Assembly (NCBI GenBank): GCA_017626295.1
Contig: JAGAJB010000002.1
Span: 62,001 to 126,000, forward strand
Length of the DNA stretch: 64,000 nt
DNA from: Clostridia bacterium
GTDB taxonomy: Bacteria > Bacillota > Clostridia > Oscillospirales > Acutalibacteraceae
Reading direction: 5' to 3'
Under the pieces are notes generated by a model that was not told the origin of the DNA, did no database searches, and saw nothing but the letters and a program-made list of their open reading frames with translations. Made by a program: the position numbers and the translations under genes. Below are positions 1-64,000 of this stretch, in pieces. Within the stretch, counting starts at the first letter, position 1, and the number at the start of each line of letters is the position of its first letter.

Positions 1-16
1 GTTTTTCACAATTATA

Positions 17-46
17 TTGACAAATTGCAGTTGATGTATGTATAAT
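17..46 (+). promoter_or_regulatory. Sigma-A type promoter for the CNNM/CorC gene
   Basis: A perfect -35 TTGACA (17-22) and a perfect -10 TATAAT (41-46) are separated by 18 bases. The promoter sits about 65 bases before the first gene and points at it. Confidence 0.75.
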
Positions 47-109
47 ATAATCTAATATGGTGTAACTTGCCATAATATATTTTTATTTTTGAAAGGAGCT
101 AATCCAACT

Positions 110-1528
110 ATGGATGACCCCGGACCTAATTTTATTTTGGCCCAATTATTAAATCTTGCAGAAACGGCTTCTGCAACAGATGGTTTGGTTTTTAAAATCA
201 TACTTCTTGTGGTACTTATCTTTATTAACGCTTTCTTTGCTATGTCTGAGATTGCCATTATCTCTCTTAATGACACAAAGATTGAGCGTATGGCAGAAGA
301 AGGCCACAAAAAAGCAAAAATGGTTTTAAAACTTACAAGCAACTCAACCCGATTCCTTTCTACGATTCAAATCGGTGTTACCTTGGCAGGATTTTTATCA
401 TCTGCTTCTGCATCAACAGCCTTCGCTGCTATGCTCACAGATGCTATTAAAAATTTACTTCCCGGTGTTTCAACGAGTTTGATTTCAGGTGTTTCAGTTG
501 TTGTAATTACATTGATTACATCGTATTTTTCACTTGTTCTGGGTGAACTTGCACCTAAAAAAATCGGTATGCAGGCTTCGGAAAAGGTTGCCTTTGCAGT
601 TGTAAAACCTTTGCTTGTAATTTCAAAAATAACAGCACCTTTTGTTAAGTTTCTCTCTCTTTCCACCAACGGAGTTGTACGACTTTTTGGTTTTGACCCC
701 AATGCTAACGAAGAAGAAGTTACCGAAGAAGAAATCCGAATGATGGTTGATGTAGGCGGAGAAAAGGGCGTTATTGAATCTGCTCAGAAAGAAATGATAA
801 ATAACATCTTTGAATTTGATGACATTGATGCGGGCGATATTATGACACACCGTACAGATGTTGTTGCTGCGGATGTTAACGATATAACGGTTGATGAATT
901 TATGACTATTGCCATTGAAAACGGCAGGTCAAGAATTCCTCTTTATGATGAAGATATAGACAATATCGTAGGTATTGTCTATGTTAAAGACCTTCTTAAA
1001 TTTGTAGGTAAACAACTCCCTGCAAAGAAAACTTTGCGCGATATAATGCGCGAGCCTTACTTTATACCGGAAACTAAAGCCTGCGGAGAACTTTTTAAAG
1101 AAATGAGTTCTCAAAGAATACAGATGGCGGTTGTAGTTGACGAATACGGCGGAACAGCGGGTATTGTTACGCTTGAAGATATTGTTGAGGCAATTATGGG
1201 TAATATTCAGGACGAATACGACCACGAAGATGAAGAAATTTCAAAAATCGACGACAATACGTTTACCGTTGACGGTACTATTGATATTGAAGAAATCGAT
1301 GAACTTATCGGTAAAGAATTACCCGAGGGTGACTACGAAACCCTTGCAGGATATATAATGGATGAACTTCAATGCATACCCAAAGACGGTGAAATGAACG
1401 AAGTCGTTTTTGAAAACGTTAAGTTTACTGTTCTCAGTGTTGAGGACAGACGAATTGAAAAAATCAAAGTCGAAATCACTCCCGAACCTGAAAAGGAAGA
1501 GGATGAAGACGATAAAGACGAGGATTAA
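110..1528 (+). CDS. CNNM/CorC (hemolysin C-like) family membrane protein with CBS pair
   Basis: Predicted inner-membrane protein of the CNNM/CorC family, implicated in divalent cation (Mg/Co) efflux or transport control. The N-terminal third is a DUF21 domain with about four hydrophobic segments (the first near residues 20-42, containing FFAMSEIAI). A tandem CBS pair follows at about 210-330 (DIMTHRTDV; later VVVDEYGGTAGIVTLEDI, the typical second CBS), then a CorC_HlyC domain at about 350-440. The protein ends in an acidic tail. The ATG at 110 is preferred because GAAAGGAG lies 11 bases upstream; a TTG at 89 would overlap that ribosome site. At 472 residues it is of normal length and looks intact. 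The family is clear, the transported ion is not. Confidence 0.9.
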   Translation: MDDPGPNFILAQLLNLAETASATDGLVFKIILLVVLIFINAFFAMSEIAIISLNDTKIERMAEEGHKKAKMVLKLTSNSTRFLSTIQIGVTLAGFLSSASASTAFAAMLTDAIKNLLPGVSTSLISGVSVVVITLITSYFSLVLGELAPKKIGMQASEKVAFAVVKPLLVISKITAPFVKFLSLSTNGVVRLFGFDPNANEEEVTEEEIRMMVDVGGEKGVIESAQKEMINNIFEFDDIDAGDIMTHRTDVVAADVNDITVDEFMTIAIENGRSRIPLYDEDIDNIVGIVYVKDLLKFVGKQLPAKKTLRDIMREPYFIPETKACGELFKEMSSQRIQMAVVVDEYGGTAGIVTLEDIVEAIMGNIQDEYDHEDEEISKIDDNTFTVDGTIDIEEIDELIGKELPEGDYETLAGYIMDELQCIPKDGEMNEVVFENVKFTVLSVEDRRIEKIKVEITPEPEKEEDEDDKDED

Positions 1529-1540
1529 GCGGGGAGAAAA

Positions 1541-1917
1541 ATGAAAAAGATTTCTGCGGTTTTACTGCACTTGTGGGAAAAAGCAAAACTGTTCTCGTTA
1601 ACGGAAATTAAACCAATGAACTTTATCAGAAATTATATCAGTACGCAGGCGAGAACACAGTTTTCACCGTAACTTATACTGTATACGATAAAGAGAAACT
1701 TGATGATTTAGACACAACCGTAGACAAAATGGTTATAAACGAAGAAGAGGCAGTTTCCGATGCTATCAAGGAGATAGTATTTCCGATTATAATATTTGTT
1801 GCAGTATTTATAACTTCAATTGTTATCAGTGTTGTTAACAAAAAGAAAAAAATGAAAAATCAGCCTTTGAAATCTGCTTATGATCCCAATATGGATTTAA
1901 ACTCACATAATTTATAA
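1541..1917 (+). pseudogene. Decayed tandem copy of the downstream membrane-anchored protein
   Basis: A ribosome site (GGGGAG) and an ATG at 1541 open a frame that ends after 41 codons. In another frame the DNA encodes a stretch (about 1595-1917, one TAA near 1609) that aligns with the C-terminal half of the next gene. Here LYQKLYQYAGENTVFTVTYT corresponds to QKLYEFTGVNNKFTFTYTAT, KMVINEEEA to SIVINEEQI, and both then have a membrane helix and a basic tail. The N-terminal half is largely deleted and the frame shifted. I read this as a duplicated gene eroding in place. The last 62 codons stay open from an ATG at 1729, so a short membrane peptide could still be made, but I see no ribosome site for it. 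Confidence 0.7.
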
Positions 1918-1923
1918 AAAGTA

Positions 1924-1960
1924 AACTGCACCGGAGGTTTAACTTTGGGTGCAGTTCTTT
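1924..1960 (+). terminator. Intrinsic terminator after the decayed copy
   Basis: A perfect 9-bp stem, AACTGCACC with GGTGCAGTT, and a loop of about 15 bases are followed by CTTTTG. The T-run is short, so termination may be partial. The next ribosome site follows directly. Confidence 0.55.
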
Positions 1961-1977
1961 TGAATGAGAGGATTTTT

Positions 1978-2625
1978 ATGAAAAAAACAGTAATTATAAT
2001 GCTCACATTAGTTTTTATTTTTCAGTCTATACCATTTGTGAGTGCGTACACCTTTAATGAAAATCCATTTTATAGTATAGATATGCCCGAAGAATTTGAA
2101 GCGGTGGGCGAAGACAAATTTATTGCCGATAACGACTCTAATCTTTCTGTTTCTATTGTTGATAATACAGAAGAAAAGTTTTGTGTTGCTGACTTAAACG
2201 ATTCTGAATTAAAAGAATATGCCGAAACGATAGCCTCGGAAGGTGAAGAAGCTTTTAAAAGTCTGGATATGGACGCAGAAATGACAGTTGTTTCTTATGA
2301 AAAAATAAAACATCCAAGCGGAAAAACAGCTGTAATAATAGTTTTTAAAACAGTTGCAACCCAAAACAACAAGCAGCGGATTCGATTCCAAAAACTTTAT
2401 GAATTTACGGGTGTGAATAACAAATTTACATTTACTTATACGGCTACAGAAAAAAGTCAGATAAATGATTTAGATGCGGCATTTGATTCGATAGTCATAA
2501 ATGAAGAGCAAATACAGGGTGTGGGCGACAAAATGACCACAGCTGCACTGTTTGGGGGCGTTGTTCTTTTATTGCTTATAGGTATTATAAGATTTATAAG
2601 AACACCTCTTAAAAGAAAAAAATAA
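1978..2625 (+). CDS. Exported, C-terminally membrane-anchored protein of unknown function
   Basis: I do not recognise a named family. The protein has 215 residues and a clear signal peptide (about 1-24, ending VSA). A mixed alpha/beta extracellular region follows, and then a single membrane helix at about 188-207 with a basic RFIRTPLKRKK tail. This fits a surface protein held by its C terminus. The start at 1978 is chosen because GAGAGGA lies 6 bases upstream and the hydrophobic leader begins there; the longer open frame starts inside the preceding terminator. The central pattern (KHPSGKTAVII, QKLYEFTG) also appears in the eroded copy just upstream, so the two arose by tandem duplication. Confidence 0.6.
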   Translation: MKKTVIIMLTLVFIFQSIPFVSAYTFNENPFYSIDMPEEFEAVGEDKFIADNDSNLSVSIVDNTEEKFCVADLNDSELKEYAETIASEGEEAFKSLDMDAEMTVVSYEKIKHPSGKTAVIIVFKTVATQNNKQRIRFQKLYEFTGVNNKFTFTYTATEKSQINDLDAAFDSIVINEEQIQGVGDKMTTAALFGGVVLLLLIGIIRFIRTPLKRKK

Positions 2626-2635
2626 CATTAAATAC

Positions 2636-2671
2636 AAATCTCGTCTGCTGAATCGGCAGACGAGATTTTTT
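2636..2671. terminator. Bidirectional intrinsic terminator
   Basis: A perfect 13-bp stem (AAATCTCGTCTGC with GCAGACGAGATTT) and a 7-base loop are followed by a T-run on the plus strand and preceded by A-rich sequence for the minus strand. It lies between two convergent genes and can serve both. Confidence 0.85.
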
Positions 2672-3683
2672 AAAATATTTTCAAAAAGATTTTCGTGATA
2701 ATGAACCCTAAAATTGAACAGCCGGGGAAAGTCAAAAGCCATGTAAGCATAATGTCTTTTATTACAGAGGTATTGAGTGAGCGTTTGTTTTTAGCAGCGC
2801 CTGTGCCCATCATAGCGGTAGTTTTGGCGTGAGTGGTTGATACGGGAAAACCGAAAACAGTACTTAAAAGAAGTGCCGCAGAAGCAGCAATATCTGCAGA
2901 AAAACCTTGGTATTTCTCCAGTTTCACCATATCCATTCCGACAGATTTTATTATTTTTTTCCCTCCTGTAAGAGTACCTAAAGCCATAACTGCAGAGCAT
3001 GTAAGAATTATAAAAGGCGATTTTTCTGAACCGTTTTGGGAAAGACCTGTACACATTAAAAGAACAGCAATAAATTTTTGGCCGTCCTGTGCGCCGTGCA
3101 TAAAACTCATTGATGCGGCGGCAAAAATCTGCGCCCTTTTAAAAAACTGCTCAGCCCGACTTCGTTTTATGTTTCTGAATATTACTAAAACCAATTTACA
3201 TATTATAAAACCTAATAAAAAACCGCCTATGCAAGAAGTGATAAGACCGTAAATTGCTTTTATCCATTCTGAACCGTTAATTCCGTCGATTCCGTTATTT
3301 ATGGCAAGGGCACTGCCCGAAAGTCCTGCTATAAGTGCGTGGCTTTCGCTTGTGGGGATACCGAAATACCAAGCGAGAACCGCCCACAAAACAATTGAAA
3401 ACAACGCAGCAGAAAGTGCAACGGAAGCGTCGGCTTCATTGTTACCGAATGATACCATTGATGTTACGGTTTCGGCAACGGAAGAATTAACCACAGTCAT
3501 AACGATTACGCCTAAAAAATTAAAAACCGCAGACATAATAACGGCTTTTCGTAAAGAAAGACACCGGGTTGTAATACAAGTAGCAACGGCATTTGGGGCA
3601 TCCGTAAGACCGTTTACGAATATCACGCAAAGAGTAAGAATAACAGAAGTAAGTTCTAAAGGTGAAAGCACGAAAATATCCAT
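2670..3683 (-). CDS. PiT family inorganic phosphate transporter
   Basis: Membrane permease of the PiT (PF01384) family, importing phosphate as metal-phosphate with H+ or Na+. At 337 residues with about ten hydrophobic segments it is the normal size for a bacterial PitA. Both family signature repeats are present in modified form. Near residues 24-34 is GLTDAPNAVAT, where the textbook form is GANDVANA, and near the C terminus is FPVSTTHAKTTAMMGTG. SMSFMHGAQDGQKF in the middle is also typical. No PhoU-like (DUF47) partner lies beside it. The start has a weak AGGA ribosome site. The assignment to the family is secure; phosphate as substrate is inferred from the family. Confidence 0.88.
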   Translation of the reverse strand: MDIFVLSPLELTSVILTLCVIFVNGLTDAPNAVATCITTRCLSLRKAVIMSAVFNFLGVIVMTVVNSSVAETVTSMVSFGNNEADASVALSAALFSIVLWAVLAWYFGIPTSESHALIAGLSGSALAINNGIDGINGSEWIKAIYGLITSCIGGFLLGFIICKLVLVIFRNIKRSRAEQFFKRAQIFAAASMSFMHGAQDGQKFIAVLLMCTGLSQNGSEKSPFIILTCSAVMALGTLTGGKKIIKSVGMDMVKLEKYQGFSADIAASAALLLSTVFGFPVSTTHAKTTAMMGTGAAKNKRSLNTSVIKDIMLTWLLTFPGCSILGFIITKIFLKIF

Positions 3684-3745
3684 AATTTTTCAATCCTAAA
3701 AATTAAAGTATCGGTACATCTTATTCGTACTTCGTCCTTTTTATA

Positions 3746-3774
3746 TTGAAAAAGTTAAATTTTCGTGATATTAT
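3746..3774 (+). promoter_or_regulatory. Sigma-A type promoter for the GH39-like gene
   Basis: TTGAAA (3746-3751), a 17-base spacer and TATTAT (3769-3774) end 29 bases before the start codon at 3804. Confidence 0.65.
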
Positions 3775-3803
3775 CGTGACAAGAAAAAGAAAGGGAAAAA
3801 GTT

Positions 3804-5477
3804 ATGAAAAAAAGTAAAAAGATATTATGTGTAATCTTGGCAGTGATTGTCGCTTTTGCAGGTGCTTTTGCAATTTTTGCAAGCGGTGTTTTCAATAAAT
3901 ATGTATTCAGCATTGATGCATCTGAAAAAGGTAAAGTGTTACATAATGTTGTTAACAATGTGAATATATGGTCAATAGAGGGTAATCCCTTTGTGAATGC
4001 CCGGATAAACGAAGAAAATAATATCTTCGAGTTCGTTGAGTATGTTCAGTTTATGCAGTGTACGGGCGGTACTGAAACCCGCGACCTTTTTAAAAATCCT
4101 AGCGATAAAACTGTTCTGGATGATTACGATTTCACTTTACTTATAAATAACTGTCGCGGAGTATTGAATTTAGGCGCAAAACCGTTTTTGAAACTCGGCA
4201 ATGTTCCGCTTAAATTTTCAAAGGATGCTACTACTGAAATCGGTTTCGGTATGAATCCATATCCCCCCGATGATTTTGATGTTTATTACAACTATATCCA
4301 CGCCCTTGCAACAGAACTTGTTAAAGAATTCGGTAAGGAAGAAGTTCTTACCTGGCGCTTCGGTGTTATGACCGAATATGAAAATGCGGCTTGGTTTTTT
4401 GCAGATGAGGAAGACCCCGAAGCATCCGCAGAGGCATACTGCAAACTTTATGATTATTCGGTTGCTGCGTTGCAGGATGCAATAGGTGAAGGCGTTTTTG
4501 TCGGCGCTCATTCAATGACAGTTACTGAAGGTCTTTGGGATGAAGCAGAGTTTATAAAACATTGCGGTGAGGGTACTAACTACAAAACAGGTAAAAAAGG
4601 TACAAGAGTTTGCTACCTTTCATCTTCTTTTTATGATTCTGTTCCCGGTGATTATACCGACGGCAAAACTCTTCCCGAAAGTATAGAATATTTAAGGGAA
4701 ACAGCGGAAAGCGTAGGTCTTAACGACTTGATTTACGGCGTTGATGAGGGCAGAATCCTTGAGGGTAACTCAAGCGGTAATGTGGGAAGTGAATTATTAA
4801 CAAGAACTTGCGGTTATACATATCAGGCGGCTTACGATGCACGTCTTACGGCACAGATGTTTAATAATGATATTGCATATTTCTCTGCGTGGTCCTATCT
4901 TTCAAACGGCTTTTTACAGGGTAACCCAACAGTCAGTTACCACGTGGCAAAGAATGCTGCAAAATTCGGCGGTGCAAACCTTGTAAGCACCGATAAAACT
5001 AAATCGGGTGTTATTTTGGGTTCCGATGTTGATGCAGTATCCGCATTTAATGAAAAGACTAACACTCTTCATGTAATGGCATATAATTTTAAAAACGATG
5101 TTGAGTACAACAAGAGCACTGAAATGACGTTTGAAATAAATGTGCCTCAGTTCAGCGGAAAAAATGTAAAAGTTACCGCTTATGTAATCAATGATGATTG
5201 TAACTACTTTGACGAATGGGTAGAGGACAGAAAGACTTATAATATTACTGACGATTGCTTTGCATGGTCACCGGATGACCCATCAATTGATAATCCCACA
5301 ACTCTTTCTGATGAAAAAGCCAGAGATATATACTTTAACGAACTTTACAGTAAGTATACAGAGTGTTCAAAACTCGTTCCAACTGAAACAGAAATGGTTG
5401 CAAAAGACGGAAAGATTACTTTAGATATAACCCTTGATCCTCACGCGGTAGTGTTTTATGAGATAACAGCGAAATAA
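3804..5477 (+). CDS. Membrane-anchored GH39-like glycoside hydrolase
   Basis: Probable extracellular glycosidase with a clan GH-A (TIM barrel) fold, closest by motif to GH39 xylosidase-like proteins. An N-terminal hydrophobic helix (about residues 7-28) acts as signal or anchor. TWRFGVMTEYENAAWF (about 183-198) resembles the GH39 strand-4 motif in which Glu is the acid/base. YGVDEGRIL (about 311-319) could hold the nucleophile Glu. A beta-rich C-terminal part follows, as in GH39 (VTAYVINDD; DPHAVVFYEI). Length is 557 residues. The start has AAAGGGA upstream. It stands alone between a divergent phosphate transporter and an intergenic repeat that begins at its stop codon. The substrate cannot be told, and other GH-A families are possible. 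Confidence 0.6.
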   Translation: MKKSKKILCVILAVIVAFAGAFAIFASGVFNKYVFSIDASEKGKVLHNVVNNVNIWSIEGNPFVNARINEENNIFEFVEYVQFMQCTGGTETRDLFKNPSDKTVLDDYDFTLLINNCRGVLNLGAKPFLKLGNVPLKFSKDATTEIGFGMNPYPPDDFDVYYNYIHALATELVKEFGKEEVLTWRFGVMTEYENAAWFFADEEDPEASAEAYCKLYDYSVAALQDAIGEGVFVGAHSMTVTEGLWDEAEFIKHCGEGTNYKTGKKGTRVCYLSSSFYDSVPGDYTDGKTLPESIEYLRETAESVGLNDLIYGVDEGRILEGNSSGNVGSELLTRTCGYTYQAAYDARLTAQMFNNDIAYFSAWSYLSNGFLQGNPTVSYHVAKNAAKFGGANLVSTDKTKSGVILGSDVDAVSAFNEKTNTLHVMAYNFKNDVEYNKSTEMTFEINVPQFSGKNVKVTAYVINDDCNYFDEWVEDRKTYNITDDCFAWSPDDPSIDNPTTLSDEKARDIYFNELYSKYTECSKLVPTETEMVAKDGKITLDITLDPHAVVFYEITAK

Positions 5478-5595
5478 TTAGGAATGAGGAATTAGGAGTG
5501 AGGAGTTTCGGAACGCTTGCGCGTTGATTTTAATTGCAAATTGAAAATGGCAAATGTCGGAACTGCGTTTGGCAATTATTATTGCTTCGCGTAGA
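5475..5595 (+). repeat. Intergenic repeat, left copy of an inverted pair
   Basis: Starting at the stop codon of the glycosidase gene, this copy carries AATAATTAGGAATGAGGAAT, then AGGAGTGAGGAGTTTCGGAA, later GGAACTGCGTT and ATTGCTTCGCGTAGA. The same blocks occur in reverse orientation at 5937-6014. The unit is non-coding and resembles the small palindromic or MITE-like intergenic repeats of Clostridia. I cannot see a target duplication. Confidence 0.7.
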
Positions 5596-5619
5596 ACAAT
5601 AAAACAGATGGTGGTTCTA

Positions 5620-5637
5620 CCTCTCTTCGAAGAGAGG
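5620..5637. repeat. 18-bp perfect palindrome
   Basis: CCTCTCTTCGAAGAGAGG is a perfect 18-bp palindrome between the left intergenic repeat and the tRNA. It could be part of the mobile repeat or a folded RNA end. Confidence 0.6.
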
Positions 5638-5701
5638 GGGACGGCGAACCGACACGAGATGGACTATTTCGTTCAAGTCTCGCCAGAAACTTCTTGAAAA
5701 C

Positions 5702-5739
5702 AAAAAAATACAAGGTAGCAAATGCTACCTTGTATTTTT
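5702..5739 (-). terminator. Intrinsic terminator of tRNA-Pro
   Basis: A 16-bp perfect stem (5704-5719 with 5724-5739) and a four-base loop are followed, on the minus strand, by a run of Ts. It begins directly at the encoded CCA end of the tRNA. Confidence 0.85.
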
Positions 5740-5814
5740 GGTCCGAGTGGCGAGACTTGAACTCACGGCCTCTTGACCCCCAGTCAAGCGCGCTACCAAC
5801 TGCGCCACACCCGG
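5739..5814 (-). tRNA. tRNA-Pro (anticodon GGG), CCA encoded
   Basis: On the minus strand all four arms can be drawn. The acceptor CCGGGTG pairs with CACTCGG (one G-U). The D arm contains GCGCAGTTGGTAGCGC. The anticodon stem is CTTGA/TCAAG with loop CTGGGGG, giving anticodon GGG (5778-5780) for proline CCC. The T arm is GTGAG-TTCAAGT-CTCGC. The discriminator A is followed by an encoded CCA (5739-5741). Total length is 76 bases. It is a monocistronic gene with its own promoter upstream and a terminator touching its 3' end. Confidence 0.95.
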
Positions 5815-5826
5815 ATAACGAATGAT

Positions 5827-5855
5827 ATAATATCATATCATTACGCATTTTGCAA
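5827..5855 (-). promoter_or_regulatory. Promoter of tRNA-Pro
   Basis: On the minus strand TTGCAA (5850-5855), a 17-base spacer and TATTAT (5827-5832) lie 12 bases before the first base of the tRNA. Confidence 0.75.
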
Positions 5856-5936
5856 GTGTTTTTTTATATTTTTTTATATTTTTTGCGAAATTTCGGTTGT
5901 TGTTTGGCAAGCAATTAGCCTACGGTAGTTTGTTAC

Positions 5937-6014
5937 TCTACGCGAAGCAATATATAATCAACGCAGTTCCGAAACTCCTCACTCCTAACTCCGAATTCCT
6001 CATTCCTAATTATT
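5937..6014 (-). repeat. Intergenic repeat, right copy of an inverted pair
   Basis: Read on the minus strand this gives AATAATTAGGAATGAGGAAT, then GGAGTGAGGAGTTTCGGAAC, TGCGTTGAT and ATTGCTTCGCGTAGA, matching 5475-5595 block by block. Relative to the left copy it carries a 7-base insertion (CGGAGTT) and lacks about 60 bases between the blocks. It ends 5 bases from the stop of the next minus-strand gene. Confidence 0.7.
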
Positions 6015-6018
6015 CTTT

Positions 6019-6714
6019 TTACATTTCTATTTCCACCGTATGCGGCAGGTGATCGGATACTGCAATAGGCGGAATATCCGCCGAAAGTACTTTAATATCA
6101 GGACTTACAAATATATAGTCTATTTTCTTAAAAGGTTTATCGGACGGAAAACTCAACAGCGGTTCTTTAAAAAACAAGGCTGTATCGGTCATTCTCTTTT
6201 TAATGGGTCCGAGAACATCATCATCGGGAAGCACATTGAAGTCACCCATAAGGATGCATTTTTCTTCTTCAAGATTTTCGAGAACTGTGTTAACCGCATT
6301 TATATGTTCATCTTTATTTAAACCGAAGTGAATAATAAGTACAGTTAATCCGTTGTTATATTTTAACTTAAGAAGACATCTGGGTTCGTAAAGTTGGTCG
6401 CCTGTTTTCACTTCTTCTTCGGGAACAGGGATTACTTGAGCGTTCATAAATGGAGTTTTTGATAAAACGGCATTGCCGAAAGTACCTTCTTCAAGAATAC
6501 AAGCCTCAGCGAATTTAAAGTGCGGTAGACCTGTCAATGCCGAAAGTTTTTCTGTTTGGGAGTCATATCCCTCCATATGACTTTTGCCGTACATCTCATT
6601 AAGACCCACAATATCGGGATTGCACTTTTTTATAGCATCTGCCATAGCCTGAAAATCTATTTGTTTTGTGAAATAATTTGTACAAAAGAGCGTATTAAAA
6701 CTCATTAATTTCAT
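6019..6714 (-). CDS. Endonuclease/exonuclease/phosphatase family protein
   Basis: Metal-dependent phosphoesterase of the EEP superfamily (PF03372). Family motifs appear in order: MSFNTLF at the N terminus, IVGLNEM (metal-binding Glu, about residue 40), MGDFNVLPDD (Asp and Asn, about 158-167), KKIDYIFVS (about 196-204) and SDHLPHTVEI at the C terminus (catalytic Asp-His). At 231 residues it is a compact single-domain form with no signal peptide, so probably cytoplasmic. The substrate (nucleic acid, sugar phosphate or lipid phosphate) is not evident. It is the last gene of the minus-strand run, 18 bases after the acyltransferase, with a CGGAG ribosome site. Confidence 0.85.
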   Translation of the reverse strand: MKLMSFNTLFCTNYFTKQIDFQAMADAIKKCNPDIVGLNEMYGKSHMEGYDSQTEKLSALTGLPHFKFAEACILEEGTFGNAVLSKTPFMNAQVIPVPEEEVKTGDQLYEPRCLLKLKYNNGLTVLIIHFGLNKDEHINAVNTVLENLEEEKCILMGDFNVLPDDDVLGPIKKRMTDTALFFKEPLLSFPSDKPFKKIDYIFVSPDIKVLSADIPPIAVSDHLPHTVEIEM

Positions 6715-6732
6715 TTGATTATGCTCCGTTTT

Positions 6733-7800
6733 TTATTTTCGCTTAATTTTATTGAAAATCTTTTCACTTGAGTTTATAAGGAGTGAAATAAGCCAACCTA
6801 AAACAGCGCCTACAACAAAAATGCATACTATTGAAATTAACAGTCTTAATAAGTACATAGGTACACTGTTTACTGTTTCAAAAATTTTTATTGTTTTGTC
6901 CCACAATATAGGTCTTATTACCGGATGCTCGTGGAAAAGATACACGCTGAATAATACCCCGGAAATTTTAGTAATGAGTTTACCCCATATTTTTTCTGTT
7001 TTTATCGGATGGTTAATAAAAAACAAGAAAAGGCATACAGCGGCAAGGAAAATTACAAGACTGTTATAGCGATATATAATATCCCGTGCCTGCCCGAATA
7101 AAGATAAATGTGGGCTTAAATAATCTAAAAGAGCGTATGATAAGACGGAAAAAACTGATATACAAATATAGAATATACCGTATGGTTTTTTCGGTAGCGG
7201 GTATCTACGTAGATATGCAGCGACGAGGTAAAGTATTACGAACCAAACGGTACTGTACCCTTTAGAAGTATCAAAATTGTCTCCCCAAACATTCAATGAC
7301 GGGATAATTACAAATAGTCCAAGCAATACAAAAAGACATTTTTTAAATTCTTTTTGTTCCATTGTGTTAATGAATCGATTAAGATAAGGTGCAATTATCA
7401 TCAATACAAAGTAACAGGTGAAAAACCAATATTGATTAGACATTATTGGAAAAACTTGAACAAGAAAATCACCAAACGTAAAATCAATTCCGTTATTTGG
7501 AATAGCAACTAATATAAGATAGATACCTACGGAGAAAATCTCCACCTGAATCCATAATTTAAGTAACTTTTTAGGTTGTGGGGTTGTGGTGTTCGAAAAA
7601 TATCCGCTTATTAAAACAAAGCAATTTACTGCTATAAGTGAGAATATATGAAGTGCATTTACTATCCAATACACTTCGTTTGAAATCTCAAAACTAACAC
7701 CTTTTAGTCCGTACGTTTTTGTATGTAATACTATAACCATTGCCATTGACAATATTTTTAAAATGTCAAGTGATAGGTTTCTTTCTTTTAGTTCTGTCAT
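6733..7800 (-). CDS. Acyltransferase 3 family membrane protein
   Basis: Integral membrane O-acyltransferase of the acyltransferase-3 (PF01757) type, which transfers acetyl or similar groups to surface sugars. The N terminus has the family pattern ERNLSLDILKILSMAMVIVL followed by the catalytic His (about residue 26). About ten hydrophobic segments cover the rest of 355 residues, and FSVYLFHEHPVI near residue 285 is typical of the last third. The start has AAGGAAAACAAA upstream. It lies at the distal end of the polysaccharide locus, beside a second, broken acyltransferase and an acetyltransferase remnant, so decorating the same glycan is likely. Confidence 0.85.
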   Translation of the reverse strand: MTELKERNLSLDILKILSMAMVIVLHTKTYGLKGVSFEISNEVYWIVNALHIFSLIAVNCFVLISGYFSNTTTPQPKKLLKLWIQVEIFSVGIYLILVAIPNNGIDFTFGDFLVQVFPIMSNQYWFFTCYFVLMIIAPYLNRFINTMEQKEFKKCLFVLLGLFVIIPSLNVWGDNFDTSKGYSTVWFVILYLVAAYLRRYPLPKKPYGIFYICISVFSVLSYALLDYLSPHLSLFGQARDIIYRYNSLVIFLAAVCLFLFFINHPIKTEKIWGKLITKISGVLFSVYLFHEHPVIRPILWDKTIKIFETVNSVPMYLLRLLISIVCIFVVGAVLGWLISLLINSSEKIFNKIKRK

Positions 7801-7811
7801 TTTGTTTTCCT

Positions 7812-7946
7812 TTATATTTTATTCCGGATAAATTCCGCCGTTGCTTTTTCTTCATGAATTATACGGCAAGGGTTTCCCGCAACTACGCTATGGTCGGGGA
7901 GACCTTGATTTACAAAAGAATTTGGTGCATTCTGCAAAGTGTTAAA
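7812..7946 (-). pseudogene. Remnant of a hexapeptide-repeat acetyltransferase (C-terminal end only)
   Basis: On the minus strand about 40 codons read NSFVNQGLPDHSVVAGNPCR, IIHEEKATAEF and a stop at 7812-7814. This is the C-terminal end of a left-handed beta-helix (LbH) acetyltransferase, whose usual ending resembles GAGSVV...NSVVAGNPAKVI. Nothing upstream continues the domain; an in-frame stop appears about 45 bases before the recognisable part. The rest of the 7801-8155 gap holds AT-rich sequence in which I see no further gene, RNA or clear promoter. It is a decayed sugar O- or N-acetyltransferase, consistent with the eroding distal end of the locus. Confidence 0.7.
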
Positions 7947-8155
7947 AGCTTATATTTATAGTACAATTTCAATGGCTTGGATTTTGTTTTTGCGCACAGC
8001 GGAAAAAGGTCATATATTTTACCATATAGTAAAAATAAAATTCTTTATGAACGAAATTAAAGAAAAGTTCTTCGTTTCTTTAGTGCGTATATAATCAGAG
8101 CACGTGGGGTTTGTTATTGAATGTTATTTTAATCACCCTTCATAGTGCGTTGATT

Positions 8156-9235
8156 TTAAACTATATATTTTTTTATTACAGGAATTTTATTCAGTATCAA
8201 TGATAGTAAATAAGATGCAATTGCGGTGAAAATTGTTATTGAAGGTACGGATAAAACAGGATGGAAACTTGTGCTTTGAATACCAAAAGTATACAATACC
8301 TGAAGAATAAAAATATGCACAAGGAATGCACCGAAGCTATATTTTGAAAGTTTTGCAATTGTTTTATTGAGTAGGTCGTTGCCTTTTGCGTTATACTTGA
8401 ACCATACAAATACAGCAATTGCCATTAAAAGTACATTTACAGAGAATGCACTAAAGAAGGTTTCTGTTGAAGTTCCGGCATTTTTTGAGGCTAATAAATT
8501 AAGCAGGATTGTCAAAATAAGTCCGATTATACCGAGGATGCATATAAGGACTCTTTTCTTTTTATTAATCTCGGTTTTATTCAGGTAAAAGCCGAGAATA
8601 AAATACGAAGTAAAACCAAGGACCGGATTTATATTAAAGTTTTTAAAAAGTGTATTAACATTTTCAAAAACTGTCTGAACACTACCGCTTAACAAATTTG
8701 TCACAACCAATTCGGTTTGTGTTTTTATAAAACAGAAAACAAATGATAGTAGTAAAAAATATTTTATTAGGTCATCATTTTTAGTTAATTGCTTTATAAG
8801 CGGGATGCACATATAAAGACCTATAATCATCGGTAAAAACCAAAGGTGAACCGCACCTGAAATGAAATTACCTATAATTTCAGTCAGGGTTATCTGATAC
8901 CCTTCTGTAAAAATCAGGTTTACGATAGGGTCAGCGATTGCGTAAAAAGCAGACCACACAACATAGGTAATTGCAATACGTGATATGTATTTTTTGTAGA
9001 GTGTTTTAGTGGGAATTTCCCGCGGAATAAAGAGCGCACCGCTCATCATTACAAAAACAGGAACACCTCACCTTGATGCACTGTTACATATATTATAAAT
9101 GTTCCATTCAGTACCGGCTAATCCAACATAATCCATATTCTGTGCTGTAACATGAAGTAGTATTATGGCTACGGAAGCGAAAACTCTAAGATAATCAAGG
9201 TGGTATTGTCTTTGAGGTATTTTGTTTTTGGTCAT
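8156..9235 (-). pseudogene. Acyltransferase 3 family protein interrupted by a single in-frame TGA
   Basis: The intact reading frame would start at 9235 (MTKNKIPQRQYHLDYLRVFA) and encode about 358 residues of an acyltransferase-3 membrane protein. The catalytic His is in IILLHVT and about ten hydrophobic segments follow. Codon 56 (9068-9070) is TGA in the context SASR-stop-GVPVFVMMSGALF. Family members normally have Trp (TGG) there (RWGVPVF), so one base change explains the break. The frame stays open on both sides, so the damage is recent, or a sequencing error. Re-initiation at 9049 would lose the first membrane helix and the catalytic His. The SD-like sequence before 9235 is weak. Confidence 0.75.
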
Positions 9236-9285
9236 ATTAAGCTCCATTTATATGTTAATGTAAAAACTTTAAATAAGTGTCAAGA

Positions 9286-10179
9286 TTACTTAAATGTTCG
9301 TTTTATTTTATTGATTACACGTGTTTCAAACTGATTTATATTTTGTTTGAATAGTAATTTATTGTAATATTTATTGGATTTATTAACAGTTTTGAGATCT
9401 GCCCCCTGTAATTTAAGTTCGAGTACTGATACTTCTTTTAAATATGGAATCGATTTTGTGAACCGTGTTCCCCAATGAATAATATCTGTTACTGTGTTAA
9501 GAGGTTTGCAGTATGCATAATTATTTGTTATATCAAGTTTGAATAAGTTTTCGTGCTCCCACCAACATATAATAGAAGATAAATCGTGGGTAATAGGTTT
9601 ACATTTATTAACCGCCATACTCAGAGCCACTACGGGTTCATCACCGGGGGTCTGGAATTTGCCTTTGAATTTATAATCAGCATAGTTTTTCGAAAAAGTT
9701 TTAGCATCATCTAAAACTTTTTTTGTTTTTTCTGTACGGCGCATATAATATATACCGCCGTGAAGCCCTACAACATAATCAATTTGACTTTTAAGGTCAT
9801 CGTTTAAATTATCGTATTCAAACCAGCCTGTTTTATCGTCAAGAGGTAAAACTCTGCCGTAACAGCAAAAATCATCTGCATTCTCAAATATATCAAAAAG
9901 TCTGTTTATGTCATTGAAAACAAGACAGTCTGCGTCAATAAAAATATTAATATCGAATGGAAGAAGGTCAAACATTTCCAACTTGTCAAGATAGGAACGC
10001 GTAGCCTCAGGGTAAACCTTGACCACGTCAAATTCTTTTGTATACTCGTTCTCCTCTTCGCAAAGAACGGCAAAGGGCAAAGGCTCTTTTGTTGTAAATC
10101 GGTATGAGCGCAAAAGATTTTGCGCAATTTTGTAATACTGTTCGTTACCTGTTGCAACGGTTATAAATCCTTTTGTCAT
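9286..10179 (-). CDS. GT8-like GT-A fold glycosyltransferase
   Basis: Predicted cytoplasmic nucleotide-sugar-dependent glycosyltransferase. The N terminus (GFITVATGNEQYYKIAQNLL) resembles GT8 and related retaining GT-A enzymes. The metal-binding DxD is NIFIDADCLVF (Asp82, Asp84), and LHGGIYYMRR around residue 150 fits the acceptor/donor loop. Length is 297 residues. A CGGAG ribosome site precedes the ATG. It lies 30 bases downstream of a GT4 gene in the same direction and is probably part of the same polysaccharide transcript. Donor and acceptor sugars are unknown. It is more divergent than the other glycosyltransferases here. Confidence 0.7.
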   Translation of the reverse strand: MTKGFITVATGNEQYYKIAQNLLRSYRFTTKEPLPFAVLCEEENEYTKEFDVVKVYPEATRSYLDKLEMFDLLPFDINIFIDADCLVFNDINRLFDIFENADDFCCYGRVLPLDDKTGWFEYDNLNDDLKSQIDYVVGLHGGIYYMRRTEKTKKVLDDAKTFSKNYADYKFKGKFQTPGDEPVVALSMAVNKCKPITHDLSSIICWWEHENLFKLDITNNYAYCKPLNTVTDIIHWGTRFTKSIPYLKEVSVLELKLQGADLKTVNKSNKYYNKLLFKQNINQFETRVINKIKRTFK

Positions 10180-10209
10180 AACATTCTCCGATTAATATTG
10201 GTGTTATTT

Positions 10210-11382
10210 TTATTTTTCAATGAGGTTGTACAGCCTGTTGAGGAACACTTTATCCTTACTGCAATTGTCTTCGTTTTCTAAATTCCTGATTATTTCTTCT
10301 CTTAAAGAGCCATTGGTCATAAGCAATTCAATACCATTGCATAAAGCTTCTGCAGAATAATTGTCGGCGATTATTCCATTAACACCATTTTCTATCTGCT
10401 CACTCATTACACCTGCATCTGTTGTGACAATGGGCTTATGTAAAGCCTTTGCCTCGCTCACAGTTATGCCCCAACCTTCTGTTTTTGAGGTCTGAACATA
10501 AACATCGCAACATTTTATGTACGGATACGGAAAATCCTTAACCCCACATAGAATGACATTTTCTTCTACCTTGTATTGCTCGATTTTTTCTCGTATTGTT
10601 TGCTCCAAGGGTCCACCACCGATTATATGCCACACAAAGTTATATCCCTTGTTGCGAAGAAGAGATGCTACCGATGGAATGATTTCCTGTCCTTTTTCAT
10701 CACTTAATCTTCCAACCGTTACAATAGCAAACTGAGAATTGTCTTTTTTTAACTTCGGCGTAAACTCCGTCGATAGTTTTTTTACCTTGCCGACATTAAG
10801 AATGTTGTGAAAAACCTCTGTCTTGTCCTTTAATTCGGGAAACATAGATTCCGTTTCATTTTTCAACATTTCAGAAACACAAAAAATCTTGTCAAATTGA
10901 TTATAAAAATTTGCGTATTTCATTTCCGATATGTTAAATATCTGGTGAACCCACGCAACCTTTTTGTGGGATTTAATGTGATATAGACAATTCAGAACAA
11001 CATCAATATTTGACATTTTGTAAGCAATGGCGATATCAAAATTTTTATGATGTTTTGGTTCACTCTTTAGTCGATACTCTAATCCTTTTGCGTAATTTTT
11101 TCCTATTGTCAGTTTTGATTTTAATCTGAAATAAAAAAACCTGAACAGTCCAAACAAGTTAAGTTTTTTGGATAACTCTCTTACGCAATTACCCACACTT
11201 TTTTCTTCTAAAACTACAACGTCCACCTTTTCTTCCAACAAATGCGTCCACTGTCCGTTTTTGTTTGGCAGAAAAACAGTAACTTCATATTCAGTTTGAT
11301 CGATTGAATCTATTAGCTCCAGCAATGATTTTTCAACACCACCGGCTATAAATTCCGTTACGACAATCGCAATTTTTTTCAT
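10210..11382 (-). CDS. GT4 family glycosyltransferase
   Basis: GT-B fold, retaining glycosyltransferase, cytoplasmic or membrane-associated. The N-terminal acceptor-side glycine motif is VTEFIAGGVEKSLLELI (about 8-24). The C-terminal donor domain has VGRLSDEKGQEI (about 224-235) and the E-x7-E motif EGWGITVSEAKALHKPIV (about 311-328). Length is 390 residues, normal for GT4. The gap to the next gene upstream in the transcript is 141 bases, the largest inside the polysaccharide run. I see no convincing promoter or terminator in it. The ribosome site is weak (GGTG). Confidence 0.88.
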   Translation of the reverse strand: MKKIAIVVTEFIAGGVEKSLLELIDSIDQTEYEVTVFLPNKNGQWTHLLEEKVDVVVLEEKSVGNCVRELSKKLNLFGLFRFFYFRLKSKLTIGKNYAKGLEYRLKSEPKHHKNFDIAIAYKMSNIDVVLNCLYHIKSHKKVAWVHQIFNISEMKYANFYNQFDKIFCVSEMLKNETESMFPELKDKTEVFHNILNVGKVKKLSTEFTPKLKKDNSQFAIVTVGRLSDEKGQEIIPSVASLLRNKGYNFVWHIIGGGPLEQTIREKIEQYKVEENVILCGVKDFPYPYIKCCDVYVQTSKTEGWGITVSEAKALHKPIVTTDAGVMSEQIENGVNGIIADNYSAEALCNGIELLMTNGSLREEIIRNLENEDNCSKDKVFLNRLYNLIEK

Positions 11383-11523
11383 AACAAAACACCGTCTTCA
11401 ACCTAATCGTATTGCTTGTAATACACTTGCCTTATTCTTTGTCTGTTTTTTAAAAGTGGGATTATTTGATCGTTTATAAATCTACACCCAATTAAATCTG
11501 ATTAACCTTCATTCTTTTGTTTA

Positions 11524-12714
11524 TCAAAACAAGAAATCTTTTACGGCATCCACACCATATTTATGATCTGCCACATATTCGGGAATTCTTTCTTTCAAAA
11601 AGGCTCTTGAAGTTTTTTCGTTATTCAGTAAATTCTTAAAGTTCTTCAAAAGCTGATTTTCTTCAACCATGTCTTGGACGCTGCAAACATACCCCTCTGC
11701 CGTTCCGAATAAATCCTTGGCAATCCCTATGGATTTTTCAGAATAACCCACAACAAGCGTAGGTACACATGTTGAATATGCTGCAATTGTTGAATGGGTC
11801 CTTGCGCCCACGAATAATCTGCACTTAGATATAAGAGATTTGATTTGACAGCAATTATACATGTCACCTACAACGAAAACTCTTTGCTCTTCAGCAAAGA
11901 ACGCTTTCAATTTCTCTGCAAAAAGTATATCGTTGTTTCGTATATCAGGAAATACAACATGAGGTATTAACGCAACCTCAAAATCTGTTTCTGTCAAAAT
12001 CCATTTTATCAATGTAACATAATTTTTTAATCCCACATCGTTTTCGGAGCAATCAAAAACATACGGACTTATATTTATGCCTATTATGTCTTTTTGGTTA
12101 CTATCCCAGTTTGTTTCTTGCGTTTTCAAAGCAAAGGCCGGATCCGGTGTGAGGATAATTTTTGTTTTGACTGCATGTTTCTTCAAAAGTTCAAAAGAAT
12201 CGCTTTCTCTTACACAGATCAGGGAATATCTGTTCAAATCCTCTACAACATCCGGCGTCATAAATCTTTCGGAAAGCGTGGCGCCCCATAAAATAGTTTT
12301 TGTTCCTTTTTTATTTAGCCAGTAATTGCGTATTCCCAAGGCTTCTAGTCCACTCGGATAACAATAATTGTCACCACCAATAGAAAGTGCCACATCCCCC
12401 CGGTTGTATAAGTATTCATATCTTTTTTTACCGAAAAATATGTGATACATCTTTTCGTGATCACTATACAGGCGAGAGCAAACCCTGTATATGATTCCTA
12501 ATGGAGAATTAGGTTCAATGTCTATTTCATTAATTGGTTCAACCTTTACTATATCATCAATTTTATAATCTAAATCGCCTTGAATGTTATTTGAAAAAAG
12601 CAGGGTTTTTTCTTTTTTCAGCGAAAGTAAATCAACCGTTGAGCGAACTATTGTCTCGCACCCGTGATTGTATGCAGAACCATGAGCATACATTATTGTT
12701 TCTTTTTGAACCAT
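11524..12714 (-). CDS. Polysaccharide pyruvyl transferase family protein (copy 1)
   Basis: Member of the CsaB/polysaccharide pyruvyl transferase family (PF04230), which moves pyruvyl from PEP to sugar hydroxyls as a ketal. Hallmarks are the N-terminal YAHGSAYNHGCETIVRSTVD, GDVALSIGGDNYCYP (about 98-112) and the C-terminal VGARTHSTIAAYSTCVPTLV (about 288-307) with the conserved Arg/His. Length is 396 residues. It has a close paralogue at 16675-17856 with the same motif set, so the two may modify different sugars of one repeat unit. AGGAAGGTGA precedes the start. Some members of this family have other roles, so the reaction is inferred. Confidence 0.87.
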   Translation of the reverse strand: MVQKETIMYAHGSAYNHGCETIVRSTVDLLSLKKEKTLLFSNNIQGDLDYKIDDIVKVEPINEIDIEPNSPLGIIYRVCSRLYSDHEKMYHIFFGKKRYEYLYNRGDVALSIGGDNYCYPSGLEALGIRNYWLNKKGTKTILWGATLSERFMTPDVVEDLNRYSLICVRESDSFELLKKHAVKTKIILTPDPAFALKTQETNWDSNQKDIIGINISPYVFDCSENDVGLKNYVTLIKWILTETDFEVALIPHVVFPDIRNNDILFAEKLKAFFAEEQRVFVVGDMYNCCQIKSLISKCRLFVGARTHSTIAAYSTCVPTLVVGYSEKSIGIAKDLFGTAEGYVCSVQDMVEENQLLKNFKNLLNNEKTSRAFLKERIPEYVADHKYGVDAVKDFLF

Positions 12715-12772
12715 TTTGTCACCTTCCTAAGCATGTTTTTCAGCGAACTGATAACCTTAACGACAATTTCGC

Positions 12773-13531
12773 TTATCCTCTTTTTAGAAGATGTTTTATT
12801 TTTTCGTAACGCTCGTTACCCAACAATTTAATGAGTATTCTGTTGGGAGTGTGGATTATATATCTTAATTTTTCTCTGCGCCAACGCTTTTTTTGACCCT
12901 CTTTCCAGGATTTTTCAAACCAGGAAGCGTCAAAATGGTGGATAGAGTATGTGTTATTTGTTTTTTCACTTAATCCTGAGCGCTCATCCTTTGGGCAAAG
13001 GTATTCTGTGGGGTATACCGTCATATTTGCAACGGTCTGAATGTTGCCGTTATTTTCTTTTAAACCGTGCGGAACAAGGAGTTCGGTAGTAATTATAGGG
13101 CAAGCGCGAAGTTGCGAAAAATCGGTAAGATTTTCGTAGTAACACATATTTTCACCTATAAACGAATGTCCTTTTTCTGCTGCGAAGCCCAGCCCTGTGG
13201 CAACTTCCGTATCATTTTGAAAGCCCATATATGCGCCGTTTTCGAGTAGTTTGTCTAAAGGCTTTAAAAGTTCAACATCGGTATCAAGGTAAACACCGCC
13301 GTTTTCGTAGACGACTTTTAAACGGATATAGTCGGTAAGAAATGCCCATTTTTTGTTCTCAAAACAGAATTTACAATATTCGTTGCAATTAACATCAAAA
13401 TTACTTTCATCCCAACGCTTTATTTCGTAATCGGGGCAGTATTTTTTCCAACTTTTAATGCACTTTTCGGCTGATTTCGGGAGGGGTTTTCCGCCAAACC
13501 AACAGTAATGAATAACTTTAGGAATACTCAT
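12773..13531 (-). CDS. GT32 family capsular glycosyltransferase
   Basis: GT-A glycosyltransferase of the DXD-containing GT32/Gly_transf_sug group. The N terminus IPKVIHYCWFGGKPLPKSAE is diagnostic. AFLTDYIRLKVVYENGGVYL is followed by DTD (83-85), the metal/nucleotide site, and then VELLKPL. Length is 252 residues, usual for capsule-cluster members, which transfer hexoses. GAGGAAA, overlapping the end of the upstream gene, is the ribosome site; only 2 bases separate the two genes, so translation is probably coupled. Confidence 0.9.
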   Translation of the reverse strand: MSIPKVIHYCWFGGKPLPKSAEKCIKSWKKYCPDYEIKRWDESNFDVNCNEYCKFCFENKKWAFLTDYIRLKVVYENGGVYLDTDVELLKPLDKLLENGAYMGFQNDTEVATGLGFAAEKGHSFIGENMCYYENLTDFSQLRACPIITTELLVPHGLKENNGNIQTVANMTVYPTEYLCPKDERSGLSEKTNNTYSIHHFDASWFEKSWKEGQKKRWRREKLRYIIHTPNRILIKLLGNERYEKIKHLLKRG

Positions 13532-13533
13532 AT

Positions 13534-14535
13534 TTATTTCCTCAATAATTTCGCTTTAAATAAACTTGCAAAGCGGTATAAACTCATAAACACAGGGTAA
13601 GCCGCTTCGTAAGAATAAGTCATATTGTGAACAGTATATTTATCTTTGTATTCTTTAAGATAACGCTTTAAGTCGGTGCGGATTTCTTTAAGAACTTTTT
13701 TATTTTTCTGTAAATCTTTTTTGTTTTCTTTTATACGAACTATTTGATATGCGTGATGATTAACAAAAAGTTCGAGTTCTTTTTCGTATGCTTTCATATA
13801 ACCGTTGTTTTTATAAAAAGCCATTTGCTCACGCATAGCATCGAAAATTACTAATTCTGATTCTTTCCAGGGTGAACGGGAAATTCCTGTTTCGTTACGG
13901 AAATAGTAATAAAGTGGTGTTGGGGTAAATGCAATTTCTTCGCATTTATATAAAACTTTATATGTAGTAAAGGTATCCTCAAAATTTTTACCTACGGGAT
14001 AGCGTATATCTTCAAAAACGCTTTTGTGAAGTAGTTTCCCCCAGGCGTAATTGTAATTCCAAAAATGGTTTACGAGTAAATTTTCAGGGGTAGTAAGTTC
14101 ATAATCGGTTTTTTCGTATAAGGGATACTCTTCACCACCCCAAGCATCTGCGCGCTCATAACCGCACACACTGATTTTTACACCTTTTTCAATTACAGGT
14201 CGCATTAAAATTTCCAGATGCTGAGGGTGTAGCCAGTCGTCACTATCGGCAAAAAGAATATAATCGCTCTCGTTCTTTTCATAAAACAGATTAAGTCCTG
14301 TGTTTCGAGCCGCAGAAAGTCCACCGTTTTTTTGATGTAAAACAGTAACACGACTGTCTTTTTTTGCATACTCGTCACACATTTTACCGCAGTTATCGGG
14401 TGAACCGTCATCAACAAGTAAGAGTTCAAAGTCTTTATATGTCTGGTTAAGTATGCTGTCGACACACCTTGAAAGGTAGTTTTCAACTTTATAAACGGGA
14501 ACGATTATGGTAATCATTTTATTAAGTCCTAACAT
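13534..14535 (-). CDS. GT2 family glycosyltransferase
   Basis: Inverting GT-A glycosyltransferase. TIIVPVYKVENYLSRCVDSI opens the fold, LLVDDGSPDNCGK (about 38-50) binds the nucleotide, GGLSAARNTGL follows, and FADSDDWLHP (about 95-104) carries the DxD-like metal site. The C-terminal third is basic and rich in Lys, as in many membrane-associated capsular GT2 enzymes. Length is 333 residues. Its ATG overlaps the stop of the upstream GT2 gene as TAATG; a second ATG six codons in (14517) has a fair AGGA ribosome site and is an equal candidate start. It is clearly paralogous to that upstream gene. Confidence 0.9.
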   Translation of the reverse strand: MLGLNKMITIIVPVYKVENYLSRCVDSILNQTYKDFELLLVDDGSPDNCGKMCDEYAKKDSRVTVLHQKNGGLSAARNTGLNLFYEKNESDYILFADSDDWLHPQHLEILMRPVIEKGVKISVCGYERADAWGGEEYPLYEKTDYELTTPENLLVNHFWNYNYAWGKLLHKSVFEDIRYPVGKNFEDTFTTYKVLYKCEEIAFTPTPLYYYFRNETGISRSPWKESELVIFDAMREQMAFYKNNGYMKAYEKELELFVNHHAYQIVRIKENKKDLQKNKKVLKEIRTDLKRYLKEYKDKYTVHNMTYSYEAAYPVFMSLYRFASLFKAKLLRK

Positions 14536-15512
14536 TATTTTAAAAGTTTTCTTTTAATGCGCATAACAAAGAACATAAAGGGATTAGTTTTTTTATAGAT
14601 ATAGAGTTTATTCTCGGTATCTAAATGAATGTACTTTGAGTATGTTTTTTCTATATGTTTTTTGTGTTCTTTAATTATTTTTATATGCTTTTTGTTGTTG
14701 CCTTCGTGCTTTGCACGGTAATACATATTAGCAGATATTTCAAAATAATAAGAAACAAGATGTTCAGTCATTTTTTCATAATCTAAACTATAGAAATATG
14801 AAATCTGTTCCTCAAAAGCCCATAAAATATCAAGTTGCTTTTCGGTAAAATTCTTTTTTGTAGTACCCGATGTATTTATGTAGTAAAAATACAAAGGCAA
14901 GGGGATAACCGCAACTTTTTTCGCTTCGTGAAGCCATTTACAGACTATTGCATTGTCTTCATAAATTCTACCTTCTGTAAGAGGATGTTTTAAGAAGATG
15001 GATTTTTGAATAAGCTTTCCCCAAACAACCCAATAGTAATATTTTTCGTTTTTGCATAAATGAAAAATATTTTCTTCATCCATATTGAGTATGTTTGCAG
15101 TAATATCAAAATTTTTACTGAAATCATCAGGGATATTTTCGCCCTGAAAAGCGCTGCACATACTCAGTTTTACATCATTATCAATAGCGGTTTTATATAA
15201 TATTTCGAGAGTTTTAGGGTGAATCATATCATCGCTGTCTACAAAATGAAGCCATTCACCCTGTGCTTCTTTTACACCGTTATTACGTGCGGCAGCCTGT
15301 CCTTGATTTACTTGATGAATTACTTTAACTCTGTAATCTTTCTTTGCGTACTCTTCGCAAATTTCACCGCAGTTATCGGGGGAGCCGTCGTCAACAAGTA
15401 TAAGTTCAAAATCAGAAAAAGTCTGATTTAAGATGCTGTTTACACAGCGGTGGATATACTGTTCGCATTTGTATACAGGAACGATAACACTTATTTTTGG
15501 TTGTGTATTCAT
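14535..15512 (-). CDS. GT2 family glycosyltransferase
   Basis: Inverting GT-A enzyme with KISVIVPVYKCEQYIHRCVN, LVDDGSPDNCGEICEEYAKK (about 39-58), GQAAARNNGVKEAQGEWL and FVDSDDMIHP (about 91-100). Length is 325 residues. Sequence and adjacency to the following GT2 gene point to a tandem duplication followed by divergence. The start is at 15512, directly after the stop of the F420-dehydrogenase-like gene (15513), so the pair is translationally coupled. The sugar specificity cannot be read. Confidence 0.9.
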   Translation of the reverse strand: MNTQPKISVIVPVYKCEQYIHRCVNSILNQTFSDFELILVDDGSPDNCGEICEEYAKKDYRVKVIHQVNQGQAAARNNGVKEAQGEWLHFVDSDDMIHPKTLEILYKTAIDNDVKLSMCSAFQGENIPDDFSKNFDITANILNMDEENIFHLCKNEKYYYWVVWGKLIQKSIFLKHPLTEGRIYEDNAIVCKWLHEAKKVAVIPLPLYFYYINTSGTTKKNFTEKQLDILWAFEEQISYFYSLDYEKMTEHLVSYYFEISANMYYRAKHEGNNKKHIKIIKEHKKHIEKTYSKYIHLDTENKLYIYKKTNPFMFFVMRIKRKLLK

Positions 15513-16655
15513 TTAATTTTCTCCACCTTTTAACTGTATCAGTTTTCTGCGTAATCTGGTAAGATAAGACGGTGATAAGCAGTTGTTTACTAATTTTTGA
15601 AAATCTGTTTTTCCTAACCGGTTGAAAAAATACTGTCTGAAATTGTGTTCATATACAGATTTTATTATACAAGGATTATAAGGGAAAACTTCGGTAACAT
15701 CAGTCTCAGTCATTCTTAAATTGTTTTTTGCTTTATTCAGAAGTTCCGCACCTTTTTTTGATTGTACCAAAACCATTGATAGACCTTTGTTATCATCTAA
15801 TGAGGGATTTACCTTATCAATTCCCCAATAGTCAGCCAAAGTAAGATCGCTTTTGCGGTTTGTGGATTTGTATTTACACCCGTAACAAGAAGAACGCAAA
15901 CTGATGTTAGATAAAAAGGCTTTCATATAGGTATCTTCGCCGAATCCTTTTATGTAATTTTTTCCGTTTTCAAAAACTAAACTAACGGAAAAAGTTTTCC
16001 AGCCTTTGCTTTTATCTCTGAAATTAACTACGGTGATTTTGGAATTATAAGTTTTTTCTTGATAAGCGAGGTACTCCTCCCAAACTTTTGGTGACGGTAC
16101 ACCGTGGCAAACAAAATCAAGAGTTATCAGGTTTTCGTAAGGCTTTTGTAAATACGATAACAAACCTCCGACTTGGCAGGGTGTTCCTGAAAATAAAACG
16201 GTAGTATTATTTTCAAGTTGTTCTTTTATTGCCTTAAAGCAACCGTTTAAATCGCTTTGGACATATTTTGATCTTCTCAGTTTATCTAAATCAGACGTAT
16301 TTGTTACACCTATATGTTTAACGGATAAGTCTTCGGAGAATGCTGCACCGTAAACTATGCCGTTATTTTCCGTAATTAGTTGCGCAACAGCGGTAAAAAT
16401 TCCGCCTGAAGAACTGTTTTTGCGCACTTCTTCATTCAAAATACTAGCCGCATAGGTTGTCGGGTGATTTTGTTGCTCTTGATTTTTTTCTTTTATCACA
16501 GGGCATATTTTTTCGCACAACCCACAGTTGACACAAACTTTTGTATCTGTTTCAGGGTATAAAAAGCCATTTGCATCTCTTGTCATACAAATACAGTTTT
16601 TCGGGCATATAGACATACACGCACTGCAACCTGTACAAGTTTTTTTCGGTAACAT
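15513..16655 (-). CDS. F420H2 dehydrogenase beta-subunit-like Fe-S protein of polysaccharide clusters
   Basis: Iron-sulfur flavoprotein-type oxidoreductase with two N-terminal 4Fe-4S motifs: CTGCSACMSICPKNC (about 7-21) and CVNCGLCEKICP (about 42-53). The FrhB-type N and C domains follow (FSGTPCQVGGL near residue 155; SCYGCKYKSTNRKSDLTLAD near 258). Length is 380 residues. In capsule and exopolysaccharide loci this family is typically found beside pyruvyltransferase-family genes, as here (20 bases from the second copy), but its reaction there is not established to my knowledge. It does not imply coenzyme F420 in this organism. The ribosome site is CGGAGAG. Confidence 0.85.
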   Translation of the reverse strand: MLPKKTCTGCSACMSICPKNCICMTRDANGFLYPETDTKVCVNCGLCEKICPVIKEKNQEQQNHPTTYAASILNEEVRKNSSSGGIFTAVAQLITENNGIVYGAAFSEDLSVKHIGVTNTSDLDKLRRSKYVQSDLNGCFKAIKEQLENNTTVLFSGTPCQVGGLLSYLQKPYENLITLDFVCHGVPSPKVWEEYLAYQEKTYNSKITVVNFRDKSKGWKTFSVSLVFENGKNYIKGFGEDTYMKAFLSNISLRSSCYGCKYKSTNRKSDLTLADYWGIDKVNPSLDDNKGLSMVLVQSKKGAELLNKAKNNLRMTETDVTEVFPYNPCIIKSVYEHNFRQYFFNRLGKTDFQKLVNNCLSPSYLTRLRRKLIQLKGGEN

Positions 16656-16674
16656 CCGGCATCTCTCCGTTTTT

Positions 16675-17856
16675 TTATAATAACTTTAAAGCCTTTACTC
16701 CGTTATAAATACGTTCTTGGTATTGGGGTATAAATTCTTCCAATTGTTTTTTGATTTTGCTTTCGTTTTCCTGAAGCCATTTAAAAGCCTTGATGAGTTC
16801 GTCTTTATCTTTTAATTCTTGGGCAGGTAAAACATAGTTTTCCCAAGCACCGAATAAATCCTGCGCAATTCCGCGTGCCTTTACTGAGTAGCCTACAACT
16901 AAGGTGGGAACGCAGGTTGAATATGCGGCTATTGTAGCGTGAGTTCTTGCGCCTATGAAAAACTTACACTTTGATATATAACCTTTTAATTCTTCGCAGT
17001 TGCAGTCATCTAATAAAAGAACACGACTGCTTTCTTTATATTTTTCATAGAAAGAAGTCAAAATTTTTCTGTCGTCAACCGCTTCCCATACAACGTGTGG
17101 GATAAGGGCAATTTTCATATTGGTTTTGTTTAATATATATTCTATTAAACTTTCGTAGTTTTGCCTCACTATTCCTTTTCCCTCTTCACATTCCTCAATA
17201 AGAGGACTCGCATTGATACCTATAATATCGCTGTTTCGGAATGTTTCAGGAAAATCTACATTTTTTATGGGAAGCAAAAAAGCAGAATCACAAACTAAAA
17301 CGGTGTTAGGATTTACTTTTTTTAGTGCTTCATAAGATATTGTTTCCCTTGCGGTAATGAGGTCAAAATTTCGTATATCGTTTGCTATATCGGGGTTTTC
17401 TAAAAGTTCGGGTTCAATGGAACATCCCCAGTAAACGGTTTTTAAACCGCCGTATTTATACATATTGTGGGCTTTGAATAAAGGCATAAAACTGCCGTAG
17501 CAATAAGTGTCTCCACCTATGGAAAGGGCAATGTCTCCTTTTTTTACAAAGTCAGCAACTCTGCTTTCGTAAAACTCAATGGGGGTGTAGTTATGTTTTA
17601 TTTTCAAGTTGTAATATGCTTTTAAAAAAGCGGGTTTTGTGCGGTCAAGGGGTCTTTTTTCGGTTTTATTAAGTATTGTACAAATTTCCGAAAGGCCGTA
17701 TTTTTTATCTTCCTCGGGTCTTGTGGACATAAGAATAACTCTATCTTTGTCAGCACCAATCAACTTGGAAGTAGAGCGCACTAATGCCTCACACCCGTGG
17801 TTGCCGCTACCGTCGTGGGCATATAAAACATATTTCCTTTGTGATTTACGGGACAT
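16675..17856 (-). CDS. Polysaccharide pyruvyl transferase family protein (copy 2)
   Basis: Second PF04230 protein of the locus, 393 residues. Motifs match the other copy: YAHDGSGNHGCEALVRSTSK near the N terminus, GDIALSIGGDTYCYGSF (about 113-129), GINASPLIEEC, and IGARTHATIAAYSTCVPTLV (about 292-311). It starts one base after the stop of the ABC ATPase gene, with TTAGGAG as ribosome site. The Fe-S protein gene follows. Pyruvyl transfer to a glycan sugar is the family expectation, giving negative charge to the polymer. Confidence 0.87.
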   Translation of the reverse strand: MSRKSQRKYVLYAHDGSGNHGCEALVRSTSKLIGADKDRVILMSTRPEEDKKYGLSEICTILNKTEKRPLDRTKPAFLKAYYNLKIKHNYTPIEFYESRVADFVKKGDIALSIGGDTYCYGSFMPLFKAHNMYKYGGLKTVYWGCSIEPELLENPDIANDIRNFDLITARETISYEALKKVNPNTVLVCDSAFLLPIKNVDFPETFRNSDIIGINASPLIEECEEGKGIVRQNYESLIEYILNKTNMKIALIPHVVWEAVDDRKILTSFYEKYKESSRVLLLDDCNCEELKGYISKCKFFIGARTHATIAAYSTCVPTLVVGYSVKARGIAQDLFGAWENYVLPAQELKDKDELIKAFKWLQENESKIKKQLEEFIPQYQERIYNGVKALKLL

Positions 17857-17857
17857 C

Positions 17858-19150
17858 TTACTTTTCTCCTAATGTTCTCAGGTCAACGATTTCCGGAAGT
17901 TTTACGCTTCCCCACCATCTTTGCTCCCATTCCATATTTTCATTGAAACCGGGCTTGGTTTCAACTTCAAATGTTACTGCTTTTTCAATATGGTCGTAGA
18001 ATTGCCATCCGCCGTATTGATTAACGCCGTAAAGAACAGGTGTTAAACAGTATCTTCCGGGTACTAATTGAGAAATATCTGCTTCTAAAGGTATAGTTAA
18101 CTTATCGCCCGCCTTACAAGAGAACAGGTTGGGGGCTAATAATACTGATACGGAAGTTCCGTCAACGCAAGTAAGCCTTGAACGGTAACCGATATTTGTC
18201 AAATTTTCAGTTGCTTCAACTTCTATTGAGAATTTTAATTTTTCGCCTACACGGATTTTCCAAATATCATTTTCTAAAACATTGATACCTGTTAACTTAA
18301 CACCGGGAGCAAGAGTTGCCTGAGTTCTTTTCAAAGAACTTAAATCAACATTGGACGGTGTTTCAATACCCTGACCCATATATACTTCAATTGCTTCTTC
18401 AACGTTACCGTCAAATATAACTTTACCTTTGCTTAAAACAATACATCTGTTGCAGAGTTGACGAATAGTATTCATATTGTGGCTTACATAAAGAACTGTT
18501 CTTCCTTCAAGTTGTGCCGCATCACGCATTCTGTCAAGACATTTCTTTTGGAATGCCATATCACCAACTGCAAGAACCTCGTCCATAATCATAATTTCGG
18601 AATCAAGGTGAGCAGCGACCGAGAAAGCGAGTTTTACATACATACCGCTTGAATAACGTTTAACAGGTGTGTCGATGAATTTCTCCATTTCGGCAAACTC
18701 AACGATTTGGTCAAATTTTTTATCAATCTCAGCCTTTGTCATACCGAGAATAGCGCCGTTCATATAAACATTTTCGCGGCCTGTAAGTTCCGGATGGAAG
18801 CCTGTACCTACTTCAAGCATTGATGCAATTCTTCCGTCGTAGGATATAGTACCGCCCGAGGGTGCAGTAACACGGCAAAGAAGTTTGAGAAGTGTGGATT
18901 TACCTGCACCGTTGTGACCGATAATTCCTAATGCTTCGCCCTTTTTTACTTCAAAGGATACGCCGTCAAGAGCCATAAAGCGGTCACCTTTAGAAAGACC
19001 GGTATTATCGCCGATAATACTGTTGGGGTCTTCTTTGTGGCGTATTTTTGCCCAGAAAGACTGTAAATCTCCTTTAAGTGTACCGCCGCCGATAGCACCC
19101 AGACGGTATTCTTTTGAAACATTCTCTATTTTTATTGCTGTTTGGTTCAT
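17858..19150 (-). CDS. Polysaccharide ABC exporter, ATP-binding subunit with C-terminal substrate domain (Wzt type)
   Basis: ATPase of an ABC-2 exporter for lipid-linked polysaccharide. The N-terminal part (KEYRLGAIGGGTLKGDLQS) has the extension typical of Wzt/TagH. Walker A is GHNGAGKST (78-86). The signature region is VKRYSSGMYVKLAFSVA and Walker B is IMIMDEVLAVGD. From about residue 275 an additional beta-rich domain follows (NLTNIGYRSRLTCVDGTSVS; VPGRYCLTPVLYGVNQYGGW), matching the Wzt C-terminal carbohydrate-binding domain that recognises the polymer or its terminal cap. Length is 430 residues, normal for the two-domain form. It is paired with the permease 20 bases upstream in the transcript. 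Confidence 0.92.
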   Translation of the reverse strand: MNQTAIKIENVSKEYRLGAIGGGTLKGDLQSFWAKIRHKEDPNSIIGDNTGLSKGDRFMALDGVSFEVKKGEALGIIGHNGAGKSTLLKLLCRVTAPSGGTISYDGRIASMLEVGTGFHPELTGRENVYMNGAILGMTKAEIDKKFDQIVEFAEMEKFIDTPVKRYSSGMYVKLAFSVAAHLDSEIMIMDEVLAVGDMAFQKKCLDRMRDAAQLEGRTVLYVSHNMNTIRQLCNRCIVLSKGKVIFDGNVEEAIEVYMGQGIETPSNVDLSSLKRTQATLAPGVKLTGINVLENDIWKIRVGEKLKFSIEVEATENLTNIGYRSRLTCVDGTSVSVLLAPNLFSCKAGDKLTIPLEADISQLVPGRYCLTPVLYGVNQYGGWQFYDHIEKAVTFEVETKPGFNENMEWEQRWWGSVKLPEIVDLRTLGEK

Positions 19151-19169
19151 ATATATTTCTCCAACTGTA

Positions 19170-20036
19170 TCAGACAGTATCCATAAATGTTTTTTCGACT
19201 TTGCTGAAAAGAATTATACCTATAAATAAAACTACCAGCGTAATAATCCAACTTATACCATAGAATATCCATTCCATTTCGCCTAAGCCTAAATAAGCGT
19301 AGCGGAAAAGGTTTACTATGGGTGTAATGGGGTTAATCATAAAGAGTGTGTGGTATTTTCCACCGGGGGCGAAAACTGCCATACTGTTCATATCGTAAGC
19401 GATGGGGGAGGCATACATCCAAAGTTGTGTGCCGAAAGTTACAAGCATTGCAAGGTCGCGGTATTTTGTGGTGAGAGCCGAAATTATTACGCCGCAACCC
19501 AGACTAAGAATGGCTAACTGTAAAACGATAAGAGGTGTCATCAGTATATATAAATTCGGATGACAACTCTGGTCGGTTATTACATAATATACTAAGAAAA
19601 TAACCATAAAAGTAAACTGAATTACCAAGGATATTAAGTTGGACATAACCGTTGAAATGGGCATAACAAGACGGGGGAAATAAACCTTGCCTAATGTCTG
19701 ACGGTTAGCAACGAAGGTGTTCGCAGTCTGTGTAAGACATTGATTAAAATATGTCCACAAAATTGTACCCGAAAGGTAGAATATGAATGAGGGTACACCG
19801 TCTGCCGCAAGGCCTGCAATATTACCGAAAACCAGTGTAAATACAACAGTTGTAAGAAGTGGTTGAATAATAGCCCACAAGGGACCTAATACCGTTTGTT
19901 TGTACATTGAAACAAAGTTTCTTTTAACAAACAAAAGTATAAGGTCTTTATACTGTAATAATTCTTTAAGATGTAAGTCAAACCAACCGTTTTTAGGTTC
20001 AATAACAGTTTGAAATTTTTTGTTTGATGATTCCAT
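19170..20036 (-). CDS. Polysaccharide ABC exporter permease (Wzm type)
   Basis: ABC-2 family integral membrane subunit with six hydrophobic segments in 288 residues. It has the family beginning DLILLFVKRNFVSMYKQTVL and GPLWAIIQPLLTTVVFTLVF, and the late INPITPIVNLFRYAYLG. Together with the adjacent Wzt-type ATPase it should move an undecaprenyl-linked glycan to the outer face of the membrane. The ribosome site is CGGAGAAAAT. No Wzx-type flippase is visible in the window, so this is the only export route seen. Confidence 0.92.
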   Translation of the reverse strand: MESSNKKFQTVIEPKNGWFDLHLKELLQYKDLILLFVKRNFVSMYKQTVLGPLWAIIQPLLTTVVFTLVFGNIAGLAADGVPSFIFYLSGTILWTYFNQCLTQTANTFVANRQTLGKVYFPRLVMPISTVMSNLISLVIQFTFMVIFLVYYVITDQSCHPNLYILMTPLIVLQLAILSLGCGVIISALTTKYRDLAMLVTFGTQLWMYASPIAYDMNSMAVFAPGGKYHTLFMINPITPIVNLFRYAYLGLGEMEWIFYGISWIITLVVLFIGIILFSKVEKTFMDTV

Positions 20037-20047
20037 ATTTTCTCCGA

Positions 20048-21220
20048 TTATAAAATTTTATAAAGTTTATTTAGTATATCTTTATTACGAGATTCAAAAT
20101 CTTCCGATTCTGACGCTTCAGTAATTTTTCTGAGAAGTTCTTTATCTGACAGCACTTTTGTAATTGCCTCTGCGATGGATTTTTCATCCGTATCACAAAG
20201 TACACCGTTTATGCCGTCTTGTATTTGTTCTTTTGCGGCGCTTCTTGTTGCAACAATGGGTTTTCCGAGGATTTTAGATTCCATAATTGCCACGCTGTGA
20301 CCTTCAAACCTGCTGGGTTGAACAGAAAGGTCTGCATTTGCAATATATGGATAAGGATTTGCCTGCATACCTAAAAGGTGAACATTGTTTTCAATGCCCA
20401 AAGCTCTTATTTGCTCGCTCAGTTCATTTTCCGCAGGTCCTCCTCCCACAATCCACCATTGAATATCCGAATAACCGTTATCAACTAGTTCTTTGCAGGC
20501 ACTAACTGCCAGGTCCATACCTTTTTCTTTTGAAAGTCTGCCACAAGAAACAATATTGAAAGTGTTTTCGGGATACTGAGTCAAAGGAATTTCTTTGCTT
20601 CTTAAAAGAATATCTTCAACATCAATAATATTGTTAATTGCAATGATTTTTTCTTTATATTTCGGAACAAAGTTTTTAAGCATTTCTGCCTGAGATTCTG
20701 CGACAGTAATGATATTTTCGCTTTTTTTGTATCCCACAGTATCGTGATATACTCGCCTCATTGCGCCGTGATGGTAAAACATCAGGAATTTTTCAGCGGA
20801 GATACTGCGAACTGCCGTTTCCGCTACCGCATCACTGTAAATTACCGCTGTGTCAAAAATTTCGCCTTTTAGTTGGTCTTTTATGTATTTCGAATAAAGC
20901 CGTGCTTCAAGTCCTTTAAAAAGAAAACACAATATTTTCCAGATTAAGAGACGAAAATCAGATGCATTTTGAGGTTTTTCCAAAAGGCTAAAAAGTTTAG
21001 AATATTTATACGGTTTTTTAAATGACACCTTTTTATCTCTGTCGGCAATTAAAAGTCGGCATTCTTTTGGTATTCGGTGAGCCATATCGGTGTAATTATA
21101 AAGAATCAGACAAGTAACGTTATACTTATTATAATCTATGCGGTTTAAAAGGTTTACCAATGCGGATTCTATACCGCCGATCCATAGGGCAGTTGAAACA
21201 AATATTATATTCTTTTTCAT
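20048..21220 (-). CDS. GT4 family glycosyltransferase
   Basis: GT-B fold enzyme of 390 residues. KNIIFVSTALWIGGIESALV is the N-terminal glycine motif, SCGRLSKEKGMDLAV marks the donor domain, and SRFEGHSVAIMESKILGKPI holds the E-x7-E motif. The open frame extends 28 codons further upstream, but that part overlaps the end of the Stealth gene by about 80 bases and has no family resemblance. The ATG at 21220, four bases after that gene's stop, is therefore preferred although its ribosome site is weak. Translation is probably coupled to the upstream gene. Confidence 0.88.
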   Translation of the reverse strand: MKKNIIFVSTALWIGGIESALVNLLNRIDYNKYNVTCLILYNYTDMAHRIPKECRLLIADRDKKVSFKKPYKYSKLFSLLEKPQNASDFRLLIWKILCFLFKGLEARLYSKYIKDQLKGEIFDTAVIYSDAVAETAVRSISAEKFLMFYHHGAMRRVYHDTVGYKKSENIITVAESQAEMLKNFVPKYKEKIIAINNIIDVEDILLRSKEIPLTQYPENTFNIVSCGRLSKEKGMDLAVSACKELVDNGYSDIQWWIVGGGPAENELSEQIRALGIENNVHLLGMQANPYPYIANADLSVQPSRFEGHSVAIMESKILGKPIVATRSAAKEQIQDGINGVLCDTDEKSIAEAITKVLSDKELLRKITEASESEDFESRNKDILNKLYKIL

Positions 21221-21224
21221 ATTT

Positions 21225-22223
21225 CTATTTTTCAAAACTGCATTTTTCGGGCAGTATTTTTTGGAATGCGTTTCGTACCATTTCGGAAAGTCTCTCGAAA
21301 TCAACGGGATTCTCGGGGTCGTTAATACATATCATATCGTGTTCTTGATTTTCTATAATATCGCAAAGTAATCCTACTGTATGTTCATCCGCACAGGAAA
21401 CAATGTTATCTGTGTTATAGGGTGTGAATTTTCCGCTTGCCACTTGCCACCAGAGCATAATCCATTGGTTAAGGTCAGAGGGGTGTCTGAACCTGTTGGC
21501 AGTTGTGGAATTTAATATTTCAGGTTCTTTATTCCAGACTTCTTCAAAGGTCTTTTTGCAATAAGCAGCAGGGGCGTGCAAATTTTCAAAACCATAAAAA
21601 AAGTCAGGAAACAGTTTCCACAATAATGCAGAGCGTACATTATTTTGCCAACGGTAAGATTTATTTATATATTTATTTTTATTAAGGGCGTATTGTGTGC
21701 GTTTATCAAAGTGTTTATTGATAATGCCCATATTGTTTACTGCGGCGTGTTGCCAGATACCTACTTCACCTATAAACGGCATAGGTACTTCGCCTCCGTA
21801 TGTGCAGGGAAGATTGTTTTGAAAAAATGCGGTTTCCGGCATGGGACGAAGAATAAACATATCGTCATTAAAATAAACGAAATTCTCTGCTAAGTCGGGA
21901 ATACGATGTAAATTTACTTCCAAAGCGTGAGAACTGAAAGTGGGTAGTATATCAGATGGCATATAATCAGTATGTCGGACTATATTTATTTTAGGGTTAT
22001 CCGTGTTAAGAAAAGCAGGAACATGACCCCAGGTAACGAAGTGAATCTTACGAACCCAAGGTGTGAATTTTTCTACTGCGCGAAACCAATAGGGCATAAG
22101 ACCCCAGTCGCGATAACGGTTAGGAGAGTTACTGTCATCGGTTTTTTGCGGTGAATATTTTGCTTTTTCTTTTTGCCAGGCAGGGTCGTTGCCGTCTACC
22201 CAAAGAACAACAAAGTCAATCAT
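21225..22223 (-). CDS. Stealth family sugar-1-phosphate transferase
   Basis: Stealth proteins are phosphotransferases that build phosphodiester-linked surface polysaccharides (hexose-1-phosphate transfer, as in capsules of Neisseria) and occur from bacteria to animals. The conserved regions are visible in order. CR1 is IDFVVLWVDGNDPAWQKEK at the N terminus. CR2 (about 37-125) runs from RYRDWGLMPYWFRAVEKF through KIHFVTWGHVPAFLN to FVYFNDDMFILRPMP. CR3-like sequence includes FENLHAPAAYCKKTFEEVW, and CR4-like sequence near 265-280 includes LNQWIMLWWQVASGKFTPY. Length is 332 residues. It implies that at least one linkage in this polymer is a phosphodiester, although acceptor and donor are unknown. 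Confidence 0.9.
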   Translation of the reverse strand: MIDFVVLWVDGNDPAWQKEKAKYSPQKTDDSNSPNRYRDWGLMPYWFRAVEKFTPWVRKIHFVTWGHVPAFLNTDNPKINIVRHTDYMPSDILPTFSSHALEVNLHRIPDLAENFVYFNDDMFILRPMPETAFFQNNLPCTYGGEVPMPFIGEVGIWQHAAVNNMGIINKHFDKRTQYALNKNKYINKSYRWQNNVRSALLWKLFPDFFYGFENLHAPAAYCKKTFEEVWNKEPEILNSTTANRFRHPSDLNQWIMLWWQVASGKFTPYNTDNIVSCADEHTVGLLCDIIENQEHDMICINDPENPVDFERLSEMVRNAFQKILPEKCSFEK

Positions 22224-22252
22224 TGTTTAATATTCCTTTATCTTAAAATGAT

Positions 22253-23293
22253 TCAGTTTTCGAATAGTGCTTGGAAAAGTTTGGTTTTCTTTACTGAAAC
22301 CGCAATCTTATGGCGTAAATGTATTTTCTTATATCGAACTAAAATTGCACAGAATTTACCGGCTTTTAAATCACGAATTAAAATATCATCAGAGTCATAA
22401 TCGGCCCATTTGCCCGTATTTAAAGTTTCAGATAATTTTTTCAGACCAGCAATACCTGAACAGGATGCTTTTTGACTGAGAATCATCCTGTACAAATTAA
22501 ATAAAACCTTTTCACCTTCGTGGAAATCTAAATCGTATTTTTCTTTTAAAGCGATTTCTAAATTTTCCATACTATTATAAAATGGGGTTAAATAGGCATT
22601 GAGATCATTTATTCTGTTCAATCGTGTATATATGCGTGTTTCATCATCAGGTTGGCGGTATCTGTAGATGATTTCAGGTAAAAGATAAATGTTGTCTGTG
22701 TGTCTCAGATAATCTGTAACGAACAAAAAATCTTCCATTATAAAAACATCTTTTTGGAATACTAAATAATTATTTTTTATAATTTCTGATTTGTAAAATT
22801 TATTCCACACAGGAGATAACGCGTTAATACTAAATAATTCATGAAAAACGGCACTCCATTGAGACGGGTGAAGAAGGCATTCCTCTTTGAATGCAAACTC
22901 GTCTCTGCGATATAGTGAATTGTTTTTATAGAAATCAAAACTTAAACCGAATATGAGCATATCGGGTTTGTGTTTTTCGATAAGTTTTGCAGCGTTGGTT
23001 AGTCCGTTTGTATCTAAAGTGTCATCAGAATCAATAAATAGAATATATTCACCTTGTGCCGCATCAATGCCGCGATTTCTGGCGGAGGATACCCCTCCGT
23101 TTTCTTTATGGATACAAGTTACTTGAGAGTGTTTTTTCTCTAACCTATCACAAATATCCTCTGTTCCGTCTTTTGAACCGTCGTCGACAATGATTATTTC
23201 AAAGTCCTTAAGGCCTGAATCAAGAACACTTTTTACTGTGTTTTCAATAGAGTCTGCACATTGAAATGCAGGAATAATTACACTGTATTTCAT
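22253..23293 (-). CDS. GT2 family glycosyltransferase
   Basis: GT-A enzyme of 346 residues. YSVIIPAFQCADSIENTVKS opens the fold, IIVDDGSKDGTEDICDRL is the nucleotide-binding part, GGVSSARNRGIDAAQGEY follows, and LFIDSDDTLDTNG carries the metal site. The start codon overlaps the stop of the EpsG-like gene as ATGA (23290-23293), so the two are translationally coupled. The C-terminal segment is basic and may contact the membrane. The specificity is not readable. Confidence 0.9.
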   Translation of the reverse strand: MKYSVIIPAFQCADSIENTVKSVLDSGLKDFEIIIVDDGSKDGTEDICDRLEKKHSQVTCIHKENGGVSSARNRGIDAAQGEYILFIDSDDTLDTNGLTNAAKLIEKHKPDMLIFGLSFDFYKNNSLYRRDEFAFKEECLLHPSQWSAVFHELFSINALSPVWNKFYKSEIIKNNYLVFQKDVFIMEDFLFVTDYLRHTDNIYLLPEIIYRYRQPDDETRIYTRLNRINDLNAYLTPFYNSMENLEIALKEKYDLDFHEGEKVLFNLYRMILSQKASCSGIAGLKKLSETLNTGKWADYDSDDILIRDLKAGKFCAILVRYKKIHLRHKIAVSVKKTKLFQALFEN

Positions 23294-24402
23294 GGTGTCG
23301 GAGAAACCTCCCAGAAAAATCTGTAGTTAGTATAGTCATCAATGCTGGAATGAATAGATGCAAGTGAACTTGTACTATAAAAGTAAATAGCAAAAATGAC
23401 AAGAAAAGCAACAATCATTTTTTTCATAGAATCATCAAAAACTAATTGAGGTCCTAATCTTGAGTGATAGTAATCATCTTCAAAACTCTCAAAAAGCATA
23501 GGTACATAGAGTATTACAAATTGGAAATAGTAGTCTGCAAGACGGGTGAAAATGTTATCGTACCCACAGAACATCTGTAAAATTGTCGCTACACCTATAA
23601 GCATAAACAATGATGAGAAATGTTTTCCGCGGAAGCCTTTAAGAAGAACCCCTATAACAAGCATAAGACACATCACCAAAAAGCGAGTGCCTAAAAAGGT
23701 ATCGGCAGCAAAATAGGTTTCCGAGTAGTACATATCGCTTATAGCGGTTACTATGGGTTCCCGGAAAACAAAAATTAATATAGCGGAAACCACATAGCCT
23801 ATAAGTGTTTTAATATTTAATTTTAATTTAGATATTGGATATGCGGGAAGAAAAGCAAGCGCAGGAAGATGGATTGTACCTGCAAGCAATGTCCAAAAAA
23901 CAAATTGTTTCGGTTTTTTTTCAATAATACTCATATATGAAAATATAAGTATAGCCATAGCAAGAGACTGCTTTACGGCACTGAATCCGAAAACATAGAA
24001 ACCTATACAGTTCCACATCAGATAACTCAGCCATGGTTTAGGCGAATAGCGGAAAATAAGTATAGCAACGGCAAGTTCGATAATAATTGCTACAACGAGC
24101 AGAAAAATCTGATAGTTACCGTCGGTCAAATGACACACGAGTTTCATAAGCCATTGAAACCCGAAGTTTCTTCCTTCTTGAAAGACTCTTTCACTAAACC
24201 ACCCAAAGTATCGGTAATCCTGATACAAAGTGTTGTATTTTATTAAGTCACCTGTCAGAAATTGGTACCTGAAACCACTGACAAAAGTATGCAAAATTGC
24301 CATAATTACAATATATGGCTTTCGTGCTTCGCCTTTTTGCGCCATAATCATACCCAGTATAATTACTGCCGCTACAATAATGTAGTAAATTGATTTTCCC
24401 AT
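23290..24402 (-). CDS. EpsG family membrane protein, probable polysaccharide polymerase
   Basis: Polytopic membrane protein of about ten hydrophobic segments and 370 residues. It fits the EpsG family (PF14897), thought to act as Wzy-like polymerases of exopolysaccharide repeat units. Features include SGFRYQFLTGDLIKYNTLYQ, GFQWLMKLVCHLTDGNYQIF, YVFGFSAVKQSLAMAILIFS (the family RQ/KQ-type loop) and LAGTIHLPALAFLPAYPISK, with the conserved His after a Gly/Thr pair. The ribosome site is TGGAG. Its presence beside an ABC exporter and without Wzx is unusual. Confidence 0.82.
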   Translation of the reverse strand: MGKSIYYIIVAAVIILGMIMAQKGEARKPYIVIMAILHTFVSGFRYQFLTGDLIKYNTLYQDYRYFGWFSERVFQEGRNFGFQWLMKLVCHLTDGNYQIFLLVVAIIIELAVAILIFRYSPKPWLSYLMWNCIGFYVFGFSAVKQSLAMAILIFSYMSIIEKKPKQFVFWTLLAGTIHLPALAFLPAYPISKLKLNIKTLIGYVVSAILIFVFREPIVTAISDMYYSETYFAADTFLGTRFLVMCLMLVIGVLLKGFRGKHFSSLFMLIGVATILQMFCGYDNIFTRLADYYFQFVILYVPMLFESFEDDYYHSRLGPQLVFDDSMKKMIVAFLVIFAIYFYSTSSLASIHSSIDDYTNYRFFWEVSPTP

Positions 24403-24436
24403 AATACTCCATTGAAAGATTTGTAAAAAATTCTAT

Positions 24437-25549
24437 TTACATATCAAGTGTTTCAAAAAATAAGTTTTGTGTTTGTTCGGTCAATATCTGTTTAGAAAAC
24501 TGCTGACCGCGATGTTTTGCTTTTTCTGTATATGAATTTAATGAATCGGTATCAGAAAGCATTTGTCTTAAGCCGTTAAGAAATGCCTCGTCGTTATTAT
24601 CTGTTATAATTCCGTATTCATTGTTGCCGAGTAATTCGTCCATACCACTGCAATCGGTTGTTACAACAGTTTTTCCGAGAACAAGTCCTTCGGCTACAAA
24701 AGTACTGAATCCTTCGTAGTTCGACGAACAGACCAACAAATCCGCGCTTTTAATAAATGGATAAGGATTATTTTGAAAACCGAGCAGTTTAATGTTTTCG
24801 GTCAAATTATTATCTCTTATATAATTCTCAAGTTTTTGGCGGTCTTCACCTTCGCCGAGAATCCACAGGTCAAAATCGAAACCTTCGTCTAAAAGTGTTT
24901 TTACGGTTTTCAGAAGTCGTGGATAGTTTTTCTGCGGCATAAGCCTGCCGACCATCAGTAAAGTCAGTTTCTTTTTGACAATTTCTTTGGGTAAAGGTGC
25001 TAAAGATTTTTCAATTATCTCTTTATCATCTATTGTGTTGTATATAACAACTGAGTCGTGGGAGTTTCCGTAAAGTTCAGTAAAACCTTTCCTGACATTT
25101 TCCGATACGCATACGATTTTATCAAACTTTTCGTACCAGGGTTTAGATTTTTCTGCGAAAACCTCGGGTTCATCGCTTTTTTTTCTTAAATCACAATGTA
25201 CCCATGCAAATTTTTTCGCTTTTTTATTAGTTGAACTTGAAATGATTTTTGTAGGACCGCATTCTAAGTAAGCAACTTCAACATCATAATCGCCCTTTAT
25301 GTGTAAGGAATAAACTAAACCCAGTGCTGCTTCAATGCGAAAAAGCGCATCTGTAACGGCGTTCTGCTTTTTGAAACAGTATTTGTAGGTTATCCCGTTA
25401 CATAAAAAATCTTTAGCTTTTTCTTGAAAAGTGGTTTGTACAGTTATATCAAACTTCGTTTGGTCCATGGAATTAACAAGTGTTCTGAGCACTTTTTCGG
25501 CACCGCCGCCGTTTAGTGTATCAATGTAAAAAAGAATTTTAGTTTTCAT
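24437..25549 (-). CDS. GT4 family glycosyltransferase
   Basis: GT-B fold enzyme of 370 residues from the ATG at 25549. It begins KTKILFYIDTLNGGGAEKVL, a typical acceptor-side motif. LLMVGRLMPQKNYPRLLKTV opens the donor domain, and SSNYEGFSTFVAEGLVLGKT contains E-x7-E. The longer frame to 25597 only adds residues overlapping the end of the upstream GT4 gene. With the start at 25549 the overlap is 11 bases. It is closely related to the neighbouring GT4 genes in layout but not an obvious recent duplicate. Confidence 0.88.
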   Translation of the reverse strand: MKTKILFYIDTLNGGGAEKVLRTLVNSMDQTKFDITVQTTFQEKAKDFLCNGITYKYCFKKQNAVTDALFRIEAALGLVYSLHIKGDYDVEVAYLECGPTKIISSSTNKKAKKFAWVHCDLRKKSDEPEVFAEKSKPWYEKFDKIVCVSENVRKGFTELYGNSHDSVVIYNTIDDKEIIEKSLAPLPKEIVKKKLTLLMVGRLMPQKNYPRLLKTVKTLLDEGFDFDLWILGEGEDRQKLENYIRDNNLTENIKLLGFQNNPYPFIKSADLLVCSSNYEGFSTFVAEGLVLGKTVVTTDCSGMDELLGNNEYGIITDNNDEAFLNGLRQMLSDTDSLNSYTEKAKHRGQQFSKQILTEQTQNLFFETLDM

Positions 25550-26630
25550 AAATTCTGTACACCTTTTCCATTGCAGTTTGTGTATCAAAACCTGCATCTT
25601 TAAGTTCTTGCGGATAGTCTTTTGAAGTGTTGCGTTTTACTGAAATAATGGCTTCAATCCATTTGTCCTTAGAATCATTAAGTGACAGAGGATGAATTAA
25701 GTCTGTTAAAAACACATCGGGAGGAACTGTGTCAGAAATAACACAGGGGAGGCCGTTTGCCTGAACCTCCAGAATGGAAAGGGGCATACCTTCGTAAAGC
25801 GAAGGGAATACAAAAACATCCATAGCACTAAGGTAATCCTGAACATTACATACACTACCTGCAAAAATCACATTGTCTTTAAGGTTTAAGGTGTTGACTT
25901 TTTCTTCCAGCATTTCCCGGTCGTCACCATCACCTAAAAGTATGAGTTTTGCATCGTTACGTTTTTTCAAAAGGTCAGGCATAAGTTCAATTAAAAATGA
26001 TTGGTTTTTAATATCCGCAAGCCGTCCTGTGTGACCTAACACAAAGTTATTTTGCAGGTTAAGTTGATTACGGATAATGTATCGTTTTTCTTCTGAAAAA
26101 CGATATTCTTCTGTATTTACACCATTGAGTATAAGTTTACCGCGTTTTTTATATGCTCTTTTACCATATAGTCTTTGACCCGCTTTTTCACCGCAGGCTA
26201 CAAGGTCTGTTGAGTAGGCGAGAATTAAGCAACGCATAACAGATTCGTAAATGCTTTTCATCAAACTTTTTCCGTTAATAAGTGCGGAATGTGCGTGGGA
26301 GACGCGAACAGGGATAATCATTTGTTTTGCGGCAAGCATAACCCAACCGATACTGAACATAGTATGGGCATGAACAGCGTCATAGGGGTAAATTGACATA
26401 ATCTCTTTCAGTTTTTTGAAAAATTCTGAATAGTTTTCAGAGGGTTCGCGTAATTTGAAAATTTTACAGCCTTTGGAAATTACGTCTTTTCCATAGTCAC
26501 CTATATCATCATCAAATATTACATAATGTATTTCGTATTCTTCAGGGTTTGCGTACATCCCTATATCACGAGCAACTTTTTCTGCCCCGCCGATAGTAAG
26601 ATGTGCGGCAATTTGAAGTATGTATTTCAT
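25539..26630 (-). CDS. GT4 family glycosyltransferase
   Basis: GT-B fold enzyme of 363 residues. YILQIAAHLTIGGAEKVARD is the glycine motif, AVHAHTMFSIGWVMLAAK is typical of capsular GT4 acceptor domains, VLGHTGRLADIKNQSFLIEL starts the donor part, and PSLYEGMPLSILEVQANGLP carries E-x7-E. The ribosome site is AAGGTGA, 12 bases after the previous gene. The 3' end overlaps the next gene by 11 bases. Confidence 0.89.
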   Translation of the reverse strand: MKYILQIAAHLTIGGAEKVARDIGMYANPEEYEIHYVIFDDDIGDYGKDVISKGCKIFKLREPSENYSEFFKKLKEIMSIYPYDAVHAHTMFSIGWVMLAAKQMIIPVRVSHAHSALINGKSLMKSIYESVMRCLILAYSTDLVACGEKAGQRLYGKRAYKKRGKLILNGVNTEEYRFSEEKRYIIRNQLNLQNNFVLGHTGRLADIKNQSFLIELMPDLLKKRNDAKLILLGDGDDREMLEEKVNTLNLKDNVIFAGSVCNVQDYLSAMDVFVFPSLYEGMPLSILEVQANGLPCVISDTVPPDVFLTDLIHPLSLNDSKDKWIEAIISVKRNTSKDYPQELKDAGFDTQTAMEKVYRIYEN

Positions 26631-26642
26631 AATAAAATCACC

Positions 26643-27629
26643 TTATCGTGTTAATACCCATCCCATTGCATCAATTATCGGAGTAAGTTTGAAACGCACA
26701 GGTAAACTGATGAGTGTGCAAAATTTATCGGGTGGATAAGTGAGTTTTTTTTGGTTTACACTGTCGCAGTATTTACCAAGTTCCTTTAATCTTGTAAATA
26801 ACGATACGCCGTTACGGTGCAGATATTTCGCCTTCGTGTAAACGGCACGCATATTATCAAAATTCATTGACTTCAAGAAAAGTTCTTTTTCTTCATACGA
26901 AAGATTTTTGGTATCAAAAAGTCTTTTTAGATGTTCTTCTGCAGCAGCAATTTGTTCATCAAGGTCATCACGTTTTTTACGAGATAGAGAATTTTGATTT
27001 TCAAGGCAGACGTTATAAATAGGATTTTCTAAAACACGGAAACTCTTAATGTTTAAAGCATATTCAATATTAAAAGTTCTGTCCTCTCCCACCTCGATAT
27101 TATCCAAAAAACGTATATTATTATCTTCAATTATGCTACGTTTGAATGCCTTACCGACAGGGTAGTTAATACGTTTTTTCCACATATCTTCAGCAAGACG
27201 TTTCACTGTTTTCTCTCTGTTTTGAGAGTCAAAAGCAGGAAGAGGGTGTTCAATGGTCTTGTCACCGTTTGTGGTGATTTGAGAGATTTGGACCAAATCG
27301 TAAGGGCAACCCTCAAGAGTACTATTCATCGTTTGAAAAAAATCATCAGTTACCCAGTCATCGCTGTCAACAAATAAAATATAATCGCCTTCAGCGACTG
27401 AGAGTCCTGCATTTCTTGCGGTGGAAACACCGCCATTTTCTTTTTCGATATATTTTACTTGGTTATAAAGTTCAGCATATTCTTTGCAGATTTCTCCTGA
27501 AGAATCGGGGGAACCGTCATTGATAAGAATGATTTCCGCATCACTTCTGTTTTGCTTTAATAAACTGTCTACACAACGTCTGAGTGTGTCCTCGGCTTTA
27601 TAAACAGGAATTATCACAGAAAATTTCAT
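26643..27629 (-). CDS. GT2 family glycosyltransferase
   Basis: GT-A enzyme of 328 residues. It has KFSVIIPVYKAEDTLRRCVD, ILINDGSPDSSGEICKEY (an Asn-Asp variant of the usual Asp-Asp), GGVSTARNAGLSVAEGDY and LFVDSDDWVTDD. It lies between two GT4 genes with CGGAG as ribosome site. This is one of four GT2 enzymes in the locus. Confidence 0.9.
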   Translation of the reverse strand: MKFSVIIPVYKAEDTLRRCVDSLLKQNRSDAEIILINDGSPDSSGEICKEYAELYNQVKYIEKENGGVSTARNAGLSVAEGDYILFVDSDDWVTDDFFQTMNSTLEGCPYDLVQISQITTNGDKTIEHPLPAFDSQNREKTVKRLAEDMWKKRINYPVGKAFKRSIIEDNNIRFLDNIEVGEDRTFNIEYALNIKSFRVLENPIYNVCLENQNSLSRKKRDDLDEQIAAAEEHLKRLFDTKNLSYEEKELFLKSMNFDNMRAVYTKAKYLHRNGVSLFTRLKELGKYCDSVNQKKLTYPPDKFCTLISLPVRFKLTPIIDAMGWVLTR

Positions 27630-27652
27630 AAAATACTCCGTTTGTTAAGGTA

Positions 27653-28798
27653 TTAAACCGTTACAGTTTCTTTTTCGGATACACATATATCTAATATATC
27701 TTTGATTACGGGTTGAATTTCTTCAACTCGATATTTTTGCACGTAAGTTATATTTGTAGTGCCTATTGTTTTACGTAATTCCTTATCGCAAACAAGTTTA
27801 TTCATATTTTCGGCATAAGCATCAACATCTTTGGGATTACACATATAACCTGTAACACCGTTTTCAACATAATCGGGAACACCTTGCACATTAGAGGTTA
27901 TTAAGGGTAAACCGGAAGCCATTGCTTCAAGAGAAGCAAGACCCAAACCTTCACGTACCGACGGATGTGCAAATATATCACATGCGCTCATTATTTCAGG
28001 AATATCCTGCCTGTAACCCAGAAGGAATATTTGCTTTTGGAGGTTTAAAGATGAAGTTAAATTCAATAAATGTTTTTCAAGAACACCTTGACCGCATATT
28101 ATGTACTTAATGTTGGGATTATTTAGTTTTGCAATGGCTTTTATAATTACTTCGTGATTTTTTCTTTTTTGAAGTTCACCTACGGATAACACTAGAATAT
28201 CGCTGTCGGTTATTCCTAACTGAGTTCTTTTTTCTTGTCTTGAAATAACGCTTTCTCTATGGGAAAAGTCTACGCCTATACCGTCAATGTGTTCAATAAT
28301 CGGTGTATGCGTATGTTTTTTTGCCCAGTTATAGTCCTCCCGGTTTATTGTGACTAAAATATCGTTAAATCGGGACATGAATATTTCGAGGGGGGCCCAC
28401 ATCATCCAGTTAAATAAAGGTGCACCCTTAAAAAAGTGGAAACCGTGCGCCATATAGATAACTTTTGTTCCGTTTTTTCTTGCTTTACGTGCAGCAAGGC
28501 GAGTCATGACACCCATTACAGGTTCGTTTGTCCATATAACATCGTACCGGTTTTCGGAAAGCAGTTTTTTGAGGTCTTGATAACCCTTGAAATTGGTGGA
28601 GGAGAAGGGACTGCGAACAAGACGGAGAATGTGAATTTTTGCTACGTCTCCGACGGCTCTTTTTACATCTTCCAATCTGTCACCTACTACGGAACAGGCG
28701 AGGTCGACGGAATAGCCGTTTTCAGCAAGATAGCGTATATGGGGTACCATAAACTGAATTGTCATTAAATCAGTACAGGTAAGAAGAAGTCGCTTCAT
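27653..28798 (-). CDS. GT4 family glycosyltransferase
   Basis: GT-B fold enzyme, 381 residues from 28798. The N terminus KRLLLTCTDLMTIQFMVPHI lacks the usual Gly-Gly motif but matches capsular GT4 proteins whose first domain resembles WbpX/EpsD-type enzymes (IYMAHGFHFFKGAPLFNWMM is characteristic). LSVGELQKRKNHEVIIKAIA opens the donor domain, and HPSVREGLGLASLEAMASGL contains E-x7-E. The start overlaps the stop of the transketolase C-subunit gene as TAATG, with GAGGTGA just upstream. As the first glycosyltransferase after the priming enzyme, it is a candidate for adding the second sugar; that is inference from order. Confidence 0.88.
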   Translation of the reverse strand: MKRLLLTCTDLMTIQFMVPHIRYLAENGYSVDLACSVVGDRLEDVKRAVGDVAKIHILRLVRSPFSSTNFKGYQDLKKLLSENRYDVIWTNEPVMGVMTRLAARKARKNGTKVIYMAHGFHFFKGAPLFNWMMWAPLEIFMSRFNDILVTINREDYNWAKKHTHTPIIEHIDGIGVDFSHRESVISRQEKRTQLGITDSDILVLSVGELQKRKNHEVIIKAIAKLNNPNIKYIICGQGVLEKHLLNLTSSLNLQKQIFLLGYRQDIPEIMSACDIFAHPSVREGLGLASLEAMASGLPLITSNVQGVPDYVENGVTGYMCNPKDVDAYAENMNKLVCDKELRKTIGTTNITYVQKYRVEEIQPVIKDILDICVSEKETVTV

Positions 28799-29715
28799 TA
28801 CTTCACCTCGCATAAGATTTTTGTGGCGATTTTTTTGCCACTCATACCATATTGGTCTCGTAAATATTTCTGGTCACCTACAAGGGTGCTGTATTCATCG
28901 TTCATTCCGATTCTTAAAAGTCTTGCGTGAGAGGGCAGTTCTGCAAGAACTTCTGCCACAGCACTTCCGAAACCGCCGGAAAGGTTATGCTCTTCGCAAG
29001 TGACAATGATTTCGTGAGTTTCGGAAACATTTCTGATAACTTCTTTGTCAATGGGTTTAACTGTGGGGAATGTATAAACAGTGGGTGTAATACCCGAATT
29101 TTCCAAAACAGAACAAGCCTCGTCTACTTCTTCAAATATTGCACCTGTTGAGAAAATGGCAACTTTTTGACCGCTTTTTACGGGGATAGCTTTTCCGATT
29201 TCAAAATCAGGTAAAGATTCGTGGATTTTCTTTTCACCGCCGCGACCCAAACGGACATAGCAGGTGCCGGGGTATTTTGCTATTGCGCGGGTGACTGCTT
29301 CAGCCTCGACTAAATCACCCGGGCAAAGAACGGTAACGTTAGGAAGAGAGCGCATAACGGCGATATCTTCCGTTGCGTGATGGCTCATACCGAGAGAACC
29401 GTACACAAAGCCACCGCCCACACAGATTATTTTTACATCTGCATTATGGTAAGCGCAGTCGTTACGAATCTGCTCAAGACATCTGAGGGTGGGGAAGTTG
29501 CCGATTGAATATGTGAAAACAATTTTCCCCTCTAAAGCCATACCTGCAGCTACGGAAGTAAGATTCTGTTCGGCAATACCTGCGTTTATTATCTGGTCAG
29601 GGTGTGTTTCCCAGAAAGGTTTTAAAACACCGAAACCTAAGTCACCGGTGACAACTTCGATATTTTTGTTTTCGGTGGCAAGTTCTGTAAGCGTTTTGAA
29701 AAAGGTGTCTCTCAT
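28798..29715 (-). CDS. Transketolase, C-terminal (pyrimidine plus C-terminal) subunit
   Basis: Second half of a split, thiamine-diphosphate-dependent transketolase. The start MRDTFFKTLTELA is chosen because ATG overlaps the stop of the N-subunit gene as ATGA and GAGAAGGAG precedes it. GIAEQNLTSVAAGMALEGKI carries the catalytic Glu that activates the cofactor, and MSHHATEDIAVMRSLPNVTV fits the pyrimidine-binding domain. KIFCPG-like positions are replaced by VTVLCPGDLVEAEAVTRAIA. A transketolase C domain follows from about residue 180. Length is 305 residues. It should form a heterodimer or heterotetramer with the next gene. Its location inside a polysaccharide operon suggests sugar-precursor synthesis, not housekeeping pentose metabolism. 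Confidence 0.9.
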   Translation of the reverse strand: MRDTFFKTLTELATENKNIEVVTGDLGFGVLKPFWETHPDQIINAGIAEQNLTSVAAGMALEGKIVFTYSIGNFPTLRCLEQIRNDCAYHNADVKIICVGGGFVYGSLGMSHHATEDIAVMRSLPNVTVLCPGDLVEAEAVTRAIAKYPGTCYVRLGRGGEKKIHESLPDFEIGKAIPVKSGQKVAIFSTGAIFEEVDEACSVLENSGITPTVYTFPTVKPIDKEVIRNVSETHEIIVTCEEHNLSGGFGSAVAEVLAELPSHARLLRIGMNDEYSTLVGDQKYLRDQYGMSGKKIATKILCEVK

Positions 29716-30656
29716 TGCTCCTTCTCCTTTGTGAACCAAGTGGGTTTGTGAGTTGCAGACATAGTATGGTCATTATAAATATCTGCATTTTCATCGGGTG
29801 TAACAGGATTTTCGATTCCGTTGGGAGTGTAAGGGTCTGTAACCCCGTCGGGTTTATTGTTATGGAGTTCTGTAACCGCTGTATCGTATTCCCAACCGTC
29901 GTGGGGGAAACGGTAATGCCAGAGTAAGTCATTCTCCATATAAGAAATGCCTTTGCCTTTTACGGTGTTTGCAATAATTACGGTAGGTTTACCTTTGACT
30001 GTACCGTTTTTTAACGCCTCATAACACTGTGCGTGGTCGTTACCGTCAATTTCAATAACATTCCAACCGAAACTCTGCCAAATTCCTGAAAGGGGCGTGG
30101 TGGAAATAACATTTTCGCAAGTATCAAGACTTTGCATATGGTTATGGTCGACAATGCACACAAGGTTGTCCAAACCGAAGTGAACTGCAAAAAGTGCGGC
30201 TTCCCAAACGGAACCCTCGTTACATTCACCGTCACCGATAACTACATAATTTTTGTGTTCTTTTTTGTCTTGTTTTGCTGCTAATGCCATACCTGCGGCA
30301 GCAGATAAACCGTGACCTAAAGAACCTGTAGAAAAGTCTACGCCCGGCACATGATGTGAAACATGCCCGGACAATCTGCTACCGTTCCGGTAGTGTGTTT
30401 TTAATTCTTCGGTATCAAAAAAGCCGCTTTCTGCAAGGGCAGCATAAATAGCAGCACCTGCGTGACCTTTTGATAAAATGAATCGGTCACGGGTATCTTT
30501 TTTCGGATTATTAGGGTCGAAATTTAAAATATCAGCATATAAAACTGCAATTATGTCCGCAACAGACATAATTGCGCCTATATGGCTTCCGCCTGAAAGA
30601 TGTGTCATTTCAATTCCGTGACGGCGTATAAGCCATGCTAATTGCTTACTTTTCAT
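29712..30656 (-). CDS. Transketolase, N-terminal (pyrophosphate-binding) subunit
   Basis: First half of a split transketolase. HLSGGSHIGAIMSVADIIAV, DRFILSKGHAGAAIYAALAE (about 57-76) and GSLGHGLSAAAGMALA lead to the thiamine-diphosphate/Mg motif GDGECNEGSVWEA (141-153). Length is 314 residues, normal for the short split type seen in many Firmicutes and Archaea. It is overlapped by 4 bases with the C-subunit gene. The ribosome site is AAGGAAGGA. Confidence 0.92.
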   Translation of the reverse strand: MKSKQLAWLIRRHGIEMTHLSGGSHIGAIMSVADIIAVLYADILNFDPNNPKKDTRDRFILSKGHAGAAIYAALAESGFFDTEELKTHYRNGSRLSGHVSHHVPGVDFSTGSLGHGLSAAAGMALAAKQDKKEHKNYVVIGDGECNEGSVWEAALFAVHFGLDNLVCIVDHNHMQSLDTCENVISTTPLSGIWQSFGWNVIEIDGNDHAQCYEALKNGTVKGKPTVIIANTVKGKGISYMENDLLWHYRFPHDGWEYDTAVTELHNNKPDGVTDPYTPNGIENPVTPDENADIYNDHTMSATHKPTWFTKEKEQ

Positions 30657-30668
30657 AACTGTCCTTCC

Positions 30669-31670
30669 TTATTTAGCCCCAACTAATAAATCTAAAAAAT
30701 GATTGTTTAGTCTGCTGGATTTTTTATAAACTAATGCGATTAAAACCGGAACACATATTCCCGCCGAGAACATAGAGAGTGTAGTTAAATACCATGGGAA
30801 AACCAATTTTTCAGCCAGTATCATAACGACAGATTGAACCGGCCACGAATAGATATATATTGTGAAGTTGTTTTCGCTAATCCACATGGTGATTTTGTTT
30901 TGGCCGACCAGAACAGCGATTTGCCAACAGACAGAAATCATAACCATGGCAGTAAGCAATAACATAATCTTGTTTTGATTAAAATAAATCGATGAAAAAA
31001 CGGAAAAGATTGTTCCGATAATTATCCATGCGATTCTGTAAGGTGTATGTGCAGTCCTTGGTTTATCCTTGATTGTTTGATTTGTAATCATTCCAAAGAA
31101 GAAAAAGATGAAAGCTTGTTTGAAATCGTCGAAACAAAACCAATTTGTGCTGTATGGGAAGAAATATAAAAATACCGAGACAACACTTAAAATTGCCCAA
31201 AAAACAAGCGCTTTTTTACTTTGGAAAAATCTTTTGGAAAATCCCCAAAAAACGTACAAAAGAAGTAACGTGGGTAAAAACCAAAAATGTCCCCAAACAC
31301 TTGAGCGTGGTACAAAGATTATTTCAAAAATATAATTTGGTGTAAGCCCATCAAAACCATGGTTTTCTACATAATACTTAGGAACGAAAGCAATTAAAGA
31401 GAGAACAATGTAAGGTGTCAATAACCTCACAGTTTTGTTTTTTATCCATTTTCCGTATCCGATTCTTTCCAAAGAGGTTGAGTTCCAGAAAAGGAAACCT
31501 GCAACAAAAAAGAATAAAGGCATATGGAAAGTGTAGATAAATGTATTTAGCGGATTCAGAAATGTTCCCGCAAATGTAGACCAATCGCTGGAGTGTGAGT
31601 GACCCAGTATTACGAGTATTGTACCGATAGAGTATAAAACATCAATCTCAGACCACTTTTTATGACTCAT
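30669..31670 (-). CDS. Acyltransferase 3 family membrane protein
   Basis: Membrane O-acyltransferase, 333 residues with about ten hydrophobic segments. The N terminus IDVLYSIGTILVILGHSHS contains the family His. FIYTFHMPLFFFVAGFLFW is a hallmark, and GHFWFLPTLLLLYVFWGF and FTIYIYSWPVQSVVMILAEK continue the pattern. The start overlaps the aldo/keto reductase stop as ATGA with GAGGTATC upstream. It probably acetylates a sugar of the polymer or its lipid-linked repeat. Confidence 0.88.
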   Translation of the reverse strand: MSHKKWSEIDVLYSIGTILVILGHSHSSDWSTFAGTFLNPLNTFIYTFHMPLFFFVAGFLFWNSTSLERIGYGKWIKNKTVRLLTPYIVLSLIAFVPKYYVENHGFDGLTPNYIFEIIFVPRSSVWGHFWFLPTLLLLYVFWGFSKRFFQSKKALVFWAILSVVSVFLYFFPYSTNWFCFDDFKQAFIFFFFGMITNQTIKDKPRTAHTPYRIAWIIIGTIFSVFSSIYFNQNKIMLLLTAMVMISVCWQIAVLVGQNKITMWISENNFTIYIYSWPVQSVVMILAEKLVFPWYLTTLSMFSAGICVPVLIALVYKKSSRLNNHFLDLLVGAK

Positions 31671-32602
31671 TTTGATACCTCGTTTAAAAGATTTAAGTCT
31701 TCACAACTCAAACTCCAATCTGTACCTTCGGCATTCTGGATAATTTGCTCCGGTCGTTTTGCACCACAAAGTACAACTGATTCAGGGAGAAAATCTAAAA
31801 TGTAACGAATAGCGACAGCCGATATCGGTTTTTCGTATTTTGTTGCAATTTTTTTCATTACTTCAACAATTTCCAGATTTTTTAACAGTTTTTCTCCGTG
31901 GAAATTCACATAAATATCCAGACTGCGACGGTCATCGTTACCGAAAACAGAGTTGCGGTCGTATTTTCCTGTAAGGATACCTTGTCCGAGACTGCCCCAG
32001 GTCATAGGGGTAAGGTCTAATTCGGTCTGTAAGGCTCTTAAATCATTTTCGTTTTTTCGACAGGCGAGGGAGAACTCGTCCTGACAGTTTACAAACAAAC
32101 CTTTGTATGGTTTAAATTCATCGATATCCTCTTTTTTGATATTTGATAAACCAAAATAACGAATTTTGCCTTTTTCTTGTAGGTGCGTAAGTTTTTCTAC
32201 AACGTCATCAATGGGAGTAACACCATCGCGGTAATGGATAAGATAAATGTCGATATAGTCGGTGTTTAAACGGCGAAGGCTACTGTCAAGAGCCTCTTCT
32301 ATGTATTCGGGTGAGTTGTCGTATACGGTTTTTCCGCCACCTACACGAACACCGAATTTTGTTTCGATTATTACTTCGTTGCGGCGTGAACCCAAGCCTT
32401 TGGCGAGCGTTCTTTCGGATTGTCCCAACCCGTATGTATCAGCGGTGTCAAAAAAGTTTACACCAACATCCAATGCCTTGTGAATAGCACCTATGAATTC
32501 ATCTTCCTGAACTTTTCCCCAATTATAACCGCCCATTGGACAACCGCCCATACAAAAGCGGGAAACACGGAGGTCTGTGTTTTTTAATGTGATATATTCC
32601 AT
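31667..32602 (-). CDS. Aldo/keto reductase
   Basis: NAD(P)H-dependent oxidoreductase with the AKR (beta/alpha)8 fold. The tetrad residues can be placed: Asp in VNFFDTADTYGLG (about 49-61), Tyr in the same segment, Lys in IIETKFGVRV (about 80) and His in DIYLIHYRDGV (about 123). A C-terminal VLCGAKRPEQIIQNAEG binds the cofactor phosphate. Length is 311 residues. It sits between the priming transferase (8 bases) and an acyltransferase (overlap 4). Together with the transketolase subunits it may produce or reduce an unusual sugar or polyol precursor; the substrate is unknown. Confidence 0.88.
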   Translation of the reverse strand: MEYITLKNTDLRVSRFCMGGCPMGGYNWGKVQEDEFIGAIHKALDVGVNFFDTADTYGLGQSERTLAKGLGSRRNEVIIETKFGVRVGGGKTVYDNSPEYIEEALDSSLRRLNTDYIDIYLIHYRDGVTPIDDVVEKLTHLQEKGKIRYFGLSNIKKEDIDEFKPYKGLFVNCQDEFSLACRKNENDLRALQTELDLTPMTWGSLGQGILTGKYDRNSVFGNDDRRSLDIYVNFHGEKLLKNLEIVEVMKKIATKYEKPISAVAIRYILDFLPESVVLCGAKRPEQIIQNAEGTDWSLSCEDLNLLNEVSK

Positions 32603-32610
32603 TCTCTCTC

Positions 32611-33258
32611 CTATTTGTGTGTTAAAACACGAACTGCTTTCTTTCCGACTTGCCAGAATGTTTTAAAAAACAGTTGGGCATCAGTTTTTGCTGAAACTTC
32701 TTTTGCATATTTGATTCTCAAACGGTTTTTTTCTTTGAGAACGTATTTTTCGTACATTTCGTCCGGATTTTCCTCGCCTACGATTTCGTCAAGGTTAATA
32801 AACTCAATAGAGCTGAAGTCCGTAATTCCGGGACGAACTTCAAGAATAAGTTTCTCTTCGCCTGTATACTGCTGAGTGTATTTAAGAAGTTCGGGGCGGG
32901 GACCGATAAAACTCATCGTGGAATTAAGTACATTAATAAGTTGAGGTATTTCATCAAGTTTTAATTTTCTTAAAACTTTTCCTGTTCTTGTGATACGCGG
33001 GTCATTTAAAGCCGTTGTGCCGTCACCTTTGTCGGCATCTTTAACCATAGTTCTGAATTTGTAAATACGGAACGGTTTGTTTTGGTAACCGTCACGCAAG
33101 GGTTTGTAAAAAATCGGGAAACCCGAATCTATTGCAATGATAATGCTGACGATTATAAACAAAGGAAGTGTTATAACCAAAAGAACCAGCGCCGCAGTAA
33201 AATCTATAACACGTTTTATGAAACGGTTATAGATACCCTTGTAATTTTCTTTTTCCAT
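32611..33258 (-). CDS. Priming undecaprenyl-phosphate sugar-1-phosphate transferase
   Basis: Monotopic phosphoglycosyl transferase of the bacterial sugar transferase family (PF02397), which loads the first sugar phosphate onto undecaprenyl phosphate at the inner membrane face. A single N-terminal hydrophobic segment (about 18-40) is followed by the catalytic core: PLRDGYQNKPFRIYKFRTMV, KLKLDEIPQLINVLNSTMSF (Asp-Glu dyad, about 114-120) and IGPRPELLKY. Length is 215 residues, the short PglC-like form without the extra membrane domain of WcaJ. It is the first gene after the main promoter of the locus, with TAGGAGAGAG as ribosome site. Its product starts every chain. Confidence 0.93.
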   Translation of the reverse strand: MEKENYKGIYNRFIKRVIDFTAALVLLVITLPLFIIVSIIIAIDSGFPIFYKPLRDGYQNKPFRIYKFRTMVKDADKGDGTTALNDPRITRTGKVLRKLKLDEIPQLINVLNSTMSFIGPRPELLKYTQQYTGEEKLILEVRPGITDFSSIEFINLDEIVGEENPDEMYEKYVLKEKNRLRIKYAKEVSAKTDAQLFFKTFWQVGKKAVRVLTHK

Positions 33259-33373
33259 TTCTCTCTCCTACCCCTATAAGACCTGCGTTGATTTGTGTTT
33301 AACGTGGATTTGGGTTTTGTTTTAAAATTCTCGCAAAATTCCAATTTTAAGTATATATATATAAATATACTAC

Positions 33374-33402
33374 ATTCTATCACTCCGTAAATCCTTTGTC
33401 AA
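33374..33402 (-). promoter_or_regulatory. Main promoter of the polysaccharide operon
   Basis: On the minus strand a perfect TTGACA (33397-33402), a 17-base spacer and TAGAAT (33374-33379) are seen. The predicted start leaves an AT-rich leader of about 108 bases before 33258. That leader holds a TATATATATA stretch and a weak TAAAATT/AATTTTA inverted repeat, but no T-run that would make it an attenuator. From here to 6.0 kb all genes read in this direction. Confidence 0.8.
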
Positions 33403-33550
33403 TGGAAACGGTAACAAAAAACAGAAAATCAGTCATTTAATAAATATTTTTGCATAAAACTTTTTGTTGTTGTGATATTGCTGATTTTTTCGGTGAGTCG
33501 GGTTGCGTAAAGGATGGTTTTTGCATCGGATTTTTCAGATAAAAAACAGG

Positions 33551-33579
33551 TGGAAAAGTGAGATTTTTTATGTTATACT
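33551..33579 (+). promoter_or_regulatory. Possible promoter for the TraX-like gene
   Basis: TGGAAA (33551-33556), a 17-base spacer and TATACT (33574-33579) lie 33 bases before the start. The -35 is weak. The rest of the 33.26-33.61 kb gap is leader sequence of the divergent operon. Confidence 0.5.
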
Positions 33580-33612
33580 CAAAACGAAAAAACATCGGAA
33601 GGAGCAAAGAAA

Positions 33613-34395
33613 ATGAACTGTGAAAATTTAAAAAAATATCCACAAAACAGTCCTTTTTCCCAAAAACTTTTCGGTGGCATAAATGCTGATTTACTGCGGT
33701 TTACAGCACTTTTTTGTATGTTTTTGGATCACGCTTGGGTAGCGGTTATTCCGGGTAATAACTGGATGAATTATTTGGGCAGAATTGCCTTTCCGATTTT
33801 TGCTTTTCAAATTGCCGAAGGGTTCCGTCATACGTCAAATTTAAACAGATATTTTTTGAGACTTTCCGTGTTTTCGCTGCTTTCGGAAATACCCTTTAAT
33901 CTGCTTTGCAGCGGACAGATTTTTTATCCTCAGTATCAGAACGTTTTGTTCACTTTAGTGTTGGGTCTTTTTGCTGTTTTTCTCATAGATAAAATGAGAA
34001 AAGACCCGATGCCGAAAACTCTTGCGGCATCAGGTGTTTTACTGATTTTTGTACTTGTGATTTCAAATTATTTCCATGTGGATTACGGTATTGCCGGTGT
34101 GCTTACGGTTGTTGTTTTTTACCTTTTCAGAGATTTTCCTTTTGCGTGGGTTTTGCAACTTATTTCACTTTTTATTTTAAATGTTTTCGTGTTCAGCGGC
34201 AGACCTTTTTTAGTGAAAATATTCGGAAACATTTACAGTTTTCACGTGCAGATTTTTGCACTGTTTTCACTTATTCCGATTTGGCTTTACAACGGTAAAA
34301 AAGGTAAGTACGGTAAGGTTTTGCAGTACGGTTTTTATGCCTTTTATCCCGTTCATATGCTGTTGCTTTTCTTCTTATCCAAAATCTTTGGTTAA
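33613..34395 (+). CDS. TraX-like membrane protein
   Basis: Polytopic membrane protein of the TraX family (PF05857), named after the F-plasmid pilin N-acetyltransferase but widespread on Firmicutes chromosomes. ALFCMFLDHAWVAVIPGNNW, GRIAFPIFAFQIAEGFRHTS and LLSEIPFNLLCSG match the family core, with the Asp-His in the first helix. YGFYAFYPVHMLLLF at the C terminus also fits. Length is 260 residues with about eight hydrophobic segments. AAGGAG precedes the ATG. No conjugation genes are nearby, so it is probably a general membrane acetyltransferase. Its stop overlaps the convergent SpoIID-like gene by 4 bases. Confidence 0.85.
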   Translation: MNCENLKKYPQNSPFSQKLFGGINADLLRFTALFCMFLDHAWVAVIPGNNWMNYLGRIAFPIFAFQIAEGFRHTSNLNRYFLRLSVFSLLSEIPFNLLCSGQIFYPQYQNVLFTLVLGLFAVFLIDKMRKDPMPKTLAASGVLLIFVLVISNYFHVDYGIAGVLTVVVFYLFRDFPFAWVLQLISLFILNVFVFSGRPFLVKIFGNIYSFHVQIFALFSLIPIWLYNGKKGKYGKVLQYGFYAFYPVHMLLLFFLSKIFG

Positions 34396-35381
34396 TTGGA
34401 TTTTTTTATCTCAATATCGGTGTAATAATGTTCCAGAATTTCTTTATATGTACTGCCTTGGCGCGCCATATAGTCGGAACCGTATTGGCTCAAACCTACA
34501 CCATGACCATAACCGCTGACACTGAAAGTAACCGTGTCGGCGGTTGTTTTTACCGTGAAAACAGGGCTTCTTAAAGAGAAGGCTTTCCGCACCTCTTCAC
34601 CAGTGAACTTTTTACCGCAAACAGTTGCAGACAAAACAGTTCCCGAGTCAGATTTTTCGGCGATTTTTACTGCAGTTTTCATATCGGAAACATCACTTTC
34701 CGTAAGATCAAGATTTTTGGCGTATTTTACGAAATCCTCTTTGTTAAAAGACACGGTCGAAGCGTATTGAGGGGATAGTTTGTCACCTTCGCTTTTTACA
34801 CTTTTAAGGTAAGGAACTTCGGTTCCCCATATGTTTTCTGCATCCTCCGTTTTCCCGCAGGAAATAGCGTAAAATGCGGCAACGCAAAGTTCGCCGTTAT
34901 AATATAAAGCCTCGTTTTCAACTGCTTTTACGGCTTTTTGAAGTTTTTTCTCGTATTTCTCAAAATCTGAACCCCATTTTTCGCGACGCTGGGCTTCGTC
35001 TATGTAGCCTTGGTGAACTTTACTGTCGTCAGAAATATCGCCTTTTTTTGAGTCGCTTTGGGAGTTTTTCAGACGAAGGGCATTTGTGTAACAGGCAACT
35101 GCCTGTGCTTTTATGGCTTCTTCGTGGTATGCCAAGGGCATTTCCGCAGCCACACTTCCGCACACATATTCAAACATCGTCATATCTACCGTTTCGTTTC
35201 CTACCGTGCGAAAAACGGCGATTGTTTCTCCGGTTTGCGTTACTGCCTGCGTTGTGTTCTCGGTAGCGGTTTCATCGGTTGTTTTGGCGGTTACGTCGGC
35301 GGGAGTTTCTTTTATGAGTGCCGGTGGCACAGATATACAGGAAATTGCCGCTAAAATGATAAGAATTAAATATTTTTTCAT
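34392..35381 (-). CDS. SpoIID/LytB domain protein (SpoIID-like lytic transglycosylase)
   Basis: Membrane-anchored or exported protein with an N-terminal hydrophobic segment (about 5-22), a Thr-rich linker (about 25-55) and a SpoIID domain. Core motifs are AEMPLAYHEEAIKAQAVACY (about 85-104, with the catalytic Glu of SpoIID in AEMP) and GYGHGVGLSQYGSDYMARQG near residue 293. In spore formers SpoIID cleaves glycan strands during engulfment. Here there is no spoIIQ or spoIIM neighbour, so it may be SpoIID itself or a LytB-like paralogue. At 329 residues it is close to B. subtilis SpoIID. The start at 35381 has GGGTGA upstream; a GTG three codons earlier is also open. Confidence 0.85.
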   Translation of the reverse strand: MKKYLILIILAAISCISVPPALIKETPADVTAKTTDETATENTTQAVTQTGETIAVFRTVGNETVDMTMFEYVCGSVAAEMPLAYHEEAIKAQAVACYTNALRLKNSQSDSKKGDISDDSKVHQGYIDEAQRREKWGSDFEKYEKKLQKAVKAVENEALYYNGELCVAAFYAISCGKTEDAENIWGTEVPYLKSVKSEGDKLSPQYASTVSFNKEDFVKYAKNLDLTESDVSDMKTAVKIAEKSDSGTVLSATVCGKKFTGEEVRKAFSLRSPVFTVKTTADTVTFSVSGYGHGVGLSQYGSDYMARQGSTYKEILEHYYTDIEIKKSN

Positions 35382-35415
35382 AGATTTCACCCATCCGTTA
35401 TTTTGTTGAGATTTA

Positions 35416-35444
35416 TTGACAAGAACGCGGTTTTGTTATAAAAT
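35416..35444 (+). promoter_or_regulatory. Promoter for citrate synthase
   Basis: A perfect TTGACA (35416-35421), a 17-base spacer and TAAAAT (35439-35444) lie 62 bases before the chosen ATG at 35507. Confidence 0.75.
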
Positions 35445-35506
35445 AATATGAATTATTATTTAAAAGTATGATTAACATTGAGAGTTTGAAAAAGAGGAGT
35501 GAGAAA

Positions 35507-36919
35507 ATGCCTACATATATTGAACCCGTTTCATCAGAAAGATTCACCGAACTTTGCGAAGAACTTAAAAATTACAGTTCTGTTCCTGCAGAGTATTTTG
35601 ATAGATTTGAAGTAAAAAGAGGGTTAAGAAACCGCGACGGAAGCGGTGTTATGGCGGGTCTTACAAAGGTCTGCGCAGTTGAAGGCTACTATATTGACGA
35701 TGGTGAGCGCAAACCTGTTGAGGGTCACCTTACATACAGGGGTATTGATATTAACGATTTGGTTGACGGCTGTATAAAGGAGAACAGATTCGGCTATGAA
35801 GAAGTTGCGTGGCTTCTTCTTTTCGGTCATCTTCCTACAAGAAATCAACTTGATGAATTTAATAAAATTCTTTCAGATTCCCGCGAACTTCCGGAAGATT
35901 TTATTGAAGATATGATAATGAAAGCACCGTCACCCAATATTATGAATAAATTGGAACGTTCGGTTCTTTCTCTTTATTCGTACGACAGTAATCCTGATGA
36001 TATTTCTATTGAGAATGTTTTGCGTCAGAGTATTCAACTTGTTGCACAACTTCCCACAATTATGACATATGCATATCAGGTTAAAAGAAGATATTACCTC
36101 AAAAAAAGTATGTATCTTCATCCCATTAAACCCGGTCTTTCTACTGCCGAAACAATTCTTTACAATACACGTTCAGACCGTAAATTTACAGATGAAGAAG
36201 CAAAACTTCTTGACCTTTGCCTTATGATTCACGCTGAACACGGTGGCGGTAACAACTCCGCGTTTGCAACACGAGTTCTTACCTCCAGCGGTACAGATAC
36301 ATACGCGGCAATTTCAGCCGGTATCGGAGCACTTAAAGGTCCCCGCCACGGCGGTGCAAACCATAAAGTTACCGAAATGATGAATTTCATGAAGGAAGAT
36401 GTCAAGGATATTACCAACGAAGGTCAGGTTGCCGACTTCCTTAAAAAAGTTATAAATAAAGAAGCAGGCGACAGAACAGGTCTTGTTTACGGTATGGGTC
36501 ACGCAGTTTATACCCTCAGCGACCCCCGACAGATTATTCTTAAAAGAGAAGCAATTAAACTTGCAGAAAAAACAGGTTTCGGTGATGAGTTTAAAGCGCT
36601 AGACCTTATTGAAAAACTTACTCCCGAAATCTTTGCAAGCGAGAAGAACAATAACAAAAAAATCTGTGCAAACGTTGACCTTTATTCCGGTCTGATTTAT
36701 CAGATGCTCAGAATTCCCGAGGATTTGTTCACTCCTCTTTTTGCTATTGCACGTGTTGCGGGTTGGTCGGCTCACCGTATAGAAGAACTTATTTCCGGTA
36801 ACAGAGTAATAAGACCTGCATATAAGAATATGGCTGTTCCTAAAGATTATGTTTCTATCGACGAAAGAGTTGACGACTTCAAAAAACCATCAGTTTACGT
36901 ACCTCTTGATGAGAGATAA
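35507..36919 (+). CDS. Citrate/2-methylcitrate synthase
   Basis: Condenses oxaloacetate with acetyl-CoA (or propionyl-CoA). All catalytic positions are visible: LMIHAEHGGGNNSAFATRVL (first His region), GALKGPRHGGANHKV (second His), GMGHAVYTLSDPR (third His with the Arg pair) and the late VAGWSAHRIEELISGNRVIR. Length is 470 residues, a little longer than the 370-430 usual for Gram-positive enzymes because of an N-terminal extension of about 50-60 residues. The ATG at 35507 follows AGAGGAGTG; the frame is open 13 codons further up but without a ribosome site. No aconitase or isocitrate dehydrogenase is adjacent, so it probably feeds glutamate synthesis. Confidence 0.93.
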   Translation: MPTYIEPVSSERFTELCEELKNYSSVPAEYFDRFEVKRGLRNRDGSGVMAGLTKVCAVEGYYIDDGERKPVEGHLTYRGIDINDLVDGCIKENRFGYEEVAWLLLFGHLPTRNQLDEFNKILSDSRELPEDFIEDMIMKAPSPNIMNKLERSVLSLYSYDSNPDDISIENVLRQSIQLVAQLPTIMTYAYQVKRRYYLKKSMYLHPIKPGLSTAETILYNTRSDRKFTDEEAKLLDLCLMIHAEHGGGNNSAFATRVLTSSGTDTYAAISAGIGALKGPRHGGANHKVTEMMNFMKEDVKDITNEGQVADFLKKVINKEAGDRTGLVYGMGHAVYTLSDPRQIILKREAIKLAEKTGFGDEFKALDLIEKLTPEIFASEKNNNKKICANVDLYSGLIYQMLRIPEDLFTPLFAIARVAGWSAHRIEELISGNRVIRPAYKNMAVPKDYVSIDERVDDFKKPSVYVPLDER

Positions 36920-36945
36920 TTTCGTTTTGCGAAAGGGTTGTAGTT

Positions 36946-38646
36946 ATGAATAAACTCAAAGGTTCTTCAAATGCAATAAGAATGAAGCACCTGATTATAC
37001 TTTTTGTAGTTTCATTGTTATTGGCTTTGCCCATAAGAACATATCAACTTCTTGTGTTGGTAAATCCCGAAAACGGTTTCTATGAAAACGGCGATTTTAC
37101 CGTGCCTGTGCTTTTTGGCGCGGTTGCAGTATTTACTTTATTGTTTGTGGTACTTAGTTTTGTCAGCAAAAGTGTTCCCGCACCCAAAATTAAAACAGGT
37201 AAAAATCCGCTTTTGGGTATCGCTTCACTGCTTTTGGCAGGCGGTTTTGTGTGGGATGTAATAGTAATCGAAAGAAGAATAGTTCCTCAGATAAACAATA
37301 ATATCAACGTTGATATTTTCAGAAATTTATTCTCGGTTTATTTAAAAGAAAACGGCGGAACTTTCCTTGTTTTAGAGTTGATTTTTGCGATTTTGGCGGC
37401 GTTATATTTCCTTATTTTTGCAATAAGCCATTTCGAAGGAAAACCGCACTATAAAAAACTCCCGATTATTGCCCTTGCACCTTTGTGCTGGTGTATGTCC
37501 GTGCTTGTTTCAAAACTTATGAAAGCCATAAGTTTTATAACGGTTTCGGAACTTTTATTCGAGATTTTTATGTTGGTATTCGCAATGCTTTTCTTCCTTA
37601 CTTTTGCCCGTATTTGTTCAGGCGTGTTCACCGAAAACAGTATGTGGGGAATATTCGGTTACGGCTTTGCGGCGGCATTCTTCGGTGCTGTTGTAACAAT
37701 ACCCAGACTCGTAGTTCTTTTTATGGATTTAGAGCCTGTTGACGGCAATGAGTTTAGTTTTACTCACCTTACAATATTTATCTTTACTGTTGTGTTTATC
37801 CTTTCTGCAATCGGCGTGGGCTTTAAACACGGACTTAAAAATATTAAAACTGTTTCCGAATTGGAACTTCCCGATGACGAAGATGTTGTGGTTAAAGGCA
37901 GCGACGTTGCGTATATTACGGAAGTTGCAGATAATGAAATTGAATACGTAACTGATATTCAGAAAAATGAAGAAACCGTAATTGAAGAAGTTCTCAGTTA
38001 CGGAATTGATGAAGCATTGGATGACTATCTGGAAGAAATCGAAACAGAATCAATTACTGAAACAACGGAAAATATAACAGAAGAGCCTGTTGTTGAAATT
38101 ATCGAAGAGGTAACAGAAGAGCCTGTTATTGAAATCGTTGAAGAAGTGGCAGAAGAGCCTGTTGCTGAAATTGTTGAAGAAGTGACAGAAGAGCCTGTTA
38201 TTGAAATCGTTGAAGAAGTTGCAGAAGAGCCTGTTATTGAAATCGTTGAAGAAGTAACAGAAGAACCTGTTGTTGAAGTTATTGAAGAAGTAATAGAAAA
38301 ACCGGTTGTTGAAATCATCGAAGAAGCAACGGAAGAAACTATTAAAAATGATGTTGAAATCAGCGAAGAGTTCGTTGACTTCTCCGAAATGTTGATAGAA
38401 GATACGGATGATTTTGAAGATGAAGCAGAGCAGGTAACAGAGCCTGAAATAATCGAAAACAAAACAGAAATTACCGAAAAAGAAAATTCTTCAAAAAACA
38501 CAACTGAAGATAAAAAAGAGAAAAAGAAAGTCCAAAAAACAAGTAAAACTAAGAAGATTTTCGGAAAAAACAAAAAGAAAAATGACAGTGAGGAAGAAAC
38601 TATAAAAATTGTGTCCCTTGCAGACTTAAAGAAAGAATCAGAATGA
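36946..38646 (+). CDS. Membrane protein with Glu/Val 12-residue tandem repeat and basic tail
   Basis: I do not recognise a family. The first about 300 of 566 residues form roughly seven to eight hydrophobic segments (beginning MKHLIILFVVSLLLALPI). The cytoplasmic remainder is strongly acidic and contains seven tandem 12-residue units of the type EEPVIEIVEEVT (38080-38331). A highly basic stretch follows (KKEKKKVQKTSKTKKIFGKN), and the protein ends in SLADLKKESE. The acidic-then-basic layout suggests a protein-interaction tail. It is 26 bases after citrate synthase and 28 before the permease gene, so it is probably co-transcribed. The start has a modest AAAGGG site. Confidence 0.55.
   Translation: MNKLKGSSNAIRMKHLIILFVVSLLLALPIRTYQLLVLVNPENGFYENGDFTVPVLFGAVAVFTLLFVVLSFVSKSVPAPKIKTGKNPLLGIASLLLAGGFVWDVIVIERRIVPQINNNINVDIFRNLFSVYLKENGGTFLVLELIFAILAALYFLIFAISHFEGKPHYKKLPIIALAPLCWCMSVLVSKLMKAISFITVSELLFEIFMLVFAMLFFLTFARICSGVFTENSMWGIFGYGFAAAFFGAVVTIPRLVVLFMDLEPVDGNEFSFTHLTIFIFTVVFILSAIGVGFKHGLKNIKTVSELELPDDEDVVVKGSDVAYITEVADNEIEYVTDIQKNEETVIEEVLSYGIDEALDDYLEEIETESITETTENITEEPVVEIIEEVTEEPVIEIVEEVAEEPVAEIVEEVTEEPVIEIVEEVAEEPVIEIVEEVTEEPVVEVIEEVIEKPVVEIIEEATEETIKNDVEISEEFVDFSEMLIEDTDDFEDEAEQVTEPEIIENKTEITEKENSSKNTTEDKKEKKKVQKTSKTKKIFGKNKKKNDSEEETIKIVSLADLKKESE
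38080..38337 (+). repeat. 36-base in-frame tandem repeat (seven units)
   Basis: Seven consecutive 36-base units encode EEPVVEIIEEVT-type dodecapeptides. The units differ by single bases, mostly at third positions or Val/Ile/Ala swaps, and the last two are more diverged (EEPVVEVIEEVI, EKPVVEIIEEAT). Copy number could vary by slippage or recombination without shifting the frame. Confidence 0.85.
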
Positions 38647-38674
38647 CCGACTTGTGCGGCAGGAGAGGAAAATA

Positions 38675-39604
38675 ATGTTTCTTAGCAATATGGCGACAGC
38701 CGCCCAGCAGGTTTTGATACTGTATTTAATTGTGGCGGTCGGCTTTGCAGCCGACCGTTTGCATGTTTACAAAGAGTCAACTGCTAAACTGTCGAACGAT
38801 TTACTTTTTTATATAATTACACCCTCTGTAATAATCCAGTCTTTTATGAATATGGAATTTGATGTGAAAACAGCAAGTTCTCTGGGTATAGCCTTTTTAT
38901 GTATGAGCGCAACTCTTACGGTGGGTATACTCATTGCAAAACCCTTTTTTAATAAATCGGGTGATAATAAAGCGATTTTTAAATATGCCGTAAACTACGG
39001 TAATATGGGTTATATGGCGTTACCTCTTTGCCAGGCTATGTTGGGGAATGAAGGTGTTTTCTATTGTTCCGCAGGTGTTGTAGCATTTAATATACTTTGT
39101 TTTACCCACGGTATATGGCTTATGACAAAGGATGACGGCAAGTCAAAGTTTGATTTTAAAAGATTGTTATTTAATCCCGGTGTTATATCGGTTTTAATAG
39201 GTCTGCCGTTATTTGTTTTCGGCATAAAACTTCCGGGTGCAGTTGAAACTGCAATAGGTCACGTTGCAAACCTTAACACACCTGTTGCTATGATTTTCTT
39301 CGGAACATACATTGCAAACACAGACCTTAAGAAAATGTTTACATTCCGCGAGAATTATCTTGTAGCGTTTCTGAAACTCATTGTAATGCCCTGTATAATG
39401 CTCGGTTTATTTAAACTTGTGGGTATTTCGGGTACACTTCTTTCTGCTTGTATTATTTCAGCCTCGGTTCCCAGTGCTAACAATACCGTAATGTTTGCGG
39501 CAAAATACGGCAAAGATACAGGTACTGCATCACAGGTTGTGGCTTTTAATTCAGCAATTTCCGTGCTTACCATTCCTGTTATGGTGGCACTCAGTCAATT
39601 GTGA
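38675..39604 (+). CDS. AEC family permease (auxin efflux carrier-like)
   Basis: Membrane transporter of the AEC family (PF03547), whose bacterial members move small organic acids such as malate or malonate. There are about ten hydrophobic segments in 309 residues. Typical segments are STAKLSNDLLFYIITPSVII, YGNMGYMALPLCQAMLGNEG (Asn-Met-Gly/Pro motif) and SASVPSANNTVMFAAKYGKD (the family PxAxN-like motif). The ATG at 38675 follows AGGAGAGGAAA; the longer frame from 38654 ignores this site. The substrate is unknown. Confidence 0.88.
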   Translation: MFLSNMATAAQQVLILYLIVAVGFAADRLHVYKESTAKLSNDLLFYIITPSVIIQSFMNMEFDVKTASSLGIAFLCMSATLTVGILIAKPFFNKSGDNKAIFKYAVNYGNMGYMALPLCQAMLGNEGVFYCSAGVVAFNILCFTHGIWLMTKDDGKSKFDFKRLLFNPGVISVLIGLPLFVFGIKLPGAVETAIGHVANLNTPVAMIFFGTYIANTDLKKMFTFRENYLVAFLKLIVMPCIMLGLFKLVGISGTLLSACIISASVPSANNTVMFAAKYGKDTGTASQVVAFNSAISVLTIPVMVALSQL

Positions 39605-39609
39605 TAATT

Positions 39610-40404
39610 ATGAAATTACCGTTTAGTGATATGTTACCTTGCGGAGTTTGTGATTTTTTAAAGATAGGCGAACTTTTTGAATGCCGTGCAAAATCAAGAG
39701 TTCCTCAAGGTGCAAAAAGCGTTATAGTATATCTTTTCCCTTATTGGTTAGGTGAAGAATTTTATAAAAATTCAAACATCTCAAAGTATGCCGTGCCTGC
39801 GGATTATCATATAATTGCAAGGGAATATCTCAAAAAAATAACGGAAGAATTGAAAATGGAATACCCCGAAAATCAATTCGAGTATTTTTGCGATAATTCT
39901 CCCGTTAACGAGGTTAAAGCCGCGGTTTTATGCGGTTTGGGTGTCAAAGGGAAAAACGGACTTCTTATAAATGAAAAATACGGAAGTTTTTGTTTCATCG
40001 GTGAAATTGTTACTGATGTTAAGTTTAATTACAGTGTTCCGAAAACAGAGGAGTGCCTTAATTGCGGTCTTTGTGTAAAAATGTGTCCCGGCGGTGCGTT
40101 GTCCGGAAACTGTGTGGATAAAACTAAGTGTTTATCCGATATAACTCAGCGAAAAGGTGAGTTATGTGAAGAACATATTTCTATGATAAAAAACAGCGGT
40201 TGCGTATGGGGTTGCGACATTTGTCAGGATGTGTGCCCTATGAATAAAAATATTTCGGTGACCCCTGTTAAAGAGTTTTCTGAAAGTGCCGTAGCCCGTT
40301 TTTGTGAGGGAGACAGTATTGAAGGTCGGGCATTTAGTTGGCGTACAAGAAAAGTTATTGAAAGAAATTTGCAATATTTGAAATCACAAGATAATCTAAT
40401 ATAA
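39610..40404 (+). CDS. QueG-like protein with two 4Fe-4S clusters
   Basis: Resembles epoxyqueuosine reductase QueG but is short (264 residues against about 310-380). Shared parts are DNSPVNEVKAAVLCGLGVKG followed by KNGLLINEKYGSFCFIGEI (the QueG signature), then CLNCGLCVKMCPGGAL, CVDKTKCLSDITQ and CVWGCDICQDVCP for two ferredoxin-type clusters. The cobalamin-binding N-terminal region seems reduced and the C-terminal HEAT part is absent. The last step of queuosine synthesis is possible, but a related Fe-S oxidoreductase is equally possible. It overlaps the permease stop or starts just after it (an alternative GTG lies at 39601). DarA follows 14 bases later. Confidence 0.75.
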   Translation: MKLPFSDMLPCGVCDFLKIGELFECRAKSRVPQGAKSVIVYLFPYWLGEEFYKNSNISKYAVPADYHIIAREYLKKITEELKMEYPENQFEYFCDNSPVNEVKAAVLCGLGVKGKNGLLINEKYGSFCFIGEIVTDVKFNYSVPKTEECLNCGLCVKMCPGGALSGNCVDKTKCLSDITQRKGELCEEHISMIKNSGCVWGCDICQDVCPMNKNISVTPVKEFSESAVARFCEGDSIEGRAFSWRTRKVIERNLQYLKSQDNLI

Positions 40405-40418
40405 TTGGGGTGAAATCT

Positions 40419-40745
40419 ATGAAACTCGTAATAGGTATAGTAAACAATGATGATGCAGGGGATTTACTTGCTGAAATCACACAGGCATCGTTTCAGGCTA
40501 CCAAACTTTCAACTTCGGGTGGCTTTCTTAAAATGGGAAATGTTACAGTCCTTGTAGGCGTCGAAGATGAAAGGGTAGACGAGGTTATAGAAATCTTTAA
40601 AAATTGTTGTTCAAGAAGAACACAGATGATTTCAACTACTCCGCCCTTTTTGGGTGAGGGTTTCATAAGCGCTGCCCCTGTGGAAGTAACAATAGGCGGA
40701 GCAACACTTTTTGTTGTTGATGTTGATAAGTTTATGAAGATATGA
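40419..40745 (+). CDS. darA: Cyclic-di-AMP receptor, DarA/PstA family
   Basis: PII-like trimeric cytoplasmic protein that binds the second messenger c-di-AMP. The family pattern is clear: KLVIGIVNNDDAGDLLAEIT at the N terminus, ATKLSTSGGFLKMGNVTVLV (the T-loop base and ligand pocket) and GVEDERVDEVIEIFKNCCSR, ending with the GGATLFVVDVDKF strand. Length is 108 residues, normal. The gene order darA-holB-ricT is conserved in Firmicutes (yaaQ-holB-yaaT in Bacillus) and supports the name. Usually tmk precedes; here a QueG-like gene does. The ATG at 40419 follows GGGGTGA. The stop overlaps holB by 4 bases. Confidence 0.93.
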   Translation: MKLVIGIVNNDDAGDLLAEITQASFQATKLSTSGGFLKMGNVTVLVGVEDERVDEVIEIFKNCCSRRTQMISTTPPFLGEGFISAAPVEVTIGGATLFVVDVDKFMKI

Positions 40746-41596
40746 TTAAAGACGGAAACTTTTCACAGGAAATTTTAACTGCGCTTGACAGTTTCTTCGC
40801 AGAGGGAAGATGTCCCCACGCAATGCTCATAGACGGTGGTGGCGAGAAGCAGCGAACGGAACTTGCAAGACTTGCTGCGAAAATGATAGTTTGCAGTAAT
40901 CAGGATATAACACCTTGCGGTGCGTGTGAAAATTGCCGTAAGGCTGACGAGAACATACACCCGGATATTATTACCGTTACAAAACCCGACGACAGAAAAT
41001 TTTTTGTAAAGAACGATGTTAAAAAGGTGGTAGCGGACGCATATCTTACACCTAACGATTCGCTGAAAAAGGTGTATATACTTTCGGAGGTTCAGCAAAT
41101 GAATGAGGAATGTCAGAACCTTTTGCTGAAAATTCTTGAAGAACCGCCGCATTACACCGCGTTTATTCTTACATCACAGACTGCAAATGCGGTTATCGGT
41201 ACGGTTTTATCGCGTGTTGTAAGATTAAGACTGGGAAAAGCGGAAGACGTTCAGTACAGCGAAAAAGCAGTTGACGTTGTAACAAAACTTGCAAGTGCGG
41301 TTTCTTCCCCCTATGAATACGATAAAATTCAGGCAACGGCACCACTTGACGGAAATAAAAAACTTACTGTTGAAGTTTTAGAACTTTTTATTGCAGTGCT
41401 TCGTGATGCCGTGTCTTTAAAATCGGGCGGAAAAATATTGCTCGATGAATTTAAAAATCAAAGCACAGAACTTGCCGATAAAAGTTCACTGAAAAAACTT
41501 TTGGATATGTACGAGGCGGTATGCGGTTTGTATCGCTCCCTTGACAATAATCCTAATTACACATTGCTTTCGGCGGTGCTTTGTGCAAGACTTTAA
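40742..41596 (+). CDS. holB: DNA polymerase III delta-prime subunit
   Basis: Clamp-loader subunit of 284 residues. The zinc module C-x8-C-x2-C-x2-C is present (CSNQDITPCGACENC, about 48-62), then HPDIITV, VKKVVADAYLTPNDSLKKVY, and NLLLKILEEPPHYTAFILTS with the SRVVRL sensor region. The P-loop is degenerate: where a GKT/S would stand the sequence reads IDGGGEKQRTEL, so this subunit probably does not bind ATP. Start ATG overlaps darA as ATGA. Position between darA and ricT confirms the call. Confidence 0.9.
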   Translation: MIKDGNFSQEILTALDSFFAEGRCPHAMLIDGGGEKQRTELARLAAKMIVCSNQDITPCGACENCRKADENIHPDIITVTKPDDRKFFVKNDVKKVVADAYLTPNDSLKKVYILSEVQQMNEECQNLLLKILEEPPHYTAFILTSQTANAVIGTVLSRVVRLRLGKAEDVQYSEKAVDVVTKLASAVSSPYEYDKIQATAPLDGNKKLTVEVLELFIAVLRDAVSLKSGGKILLDEFKNQSTELADKSSLKKLLDMYEAVCGLYRSLDNNPNYTLLSAVLCARL

Positions 41597-41619
41597 AAAA
41601 TATTAAACGGAGTTAAATT

Positions 41620-42477
41620 ATGGCAGAAGTTGTTGGAATTCGATTTAAAGAAAACGGTAAAATTTATTATTTTGACCCGGATTCAAAAACATTCTCAAAA
41701 GGCGAAAAAGTAATCGTAGAAACTGTACGCGGTATCGAGTGCGGTGAAATTGCTGCACCTAACCATACGGTTAATGACGAAGAGATAATACACCCCCTTA
41801 AAAAGATAATAAGAGGCGCTAACGGTGAAGATTTAAAGATTGTTGAAACTAATCGAAAAAAGGAAGAGGAAGCATTTTCCTTCTGCGAAAGGAAAGTTCA
41901 ACAGTTGGGTCTTGATATGAAACTCGTTGAAGTTGAATGTACTTTTGACGGAAGTAAAATGTTATTCTATTTCACCTCCGATGACAGAGTAGATTTCAGA
42001 GAACTTGTTAAAATACTTGCATCACAGTACAGAACACGCATTGAGATGCGCCAGATAGGTGTCCGTGACGTGTCAAAAATGATAGGCGGATTAGGTATTT
42101 GCGGCAGACCTTTCTGTTGTTCTCAGTTCCTTGATGACTTCCACCCTGTGTCAATAAAAATGGCTAAAGAACAGGGTCTTTCACTTAACCCAAGTAAAAT
42201 CAGCGGTACTTGCGGCAGACTTCTTTGTTGCCTTAAATATGAACAGGATTCGTACGAATATCTTGCAAAAATCACACCCAGAGTAGGTTCATTGGTTGAA
42301 ACAAGAGAGGGCAGGGGCACAGTTACGGAAAGTAATTTGCTTACGGGTAAACTCAAGGTTTCTCTTGAAAGACGTCCCGAAGCCATTCCTACTGAGTTTT
42401 CAAGAAAAGAAGTAAAACTCATTAAACGCCCCAAAAACACAGCAGAAACCGCTGATGATAATTTTGCAGAAGAATAA
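41620..42477 (+). CDS. ricT: PSP1 domain protein RicT (YaaT)
   Basis: Cytoplasmic Fe-S protein; in Bacillus it forms the RicAFT (YlbF-YmcA-YaaT) complex that stimulates RNase Y-dependent mRNA maturation and promotes sporulation and competence. The PSP1 domain is intact, with the cysteine cluster GLGICGRPFCCSQFLDDFHP (about 155-174) and GTCGRLLCCLKYEQDSY (about 198-214). Length is 285 residues, as usual. The ribosome site is CGGAG. It is the last gene of the run, and a promoter for ferredoxin follows. Confidence 0.93.
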   Translation: MAEVVGIRFKENGKIYYFDPDSKTFSKGEKVIVETVRGIECGEIAAPNHTVNDEEIIHPLKKIIRGANGEDLKIVETNRKKEEEAFSFCERKVQQLGLDMKLVEVECTFDGSKMLFYFTSDDRVDFRELVKILASQYRTRIEMRQIGVRDVSKMIGGLGICGRPFCCSQFLDDFHPVSIKMAKEQGLSLNPSKISGTCGRLLCCLKYEQDSYEYLAKITPRVGSLVETREGRGTVTESNLLTGKLKVSLERRPEAIPTEFSRKEVKLIKRPKNTAETADDNFAEE

Positions 42478-42528
42478 TTTGTTTGGGTCCATATCCCCAA
42501 AATATCCCTAAAAAATTATAATTTTCTA

Positions 42529-42556
42529 TTGATTTCTGCAAAATATGTGTTACAAT
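42529..42556 (+). promoter_or_regulatory. Promoter of the ferredoxin gene
   Basis: TTGATT (42529-42534), a 16-base spacer and TACAAT (42551-42556) lie 36 bases before the ferredoxin ATG. Confidence 0.65.
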
Positions 42557-42591
42557 TAAGGCACATAACAATATACAAGGAGGTAAGACAA

Positions 42592-42762
42592 ATGGCATAC
42601 AAAATTACAGACGCTTGCATTTCTTGTGGCGCTTGTGCTGCAGATTGCCCCGTAGAAGCAATTTCTGAAGGCGATGGCATCTATGTTATCGACGCTGATA
42701 AGTGCATCGATTGCGGTGCTTGCGAAGGTAGTTGCCCTGTTGGTGCTCCTGTTGCAGACTAA
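42592..42762 (+). CDS. 2[4Fe-4S] clostridial-type ferredoxin
   Basis: Small cytoplasmic electron carrier, 56 residues. Two cluster motifs are present, CISCGACAADCPVEAI and CIDCGACEGSCPVGAP, each C-x2-C-x2-C-x3-C-P, in the classic pseudo-symmetric clostridial arrangement. A textbook AAGGAGG lies 8 bases before the ATG. The gene is monocistronic between its own promoter and a strong terminator, consistent with high expression. Typical partners are pyruvate:ferredoxin oxidoreductase and hydrogenase, not seen in this window. Confidence 0.96.
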   Translation: MAYKITDACISCGACAADCPVEAISEGDGIYVIDADKCIDCGACEGSCPVGAPVAD

Positions 42763-42784
42763 TATTTGGATTTAAACCAAACGT

Positions 42785-42818
42785 AAACCGTCTTTCTTTA
42801 TGAAAGGCGGTTTTTTGT
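42785..42818 (+). terminator. Terminator of the ferredoxin gene
   Basis: A 12-bp stem with one G-T pair (AAACCGTCTTTC with GAAAGGCGGTTT) and a 5-base loop are followed by a T-rich run. Confidence 0.88.
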
Positions 42819-42860
42819 TTTTTATATTTGTAAAAAATCCGTAAAATTAAAATAAAGTAT

Positions 42861-42888
42861 TTGTTTTTGTATAAATATATGTTATAAT
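42861..42888 (+). promoter_or_regulatory. Promoter for the flavodoxin-to-minD run
   Basis: TTGTTT (42861-42866), a 16-base spacer and a perfect TATAAT (42883-42888) lie about 60 bases before the flavodoxin-fold gene. I see no strong terminator between here and 52.9 kb, so this promoter may feed the whole run. Confidence 0.65.
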
Positions 42889-42950
42889 TAACCGATAATG
42901 GATTTTTGTCTTTAAATTTCAGGCATAAATCGGCAAAACGGATGAGAATT

Positions 42951-43502
42951 ATGGATAAAAAGAAAATTCTTATAATAAAAGGCTCTGCACGAAAAGATGG
43001 TTTTACAAACCGCCTCTGCAATGAAACGGAAAATTTTTCTGCAGAACACGAGATAAACGTATTTGATACTTATAAAGAAGAATTTCTTCCCTGTAACGGT
43101 TGCAATTACTGTGAAAAAAACGGTAAATGTGCAAAAAGAGACCTTGACGGTTTTTTTGAGAAATTTGAAAATGCGGATTTAATTATATTTGCGAGCCCCG
43201 TTTATAACGGTACTTTTTCCGCACCGATGAAATCTCTTTTAGACAGATTTCAGGTGTATTACACAAGTTTTTATGCCAACGGCAAAATTCAGAAGATAAA
43301 AAAACGCCGAAAAGCAATTTTTATTGCTGCTGCGGGGCGTGAGGGCAAAGTCAGTTTTGAGTATATGAAAAGTCAACTTAAATGTGCATTTTCAATTCTT
43401 AACATTGAACTTGTGAACTCTGTATTATGTGCGTATACAGATACGCAGTCCACATATATTGAAACTCTCGAAGAATTAAAAAGGAGTTTAAAAGATGAAT
43501 AA
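42951..43502 (+). CDS. Flavodoxin-fold NAD(P)H-dependent oxidoreductase
   Basis: FMN-binding reductase of 183 residues. KKILIIKGSARKDGFTNRLC is the phosphate-binding loop of the NADPH-dependent FMN reductase group. PCNGCNYCEKNGKCAKRD has the Cys pattern seen in iron-sulfur or disulfide-type flavodoxin relatives, and LIIFASPVYNGTFSAPMKSL is the flavin loop. Substrate unknown. The ATG at 42951 has GGATGAG a few bases upstream; ATG at 42942 is possible. The 3' end overlaps the next gene by 8 bases. Confidence 0.85.
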   Translation: MDKKKILIIKGSARKDGFTNRLCNETENFSAEHEINVFDTYKEEFLPCNGCNYCEKNGKCAKRDLDGFFEKFENADLIIFASPVYNGTFSAPMKSLLDRFQVYYTSFYANGKIQKIKKRRKAIFIAAAGREGKVSFEYMKSQLKCAFSILNIELVNSVLCAYTDTQSTYIETLEELKRSLKDE

Positions 43503-45093
43503 GCGAAAAATTAAAATTACAGCCCTAATAACAGTTGTTGTTATTTTATTGGTTTCTCTTTGTGCAGGTGCGGTGTCTTTGATTGTAGAGGACAGTATGT
43601 TTAAAAATAATACCCCTACATACATCACTCCCAACTCACAGACAACCGGCATAATTAAAAACGCAGACGATTATGAGGCTTATATTCTGGAAGTACCCGC
43701 AAGCGGTGCGCTTGTTGTAAGGCTCGACCACGAAGACTTTATTGACAATACAAAAACTGCGTGGAAAGTTAAACTTTATAAAATTACAGATGATGAAACA
43801 CGTTCTTATAAAGAACTGTCATACACCGAAGTTTTTTGGAGTGATGCAACATCCAACTGGGGTGAAGTAGGTGTAACCGAAGGTACATATTGCGTTGTTG
43901 TAAGTGCAGGTGCATTTTTCCTTGAAAGTGAATTTACCCTTGTAACAATGTTCACTCAGACGGATATTTACGAAAAAGAGCCTAATGACACCGTTGAAGA
44001 AGCAACTTTAATGCAGGTGAAATACGGTAAATACGGTTCTTCGCAAGGCCGTGAACAAAGTGCGGATGCAGACTGGTTTACTTTTGAACTTCAGGAGGAC
44101 AGTTGCATAAATATTTCATTCACTCATTCGGATAATACTTTCCTCACAGTCGGTTGGAACGTTACTCTTATGAATAACGAACTTGAAACTATTACACAGT
44201 TTACTTCAAGGCTTAACGAAACCGTTGTAAAAACAGGGGTGATAGGTCTTAAAAGCGGAACATATTATGTGAGAGTTGATTCTCAGACCAATAACACAGA
44301 TACGTACACCTTGCTTATCGGTGCAGATAAGGCAGTTAATAACGAATTTGAACTTAACGATACTCCCGAAAGTGCAATACTTCTTCCCCGTGATATAGTC
44401 TTAAGCGGTAGCCTTTCCGACCGTTTACTCGGTCTTGACAAAGACTATTATAAATTTACGGTTCCCGCTGACGGTTATATTGATTTCGAGTTTACCCACG
44501 AATTACTTGAAGGTGACAAAAAGGGTTGGAATATAAGAATCATCAAACCTATGGAGGACGGCTCTTACTATGAAATCGTAAGAAAGATTTCTATGTGGAA
44601 CGAAGACAGTTACATTATCGAAAATCTCGGTCTTGCTGCAGGCGATTACTATGTATGTATAGACGGTGACTCTGTTTCATATAACAGTGCAACGTACACT
44701 TGCAAGTGGAGTTTCTCGGAAAAAGAGAATTTTGAAAAAGAGCCTAACAATACTTTGGAAAGTGCTGAAAATATTGTTTTCGGTACATATTACCACGGTG
44801 CTGTTATTTCCACGGATATGACTTTCGATGAGGACTTCTATAAATTTGAACTCAGCGAAGCAACACGAATTTGCCTTGAGTTCGGCCACGAAACAGGTGA
44901 CAGCGGTGATATTTGCTGGACTGCAAGTATTGTTGACGAGAACGGCAATGAAGTGACGTCGGTAGACTCTGCCGTAAGCGCAGGTCTTACTTCAACAGGT
45001 GTTACGGAAGTTCCTGCAGGCACATATTACGTGAAGATTGAAACAGGTGTTTACGGTTCGGAAATACCCTATTATTTCAGACTGGTAAGGTGA
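43495..45093 (+). CDS. Exported protein with repeated PPC-like beta domains
   Basis: Secreted or membrane-anchored protein of 532 residues. A hydrophobic segment at about 6-28 acts as signal or anchor. The rest is built of four similar beta-sandwich units of about 120-130 residues. Units two to four open with the same motif: YEKEPNDTVEEA (about 159), NNEFELNDTPESA (about 282) and NFEKEPNNTLESA (about 412). Each then has DADWFTFEL / DKDYYKFTV / DEDFYKFEL and ends in GTYYVRV-like strands. This matches the bacterial pre-peptidase C-terminal (PPC) fold, usually an accessory of secreted proteases, but no protease domain is present. AAAGGAG precedes the ATG. Confidence 0.75.
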   Translation: MNKRKIKITALITVVVILLVSLCAGAVSLIVEDSMFKNNTPTYITPNSQTTGIIKNADDYEAYILEVPASGALVVRLDHEDFIDNTKTAWKVKLYKITDDETRSYKELSYTEVFWSDATSNWGEVGVTEGTYCVVVSAGAFFLESEFTLVTMFTQTDIYEKEPNDTVEEATLMQVKYGKYGSSQGREQSADADWFTFELQEDSCINISFTHSDNTFLTVGWNVTLMNNELETITQFTSRLNETVVKTGVIGLKSGTYYVRVDSQTNNTDTYTLLIGADKAVNNEFELNDTPESAILLPRDIVLSGSLSDRLLGLDKDYYKFTVPADGYIDFEFTHELLEGDKKGWNIRIIKPMEDGSYYEIVRKISMWNEDSYIIENLGLAAGDYYVCIDGDSVSYNSATYTCKWSFSEKENFEKEPNNTLESAENIVFGTYYHGAVISTDMTFDEDFYKFELSEATRICLEFGHETGDSGDICWTASIVDENGNEVTSVDSAVSAGLTSTGVTEVPAGTYYVKIETGVYGSEIPYYFRLVR

Positions 45094-45100
45094 GAAAATA

Positions 45101-46015
45101 TTGAAAAAATTTCTTGCAGTATTACTTGCTGTTTCAATTCTCGTGTTATCGGCTTGCGGTGTGAAGAATGAAAAAAATGGGGACGGTACGGTTATTGCTG
45201 TATCGTTCTACCCCATATATATTTTCACTTTAAATCTCGTTAATGGCATTGACGGTGTCAGCGTCAGTTGTATGGCGGAGCAAAACACAGGTTGCCTTCA
45301 CGATTATACTTTAACTGCCAAGGACGCCAGACTTTTAAGCGATGCAGATGCCTTTGTAATAAACGGTGCAGGTATGGAAACATTCCTCCACGATTTAGAG
45401 GAAACTGTAGAAGAACTTCCCGTTATTGATTCTTCCGTAGGTATAGAACTTTTATGCGGTCATTCCCACGAACACGAAGAAGCGACGGAACATTCCCATA
45501 ATCATCAGAATAATTCGCATATCTGGATGTCTGTTGAAAATGCAAAAAAGCAAGTTCTCAACATCAAAGACGGACTTGTAGAAATTTTTCCGCAGTATAA
45601 AAGCGAAATTAGTGCCAATTGCGAAGTTTATCTTGGGAAACTGAATGTATTGGATAATGAAATGCAGACAACGGGCGAATCCTTGAAAGATATAAATGTT
45701 ATAACATTCCACGGCGCTTACGAATATATGGCTGAGGATATGGGATTTAACATTGTTTCTACCATAGAAAGTGATGAGGGCGGAGAGCCTTCAGCGAAAG
45801 AACTTGCCCATTTATGCGGTGAAATAGAGGAGAACGGTGTAAAAGCACTTTTTGTTGAACCTCATTATGACGGCAGTGCGGCACAAGTTCTTTCAGACGA
45901 AACAGGAGCAAAAATTTACGTTCTTAATCCTGTAATCAGCGGTGAAAATTCTCTCACCGCTTACGAAGATATAATGCGACAGAATATTGAAATTATAAAA
46001 AAGGCGGTGAAATAA
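45101..46015 (+). CDS. Zinc/manganese ABC transporter substrate-binding lipoprotein
   Basis: Cluster A-I solute-binding protein (ZnuA-like) that captures Zn or Mn outside the cell. Residues 1-19 end in the lipobox LSAC, so it is a lipoprotein. A His-rich acidic loop (about 122-146: GHSHEHEEATEHSHNHQNNS) points to zinc. Likely metal ligands are His in GCLHDYTL, His in NSHIWMS and His in TFHGAYEYMAEDMG. Length is 304 residues. The start codon is TTG, with AAGGTGAG spaced correctly and only 7 bases after the upstream gene. The ATPase and permease genes follow with overlaps. Confidence 0.92.
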   Translation: MKKFLAVLLAVSILVLSACGVKNEKNGDGTVIAVSFYPIYIFTLNLVNGIDGVSVSCMAEQNTGCLHDYTLTAKDARLLSDADAFVINGAGMETFLHDLEETVEELPVIDSSVGIELLCGHSHEHEEATEHSHNHQNNSHIWMSVENAKKQVLNIKDGLVEIFPQYKSEISANCEVYLGKLNVLDNEMQTTGESLKDINVITFHGAYEYMAEDMGFNIVSTIESDEGGEPSAKELAHLCGEIEENGVKALFVEPHYDGSAAQVLSDETGAKIYVLNPVISGENSLTAYEDIMRQNIEIIKKAVK

Positions 46016-46761
46016 TGGCTTCCGAAAACGGTTGCGGTCTTTGCAAAATATCAGTTAATAATATCGGCGTCAAAAAGGGCGCAGACGTTCTTCTTTCGGA
46101 TGTTTCATTTGAACTTCACTGCGGAGAACTGACAGCGGTAATCGGTGTAAACGGCGCAGGTAAAACTACACTTGTAAAATCAATTCTCGGAGAAATTCAT
46201 CATGAGGGCAATGTCAGTTATAAATCTCACCACGGTGACGAAATAAACAAAATCACTATCGGTTACGTTCCGCAACATCTTGATTTTGACCGTTCTGCAC
46301 CTGTAAGTGTTGAAGATTTTCTTCTTGTAGGCAGGACAGGCTCACCTGTTTGTTTCAGAAGAAATAAAAAGATTTCTAAAGAAATTGACAAGGCTCTTGA
46401 AACGGTAGGTTGCCTGGACCTTAAAAAACGTAAACTCGGCGAACTTTCAGGCGGTGAACTTCAAAGGGTAATGCTCGTTAATGCTCTTTATCCGCTTCCC
46501 GAACTTCTCATTTTAGATGAGCCTGTTTCGGGTGTAGATGCAACGGGCAGTGAGAAATTCTACGAGGCAATTTTAAATCTTAAACAAAACTATCACATTG
46601 CAATAGCAATGGTTTCTCACGATTTAGGTATCGTCAGAGAGTTTGCGGATAATGTGGTGCTTATAAATAAAACAGTTCTTAAAAGCGGTACTGCTAAAGA
46701 AGTTTTTGAATCAGACGAATTTAAAAAGGTCTTTTTCCGTGTACCCGAAAGGGAGGCGTGA
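46015..46761 (+). CDS. Zinc/manganese ABC transporter ATP-binding protein
   Basis: ABC ATPase of 248 residues. Walker A is GVNGAGKTT (about 43-51), the Q-loop region is GYVPQHLDF, the signature is LSGGELQRVML and Walker B is LLILDEPVSGVD, followed by the switch His in AMVSHDLG. The N terminus has an extra Cys-containing stretch (NGCGLCK). The start overlaps the binding-protein stop as TAATG with GGCGGTGA upstream. With its neighbours it forms a complete importer. Confidence 0.93.
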   Translation: MASENGCGLCKISVNNIGVKKGADVLLSDVSFELHCGELTAVIGVNGAGKTTLVKSILGEIHHEGNVSYKSHHGDEINKITIGYVPQHLDFDRSAPVSVEDFLLVGRTGSPVCFRRNKKISKEIDKALETVGCLDLKKRKLGELSGGELQRVMLVNALYPLPELLILDEPVSGVDATGSEKFYEAILNLKQNYHIAIAMVSHDLGIVREFADNVVLINKTVLKSGTAKEVFESDEFKKVFFRVPEREA

Positions 46762-46763
46762 GT

Positions 46764-47597
46764 ATGGATGTGATTTATGATACTCTCGGTTCATTGCTTC
46801 CTTTTGCGTGGGCTGATTATAAATTTATGATAAACGCATTGATTGCGGTGGTGCTTATAGCACCTTTAATGGGTATTCTCGGCACTATGGCAGTCAATAA
46901 CAAAATGGCTTTTTTCTCGGATGCTTTAGGTCACAGCGCGTTTACGGGTATTGCCTTGGGCGTGCTTTTAGGTGTAAAAAATGAACTGATTTCACTTATT
47001 GCATTCGGTGTGTTTGTGGCTCTTGTGATTACAAGGGTGAAAAACAAGGGCAATACTTCTTCTGACACGGTTATAAGTGTGTTTTCGTCAACAAGTGTTG
47101 CAGTAGGCCTTCTGATTCTTTCCTACGGCGGTAGTTTTTCAAAATACAGTTCATATCTAGTGGGCGATATTTTAAGTATCTCTAAAAAGGAAATTCTTTG
47201 TTTATTTATAACACTTATTGCGGTAGTTGTGCTTTGGGTGTTTATATTCAATAAACTTCTTATTATTTCCGTTAACCGTGAACTTGCGGCAAGCAGGGGA
47301 ATAAAAACAAACCTTTATGAAAATATTTTCGTTGCGGTTGTAGCGGTTGTTGTAATGCTTTCAATAAAATGGGTGGGTATTCTTCTTATAAACTCACTTC
47401 TTATATTGCCGTCGGCATCAGCAAGGAATATTGCGAAAAACTCACGCCAATATCTTGTGAGTTCGGTTGTGATTTCGCTTCTGTGTGCGGTATCAGGCCT
47501 GTTGATTTCCTTTTATGCTGATACATCCGCAGGTGCTACAATAGTTACCGTTTCGGCGGCGGTATTTTTCATTACTTATTTATTCAGAAAAAAATAA
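46764..47597 (+). CDS. Zinc/manganese ABC transporter permease
   Basis: ABC-3 family membrane subunit, 277 residues with about eight hydrophobic segments. LMGILGTMAVNNKMAFFSDA followed by LGHSAFTGIALGVLLGV is the family signature, and SIKWVGILLINSLLILPSAS is the conserved late segment that contacts the ATPase. The ATG at 46764 has GGGAGG seven bases upstream; a GTG two codons earlier (46758) would sit too close to that site. No Zur-type repressor gene lies nearby and I see no clear Zur box. Confidence 0.92.
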   Translation: MDVIYDTLGSLLPFAWADYKFMINALIAVVLIAPLMGILGTMAVNNKMAFFSDALGHSAFTGIALGVLLGVKNELISLIAFGVFVALVITRVKNKGNTSSDTVISVFSSTSVAVGLLILSYGGSFSKYSSYLVGDILSISKKEILCLFITLIAVVVLWVFIFNKLLIISVNRELAASRGIKTNLYENIFVAVVAVVVMLSIKWVGILLINSLLILPSASARNIAKNSRQYLVSSVVISLLCAVSGLLISFYADTSAGATIVTVSAAVFFITYLFRKK

Positions 47598-47618
47598 TCC
47601 CGAAAGGAATGTATATAT

Positions 47619-48623
47619 ATGTTGTTTTCACAGGACATAGGTGTTGACCTTGGAACAGCCAATACTTTGGTATTCGTAAAGGGTAAAGGTATAGTTATAA
47701 GAGAACCCTCTGTTGTTGCGGTTGATGAAAGAACTAATCCCAAAACAGTTGTTGCAGTGGGTGCAGACGCAAAAAGAATGATAGGCAGAACTCCCGGCTC
47801 TATTACTGCCGTAAGACCTCTTAAAGACGGTGTTATTGCAGACTTTGATATGACTGCGGATATGCTTAAGGCTTTTATTAAAAGGGCTATCAGCGGTTCG
47901 CCTTTTAACAGAGCAAGGGTTATGATATGTATTCCCTCGGGCGTTACGGAAGTTGAGCGCAGAGCAGTTCACGATGCGGCAAAGAGCGCAGGCGCAAGAT
48001 ACGTTAGCCTTATCGAAGAGCCTATGGCAGCGGCTATCGGTGCAGGACTTCCCGTACTTGAAGCAACAGGCAGTATGATAGTTGACATAGGTGGCGGTAC
48101 ATCGGAAGTTGCCGTTATCTCTCTCGGTGATATAGTTACATCAAAATCCGTAAGGGTTGCAGGGGATAATTTTGACGAGGCAATTATTTCTTACGTAAAA
48201 AGAACGTTCAATCTTCTTATAGGTGAACGTTCTGCTGAGGATATTAAACTTAAACTTGGCTCTGCGTATCCCTACGAGGGTGAAGCCGCAATGGAAATAA
48301 AGGGCAGAAACCTTATTGACGGTCTCCCCAAATCTGTTGAAATCACAAGTGAACAGGTCCGTCAGGCACTTGCTGACCCTGTGGATGAAATTCTTGATTC
48401 CATTCGCTATACTCTTGACAGAACTCCGCCTGAACTTTCTGCGGATATTATTGAGCGCGGTATTACGCTTACAGGTGGCGGTGCACTTCTTCGCGGACTT
48501 GATAAACTTATTTCAACCGAAACAGGTATGCCTGTAAGGGTTGCGGAAAATCCTCTTGACTGTGTTGTTCGCGGTACAGGTATCTGCCTTGAAAAAGACC
48601 TTTTAGGTTTTAACAGAAAATAA
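47619..48623 (+). CDS. mreB: Rod shape-determining actin homologue MreB
   Basis: Cytoplasmic actin-like ATPase that organises lateral cell-wall synthesis. [20 protein letters not shown] (phosphate-1), [74 protein letters not shown] (phosphate-2) and [16 protein letters not shown] (adenosine) are all present. Length is 334 residues. GAAAGGAA lies 9 bases before ATG, 21 bases after the zinc permease gene. Followed by mreC, mreD and a PBP2 gene, it is the dedicated MreB of the elongation complex; Mbl is the alternative name in species with several copies. Confidence 0.95.
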
Positions 48624-48635
48624 GGTGACGGAAAA

Positions 48636-49493
48636 ATGAAAAGATTTTTGCGTAGCGGCAGCTTTAAAGTGCTTGTAATCATTGCTGCGGTAGTTTTTCT
48701 CGGGGTAATCTGTGCGTCGGTAAGTCACAATGCGTCTTCACCGTTTACATCTGCAATAGGTACTGTTTTTTCACCTCTTCAGAAATTATCGGCGGCAATA
48801 GCGGATAATCTCCGGGATGTATCCGCTTCTTTCACATCCTCTGCAGTGTATAAAGCCGAAAATGATGAACTTCGCAAGGAACTGGAAGAGTACAGAAAAA
48901 AACTTGCAGATTATGACGATATGAAAAAGAAAGTAGATGCCTACGAGGAATTTTACGGTATAAAACAGAAAAATCCCGATTATGAATTCAGTTACGGTTC
49001 CGTAATTTCAAAAGATGCGGCAGACGTGTATGAATCGTTCGTGCTGAACATCGGCTCCAAAGACGGTGTTGCAGTGGGGGACCCTGTAATATACGGTGAA
49101 TATGTTGTAGGTATTGTAAAAAAAGTGAATTTCTCAACCTGCGTTGTATATTCCGTGCTTGACCCAAGAGTTAATATCGGTGCGTTTGAGTCCGGTACAA
49201 GAGAGTACGGTTATGTCAGCGGTGACGAAGAATTATATAACAGTGGTTTGTGTAAACTTTACGGTCTTGATTCATCAACATCAATAGTCAGCGGCGGTAT
49301 TGTTTGCACATCCGGTGCAGGCGGTGTTTTCCCCGACGGACTTATAATCGGTGAAGTTACCGCAGTTAAAAATGATGATGTTTCGGCATCGTATTACGCT
49401 GAAATAAAGCCTTTTGCAGAAACTTCAAAAATCAGCGATGTTTTTGTTATAACCTCTTTTGAGGGACAGGGCGAAGGTGAAATTAAACAGTAA
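48636..49493 (+). CDS. mreC: Rod shape-determining protein MreC
   Basis: Bitopic membrane protein of the elongasome, 285 residues. One membrane helix at about 10-30 is followed by a coiled coil (about 68-105, YKAENDELRKELEEYRKKLA) and the two beta-barrel domains of MreC. DAADVYESFVLNIGSKDGVA, GDPVIYGEYVVGIVKKVNF and GVFPDGLIIGEVTAVKNDDV are diagnostic. Ribosome site AAGGTGA. It bridges MreB inside and PBP2 outside. Confidence 0.95.
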   Translation: MKRFLRSGSFKVLVIIAAVVFLGVICASVSHNASSPFTSAIGTVFSPLQKLSAAIADNLRDVSASFTSSAVYKAENDELRKELEEYRKKLADYDDMKKKVDAYEEFYGIKQKNPDYEFSYGSVISKDAADVYESFVLNIGSKDGVAVGDPVIYGEYVVGIVKKVNFSTCVVYSVLDPRVNIGAFESGTREYGYVSGDEELYNSGLCKLYGLDSSTSIVSGGIVCTSGAGGVFPDGLIIGEVTAVKNDDVSASYYAEIKPFAETSKISDVFVITSFEGQGEGEIKQ

Positions 49494-49523
49494 AAAATAA
49501 ATTTTTGAAAAGAGGTGAAACCC

Positions 49524-50045
49524 TTGCATTACGGTAACAATAAACCGAAGTACATACGTTACGGCATCTATGCGGTAATACTTGTGCTTACGGCAATTCT
49601 TCAGAATTCAAAGGGCGGTATGCCCGAAATTTTCGGTGCAAGGGCATTTCTTTTTTTACCGGCTTGTGTAAGTATTGCTATGTTTGAGCGCGAAATTGCG
49701 GCGGCAGTATTCGGCGTTTTTGCAGGTGTACTGTGGGACGTGAGTCTGGGAAGCGACGGTTTTAACGCTTTCCTTTTGTTGCTTATCTGTGCAACTTGCA
49801 GTTTACTTATCAGCCATTTTATGAGAAACAATATATTGACTGCTTTGGTTCTCGGTGCAGGCTCGGTTGCGATTTATAACGTTATTTATGTAATTATTAA
49901 CCTAATCGCTGACGGCGCGGGGATTTCCGTAAAACAGTTATTTACATTCTATCTTCCGTCGAGTGTTTATACGCTCATTTTTGTTCCGATTTTTTATTTC
50001 CTTACATCATGGGTATACAGTTCCCATAAAACCGCAGATGAATAA
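49524..50045 (+). CDS. mreD: Rod shape-determining protein MreD
   Basis: Polytopic membrane protein with five to six hydrophobic segments, 173 residues from a TTG start. The TTG at 49524 is chosen because AGAGGTG (49512-49517) is six bases upstream; the GTG at 49515 lies inside that site. FEREIAAAVFGVFAGVLWDV followed by SLGSDGFNAFLLLLI is the MreD signature. Position between mreC and PBP2 settles the call. Confidence 0.9.
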   Translation: MHYGNNKPKYIRYGIYAVILVLTAILQNSKGGMPEIFGARAFLFLPACVSIAMFEREIAAAVFGVFAGVLWDVSLGSDGFNAFLLLLICATCSLLISHFMRNNILTALVLGAGSVAIYNVIYVIINLIADGAGISVKQLFTFYLPSSVYTLIFVPIFYFLTSWVYSSHKTADE

Positions 50046-50057
50046 GGTGACGTGTTA

Positions 50058-52166
50058 ATGTCTATTGAATTACGAAAAAAAAGAAGAATAACAGGAACAG
50101 TAATCATCGCTGTTTGTTTTGTGTTGCTTGTTTTTTCACTTGTGAAGACTCAGATTATTGACGGTGACGAATATAAAGCCGCCGCTAAAAGTCTTGCAGT
50201 ATCAAGCAGTACGGTTAAAGCATCCCGCGGTGAAATTTTCGACTGTAACGGTAACCCTCTTGTTACAAACAGGCAGGGTAATTCCGTTGTGTTTAAATAT
50301 GCCGAATTCCCCGAAGCAAAAAACCAGGCAGACAGAAATGAATTGATTTTTTCTCTTATAAAACTTTTTGAAAAGAACGGATTAGAGTGGATTGACAGAC
50401 TTCCTTTGGTTTATGTTGGCAATACACTCGTTGTTGATAAAGAGAAGAAAACAGAGTTTGAGTATATGGTATCGGAAAATATGCTTGAACTTGAAAAAGG
50501 CGTAAATTCTACCGCTGAAGAGTGCCTTGACGCACTTGTTGAAAGATACGGTCTTTCCGGCTATTCAAGGATTGATGCCCGAAAAATTGCCTCAGTTTGC
50601 TTCGGAATGAAGTATCTTTCATTCTCTGTTTCTTCACCGTATACTTTTGCGGAAGACGTTCCCACGGAAACTGTTTCGGTTATTATGGAAATGAGCGAAA
50701 CTTACCCCGGTGTAAAAGCGGAAAGCGTAAGTTACCGTGAGTATAATGACAAAACAAGTTTTTCTCATATTCTTGGTGTTGTAGGCTCTATCAGTTCTGA
50801 AGAATATGAGGCAGAATCCGCAAAACTTACGGAAAAACTTAATGATGATTCACTTACCGCAACGGAGATTACTAACATTAAAAATAATGCCTATTCTCTT
50901 GATGACAGTTACGGCAAAAGCGGTATTGAATCTGCCATGGAACAGTACCTTCGCGGTACCAACGGTATTAAAACAACTACTACCGCTTCCGACGGTAGCG
51001 TTACAGAGGACTATTTTATTAAACCCGAACAGGGTAATACAGTAGTTACAACAATAGATGCCGAACTTCAGAAGGTTGCCGCACAGGCACTTGCGGATAT
51101 GTTAAAGGATAATAAAAATTCCTCATATTTCGGTACTGCAGGTGCAATGGTTGTTATTAACTGCAAAACAGGGGCGGTGCTTGCAAACGTGTCGCTTCCT
51201 ACTTATGATATAACACGCTATTACGCTGATTACGATAAACTTGCGGCGGATACGGAAAGCCCCCTGTGGAACAGAGGACTTCAAAGTGCGTATGCTCCCG
51301 GTTCTACAATGAAACCCGCTGTTGCTCTTGCAGCATTGGAAGAAGGGGTGATTACTAAGGACAGTACTTGTTACTGTGGCGGTACTTATGTATTAGAGGA
51401 CCAGACTTTCAAGTGCCTGTCTAATCACGGCTCAATAAACGTTACAACCGCACTACAGAAATCCTGTAACATTTTCTTTTTTGATATGGGTAAGGCTTTG
51501 GGCATTGATAAAATGAATAAGTACAGTAACCTTTTGGGTCTGGGGCAGGAAACAGGCATTGAACTTCCCGAAGCAGAAGGAATGTTGGCAAGCGTTGCCA
51601 ATAAAGAAGCGGCGGGTCAGGTTTGGCTCCCCGGTGATACCGTGCAGGCTGCTATCGGTCAGTCAGATAATTTATTTACACCTTTGCAACTTGCAAATTA
51701 CTGCGCAACAATTGCAAACGGCGGAACTCGTTATAAACCTTATATAATTAAGTCGGTTTTATCTTCCGATATGTCGGAGGTTATATATGAAACAGAACCT
51801 ACGGTTTTAAATACACTCAATGTCAGCGAAAAGAACCTTAACATTGTTAAAGAGGGTATGCGTGAGGTTATTTCCTTAGGTTCTTGCAGTTACTATTTTG
51901 ATGACTGCATTGTGGATGCCGCAGGTAAAACAGGTACGTCACAGTTGAAAAGAACAACAAAATCGGGCGTAACAATGGACTGCAATAACGGTTTCTTTAT
52001 TTCCTTTGCACCCTATGATGACCCCGAAATTGCTATTGCTATCGTTGCAGAAAATGCTTTGACAGGTAGCAAAACGTCACAGGCGGCAGTTCCTGTTTAT
52101 AACTATTATTTCGGTCAGAAAACGAGTTTTGATACAGAACAAACACCGAATACACTTATTCCGTGA
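50058..52166 (+). CDS. mrdA: Penicillin-binding protein 2 (elongation transpeptidase)
   Basis: Class B PBP, 702 residues, crosslinking peptidoglycan for rod elongation. A membrane helix at about 13-32 is followed by the dimerisation domain (SSSTVKASRGEIFDCNGNPL, starting near residue 47) and a transpeptidase domain. The active motifs are STMK (Ser416), SCN (Ser469) and KTGT (Lys624). The dimerisation region is long (about 300 residues). ATG at 50058 follows AAGGTGA; a GTG two codons before is also open. The mreBCD context marks it as the elongation enzyme, not FtsI. Confidence 0.93.
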   Translation: MSIELRKKRRITGTVIIAVCFVLLVFSLVKTQIIDGDEYKAAAKSLAVSSSTVKASRGEIFDCNGNPLVTNRQGNSVVFKYAEFPEAKNQADRNELIFSLIKLFEKNGLEWIDRLPLVYVGNTLVVDKEKKTEFEYMVSENMLELEKGVNSTAEECLDALVERYGLSGYSRIDARKIASVCFGMKYLSFSVSSPYTFAEDVPTETVSVIMEMSETYPGVKAESVSYREYNDKTSFSHILGVVGSISSEEYEAESAKLTEKLNDDSLTATEITNIKNNAYSLDDSYGKSGIESAMEQYLRGTNGIKTTTTASDGSVTEDYFIKPEQGNTVVTTIDAELQKVAAQALADMLKDNKNSSYFGTAGAMVVINCKTGAVLANVSLPTYDITRYYADYDKLAADTESPLWNRGLQSAYAPGSTMKPAVALAALEEGVITKDSTCYCGGTYVLEDQTFKCLSNHGSINVTTALQKSCNIFFFDMGKALGIDKMNKYSNLLGLGQETGIELPEAEGMLASVANKEAAGQVWLPGDTVQAAIGQSDNLFTPLQLANYCATIANGGTRYKPYIIKSVLSSDMSEVIYETEPTVLNTLNVSEKNLNIVKEGMREVISLGSCSYYFDDCIVDAAGKTGTSQLKRTTKSGVTMDCNNGFFISFAPYDDPEIAIAIVAENALTGSKTSQAAVPVYNYYFGQKTSFDTEQTPNTLIP

Positions 52167-52178
52167 GGAAGTGGTAAT

Positions 52179-52898
52179 ATGAAAATAATTGCAGTTGCAT
52201 CTGCAAAAGGCGGAGTGGGAAAATCCACTTTTTGTTGCGGTGTGGGGAAAATGCTTTCAGTACACGGCAAAAGAGTTCTTCTTGTGGATATGGATATAGG
52301 CGTCAGAAGTCTTGATATACTTCTCGGCGTATCAGAAAAAACCGTTTATAACTGGGGCGATATAATTAAGGGTAACTGCGAATACAGAAAGGCTGTTACA
52401 GAAACATCTAAAGAGTTGTTTTTACTGCCTGCTCCTATTGATTTCAGTACAGAATACACCCCCGAATCCTTTAAGAATATGCTTAAAACTTTTGAAAAGG
52501 ATTTTGATTATATTTTCCTTGATGCACCGGCAGGGCTTGAAAGCGGTTTTAAACTTGCAACAAAAGTTGCAGACAGTTGCATTATTTTGTCAACTCCCGA
52601 TGCAATAAGTATAAGAGCAGCATCCTATGCTTCTGAAAATGTGCGCAAGTCGGGTGTTTCAAATGTAAGGCTTGTTGTTAACAGATATAATAAAAAGATA
52701 CATAAATCAATAAATGTTGATGAAATTATAGATTCTGTGGGGGCGCGTCTTTTAGGTATTGTTCCCGATTCCGTAGAAATTTACGGTTCCGTAAACGGTC
52801 AACGTATTCCTTATGACAGTAAAGGAAGTCAGGCATTTTTGCGCATTTCAAAGCGTATATGCGGTGAGAATATTCCTTTCAGAACAAAAAATATGTAA
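52179..52898 (+). CDS. minD: MinD-like septum-site ATPase
   Basis: ParA/MinD family P-loop ATPase, 239 residues. The deviant Walker A is KGGVGKS (10-16), the switch regions are LVDMDIGVRSLDILLG and YIFLDAPAGLESGF, and ILSTPDAISIRAASYA and VVNRYNKK follow MinD. MinD normally ends in an amphipathic membrane-targeting helix; here the C terminus AFLRISKRICGENIPFRTKN is only weakly amphipathic. No minC or minE is adjacent, although minCD after mreBCD is common in Firmicutes. MinD is the best name, but an orphan ParA-like ATPase is possible. GAGGAAGTGG precedes the ATG. Confidence 0.8.
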   Translation: MKIIAVASAKGGVGKSTFCCGVGKMLSVHGKRVLLVDMDIGVRSLDILLGVSEKTVYNWGDIIKGNCEYRKAVTETSKELFLLPAPIDFSTEYTPESFKNMLKTFEKDFDYIFLDAPAGLESGFKLATKVADSCIILSTPDAISIRAASYASENVRKSGVSNVRLVVNRYNKKIHKSINVDEIIDSVGARLLGIVPDSVEIYGSVNGQRIPYDSKGSQAFLRISKRICGENIPFRTKNM

Positions 52899-52905
52899 TT
52901 TTTTG

Positions 52906-52933
52906 TTGACATTTGGAATTTCGGTTGTATAAT
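52906..52933 (+). promoter_or_regulatory. Promoter of the TPP riboswitch-thiT unit
   Basis: Both boxes are perfect: TTGACA (52906-52911) and TATAAT (52928-52933), with a 16-base spacer. The transcript would start about 40 bases before the aptamer. Confidence 0.85.
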
Positions 52934-52979
52934 AAATGTGCCCGAAGAAAAGTAGCTACACTTCGCGCCGAAAATAAAA

Positions 52980-53068
52980 CAGGGGAGCTGACGGACGTCG
53001 GCTGAGAAAGAAAACATTCCTTTTCTGACCCTAATAACCTGATGCGGATAATGCCGCCGTAGGAAAAA
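52980..53068 (+). promoter_or_regulatory. TPP (thiamine pyrophosphate) riboswitch aptamer
   Basis: The conserved THI-element blocks occur in order: CAGGGGAGCTG, GGCTGAGA (53000-53007), a variable stem of about 20 bases (AAAGAAAACATTCCTTTTCT), GACCCTAATAACCTGATGCG, GATAATGCCGCCGTAGGAAA. It lies directly upstream of a thiamine transporter gene, which is the expected target. Binding of TPP should lower thiT expression through the terminator at 53083-53121. Confidence 0.96.
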
Positions 53069-53082
53069 TAACTCTGATTGTC

Positions 53083-53121
53083 TCTCCTTATGGTTGTGTT
53101 ACCGCCGTAGGGAGATTTTTT
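53083..53121 (+). terminator. Riboswitch-controlled terminator
   Basis: An 11-bp stem with two G-T pairs (TCTCCTTATGG, 53083-53093, with CCGTAGGGAGA, 53105-53115) is followed by TTTTTT. The same CCGTAGG occurs at the 3' end of the aptamer (53057-53063) and can pair with CTTATGG of the left arm (7 bp), so an antiterminator can form when TPP is absent. Confidence 0.85.
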
Positions 53122-53138
53122 ATTCGGAGGAAAATTTT

Positions 53139-53729
53139 ATGGAAAAACTTACAAAAAAACAGAAAACAAGACGCCTTGCGGAAAGTGCCATAATGCTTGC
53201 ATTATCAACAATTCTTGCGGAATTTGCAGTTTTTAAACTTCCGTACGGCGGCAGTGTTACTTTATTCAGTCAGTTGCCCATGGTGGTTATCTCATACCGC
53301 TACGGTGTTAAATGGGGTGCTTTTACAGGACTTGTAATGGCAGTTATTCAGATGCTTTTCGGACTTGAAAACTTCACTTGGGTCAGCGGAATCGTCGCAT
53401 ATCTTATACTTATTTTTGCCGATTACATTGTTGCTTTCGGTGTGTTGGGTCTCGGCGGTATGTTTAAAAATAAAATAAAAAATCAAGCTGTTTCATTAAC
53501 ATTGGGCAGTATTGTTGTTTCACTCGTAAGATACGTATGCCACTTTATCAGCGGTGTTACCATTTGGAGCAGTTATGCTGAGGGTGCTTCCGTTTGGGAG
53601 TATTCACTTACCTACAACGGCAGTTATATGATTCCCGAACTTATTATCACAGCCGTAGGTGCGGTAATTGTCGGGTCTGTGTTCGATTTGTCGTCACCTG
53701 AAATCAAAACATTAAAACATAAAAAGTAA
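53139..53729 (+). CDS. thiT: Thiamine ECF transporter substrate-binding membrane protein ThiT
   Basis: S-component of an energy-coupling factor importer, 196 residues with six hydrophobic segments. KTRRLAESAIMLALSTILAE is the ThiT N terminus that docks on EcfT. GGSVTLFSQLPMVVISYRYG followed by VKWGAFTGLVMAVIQMLFG and the Trp/Tyr-rich SGVTIWSSYAEGASVWEYSL form the thiamine pocket. The shared EcfA/EcfT module is not in the window. The ATG at 53139 follows CGGAGG. Expression is controlled by the TPP riboswitch just upstream. Confidence 0.95.
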   Translation: MEKLTKKQKTRRLAESAIMLALSTILAEFAVFKLPYGGSVTLFSQLPMVVISYRYGVKWGAFTGLVMAVIQMLFGLENFTWVSGIVAYLILIFADYIVAFGVLGLGGMFKNKIKNQAVSLTLGSIVVSLVRYVCHFISGVTIWSSYAEGASVWEYSLTYNGSYMIPELIITAVGAVIVGSVFDLSSPEIKTLKHKK

Positions 53730-53766
53730 ATTATTTGTAAACCTCCTCAGAGAATTGTATTTTTAT

Positions 53767-53795
53767 TTGAAATTTCTATCATTTAATGGTAGAAT
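53767..53795 (+). promoter_or_regulatory. Promoter of the TPR protein gene
   Basis: TTGAAA (53767-53772), a 17-base spacer and TAGAAT (53790-53795) lie 31 bases before the TTG start at 53827. Confidence 0.7.
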
Positions 53796-53826
53796 AAAAA
53801 TACTTTTTTCAAAGGAGGTTTTTTCC

Positions 53827-55290
53827 TTGGAAGACAATAAAGATTTGTTAAATCAAAACGAAACCTTGGAAAACGGCGAAACAGAGTCTACCGACGCTCT
53901 TAATGAGGAGTTGGAGAAAATTGCCCAAACATTCCGCGAGGAACTTTTGAAGGCTCAGAGTGAACAGGCGGAAAATGATGGATGCGAAGAAGTTTCATCA
54001 TATGAAGAAACCGGAACGCAAGAAGAGGAAATTCAAGAAGAGGAAATTCCCGAAGAAGAACTTTGTGTTCGTTGCGGTGAAAACCTCAGGGATAAAGAAT
54101 ACGGCGAGAGTTACGAATATTGTGAAGAATGTCGCGAAAAAATGCGCCGTAATCCCATAGGTTTTTCAAATATTTTAATCGCAGTTCTTATGTGTGTTAT
54201 GGCAGTGCTTTCGGTAGTAACTTTTTCCGAAGATTTTGAAGGTTATTATTACGCATATAAAGCAAAGACACTTAATGATGATAAAATGCTCAGTTCTGCA
54301 GTAAGTTTTTATGATACTGCAATAAACTATTTTGAAAGCAAAAAACTTACTCCGAAAAATTTGTATTTGGAAAGTGCAGAAATCATTTTTAAAACAATGC
54401 CACAGGGAACAGCCTCTATGGGCGATGTGTCGGACAGAATTTCAACTGCGTTAAGCGGATTCGCTTCTAAACTTCCTGTATACAAAAAGAGTGTTGATTT
54501 GCGTAACGAAAGTCTTACTCTTTACGGTACTATGGAGAAGTTTTACGGTATAATGAACGATACGAAATATCTTAACTATTCCATAGACAATGTTGAGATG
54601 TATAACTCCGTTATGGCGGATGTTGAGGCGATGATCGGTACTGAACTTTCAATAAAATCAATTGACGGTGAAACTGCCGAAACCGTTATCATTAACGAGG
54701 GCATGGTGCGTTTTTGCCAGTATATGTTTGCGTACACTTCCGAAAGATATGATGAAGCCAACAAATATCTTGAAAAGGTTTATGAACTTGAACCCGATTA
54801 CTTGTGGCTTTATGCATATGAATTGGGTGTAATTCATATTAAAAACGGCGAATTGGAGAAAGCCGAAGAAATTGCCGAAAAAATTCTTGATAATAACCGA
54901 GAAGAAACAGACGGTTATTGTATTTATTCCACGGTTGCAAGAATGAACGGTGATACCGAAAAGGCTATCGAATGGGCTGATAAAGGACTTGAACTTTGCC
55001 CTGAAGATTCCGAACTTTTAAGAATAAAGGCTATGTCTTATGTTGCGGCAGGTGATTTTGAAACTGCCAAGACGGTTATTGACGAGGCTTTGAATTATAA
55101 TGCATACGGACTTCTCTATTACACCGCTATTGTAATTGAAAACGAGTTGGGCAATACCGAAACGGTCGATGAAATGCTGATGATTCTTGAAAACGGCGGT
55201 TTATCACTTTCCGATAAGATGTACGATTACTTTGGCGGTAAAATAACTGCAGAGCAGATGTTTACGGAAGGGACAGGTGATGTAGAATGA
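53827..55290 (+). CDS. Zinc-ribbon, membrane-anchored TPR protein
   Basis: Function unknown. The start is a TTG at 53827 with AAAGGAGG eight bases upstream; the longer frame has no such site. The first about 75 residues are very acidic (Glu-rich). A four-cysteine zinc ribbon follows (Cys80, Cys83, Cys99, Cys102). One membrane helix lies at about 117-137, and the rest (about 145-487) is predicted helical and extracellular, with tetratricopeptide-type repeats in the C-terminal half (NKYLEKVYELEPDYLWLYAY; EKAIEWADKGLELCPEDSEL). Length is 487 residues. Its stop overlaps a small membrane-protein gene as ATGA, so the two may work together. Confidence 0.65.
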   Translation: MEDNKDLLNQNETLENGETESTDALNEELEKIAQTFREELLKAQSEQAENDGCEEVSSYEETGTQEEEIQEEEIPEEELCVRCGENLRDKEYGESYEYCEECREKMRRNPIGFSNILIAVLMCVMAVLSVVTFSEDFEGYYYAYKAKTLNDDKMLSSAVSFYDTAINYFESKKLTPKNLYLESAEIIFKTMPQGTASMGDVSDRISTALSGFASKLPVYKKSVDLRNESLTLYGTMEKFYGIMNDTKYLNYSIDNVEMYNSVMADVEAMIGTELSIKSIDGETAETVIINEGMVRFCQYMFAYTSERYDEANKYLEKVYELEPDYLWLYAYELGVIHIKNGELEKAEEIAEKILDNNREETDGYCIYSTVARMNGDTEKAIEWADKGLELCPEDSELLRIKAMSYVAAGDFETAKTVIDEALNYNAYGLLYYTAIVIENELGNTETVDEMLMILENGGLSLSDKMYDYFGGKITAEQMFTEGTGDVE

Positions 55291-55844
55291 CAACAGTATA
55301 TGTAATTACACGAGTTTTAACATACTTTGGCGCATTACTGCGTACCTTTTGGGAACATTTAGTTTGCCGTATTTGTAAAATCCCTGCCGAAGACGTAAGT
55401 GCATTTAAAAATTCGGAACTTTGCGGCCACGTGGAACACCATATTATATATAAGAGAAGTGACGCTTTTCTTATGTGTTACTTGCCTTTCGTTATGAATT
55501 TTATATTGGCTTGTTGCTTTTTGCTTACAGGTTCATACAGACTTTTTTACTTAGGTGACACAACCACGTATCAGGCATATATATTCATATGGTTAGGTAT
55601 CTCCTGTGCCGCAAACTGTGTGCCATCATTTGAAGATATGTTATCCTTTAAAGACTGCGTATACGGGGGTAAAAGTATTTTCCTTAAAGTCATACTTGCT
55701 CCGTTTTTTGCAGTAATATGCGCAGGTGCTTGCTTGGAAAAATATTCTTTGACATTTTTACTTTCCATCGGTTTTGCGGTTGCGTTTCCCTATGTTTTCA
55801 GTGTAGTGTTCTCAGTATTTGATATTGTTGGTGCATTGTTATAA
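55287..55844 (+). CDS. Small polytopic membrane protein, unknown function
   Basis: I do not recognise the family. The 185-residue protein has about four to five hydrophobic segments after a short helix at the N terminus. A polar loop with ELCGHVEHHIIYKRSDAF (about 47-64) contains three His and a Cys that could bind metal. A second loop reads CVPSFEDMLSFKDCVYGG (about 111-128). The start overlaps the TPR protein stop (ATGA) with AGGTGAT upstream, so it is translationally coupled to it. A bidirectional terminator follows. Confidence 0.6.
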   Translation: MTTVYVITRVLTYFGALLRTFWEHLVCRICKIPAEDVSAFKNSELCGHVEHHIIYKRSDAFLMCYLPFVMNFILACCFLLTGSYRLFYLGDTTTYQAYIFIWLGISCAANCVPSFEDMLSFKDCVYGGKSIFLKVILAPFFAVICAGACLEKYSLTFLLSIGFAVAFPYVFSVVFSVFDIVGALL

Positions 55845-55853
55845 TAAGAAAAT

Positions 55854-55884
55854 AAACGGTCTTTCCAAAATGGAAAGGCCGTTT
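55854..55884. terminator. Bidirectional terminator between convergent genes
   Basis: A 14-bp stem with one G-T pair (AAACGGTCTTTCCA with TGGAAAGGCCGTTT) and a 3-base loop lies 10 bases after one stop codon and 4 before the other. The flanks are A- and T-rich. Confidence 0.75.
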
Positions 55885-55887
55885 GCT

Positions 55888-56901
55888 TTACATAATATTT
55901 TGTGTCAGAATAATTTCATTGTTATCGGTAAATGTTGCTATTATGCCGTTTCTGTGGGCGGTTGAAAAAACGGGAACTTTTGCAACCATAGTAAGATTCC
56001 ATTTAACATTGGGGTAAATTTTACCGATTTGGTTGGTGCAGATTGCTGTTTCGGGTTTTAAAACTCTGAGGAAATCTGCGGAAGAGGAGCCGTAGTAACC
56101 GTGGTGACCTATTTTTAAAAGATCAATATCGCCTATACTGTCGGCAAAAATATCCTCAAGCCCTGTTCCGTCGGTAAAGTCTGCCGCAAGGAATGCGGAT
56201 TTTTCACCTTTTATAACTTTCAAACCCAAACTGTTAGCATTTTCACCGTTACCTTTTACTTCTTCAGGGGTTACTGTGTTAAAGAATTTTAAAGTAAAGT
56301 CACCGAAAGTAAAATCATCGTCGGGGATATGGTTTATAATTGGAACGGATTTGTTGTTGAGGGCGTTTATTATATCATAATACATCTGTTCATTGCCCCA
56401 TCCGTCTTTTTCAAGTTCCGTAACGGATGCGGTGTCGTATGACTTAATGTATGCATAGCCGATTTTGAAGTCCGGTTGATTTATAATTTCAGTAAAGTTC
56501 CCTGCGTGGTCATAGTGCATATGGGTCGCTACTATAAAATCAAGATTTACTTTACCGTTTTTATCGGAAGCCACTTTTTTAATATAACCTATCACTTCGT
56601 CACGGTAACCTTTGTACTCGGTTTTTCTTCGGGGATTTTCGTTTCCTTCACCCGAATCTACCAAGGCAAAGTGACCGTTGCTTTCCAAAAGAATGCAGTC
56701 GGAATTTGCGGTGTCAAGGAAGTGAATTCTGTCATCACCAAACTCATATGAGAAGGTTTCGTCCGTAATGACTATTTCGGAAACATAGCGATTATCGAGA
56801 ACAATGGTTATTATATCAAGAATAAATACGGAAAGCATTATTCCCGTTACAAGCCAAGTGGCAATAACTCTCGCAAGTTTCTTTTTATCTTTAATTTTCA
56901 T
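55888..56901 (-). CDS. Membrane-anchored metallo-beta-lactamase fold hydrolase (ComEC C-domain-like)
   Basis: An N-terminal membrane helix (about 12-34) precedes an extracellular MBL domain. VATHMHYDHAGNFTEI (about 121-136) carries the HxHxDH zinc motif, LAADFTDGTGLEDIF the later Asp and LLKIGHHGYYGSSSADFLRV the final His. This order resembles the nuclease-like MBL domain of ComEC/Rec2, here as a separate 337-residue protein without the competence channel. The ATG at 56901 follows GAAAGGAG and overlaps the upstream gene by 11 bases. It may be a secreted nuclease or phosphodiesterase; the substrate is not known. Confidence 0.8.
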   Translation of the reverse strand: MKIKDKKKLARVIATWLVTGIMLSVFILDIITIVLDNRYVSEIVITDETFSYEFGDDRIHFLDTANSDCILLESNGHFALVDSGEGNENPRRKTEYKGYRDEVIGYIKKVASDKNGKVNLDFIVATHMHYDHAGNFTEIINQPDFKIGYAYIKSYDTASVTELEKDGWGNEQMYYDIINALNNKSVPIINHIPDDDFTFGDFTLKFFNTVTPEEVKGNGENANSLGLKVIKGEKSAFLAADFTDGTGLEDIFADSIGDIDLLKIGHHGYYGSSSADFLRVLKPETAICTNQIGKIYPNVKWNLTMVAKVPVFSTAHRNGIIATFTDNNEIILTQNIM

Positions 56902-58072
56902 TTGTTCCACTCCTTTCTTTTAAAAGGGGTGATTTTTTATTGTAAATTACCATTATAATAAGGTAAACGATTACGGCAGTAAAAATATCAGAACTTATAA
57001 AAGGAACGGTACATAAAGCGAAAATAAAGATGGAAATAACGTCCTTTTTCTTGAAAACTTCCGCTAAACTTTTATATGGTACGCTTTGCCAAGCGGAGAC
57101 TATCAGCATTGAGCCCGCACAGTGTAATGGGAGTCTTGAAAATAAATTCGGGAAAATAAGAACTGAAACTACTGTTACGGCAAAAGCGGTGACCGCAGAG
57201 ATTTTTCCGTAACCCCTTACGGAAAACCTGCGTACAGGAAGTCCCGAAAGTCCGCCGCTTAATGCGTTTGCAATAAACATACTGTTATTATTTGATGAAT
57301 TATTAAAAGAAGAATAACCGAAGAGGATAACACCTGTTGCCAGGGCGGTTTTTATTATGAGGGGAATTTCTGATGCCGAAAAGTCGGTGAAATATGCAGA
57401 AGAATTTTTTAAAGTGTCGGTAACGGATAAAAACTCCGTTTCGTTTATCGTGGTAAGTTCCTGTTGCGGATTTAAAAATAAATTCAGTATAAACGGAATA
57501 AGAACGGTGATGAATTCAGCGGGAATGTATTTGTTGAGTTTTCGGAATTTAAAGGGGTAAGTTATCATAGTGAAAAGCGTAATAGTTCCGTATAACAAAC
57601 CTCTGAAATTCGGGTGAAAACCTAATGAACGGAAAGATTTCAGCATTTCAAAAGGTGTTTCACCGGTGGCGCCTATGCCGAAATAATGGTTGGTTAGAAA
57701 GATTGTAACCCCGACAGCAAGACTTAAAGCGGCGCCGGTAATGACAGCATCGGGGATTTTGCGGTCTTTTAGGATTTTTCTTAATCCTATAAACACAAAA
57801 GAGCCCGACAGTACTGAAATGCACGCCGAAACAGGCGACAAAACGCTGAAAGTGTAAAACATCGGAACTAGGAGGAAGGCATCGGGAGCGTATACGCCGT
57901 TTTTAACTTTTAAAGATACAAAAAAGCACACCGCACAACATAGCACAACGCTTAAAAGACCTTGCCCCAGAGCCGCACAGGCACACACGCAGTAGGAACC
58001 TATAAGTGCCGCGGCAGTAAGACCAAAGCCGATTTGTTGAATTACATTGTTACTTAATATACTTTTTTTCAT
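56891..58072 (-). CDS. SulP-like permease lacking a STAS domain
   Basis: Integral membrane protein of 393 residues with about ten to twelve hydrophobic segments. The C-terminal half resembles SulP (SLC26) anion transporters: ANALSGGLSGLPVRRFSVRG (equivalent to the N-G-x-x-G-G-x-P-x-x-G segment), then LIFPNLFSRLPLHCAGSMLI and SVPYKSLAEVFKKKDVISIF. The regulatory STAS domain that usually follows the last helix is missing; the protein ends in a short charged tail. Substrate unknown. It is transcribed with the metallo-beta-lactamase gene, which it overlaps. Confidence 0.6.
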   Translation of the reverse strand: MKKSILSNNVIQQIGFGLTAAALIGSYCVCACAALGQGLLSVVLCCAVCFFVSLKVKNGVYAPDAFLLVPMFYTFSVLSPVSACISVLSGSFVFIGLRKILKDRKIPDAVITGAALSLAVGVTIFLTNHYFGIGATGETPFEMLKSFRSLGFHPNFRGLLYGTITLFTMITYPFKFRKLNKYIPAEFITVLIPFILNLFLNPQQELTTINETEFLSVTDTLKNSSAYFTDFSASEIPLIIKTALATGVILFGYSSFNNSSNNNSMFIANALSGGLSGLPVRRFSVRGYGKISAVTAFAVTVVSVLIFPNLFSRLPLHCAGSMLIVSAWQSVPYKSLAEVFKKKDVISIFIFALCTVPFISSDIFTAVIVYLIIMVIYNKKSPLLKERSGTNEN

Positions 58073-58108
58073 ATAAAATCCTTGACAATTTTTCCTTTAT
58101 ATTTTGAT

Positions 58109-58137
58109 ATTTTACAATATTTATACAAAATAAACAA
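58109..58137 (-). promoter_or_regulatory. Promoter of the SulP-like/MBL pair
   Basis: On the minus strand TTGTTT (58132-58137), a 17-base spacer and TAAAAT (58109-58114) lie 37 bases before the SulP-like ATG. Confidence 0.6.
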
Positions 58138-58189
58138 TAGCCGATAAGAAAAAATGTTATGATAGGCATTTTCATTTGCGTTAAAGTTG

Positions 58190-58218
58190 TTGACATTTCC
58201 GGGAAGTTATTTTATAAT
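58190..58218 (+). promoter_or_regulatory. Promoter of the Ser/Asn-rich protein gene
   Basis: Perfect TTGACA (58190-58195) and TATAAT (58213-58218) with an ideal 17-base spacer lie 43 bases before the chosen start. This is one of the two strongest promoters in the window. Confidence 0.85.
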
Positions 58219-58261
58219 AATGTGGATAAAATGCGAAATTAAGGAATGGAGTGTGCATGTT

Positions 58262-59230
58262 ATGAATATGACACCTATTAAAAAAATAATTATCGGTCTC
58301 GTAGTAGTATGTATTGCAATAACACTTATTACTGCTAATAACCTGACTTCTGTTATGATGCTTATGGCAGCAAAAAATACCGCTGCACAGAACTCAGGCA
58401 ACGTAGTTGTTCAGCAGGGACAGAGTGCTTCTTCAAATAACAGTTCCTCAAGCAGCAACTCATCCGGCACTTCTTCAGGCAACAGTTCCTCAAGTGTATC
58501 TTCAAGCACAGTAGGCGGAAATTCATCAAGCAGTTCTTCAAATAACAGTTCATCTAACAGCAGTTCTTCCAATAATTCAACTGCTCAGGACAACAATTCT
58601 GCTAACACAGGTTCAAACAGCAATGCCGGTGCAACTCAAACTGACGGTCTTAAGATGTATGTTGATGCTATCAATAAGGCAAAATCATCAGCAACCAAAG
58701 TTGTTAAAACAAAGACAAGTGCTTCACACTATAAAGAGCACCTTGTAATTGACGGTAATGCAATTATCAAAGCAACTCTTGAACCCATCGGTAAGAGCCT
58801 TATGGGTACATTTATGAAGGCTTCTGAACCCAATGAAACTATCGATAAGAATGCTCTTCCTCCTCAGAATATTCAGTGTACACTTACAAAGGCTGACCTT
58901 CAGGAAGAACCTAAGATAGAAAAATCCGGTGCTAACACTGTTGTTACATTAGTTCTTAAAGGCGCAAGCGATCCTAAGGCAGGTAGCGGTTTAGGTTCAG
59001 CAGTTTCAATAATTGAAGAACATACAATTACAGATGCAGTTGCAGGTGTTATCGACATTTCAAATATTCACCTTGATTATGATGCTTGCACAATTATCGC
59101 AACTATTGATGCATCCGGTAATCTTGTAGGTCTTTCTGTAAATGCTCCCTGTATTCTTAAACTTACTGCAATGGGCGTTAACGCAGAAGTAGGTATTGAA
59201 TGCTATGACGAGTTCACCATCGCTTATTGA
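58262..59230 (+). CDS. Exported protein with Ser/Asn-rich linker, unknown function
   Basis: A membrane helix (about 6-28) is followed by a low-complexity stretch of about 75 residues made almost only of Ser and Asn with some Gly/Thr (about 50-125). A folded C-terminal domain of about 190 residues comes next, predicted beta-rich, ending AEVGIECYDEFTIAY. No family is recognised. The layout is that of a surface display protein: anchor, flexible wall-spanning linker, outer domain. The ATG at 58262 is chosen by the upstream GGAATGGAG; the longer frame would start inside the promoter. Length is 322 residues. A perfect promoter and a strong terminator make it a highly expressed single gene. Confidence 0.65.
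   Translation: MNMTPIKKIIIGLVVVCIAITLITANNLTSVMMLMAAKNTAAQNSGNVVVQQGQSASSNNSSSSSNSSGTSSGNSSSSVSSSTVGGNSSSSSSNNSSSNSSSSNNSTAQDNNSANTGSNSNAGATQTDGLKMYVDAINKAKSSATKVVKTKTSASHYKEHLVIDGNAIIKATLEPIGKSLMGTFMKASEPNETIDKNALPPQNIQCTLTKADLQEEPKIEKSGANTVVTLVLKGASDPKAGSGLGSAVSIIEEHTITDAVAGVIDISNIHLDYDACTIIATIDASGNLVGLSVNAPCILKLTAMGVNAEVGIECYDEFTIAY
58428..58620 (+). repeat. Ser/Asn codon-rich low-complexity tract
   Basis: Irregular reiteration of TCA/TCT/AGC (Ser) and AAT/AAC (Asn) codons, with short direct repeats such as TCAAATAACAGTTC occurring twice. It encodes the flexible linker of the exported protein. It is not a CRISPR array because units are irregular and in frame. Confidence 0.7.
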
Positions 59231-59248
59231 TTTACTCAATACATAATT

Positions 59249-59278
59249 AAAACACCGTCTTCGGACGGTGTTTTCTTT
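59249..59278 (+). terminator. Terminator with TTCG loop
   Basis: A perfect 11-bp stem (AAAACACCGTC with GACGGTGTTTT) closed by a TTCG tetraloop is followed by TCTTT. Confidence 0.9.
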
Positions 59279-59303
59279 ACTAAAGGAGGGTTTTACGGTA
59301 GCG

Positions 59304-60110
59304 ATGAATAAACAGCCTCAAGATGTAATAACTTGCGAAGGAATAAAAAAATATATTGATTCGGGAGTTGTGAGCCGAATCAATATTGAATATTTAAAAA
59401 AGACAGAATCAACAAACGATATTGTAAAAAAAAGAGCGACTCAAGGTAAAAACGAAGGTCTTTTGGTCATTGCCGGGGAACAAACATCGGGAAAAGGTAG
59501 ACTGGGCAGAAGTTTTTTCTCACCGGGTGACACGGGTGTTTATATGAGTTTGCTTTTAAGACCCAAAATTAAGCCTTCCGATGCGGTTTTGATTACAACT
59601 GCGGCGGCGGTAAGCGTTTGTGAAGCCTTTGAGAAATTGGGTGTAAAAAAACCGCAAATAAAATGGGTTAACGATATATTCGTAAACAATAAAAAAGTTT
59701 GCGGTATTTTAACCGAGGCAAGTTTCGGTGCGGATATAAACACTCTCGATTATGCCATTCTCGGTGTAGGTGTTAATATGTATGAACCCGAAAACAGTTT
59801 CCCCGAAGAAATCAAGGATATTGCAGGCGCGGTATTTTCCCGAAAATCAGAGGATCTAAGAAATAAATTTGTTGCGTATTTTATAAACTCATTCTTTGAC
59901 TGTTACGAGAACCTCGAAAGTAAAAAACATTGCACCTCTTATGCAGAAAGATGTTTTGTTATTGGTAAAGATATAAACGTAATTTCGGGGGACAGTATAA
60001 AACCTGCAAAAGCCCTTTCCGTAGATGAAAATTGCGGGCTTCTTGTGCGTTTTGATAACGGTGAAACCGCTGTTCTTAATTCGGGGGAAATATCCATACG
60101 GACAGTTTGA
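59304..60110 (+). CDS. birA: Biotin--[acetyl-CoA-carboxylase] ligase without DNA-binding domain
   Basis: Attaches biotin to carboxyl-carrier proteins. STNDIVKKRATQGKNEGLLV and GEQTSGKGRLGRSFFSPGDT (the biotinyl-AMP loop GRGRRG-type, here GKGRLG, about 72-77), IKWVNDIFVNNKKVCGIL (catalytic Lys) and YAILGVGVNMYEPE are all present, and the C-terminal SH3-like domain ends the protein. Length is 268 residues; the helix-turn-helix of bifunctional BirA is missing, so it is the monofunctional class that does not repress biotin genes. The first ATG (59304) is 14 bases from AAAGGAGGG, a long gap, but no better start codon lies between. Confidence 0.93.
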   Translation: MNKQPQDVITCEGIKKYIDSGVVSRINIEYLKKTESTNDIVKKRATQGKNEGLLVIAGEQTSGKGRLGRSFFSPGDTGVYMSLLLRPKIKPSDAVLITTAAAVSVCEAFEKLGVKKPQIKWVNDIFVNNKKVCGILTEASFGADINTLDYAILGVGVNMYEPENSFPEEIKDIAGAVFSRKSEDLRNKFVAYFINSFFDCYENLESKKHCTSYAERCFVIGKDINVISGDSIKPAKALSVDENCGLLVRFDNGETAVLNSGEISIRTV

Positions 60111-60186
60111 AAAAAATTATTCATTTTCAACAATAAATATACCCCTAAAATCGTCAAACTCAATGGGTAAAATTTCATTATTACTA

Positions 60187-60215
60187 TTGCATTTACGAGA
60201 ATTGTATGGTAAAAT
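60187..60215 (+). promoter_or_regulatory. Promoter of the dockerin-lipase gene
   Basis: TTGCAT (60187-60192), a 17-base spacer and TAAAAT (60210-60215) lie 53 bases before the ATG at 60269. Confidence 0.65.
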
Positions 60216-60268
60216 CAGTTTGTATATATGGTAGTATATTGCTATTAGTATCTAATAGGAGGATTATT

Positions 60269-61954
60269 ATGAAAGCAACCAAGAAAATTGTTTGCCTTGC
60301 TCTTGCAATTGTACTTGCAGGTCTTGCTTTAGTTATGCCCGTTTCTGCTGCTAAAACAACACCTCTCATTATTGTGGACGGCATCAATTCAACAAGGCTT
60401 TACACAAATTTCGGTACAGAAGACCAGAAAGAGGCTTTCTTCGGCAGTGACACTGATATTGGCAAAATGATCGAAGAGGTCGGCGCAGCATTCATCAGCG
60501 GATGTATTCAGTTCGGTCTTGCCGATAAGGATTATGAAAAGTTTGCAGACAGTTTCATTCCTACACTTAATAAATATTTTGAACCCGTTTCTTACAGTAC
60601 GGACGGTACACCTAATAATGAATTAGGTTTCTACAAAACTGATAAGACTATTGCAGAATATACAGAGGAAGAGAAGGCACAGCGTTTCACTTCTTTCGTT
60701 TTGGAAACTGCTGAAGTTTACGGCGAAGACAATACATACAGTTTCAGTTACGACTGGACAGCAGACCCCACAGAAACAGCAAAAGAACTCAACAAATTCA
60801 TCGGTGAAGTTAAAGTTAAAACTAACTCAAGAAAAGTTAACGTTGTTGCTATGAGTATGGGTTCTGTAATTATGCTTTCATACTTGGAAGCATACGGCGG
60901 CAGAAGTATCAACAACCTTGTGTTTGCTTCTCCCGCATGGCAGGGCACAAGTATTGTCGGTAACCTCTTTACAGGCAATATCGAACTCGATATTTTCGCA
61001 GTTGAGAACTTCCTTGTAAAATCTGCTGATGTTAGTGCTACAACTCACATTGCGGCATACATCATTTCTTTCATAGCAAGTTATGAAGGTCTTTCACACG
61101 AATATTTCGGCGACATCAATAAAAACATTCAGGGTGTTCTTCCCTATGTTTATGAGGATAGTTTGATTCCCCTTATGGGTGGTATGCCCGGTTTATGGAG
61201 CCTTCTTCCTGCAGAAGATTTCGAGGCTGCTAAGGCATTTATGTTCCCCGAAGGCGTTGATCCTAACCTTGAAGCAATGATCGATAATTATCACGATGTT
61301 CAGATAAATGCTCAGACTATTATCGAAAATGCAGAAAAACATGGTATGAGATTCGGCATCGTTTGCGGTTACAACCGTCAGATGATTCCGCTTAACGAAG
61401 AATACAGACAGAGCGACGAAGTTATCGACGTTGAATATATGACCGGTGGTGCAACATGCGCACTTTATCTCCAGGCACACGATGACTGGGCACAGGTTTA
61501 CAACCAGAAGATTAAAGACGGTCATAACCACATTTCCTGGGATTACAAAGTTGATGCTTCAACCTGTATGTTCCCCGAACAGACATGGCTTATAAAGAAT
61601 ATGAGCCACAGCGATTACAATGCAGATAACGGTACTTTAGATACTATTATATGGCTTCTTAATGCAGATAAGCAGTATACAGTTCACACCGATAAAGAAA
61701 ATCATCCTCAGTTCTCTCTCTACAACACATATAAGAGACACGTAACTCCCATTGCTGTTGACGGTCTTCTTGGTGATGTTGACGGCAGCGGTGCAGTAAA
61801 TACACTTGATGCAAGACTTGCTCTTAAAATTGCATCCGGTCAGAAAACTGCAACAGAAACACAGATTCTCTATGGCGACATTGATGATGACGGCAAAATC
61901 ACAACTGCTGATGCAAGATACATTCTTCACATCGCAGCAGGCGTTGCATTCTAA
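60269..61954 (+). CDS. Secreted LCAT/lipase-like alpha/beta hydrolase with type I dockerin
   Basis: Secreted enzyme of 561 residues. The signal peptide covers about 1-27 (ending VSAA). TPLIIVDGINSTRLYTNF opens an alpha/beta hydrolase fold like lecithin:cholesterol acyltransferase (PF02450). YSFSYDWTADP and VVAMSMGSVIMLSYLEAYGG follow, with nucleophile Ser196 in the elbow AMSMGS (Ala replaces the first Gly). The C-terminal about 60 residues are a type I dockerin with two calcium loops, GDVDGSGAVNTLDARLALKI and GDIDDDGKITTADARYILHI, for binding to a cohesin. AGGAGG precedes the ATG. No cohesin or scaffoldin is in the window. Substrate may be lipid or an esterified polysaccharide. Confidence 0.8.
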   Translation: MKATKKIVCLALAIVLAGLALVMPVSAAKTTPLIIVDGINSTRLYTNFGTEDQKEAFFGSDTDIGKMIEEVGAAFISGCIQFGLADKDYEKFADSFIPTLNKYFEPVSYSTDGTPNNELGFYKTDKTIAEYTEEEKAQRFTSFVLETAEVYGEDNTYSFSYDWTADPTETAKELNKFIGEVKVKTNSRKVNVVAMSMGSVIMLSYLEAYGGRSINNLVFASPAWQGTSIVGNLFTGNIELDIFAVENFLVKSADVSATTHIAAYIISFIASYEGLSHEYFGDINKNIQGVLPYVYEDSLIPLMGGMPGLWSLLPAEDFEAAKAFMFPEGVDPNLEAMIDNYHDVQINAQTIIENAEKHGMRFGIVCGYNRQMIPLNEEYRQSDEVIDVEYMTGGATCALYLQAHDDWAQVYNQKIKDGHNHISWDYKVDASTCMFPEQTWLIKNMSHSDYNADNGTLDTIIWLLNADKQYTVHTDKENHPQFSLYNTYKRHVTPIAVDGLLGDVDGSGAVNTLDARLALKIASGQKTATETQILYGDIDDDGKITTADARYILHIAAGVAF

Positions 61955-61968
61955 ATCATACTAAAATT

Positions 61969-62004
61969 AAATCCCGACGCGTTATGCGTCGGGATTTGTT
62001 TTTT
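61969..62004. terminator. Terminator after the dockerin-lipase gene
   Basis: A perfect 12-bp stem (AAATCCCGACGC with GCGTCGGGATTT) and a 5-base loop are followed by GTTTTTT. It lies between convergent genes and is preceded by A-rich sequence, so it may also act on the minus strand. Confidence 0.9.
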
Positions 62005-62016
62005 ACCGAGTAATAT

Positions 62017-64000
62017 TTATTTCAATTGCAATACCAGGTTTAATACATTTTTGGCGGTTTGTTGCATCTCACCTAGTGTAATGCCGTCGGGTTTGCCGTA
62101 GGTTTTAAGAAGTGTTCCGTCACTTTTCTTAGTACCTGTTCTTTTTCCACCGGGCATAAGTACGTCTACACCTGCTCTTACGCGGTATGCGTTATCTTTG
62201 AGGTTGGGGAATTCGGGACTTGATGTGTACTGCATCCACCAGTCTGTCATAACAAGACCTTGGAAATTCCATTCATTTCTTAAAACTCGCGTACAAAGGT
62301 CATAGTTATAATGACTCCAGACACCGTTTACTTTATTGTAAGATGTCATTATTGTTAAGGGTTGGGCATCTTTTACGCAGATTTCAAAACCTTTAAGATA
62401 AATTTCTCTTAAAGCCCTTTCGGAAAGTCGTGAGTCGTTTCTGTTGCGGTTAGTTTCCTGGTTGTTGCAAGCAAAGTGCTTGGGACAAGCGGCAACACCT
62501 TCGCTCTGTAAACCTTTGACTACGGCTGCGGCAGTTTTTCCTGTTAAGAACGGGTCTTCCGAGTAGTATTCAAAGTTTCTGCCGCAAAGCGGACTGCGGT
62601 GAATGTTCATACCCGGTGCCAATAAAACGTCAGAGCCTTTGACTTTCATTTCACCACCGACTTTTTTGTATACATTGTAGGCTAAGTCAGTATTCCACAT
62701 TGAAGCAAGGGAAGTGCCGTTTGGAAGAAGTGAACAACAAGCCATTATGCGTATACCCGATGGGCCATCTGTTGTTGTTATGGGAGAAACACCTTTTTTT
62801 CTTAAAGAGGGGAGCACACCGCCCATAACACCTGCATTACCTTTAGCACCCAAAGGACTGTTCATCACATAAGCACCACGGCTGATGGCTTCAAGTTCTT
62901 TTGGTGAAAGTTGAGCAATAAATTTTTTTAGTGTTTCTTTACCGCTTTTTACATCCGAAAGGGTAATACCGACATCACCTGTGTAGCCGAAATTTTCGGG
63001 GAGATTTTCAAGTACAATTTTTCTTAAATCATCAGTTGCGAGTGGTACGTTTTCAAAATCATATGTAATTTTTTTGGTATTATCGGTTTTTGCAACAAGT
63101 CTTTCAAAAACTTTTTTCGGTGCAGAAACTTCTTTTAAAGTTTCTGAAACAATAGTTTCATCAAGGGTGAAACTGTATACTTTTTCTGCGGAACGAACAT
63201 CACCGCCAAGGTAGATGTTGTATTCACCTTTTTCGAGAATGTAACAAGATTTATAACCGCTTACACCGCTGTCGTCATAAGATGCAAAAGAATAGAAAGG
63301 AATTTGAAATTCAATTTCGGCTTTCTCGTTTTTTGCCAGTTTTTCAGTCTTTTTAAAACCGCAAAGGCAACGGGAGGACTTTCCTAAAACGCCTTGAGGC
63401 GCTTCGACATATATTTCAATAACGTCTTTAGAATTGTAAGAAGAGTTGTTTTCCGTTGAAACTTTAATGTTCACCGCATTTTCTTTGACTTCGCCACTAA
63501 TAAATGTTCTTTTGAATTTTCCGTAACCTAAACCGAATCCGAAGGGGTAGAGTACAGAATCCTTTTTGAAGGTTTCAAAGTAACGGTAGCCCACAAAAAT
63601 GTCTTCGGTATAATTACAAAATTCTTTATTTCCGAAATCATCGGAACAAGGGTAATCACAATAATTTTCGGCGATGGTGTCGGTAAGTCTTCCCGATGGC
63701 TCTTTTTTACCTAAAAGAACTTCAGCAACAGCATTACCGCTTTCCATACCGCCTTGCCAGGGAATGATTACAGCGCAGTCACCTGTAAGAAGTTCTTTTT
63801 CCCAACTCATATCAATAATACTGCCGATGTTAAGAAGAATTACGGTTTTCTTGAAAGCGGAACTGACCCTAGAAATGAGCGATTTTTCATCGTCTGTTAA
63901 ATAGTAACTGCCCGGGGTTAAGGTGTTTTCCCTGTCTTCGCCTGCGGCTCTGCCTATTACAACTATTGCACAGTCGGATTTTTCCGAGGCTGTTTTTATT
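62017..64000 (-). CDS. GH3 family glycosidase, C-domain-first arrangement (partial)
   Basis: The frame continues without a stop to the right edge of the window, so the 5' end is missing (at least 660 residues seen). The domain order is reversed relative to standard GH3. The GH3 C-terminal alpha/beta domain comes first (CAIVVIGRAAGEDRENT, then PSGRLTDTIAENYCDYP). A fibronectin-III-like domain follows. The N-terminal-type (beta/alpha)8 domain comes last, with ITTTDGPSGIR, GSDVLLAPGMNIHRSP, KHFACNNQETNRN and the nucleophile Asp in LVMTDWW. Such order is known in beta-glucosidases of Ruminococcus and Butyrivibrio. The product probably releases glucose or xylose from oligosaccharides. I see no signal peptide in the available part. 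Confidence 0.9.
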   Translation of the reverse strand, partial: IKTASEKSDCAIVVIGRAAGEDRENTLTPGSYYLTDDEKSLISRVSSAFKKTVILLNIGSIIDMSWEKELLTGDCAVIIPWQGGMESGNAVAEVLLGKKEPSGRLTDTIAENYCDYPCSDDFGNKEFCNYTEDIFVGYRYFETFKKDSVLYPFGFGLGYGKFKRTFISGEVKENAVNIKVSTENNSSYNSKDVIEIYVEAPQGVLGKSSRCLCGFKKTEKLAKNEKAEIEFQIPFYSFASYDDSGVSGYKSCYILEKGEYNIYLGGDVRSAEKVYSFTLDETIVSETLKEVSAPKKVFERLVAKTDNTKKITYDFENVPLATDDLRKIVLENLPENFGYTGDVGITLSDVKSGKETLKKFIAQLSPKELEAISRGAYVMNSPLGAKGNAGVMGGVLPSLRKKGVSPITTTDGPSGIRIMACCSLLPNGTSLASMWNTDLAYNVYKKVGGEMKVKGSDVLLAPGMNIHRSPLCGRNFEYYSEDPFLTGKTAAAVVKGLQSEGVAACPKHFACNNQETNRNRNDSRLSERALREIYLKGFEICVKDAQPLTIMTSYNKVNGVWSHYNYDLCTRVLRNEWNFQGLVMTDWWMQYTSSPEFPNLKDNAYRVRAGVDVLMPGGKRTGTKKSDGTLLKTYGKPDGITLGEMQQTAKNVLNLVLQLK

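Follow-up and report, generated by a model that had tools for sequence, protein, structure and literature searches.

The window, by which we mean the whole 64,000-nucleotide stretch of DNA that was analysed, carries near its downstream end a gene for a hydrolase of the LCAT/LPLA2 fold with a C-terminal dockerin. We consider it rather probable that this protein is an exported lipid-ester hydrolase which its dockerin tethers to cohesins of its own cell at the surface. The kit of parts, consisting of the dockerin-lipase and the cohesins, is real and conserved. The catalysis of the lipase, its substrate, its binding to any particular cohesin and its surface location we infer as follows: an exported serine hydrolase with the LCAT/LPLA2 fold would cleave the ester-linked acyl chains of lipids, and the substrates that we favour are phospho- or galactolipids at the surface of a membrane or micelle; the C-terminal type I dockerin would dock the enzyme, with calcium, onto cohesins shown by the same cell; and the lipase and its fatty-acid products would thereby stay at the cell surface.

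The features of the gene and its surroundings are collected in the table below. Translation is taken to start at the ATG at 60269, which is backed by the AGGAGG at 60257-60262, and the frame ends at 61954; a longer frame, from 60206, opens 5' of this ribosome-binding site. The signal-like N-terminus suggests that the hydrolase is exported.

Table. Features of the dockerin-lipase gene and its immediate surroundings, in window coordinates.
Feature	Position	Strand	Basis
Gene for a predicted secreted hydrolase of the LCAT/LPLA2 fold, dockerin at the C-terminus, 561 aa	60269..61954	+	ORF, Pfam, fold model
AGGAGG ribosome-binding site, before ATG 60269	60257..60262	+	Direct reading
Predicted signal peptide, about residues 1-28	60269..60352	+	KK, hydrophobic helix 2-27 and VSAAK; predicted from sequence
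Alpha/beta-hydrolase catalytic domain, residues 30-490, helical insertion at about 228-346	60356..61738	+	Pfam, AlphaFold, structural matches
Putative catalytic Ser196 in AMSMGS (nucleophile elbow)	60854..60856	+	Nearly invariant in 56 members
Putative catalytic Asp383, after strand 361-368	61415..61417	+	Invariant in 56 members; predicted secondary structure
Putative catalytic His447, after strand 439-443	61607..61609	+	Nearly invariant in 56 members, invariant in 31
Type I dockerin, residues 500-561	61766..61951	+	Pfam; separate AlphaFold model of the tail
Dockerin calcium loop 1, DVDGSGAVNTLD, residues 503-514, complete	61775..61810	+	Sequence and alignment
Dockerin calcium loop 2, DIDDDGKITTAD, residues 537-548, complete	61877..61912	+	Sequence and alignment
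Stem-loop, intrinsic-terminator-like on both strands, between the convergent lipase and GH3 genes	61968..61998	.	Sequence reading
BirA-like biotin-protein ligase, upstream	59268..60110	+	Pfam; in 13/13 ortholog loci
GH3, reversed domain order, runs past the window; 829-aa frame in a longer stretch (L030)	62017..64000	-	Pfam

The identity of the catalytic domain was approached through sequence profiles and through the predicted fold. Two Pfam families just pass their curated cut-offs, namely Lipase_2 around the nucleophile elbow (22.4 bits against 20.3) and LCAT (PF02450) over residues 151-227 only (21.5 bits against 21), which agrees with the description of the protein as an LCAT-like hydrolase in the earlier note; at E 0.001 the LCAT model matches 15 of the 56 members of the family. 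An AlphaFold2 model, built from the lipase and 30 relatives taken from named genome records, reached a mean pLDDT of 81.2, mostly above 90 in the catalytic part. When the Foldseek matches were re-scored by VIA-align, entries for LPLA2 and LCAT took the first nine rows of the structural ranking, with Z values of 20.3-22.6 over 279-297 aligned residues at 13-14% identity, after which come Tle4 (Z 18.8), one more LCAT entry (18.2) and PlaB (18.1), and then ordinary lipases with values of about 17 or lower. The kinship with LCAT is drawn from Pfam and the fold, because the catalytic profile, when searched against PDB sequences, matched small lipases around the elbow and nothing further.

The strong LPLA2/LCAT fold match and the near-invariance of Ser196 also bear out the lipase-like fold with an AMSMGS elbow that had been read from the sequence beforehand. 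A lipase triad is expected to run in the order Ser-Asp-His, with the Asp and the His each placed after a strand. Conservation and the strand order in the model together put forward Asp383 and His447 as the catalytic Asp and His whose prediction had been proposed, and S196-D383-H447 is likely to be the triad of the lipase. Ser196 and His447 are conserved in at least 90% of the 56 aligned rows; Asp429 is also more than 90% conserved in the same alignment and could be the catalytic acid instead of Asp383. This alignment (A1) was drawn from 67 loci (L031-L097), leaving out L031 (the locus of the window), L032 (from a genome that shares contig and match place with that of L073), L052 (stretches of N), L056 and L074 (open at the 5' end), L068 (cut by a contig end), L076, L077 and L092 (near L075), L090 (near L089), L084 (short frame) and L093 (fragment).

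The tail of the protein is a type I dockerin both by sequence profile and by predicted fold. Dockerin_1 (PF00404) matches residues 501-550 with an E value of 1.9e-7 and 31.6 bits, against a cut-off of 22.9, and both calcium loops are complete, as the earlier note had stated; the two 12-residue loops lie within the spacing of about 22-35 residues, and have the flanking helices, by which a type I dockerin is recognized. Because the dockerin was badly resolved in the full-length AlphaFold2 model (pLDDT 30-56), the tail was modelled a second time by itself, which raised the pLDDT to 86.8, and the best 28 Foldseek matches of this second model in the PDB were all dockerins, the top one with a TM score of 0.79. 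As a type I dockerin, the tail would be expected to bind cohesin with calcium.

The conservation of the tail bears on whether it still acts as a dockerin. Thirty-three loci came out of a scan of named species genomes, and 13 of them, the orthologs L061-L073, belong to Clostridia/Oscillospiraceae assemblies, with 50-78% identity in the best segment; by their titles nine of these assemblies come from ruminant or deer gut, and the source of the other four is not stated. The thirteenth ortholog, L068, ends at a contig end and was left out of the count of dockerin tails. It is conceivable that the tail is an EF-hand pair which stabilizes the fold or associates with the wall and has lost cohesin binding, so that the lipase is simply secreted. 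Such a loss would be in keeping with the L069-L073 subclade, in which the glycine of loop 1 is lost (DVDHDFLITTKD in L069) and in which the dockerin of L071, scored singly, reaches 16.3 bits, below the cut-off of 22.9; it would also be in keeping with the lack of a dockerin in most paralogs of the lipase, including the four other family copies among the five in the own genome, and with R. albus, which is reported in PMC4081043 to be cohesin-deficient though dockerin-encoding. We nevertheless regard it as rather improbable, as two calcium loops, with calcium ligands and flanking helices kept, are found in all 12 orthologs with a complete C-terminus, and cohesins are found in the own genome and in all 13 ortholog genomes. 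The earlier note had named the absence of any cohesin, together with loss of calcium ligands in relatives, as the observation that would speak against its own proposal, and neither half of this is seen.

The altered loop 1 of the L069-L073 subclade is at least part of the reason why Pfam detects Dockerin_1 at E 0.001 in only 10 of the 56 members. Classified by their tails, the 56 aligned members comprise 17 of dockerin type, 4 resembling membrane anchors and 35 that are neither. On a quick tree, of which the deepest branch is weakly supported, the dockerin copies form one group, and the dockerin label requires a single change, compared to a mean of 14.7 changes when labels are shuffled (0 of 500 shuffles were as low). 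The fusion of the dockerin to the lipase therefore looks old and inherited, and does not look like a recent accident. That four relatives have a tail resembling a membrane anchor suggests a need for retention at the surface in part of the family, while the 35 members with neither dockerin nor anchor indicate that tethering is not essential to it. More distantly, two of five dockerin-bearing members (in G013 and G044) belong to genomes with no cohesin match.

The preferred reading, in which the dockerin docks onto cohesins of the same cell, depends on what cohesins that cell has. A search of the genome for cohesins and further dockerins, which the earlier note had advised, yielded both. The own genome (2.43 Mb, 96% complete) gave four cohesin matches, two of them over the cut-off, in the genome search, and five proteins with one cohesin region each, together with one sortase match. 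Three of the five are neighbours on contig C24 and consist of an N-terminal cohesin followed by FN3 repeats; the fourth, on C36, is a 358-aa protein with a single cohesin and a C-terminal TGD-hydrophobic-RKKK tail of the cell-surface type; and the fifth, on C33, joins a weak cohesin-like region to two dockerins. The cohesin regions, when isolated and compared to the cut-off of 24.1 bits, are weak matches with one exception: the middle C24 protein scores 40.3 and C36 24.2, while the other C24 proteins score 23.6 and 22.4 and C33 scores 16.5. A joint profile of these regions matches solved scaffoldin cohesins, with a best E value of 1.5e-5. Cohesin was not listed by hmmscan for the full-length FN3-rich proteins and was found when their N-terminal regions were scanned alone, so it is probably hidden in the full-length scan by the long repetitive make-up of these proteins. 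No protein with several cohesins was seen among the matches in the own genome, a search in which divergent cohesins could be missed.

The three adjoining C24 genes (G000:C24, about 65017-74463, L019), each combining a cohesin with a long FN3 array, have a make-up that recurs in ortholog genomes, and it is possible that their products are single-cohesin stalks unlike classical scaffoldins. The 482-aa protein with the weak cohesin and two dockerins (G000:C33:130108-131556, L022) is a candidate adaptor.

The cargo carried by the other dockerins helps to weigh the possible substrates. The own genome has 14 dockerin matches in 13 genes, whose cargo includes leucine-rich repeats in three cases (C13, C27 with a subtilase, and C32), an amidase, a PG_binding/SH3 protein, FN3-type repeats, a BD-FAE esterase and several unknowns. 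One alternative is that the lipase is a true dockerin-tethered alpha/beta hydrolase which acts, like other cellulosomal esterases, on an acylated polysaccharide or on a plant ester (acetyl or feruloyl). The BD-FAE esterase on another dockerin gene would fit this alternative, as would the herbivore-gut origin of many relatives and the frequency, in Ruminococcus flavefaciens, of dockerin-borne esterases that act on plant polysaccharide, a table in PMC2930009 giving 22 carbohydrate esterase modules for this species. We consider it unlikely, because the nearest folds are those of phospholipases/LCAT and lipases instead of carbohydrate esterases, because a Pfam scan of the 561-aa lipase found no carbohydrate-binding module, and because Pfam recognizes a glycoside-hydrolase catalytic domain in none of the 13 dockerin genes. 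The best GH9 match in the own genome, at 23.1 bits, lies below the cut-off of 27.7; GH48 gave no match there, and none in the control genomes either. Given that cohesins are present in the genome and that most of the other dockerins are joined to something other than a plant-polysaccharide enzyme, the non-classical cohesin-dockerin assembly suspected in the earlier note is plausible as a set without classical cellulosome cargo.

A different alternative is suggested by the dockerins themselves. The dockerin of the lipase clusters with those of the amidase (Amidase_3), the PG_binding_1/SH3 protein, one leucine-rich repeat protein and three short unknowns, while the subtilase, FN3, C32 and C33 dockerins cluster apart from it, a grouping which is tentative for modules of 60 residues. 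The lipase could accordingly be part of a lytic surface set in which it and dockerin-borne peptidoglycan enzymes act on other bacteria or on the cell's own envelope, and the same N-terminal dockerin-amidase occurs in three relatives. This we hold to be quite improbable, since clustering of such short modules is weak evidence and the amidase is present in only 4 of the 13 ortholog genomes, in one of them as a fragment; for the latter reason the dockerin-amidase was rejected as a constant partner of the lipase. The amidase gene itself is one of two adjacent genes with N-terminal dockerins (G000:C13:7618-11613, L021), Amidase_3 and SH3 with PG_binding, and recurs in a few relatives. A broader and speculative proposal, with a small but appreciable chance of being right, is that the cohesin-dockerin set of the genus is a surface complex for attack on membranes and walls, in which an LCAT-fold (phospho/galacto)lipase, a peptidoglycan amidase and a subtilase are docked side by side on single-cohesin anchors and cohesin-FN3 stalks, and that it is not a polysaccharide machine.

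No partner of the lipase was recognized in the neighbourhood of the gene. The convergent GH3 gene does have the reversed domain order described in the earlier note (GH3_C at residues 3-159, GH3_N at 411-621), but its relevance is not supported, and it was rejected as a partner: it lies downstream in only 5 of the 13 ortholog loci (L061-L064 and L066) and is absent from 7 others whose downstream sequence extends for 3.3-5 kb, while L068 ends too early. By sequence reading, the 829-aa GH3 frame does not begin with an evident signal peptide. Upstream, the BirA gene, a metallo-beta-lactamase-like gene and a 393-aa membrane gene are each kept in 13/13 ortholog loci; their functions are unrelated to that of the lipase, and no operon or functional link was drawn. 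Several other features of the window were recorded. A 347-aa serine/asparagine-rich protein without a Pfam match (58187-59230, +) has a match in 12/13 ortholog loci, a TPP riboswitch (Rfam RF00059, 62.8 bits; 52971-53083, +) precedes a 211-aa frame at 53094, and a 557-aa protein (3804-5477, +) contains a GH39 match of 53 bits. A surface-polysaccharide locus of about 25 genes running one way occupies 8156-33258 (-); the ten genes sampled comprise six glycosyltransferases, an ABC transporter subunit whose end resembles Wzt_C, a polysaccharide pyruvyl transferase, an FrhB/FdhB protein and an acyltransferase.

The frequency of the parts was also followed across related genomes. Cohesin and dockerin matches are each found in 13/13 ortholog genomes, which were chosen for holding the lipase. 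In 150 genomes of the same bacterial family, dockerins occur in 123 and cohesins in 104, counts which are lower bounds, because the loose first look of the genome search misses matches (for own-genome cohesins, 4 versus 2). A member of the lipase family is present in 34 of these genomes, many of which have at least five copies, and no association was found across the 150 with either cohesin (24/34 versus 80/116, p 1.0) or dockerin (31/34 versus 92/116, p 0.13). Since dockerins and cohesins are frequent and are not associated with the lipase, the dockerin-lipase is best seen as one conserved piece of a widespread family habit.

Dockerins and cohesins are usually taken as signs of fibre degradation. 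What is seen here is a dockerin fusion on a probable lipid enzyme that appears to be old and vertically kept, while no plant-polysaccharide hydrolase is recognized among the other dockerin genes of the genome. Should the docking prove real, the plug-and-socket system of gut bacteria would serve for lipids too, and counts of dockerins would overestimate the capacity for fibre degradation.

Among known systems, the classical cellulosome shares with this one the type I dockerin and cohesin folds and the presence of cohesin-bearing proteins in the own genome, and differs in that no GH9 over the cut-off, no gene joining a glycoside hydrolase to a dockerin and, among the matches, no multi-cohesin protein was found in the own genome. 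Non-cellulosomal cohesins and dockerins are reportedly the subject of Peer et al. 2009. The closest structural counterparts of the catalytic domain, LPLA2 (PLA2G15) and LCAT (PF02450; 4x97, 6mvd, 5bv7), have the same alpha/beta-hydrolase core over residues 29-467, with Z up to 22.6, whereas the window lipase is bacterial, carries a dockerin and is about 14% identical to them; among the open-access papers searched, none was listed in terms that point to a dockerin on a phospholipase or on a protein of the LCAT fold. The amylosome of Ruminococcus bromii (PMC5814915) and the proposed mucinolysome of Limousia (PMC12997984) are likewise gut cohesin-dockerin sets with non-cellulase cargo, but carry starch enzymes and mucin enzymes respectively, and the word lipase does not appear in the main text of either paper. 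A further parallel is provided by the predicted dockerin-bearing lipases and esterases of R. flavefaciens FD-1, another gut member of the Oscillospiraceae, which combine a lipase-type domain with a dockerin: PMC3573020 includes lipases among the predicted dockerin-bearing proteins of R. flavefaciens and terms such components intriguing, and a table in PMC2930009 gives a CBM35-Esterase/Lipase-Doc-CBM35-GH26 protein. Those proteins belong to a large cellulosome, and the one architecture given has several modules, CBM35 and GH26 among them. The view of the lipase as an unusual dockerin cargo was thus overstated, in the light both of this precedent and of the frequency of dockerins and cohesins in the family, and the dockerin-lipase varies a theme that is already known and does not amount to a new system.
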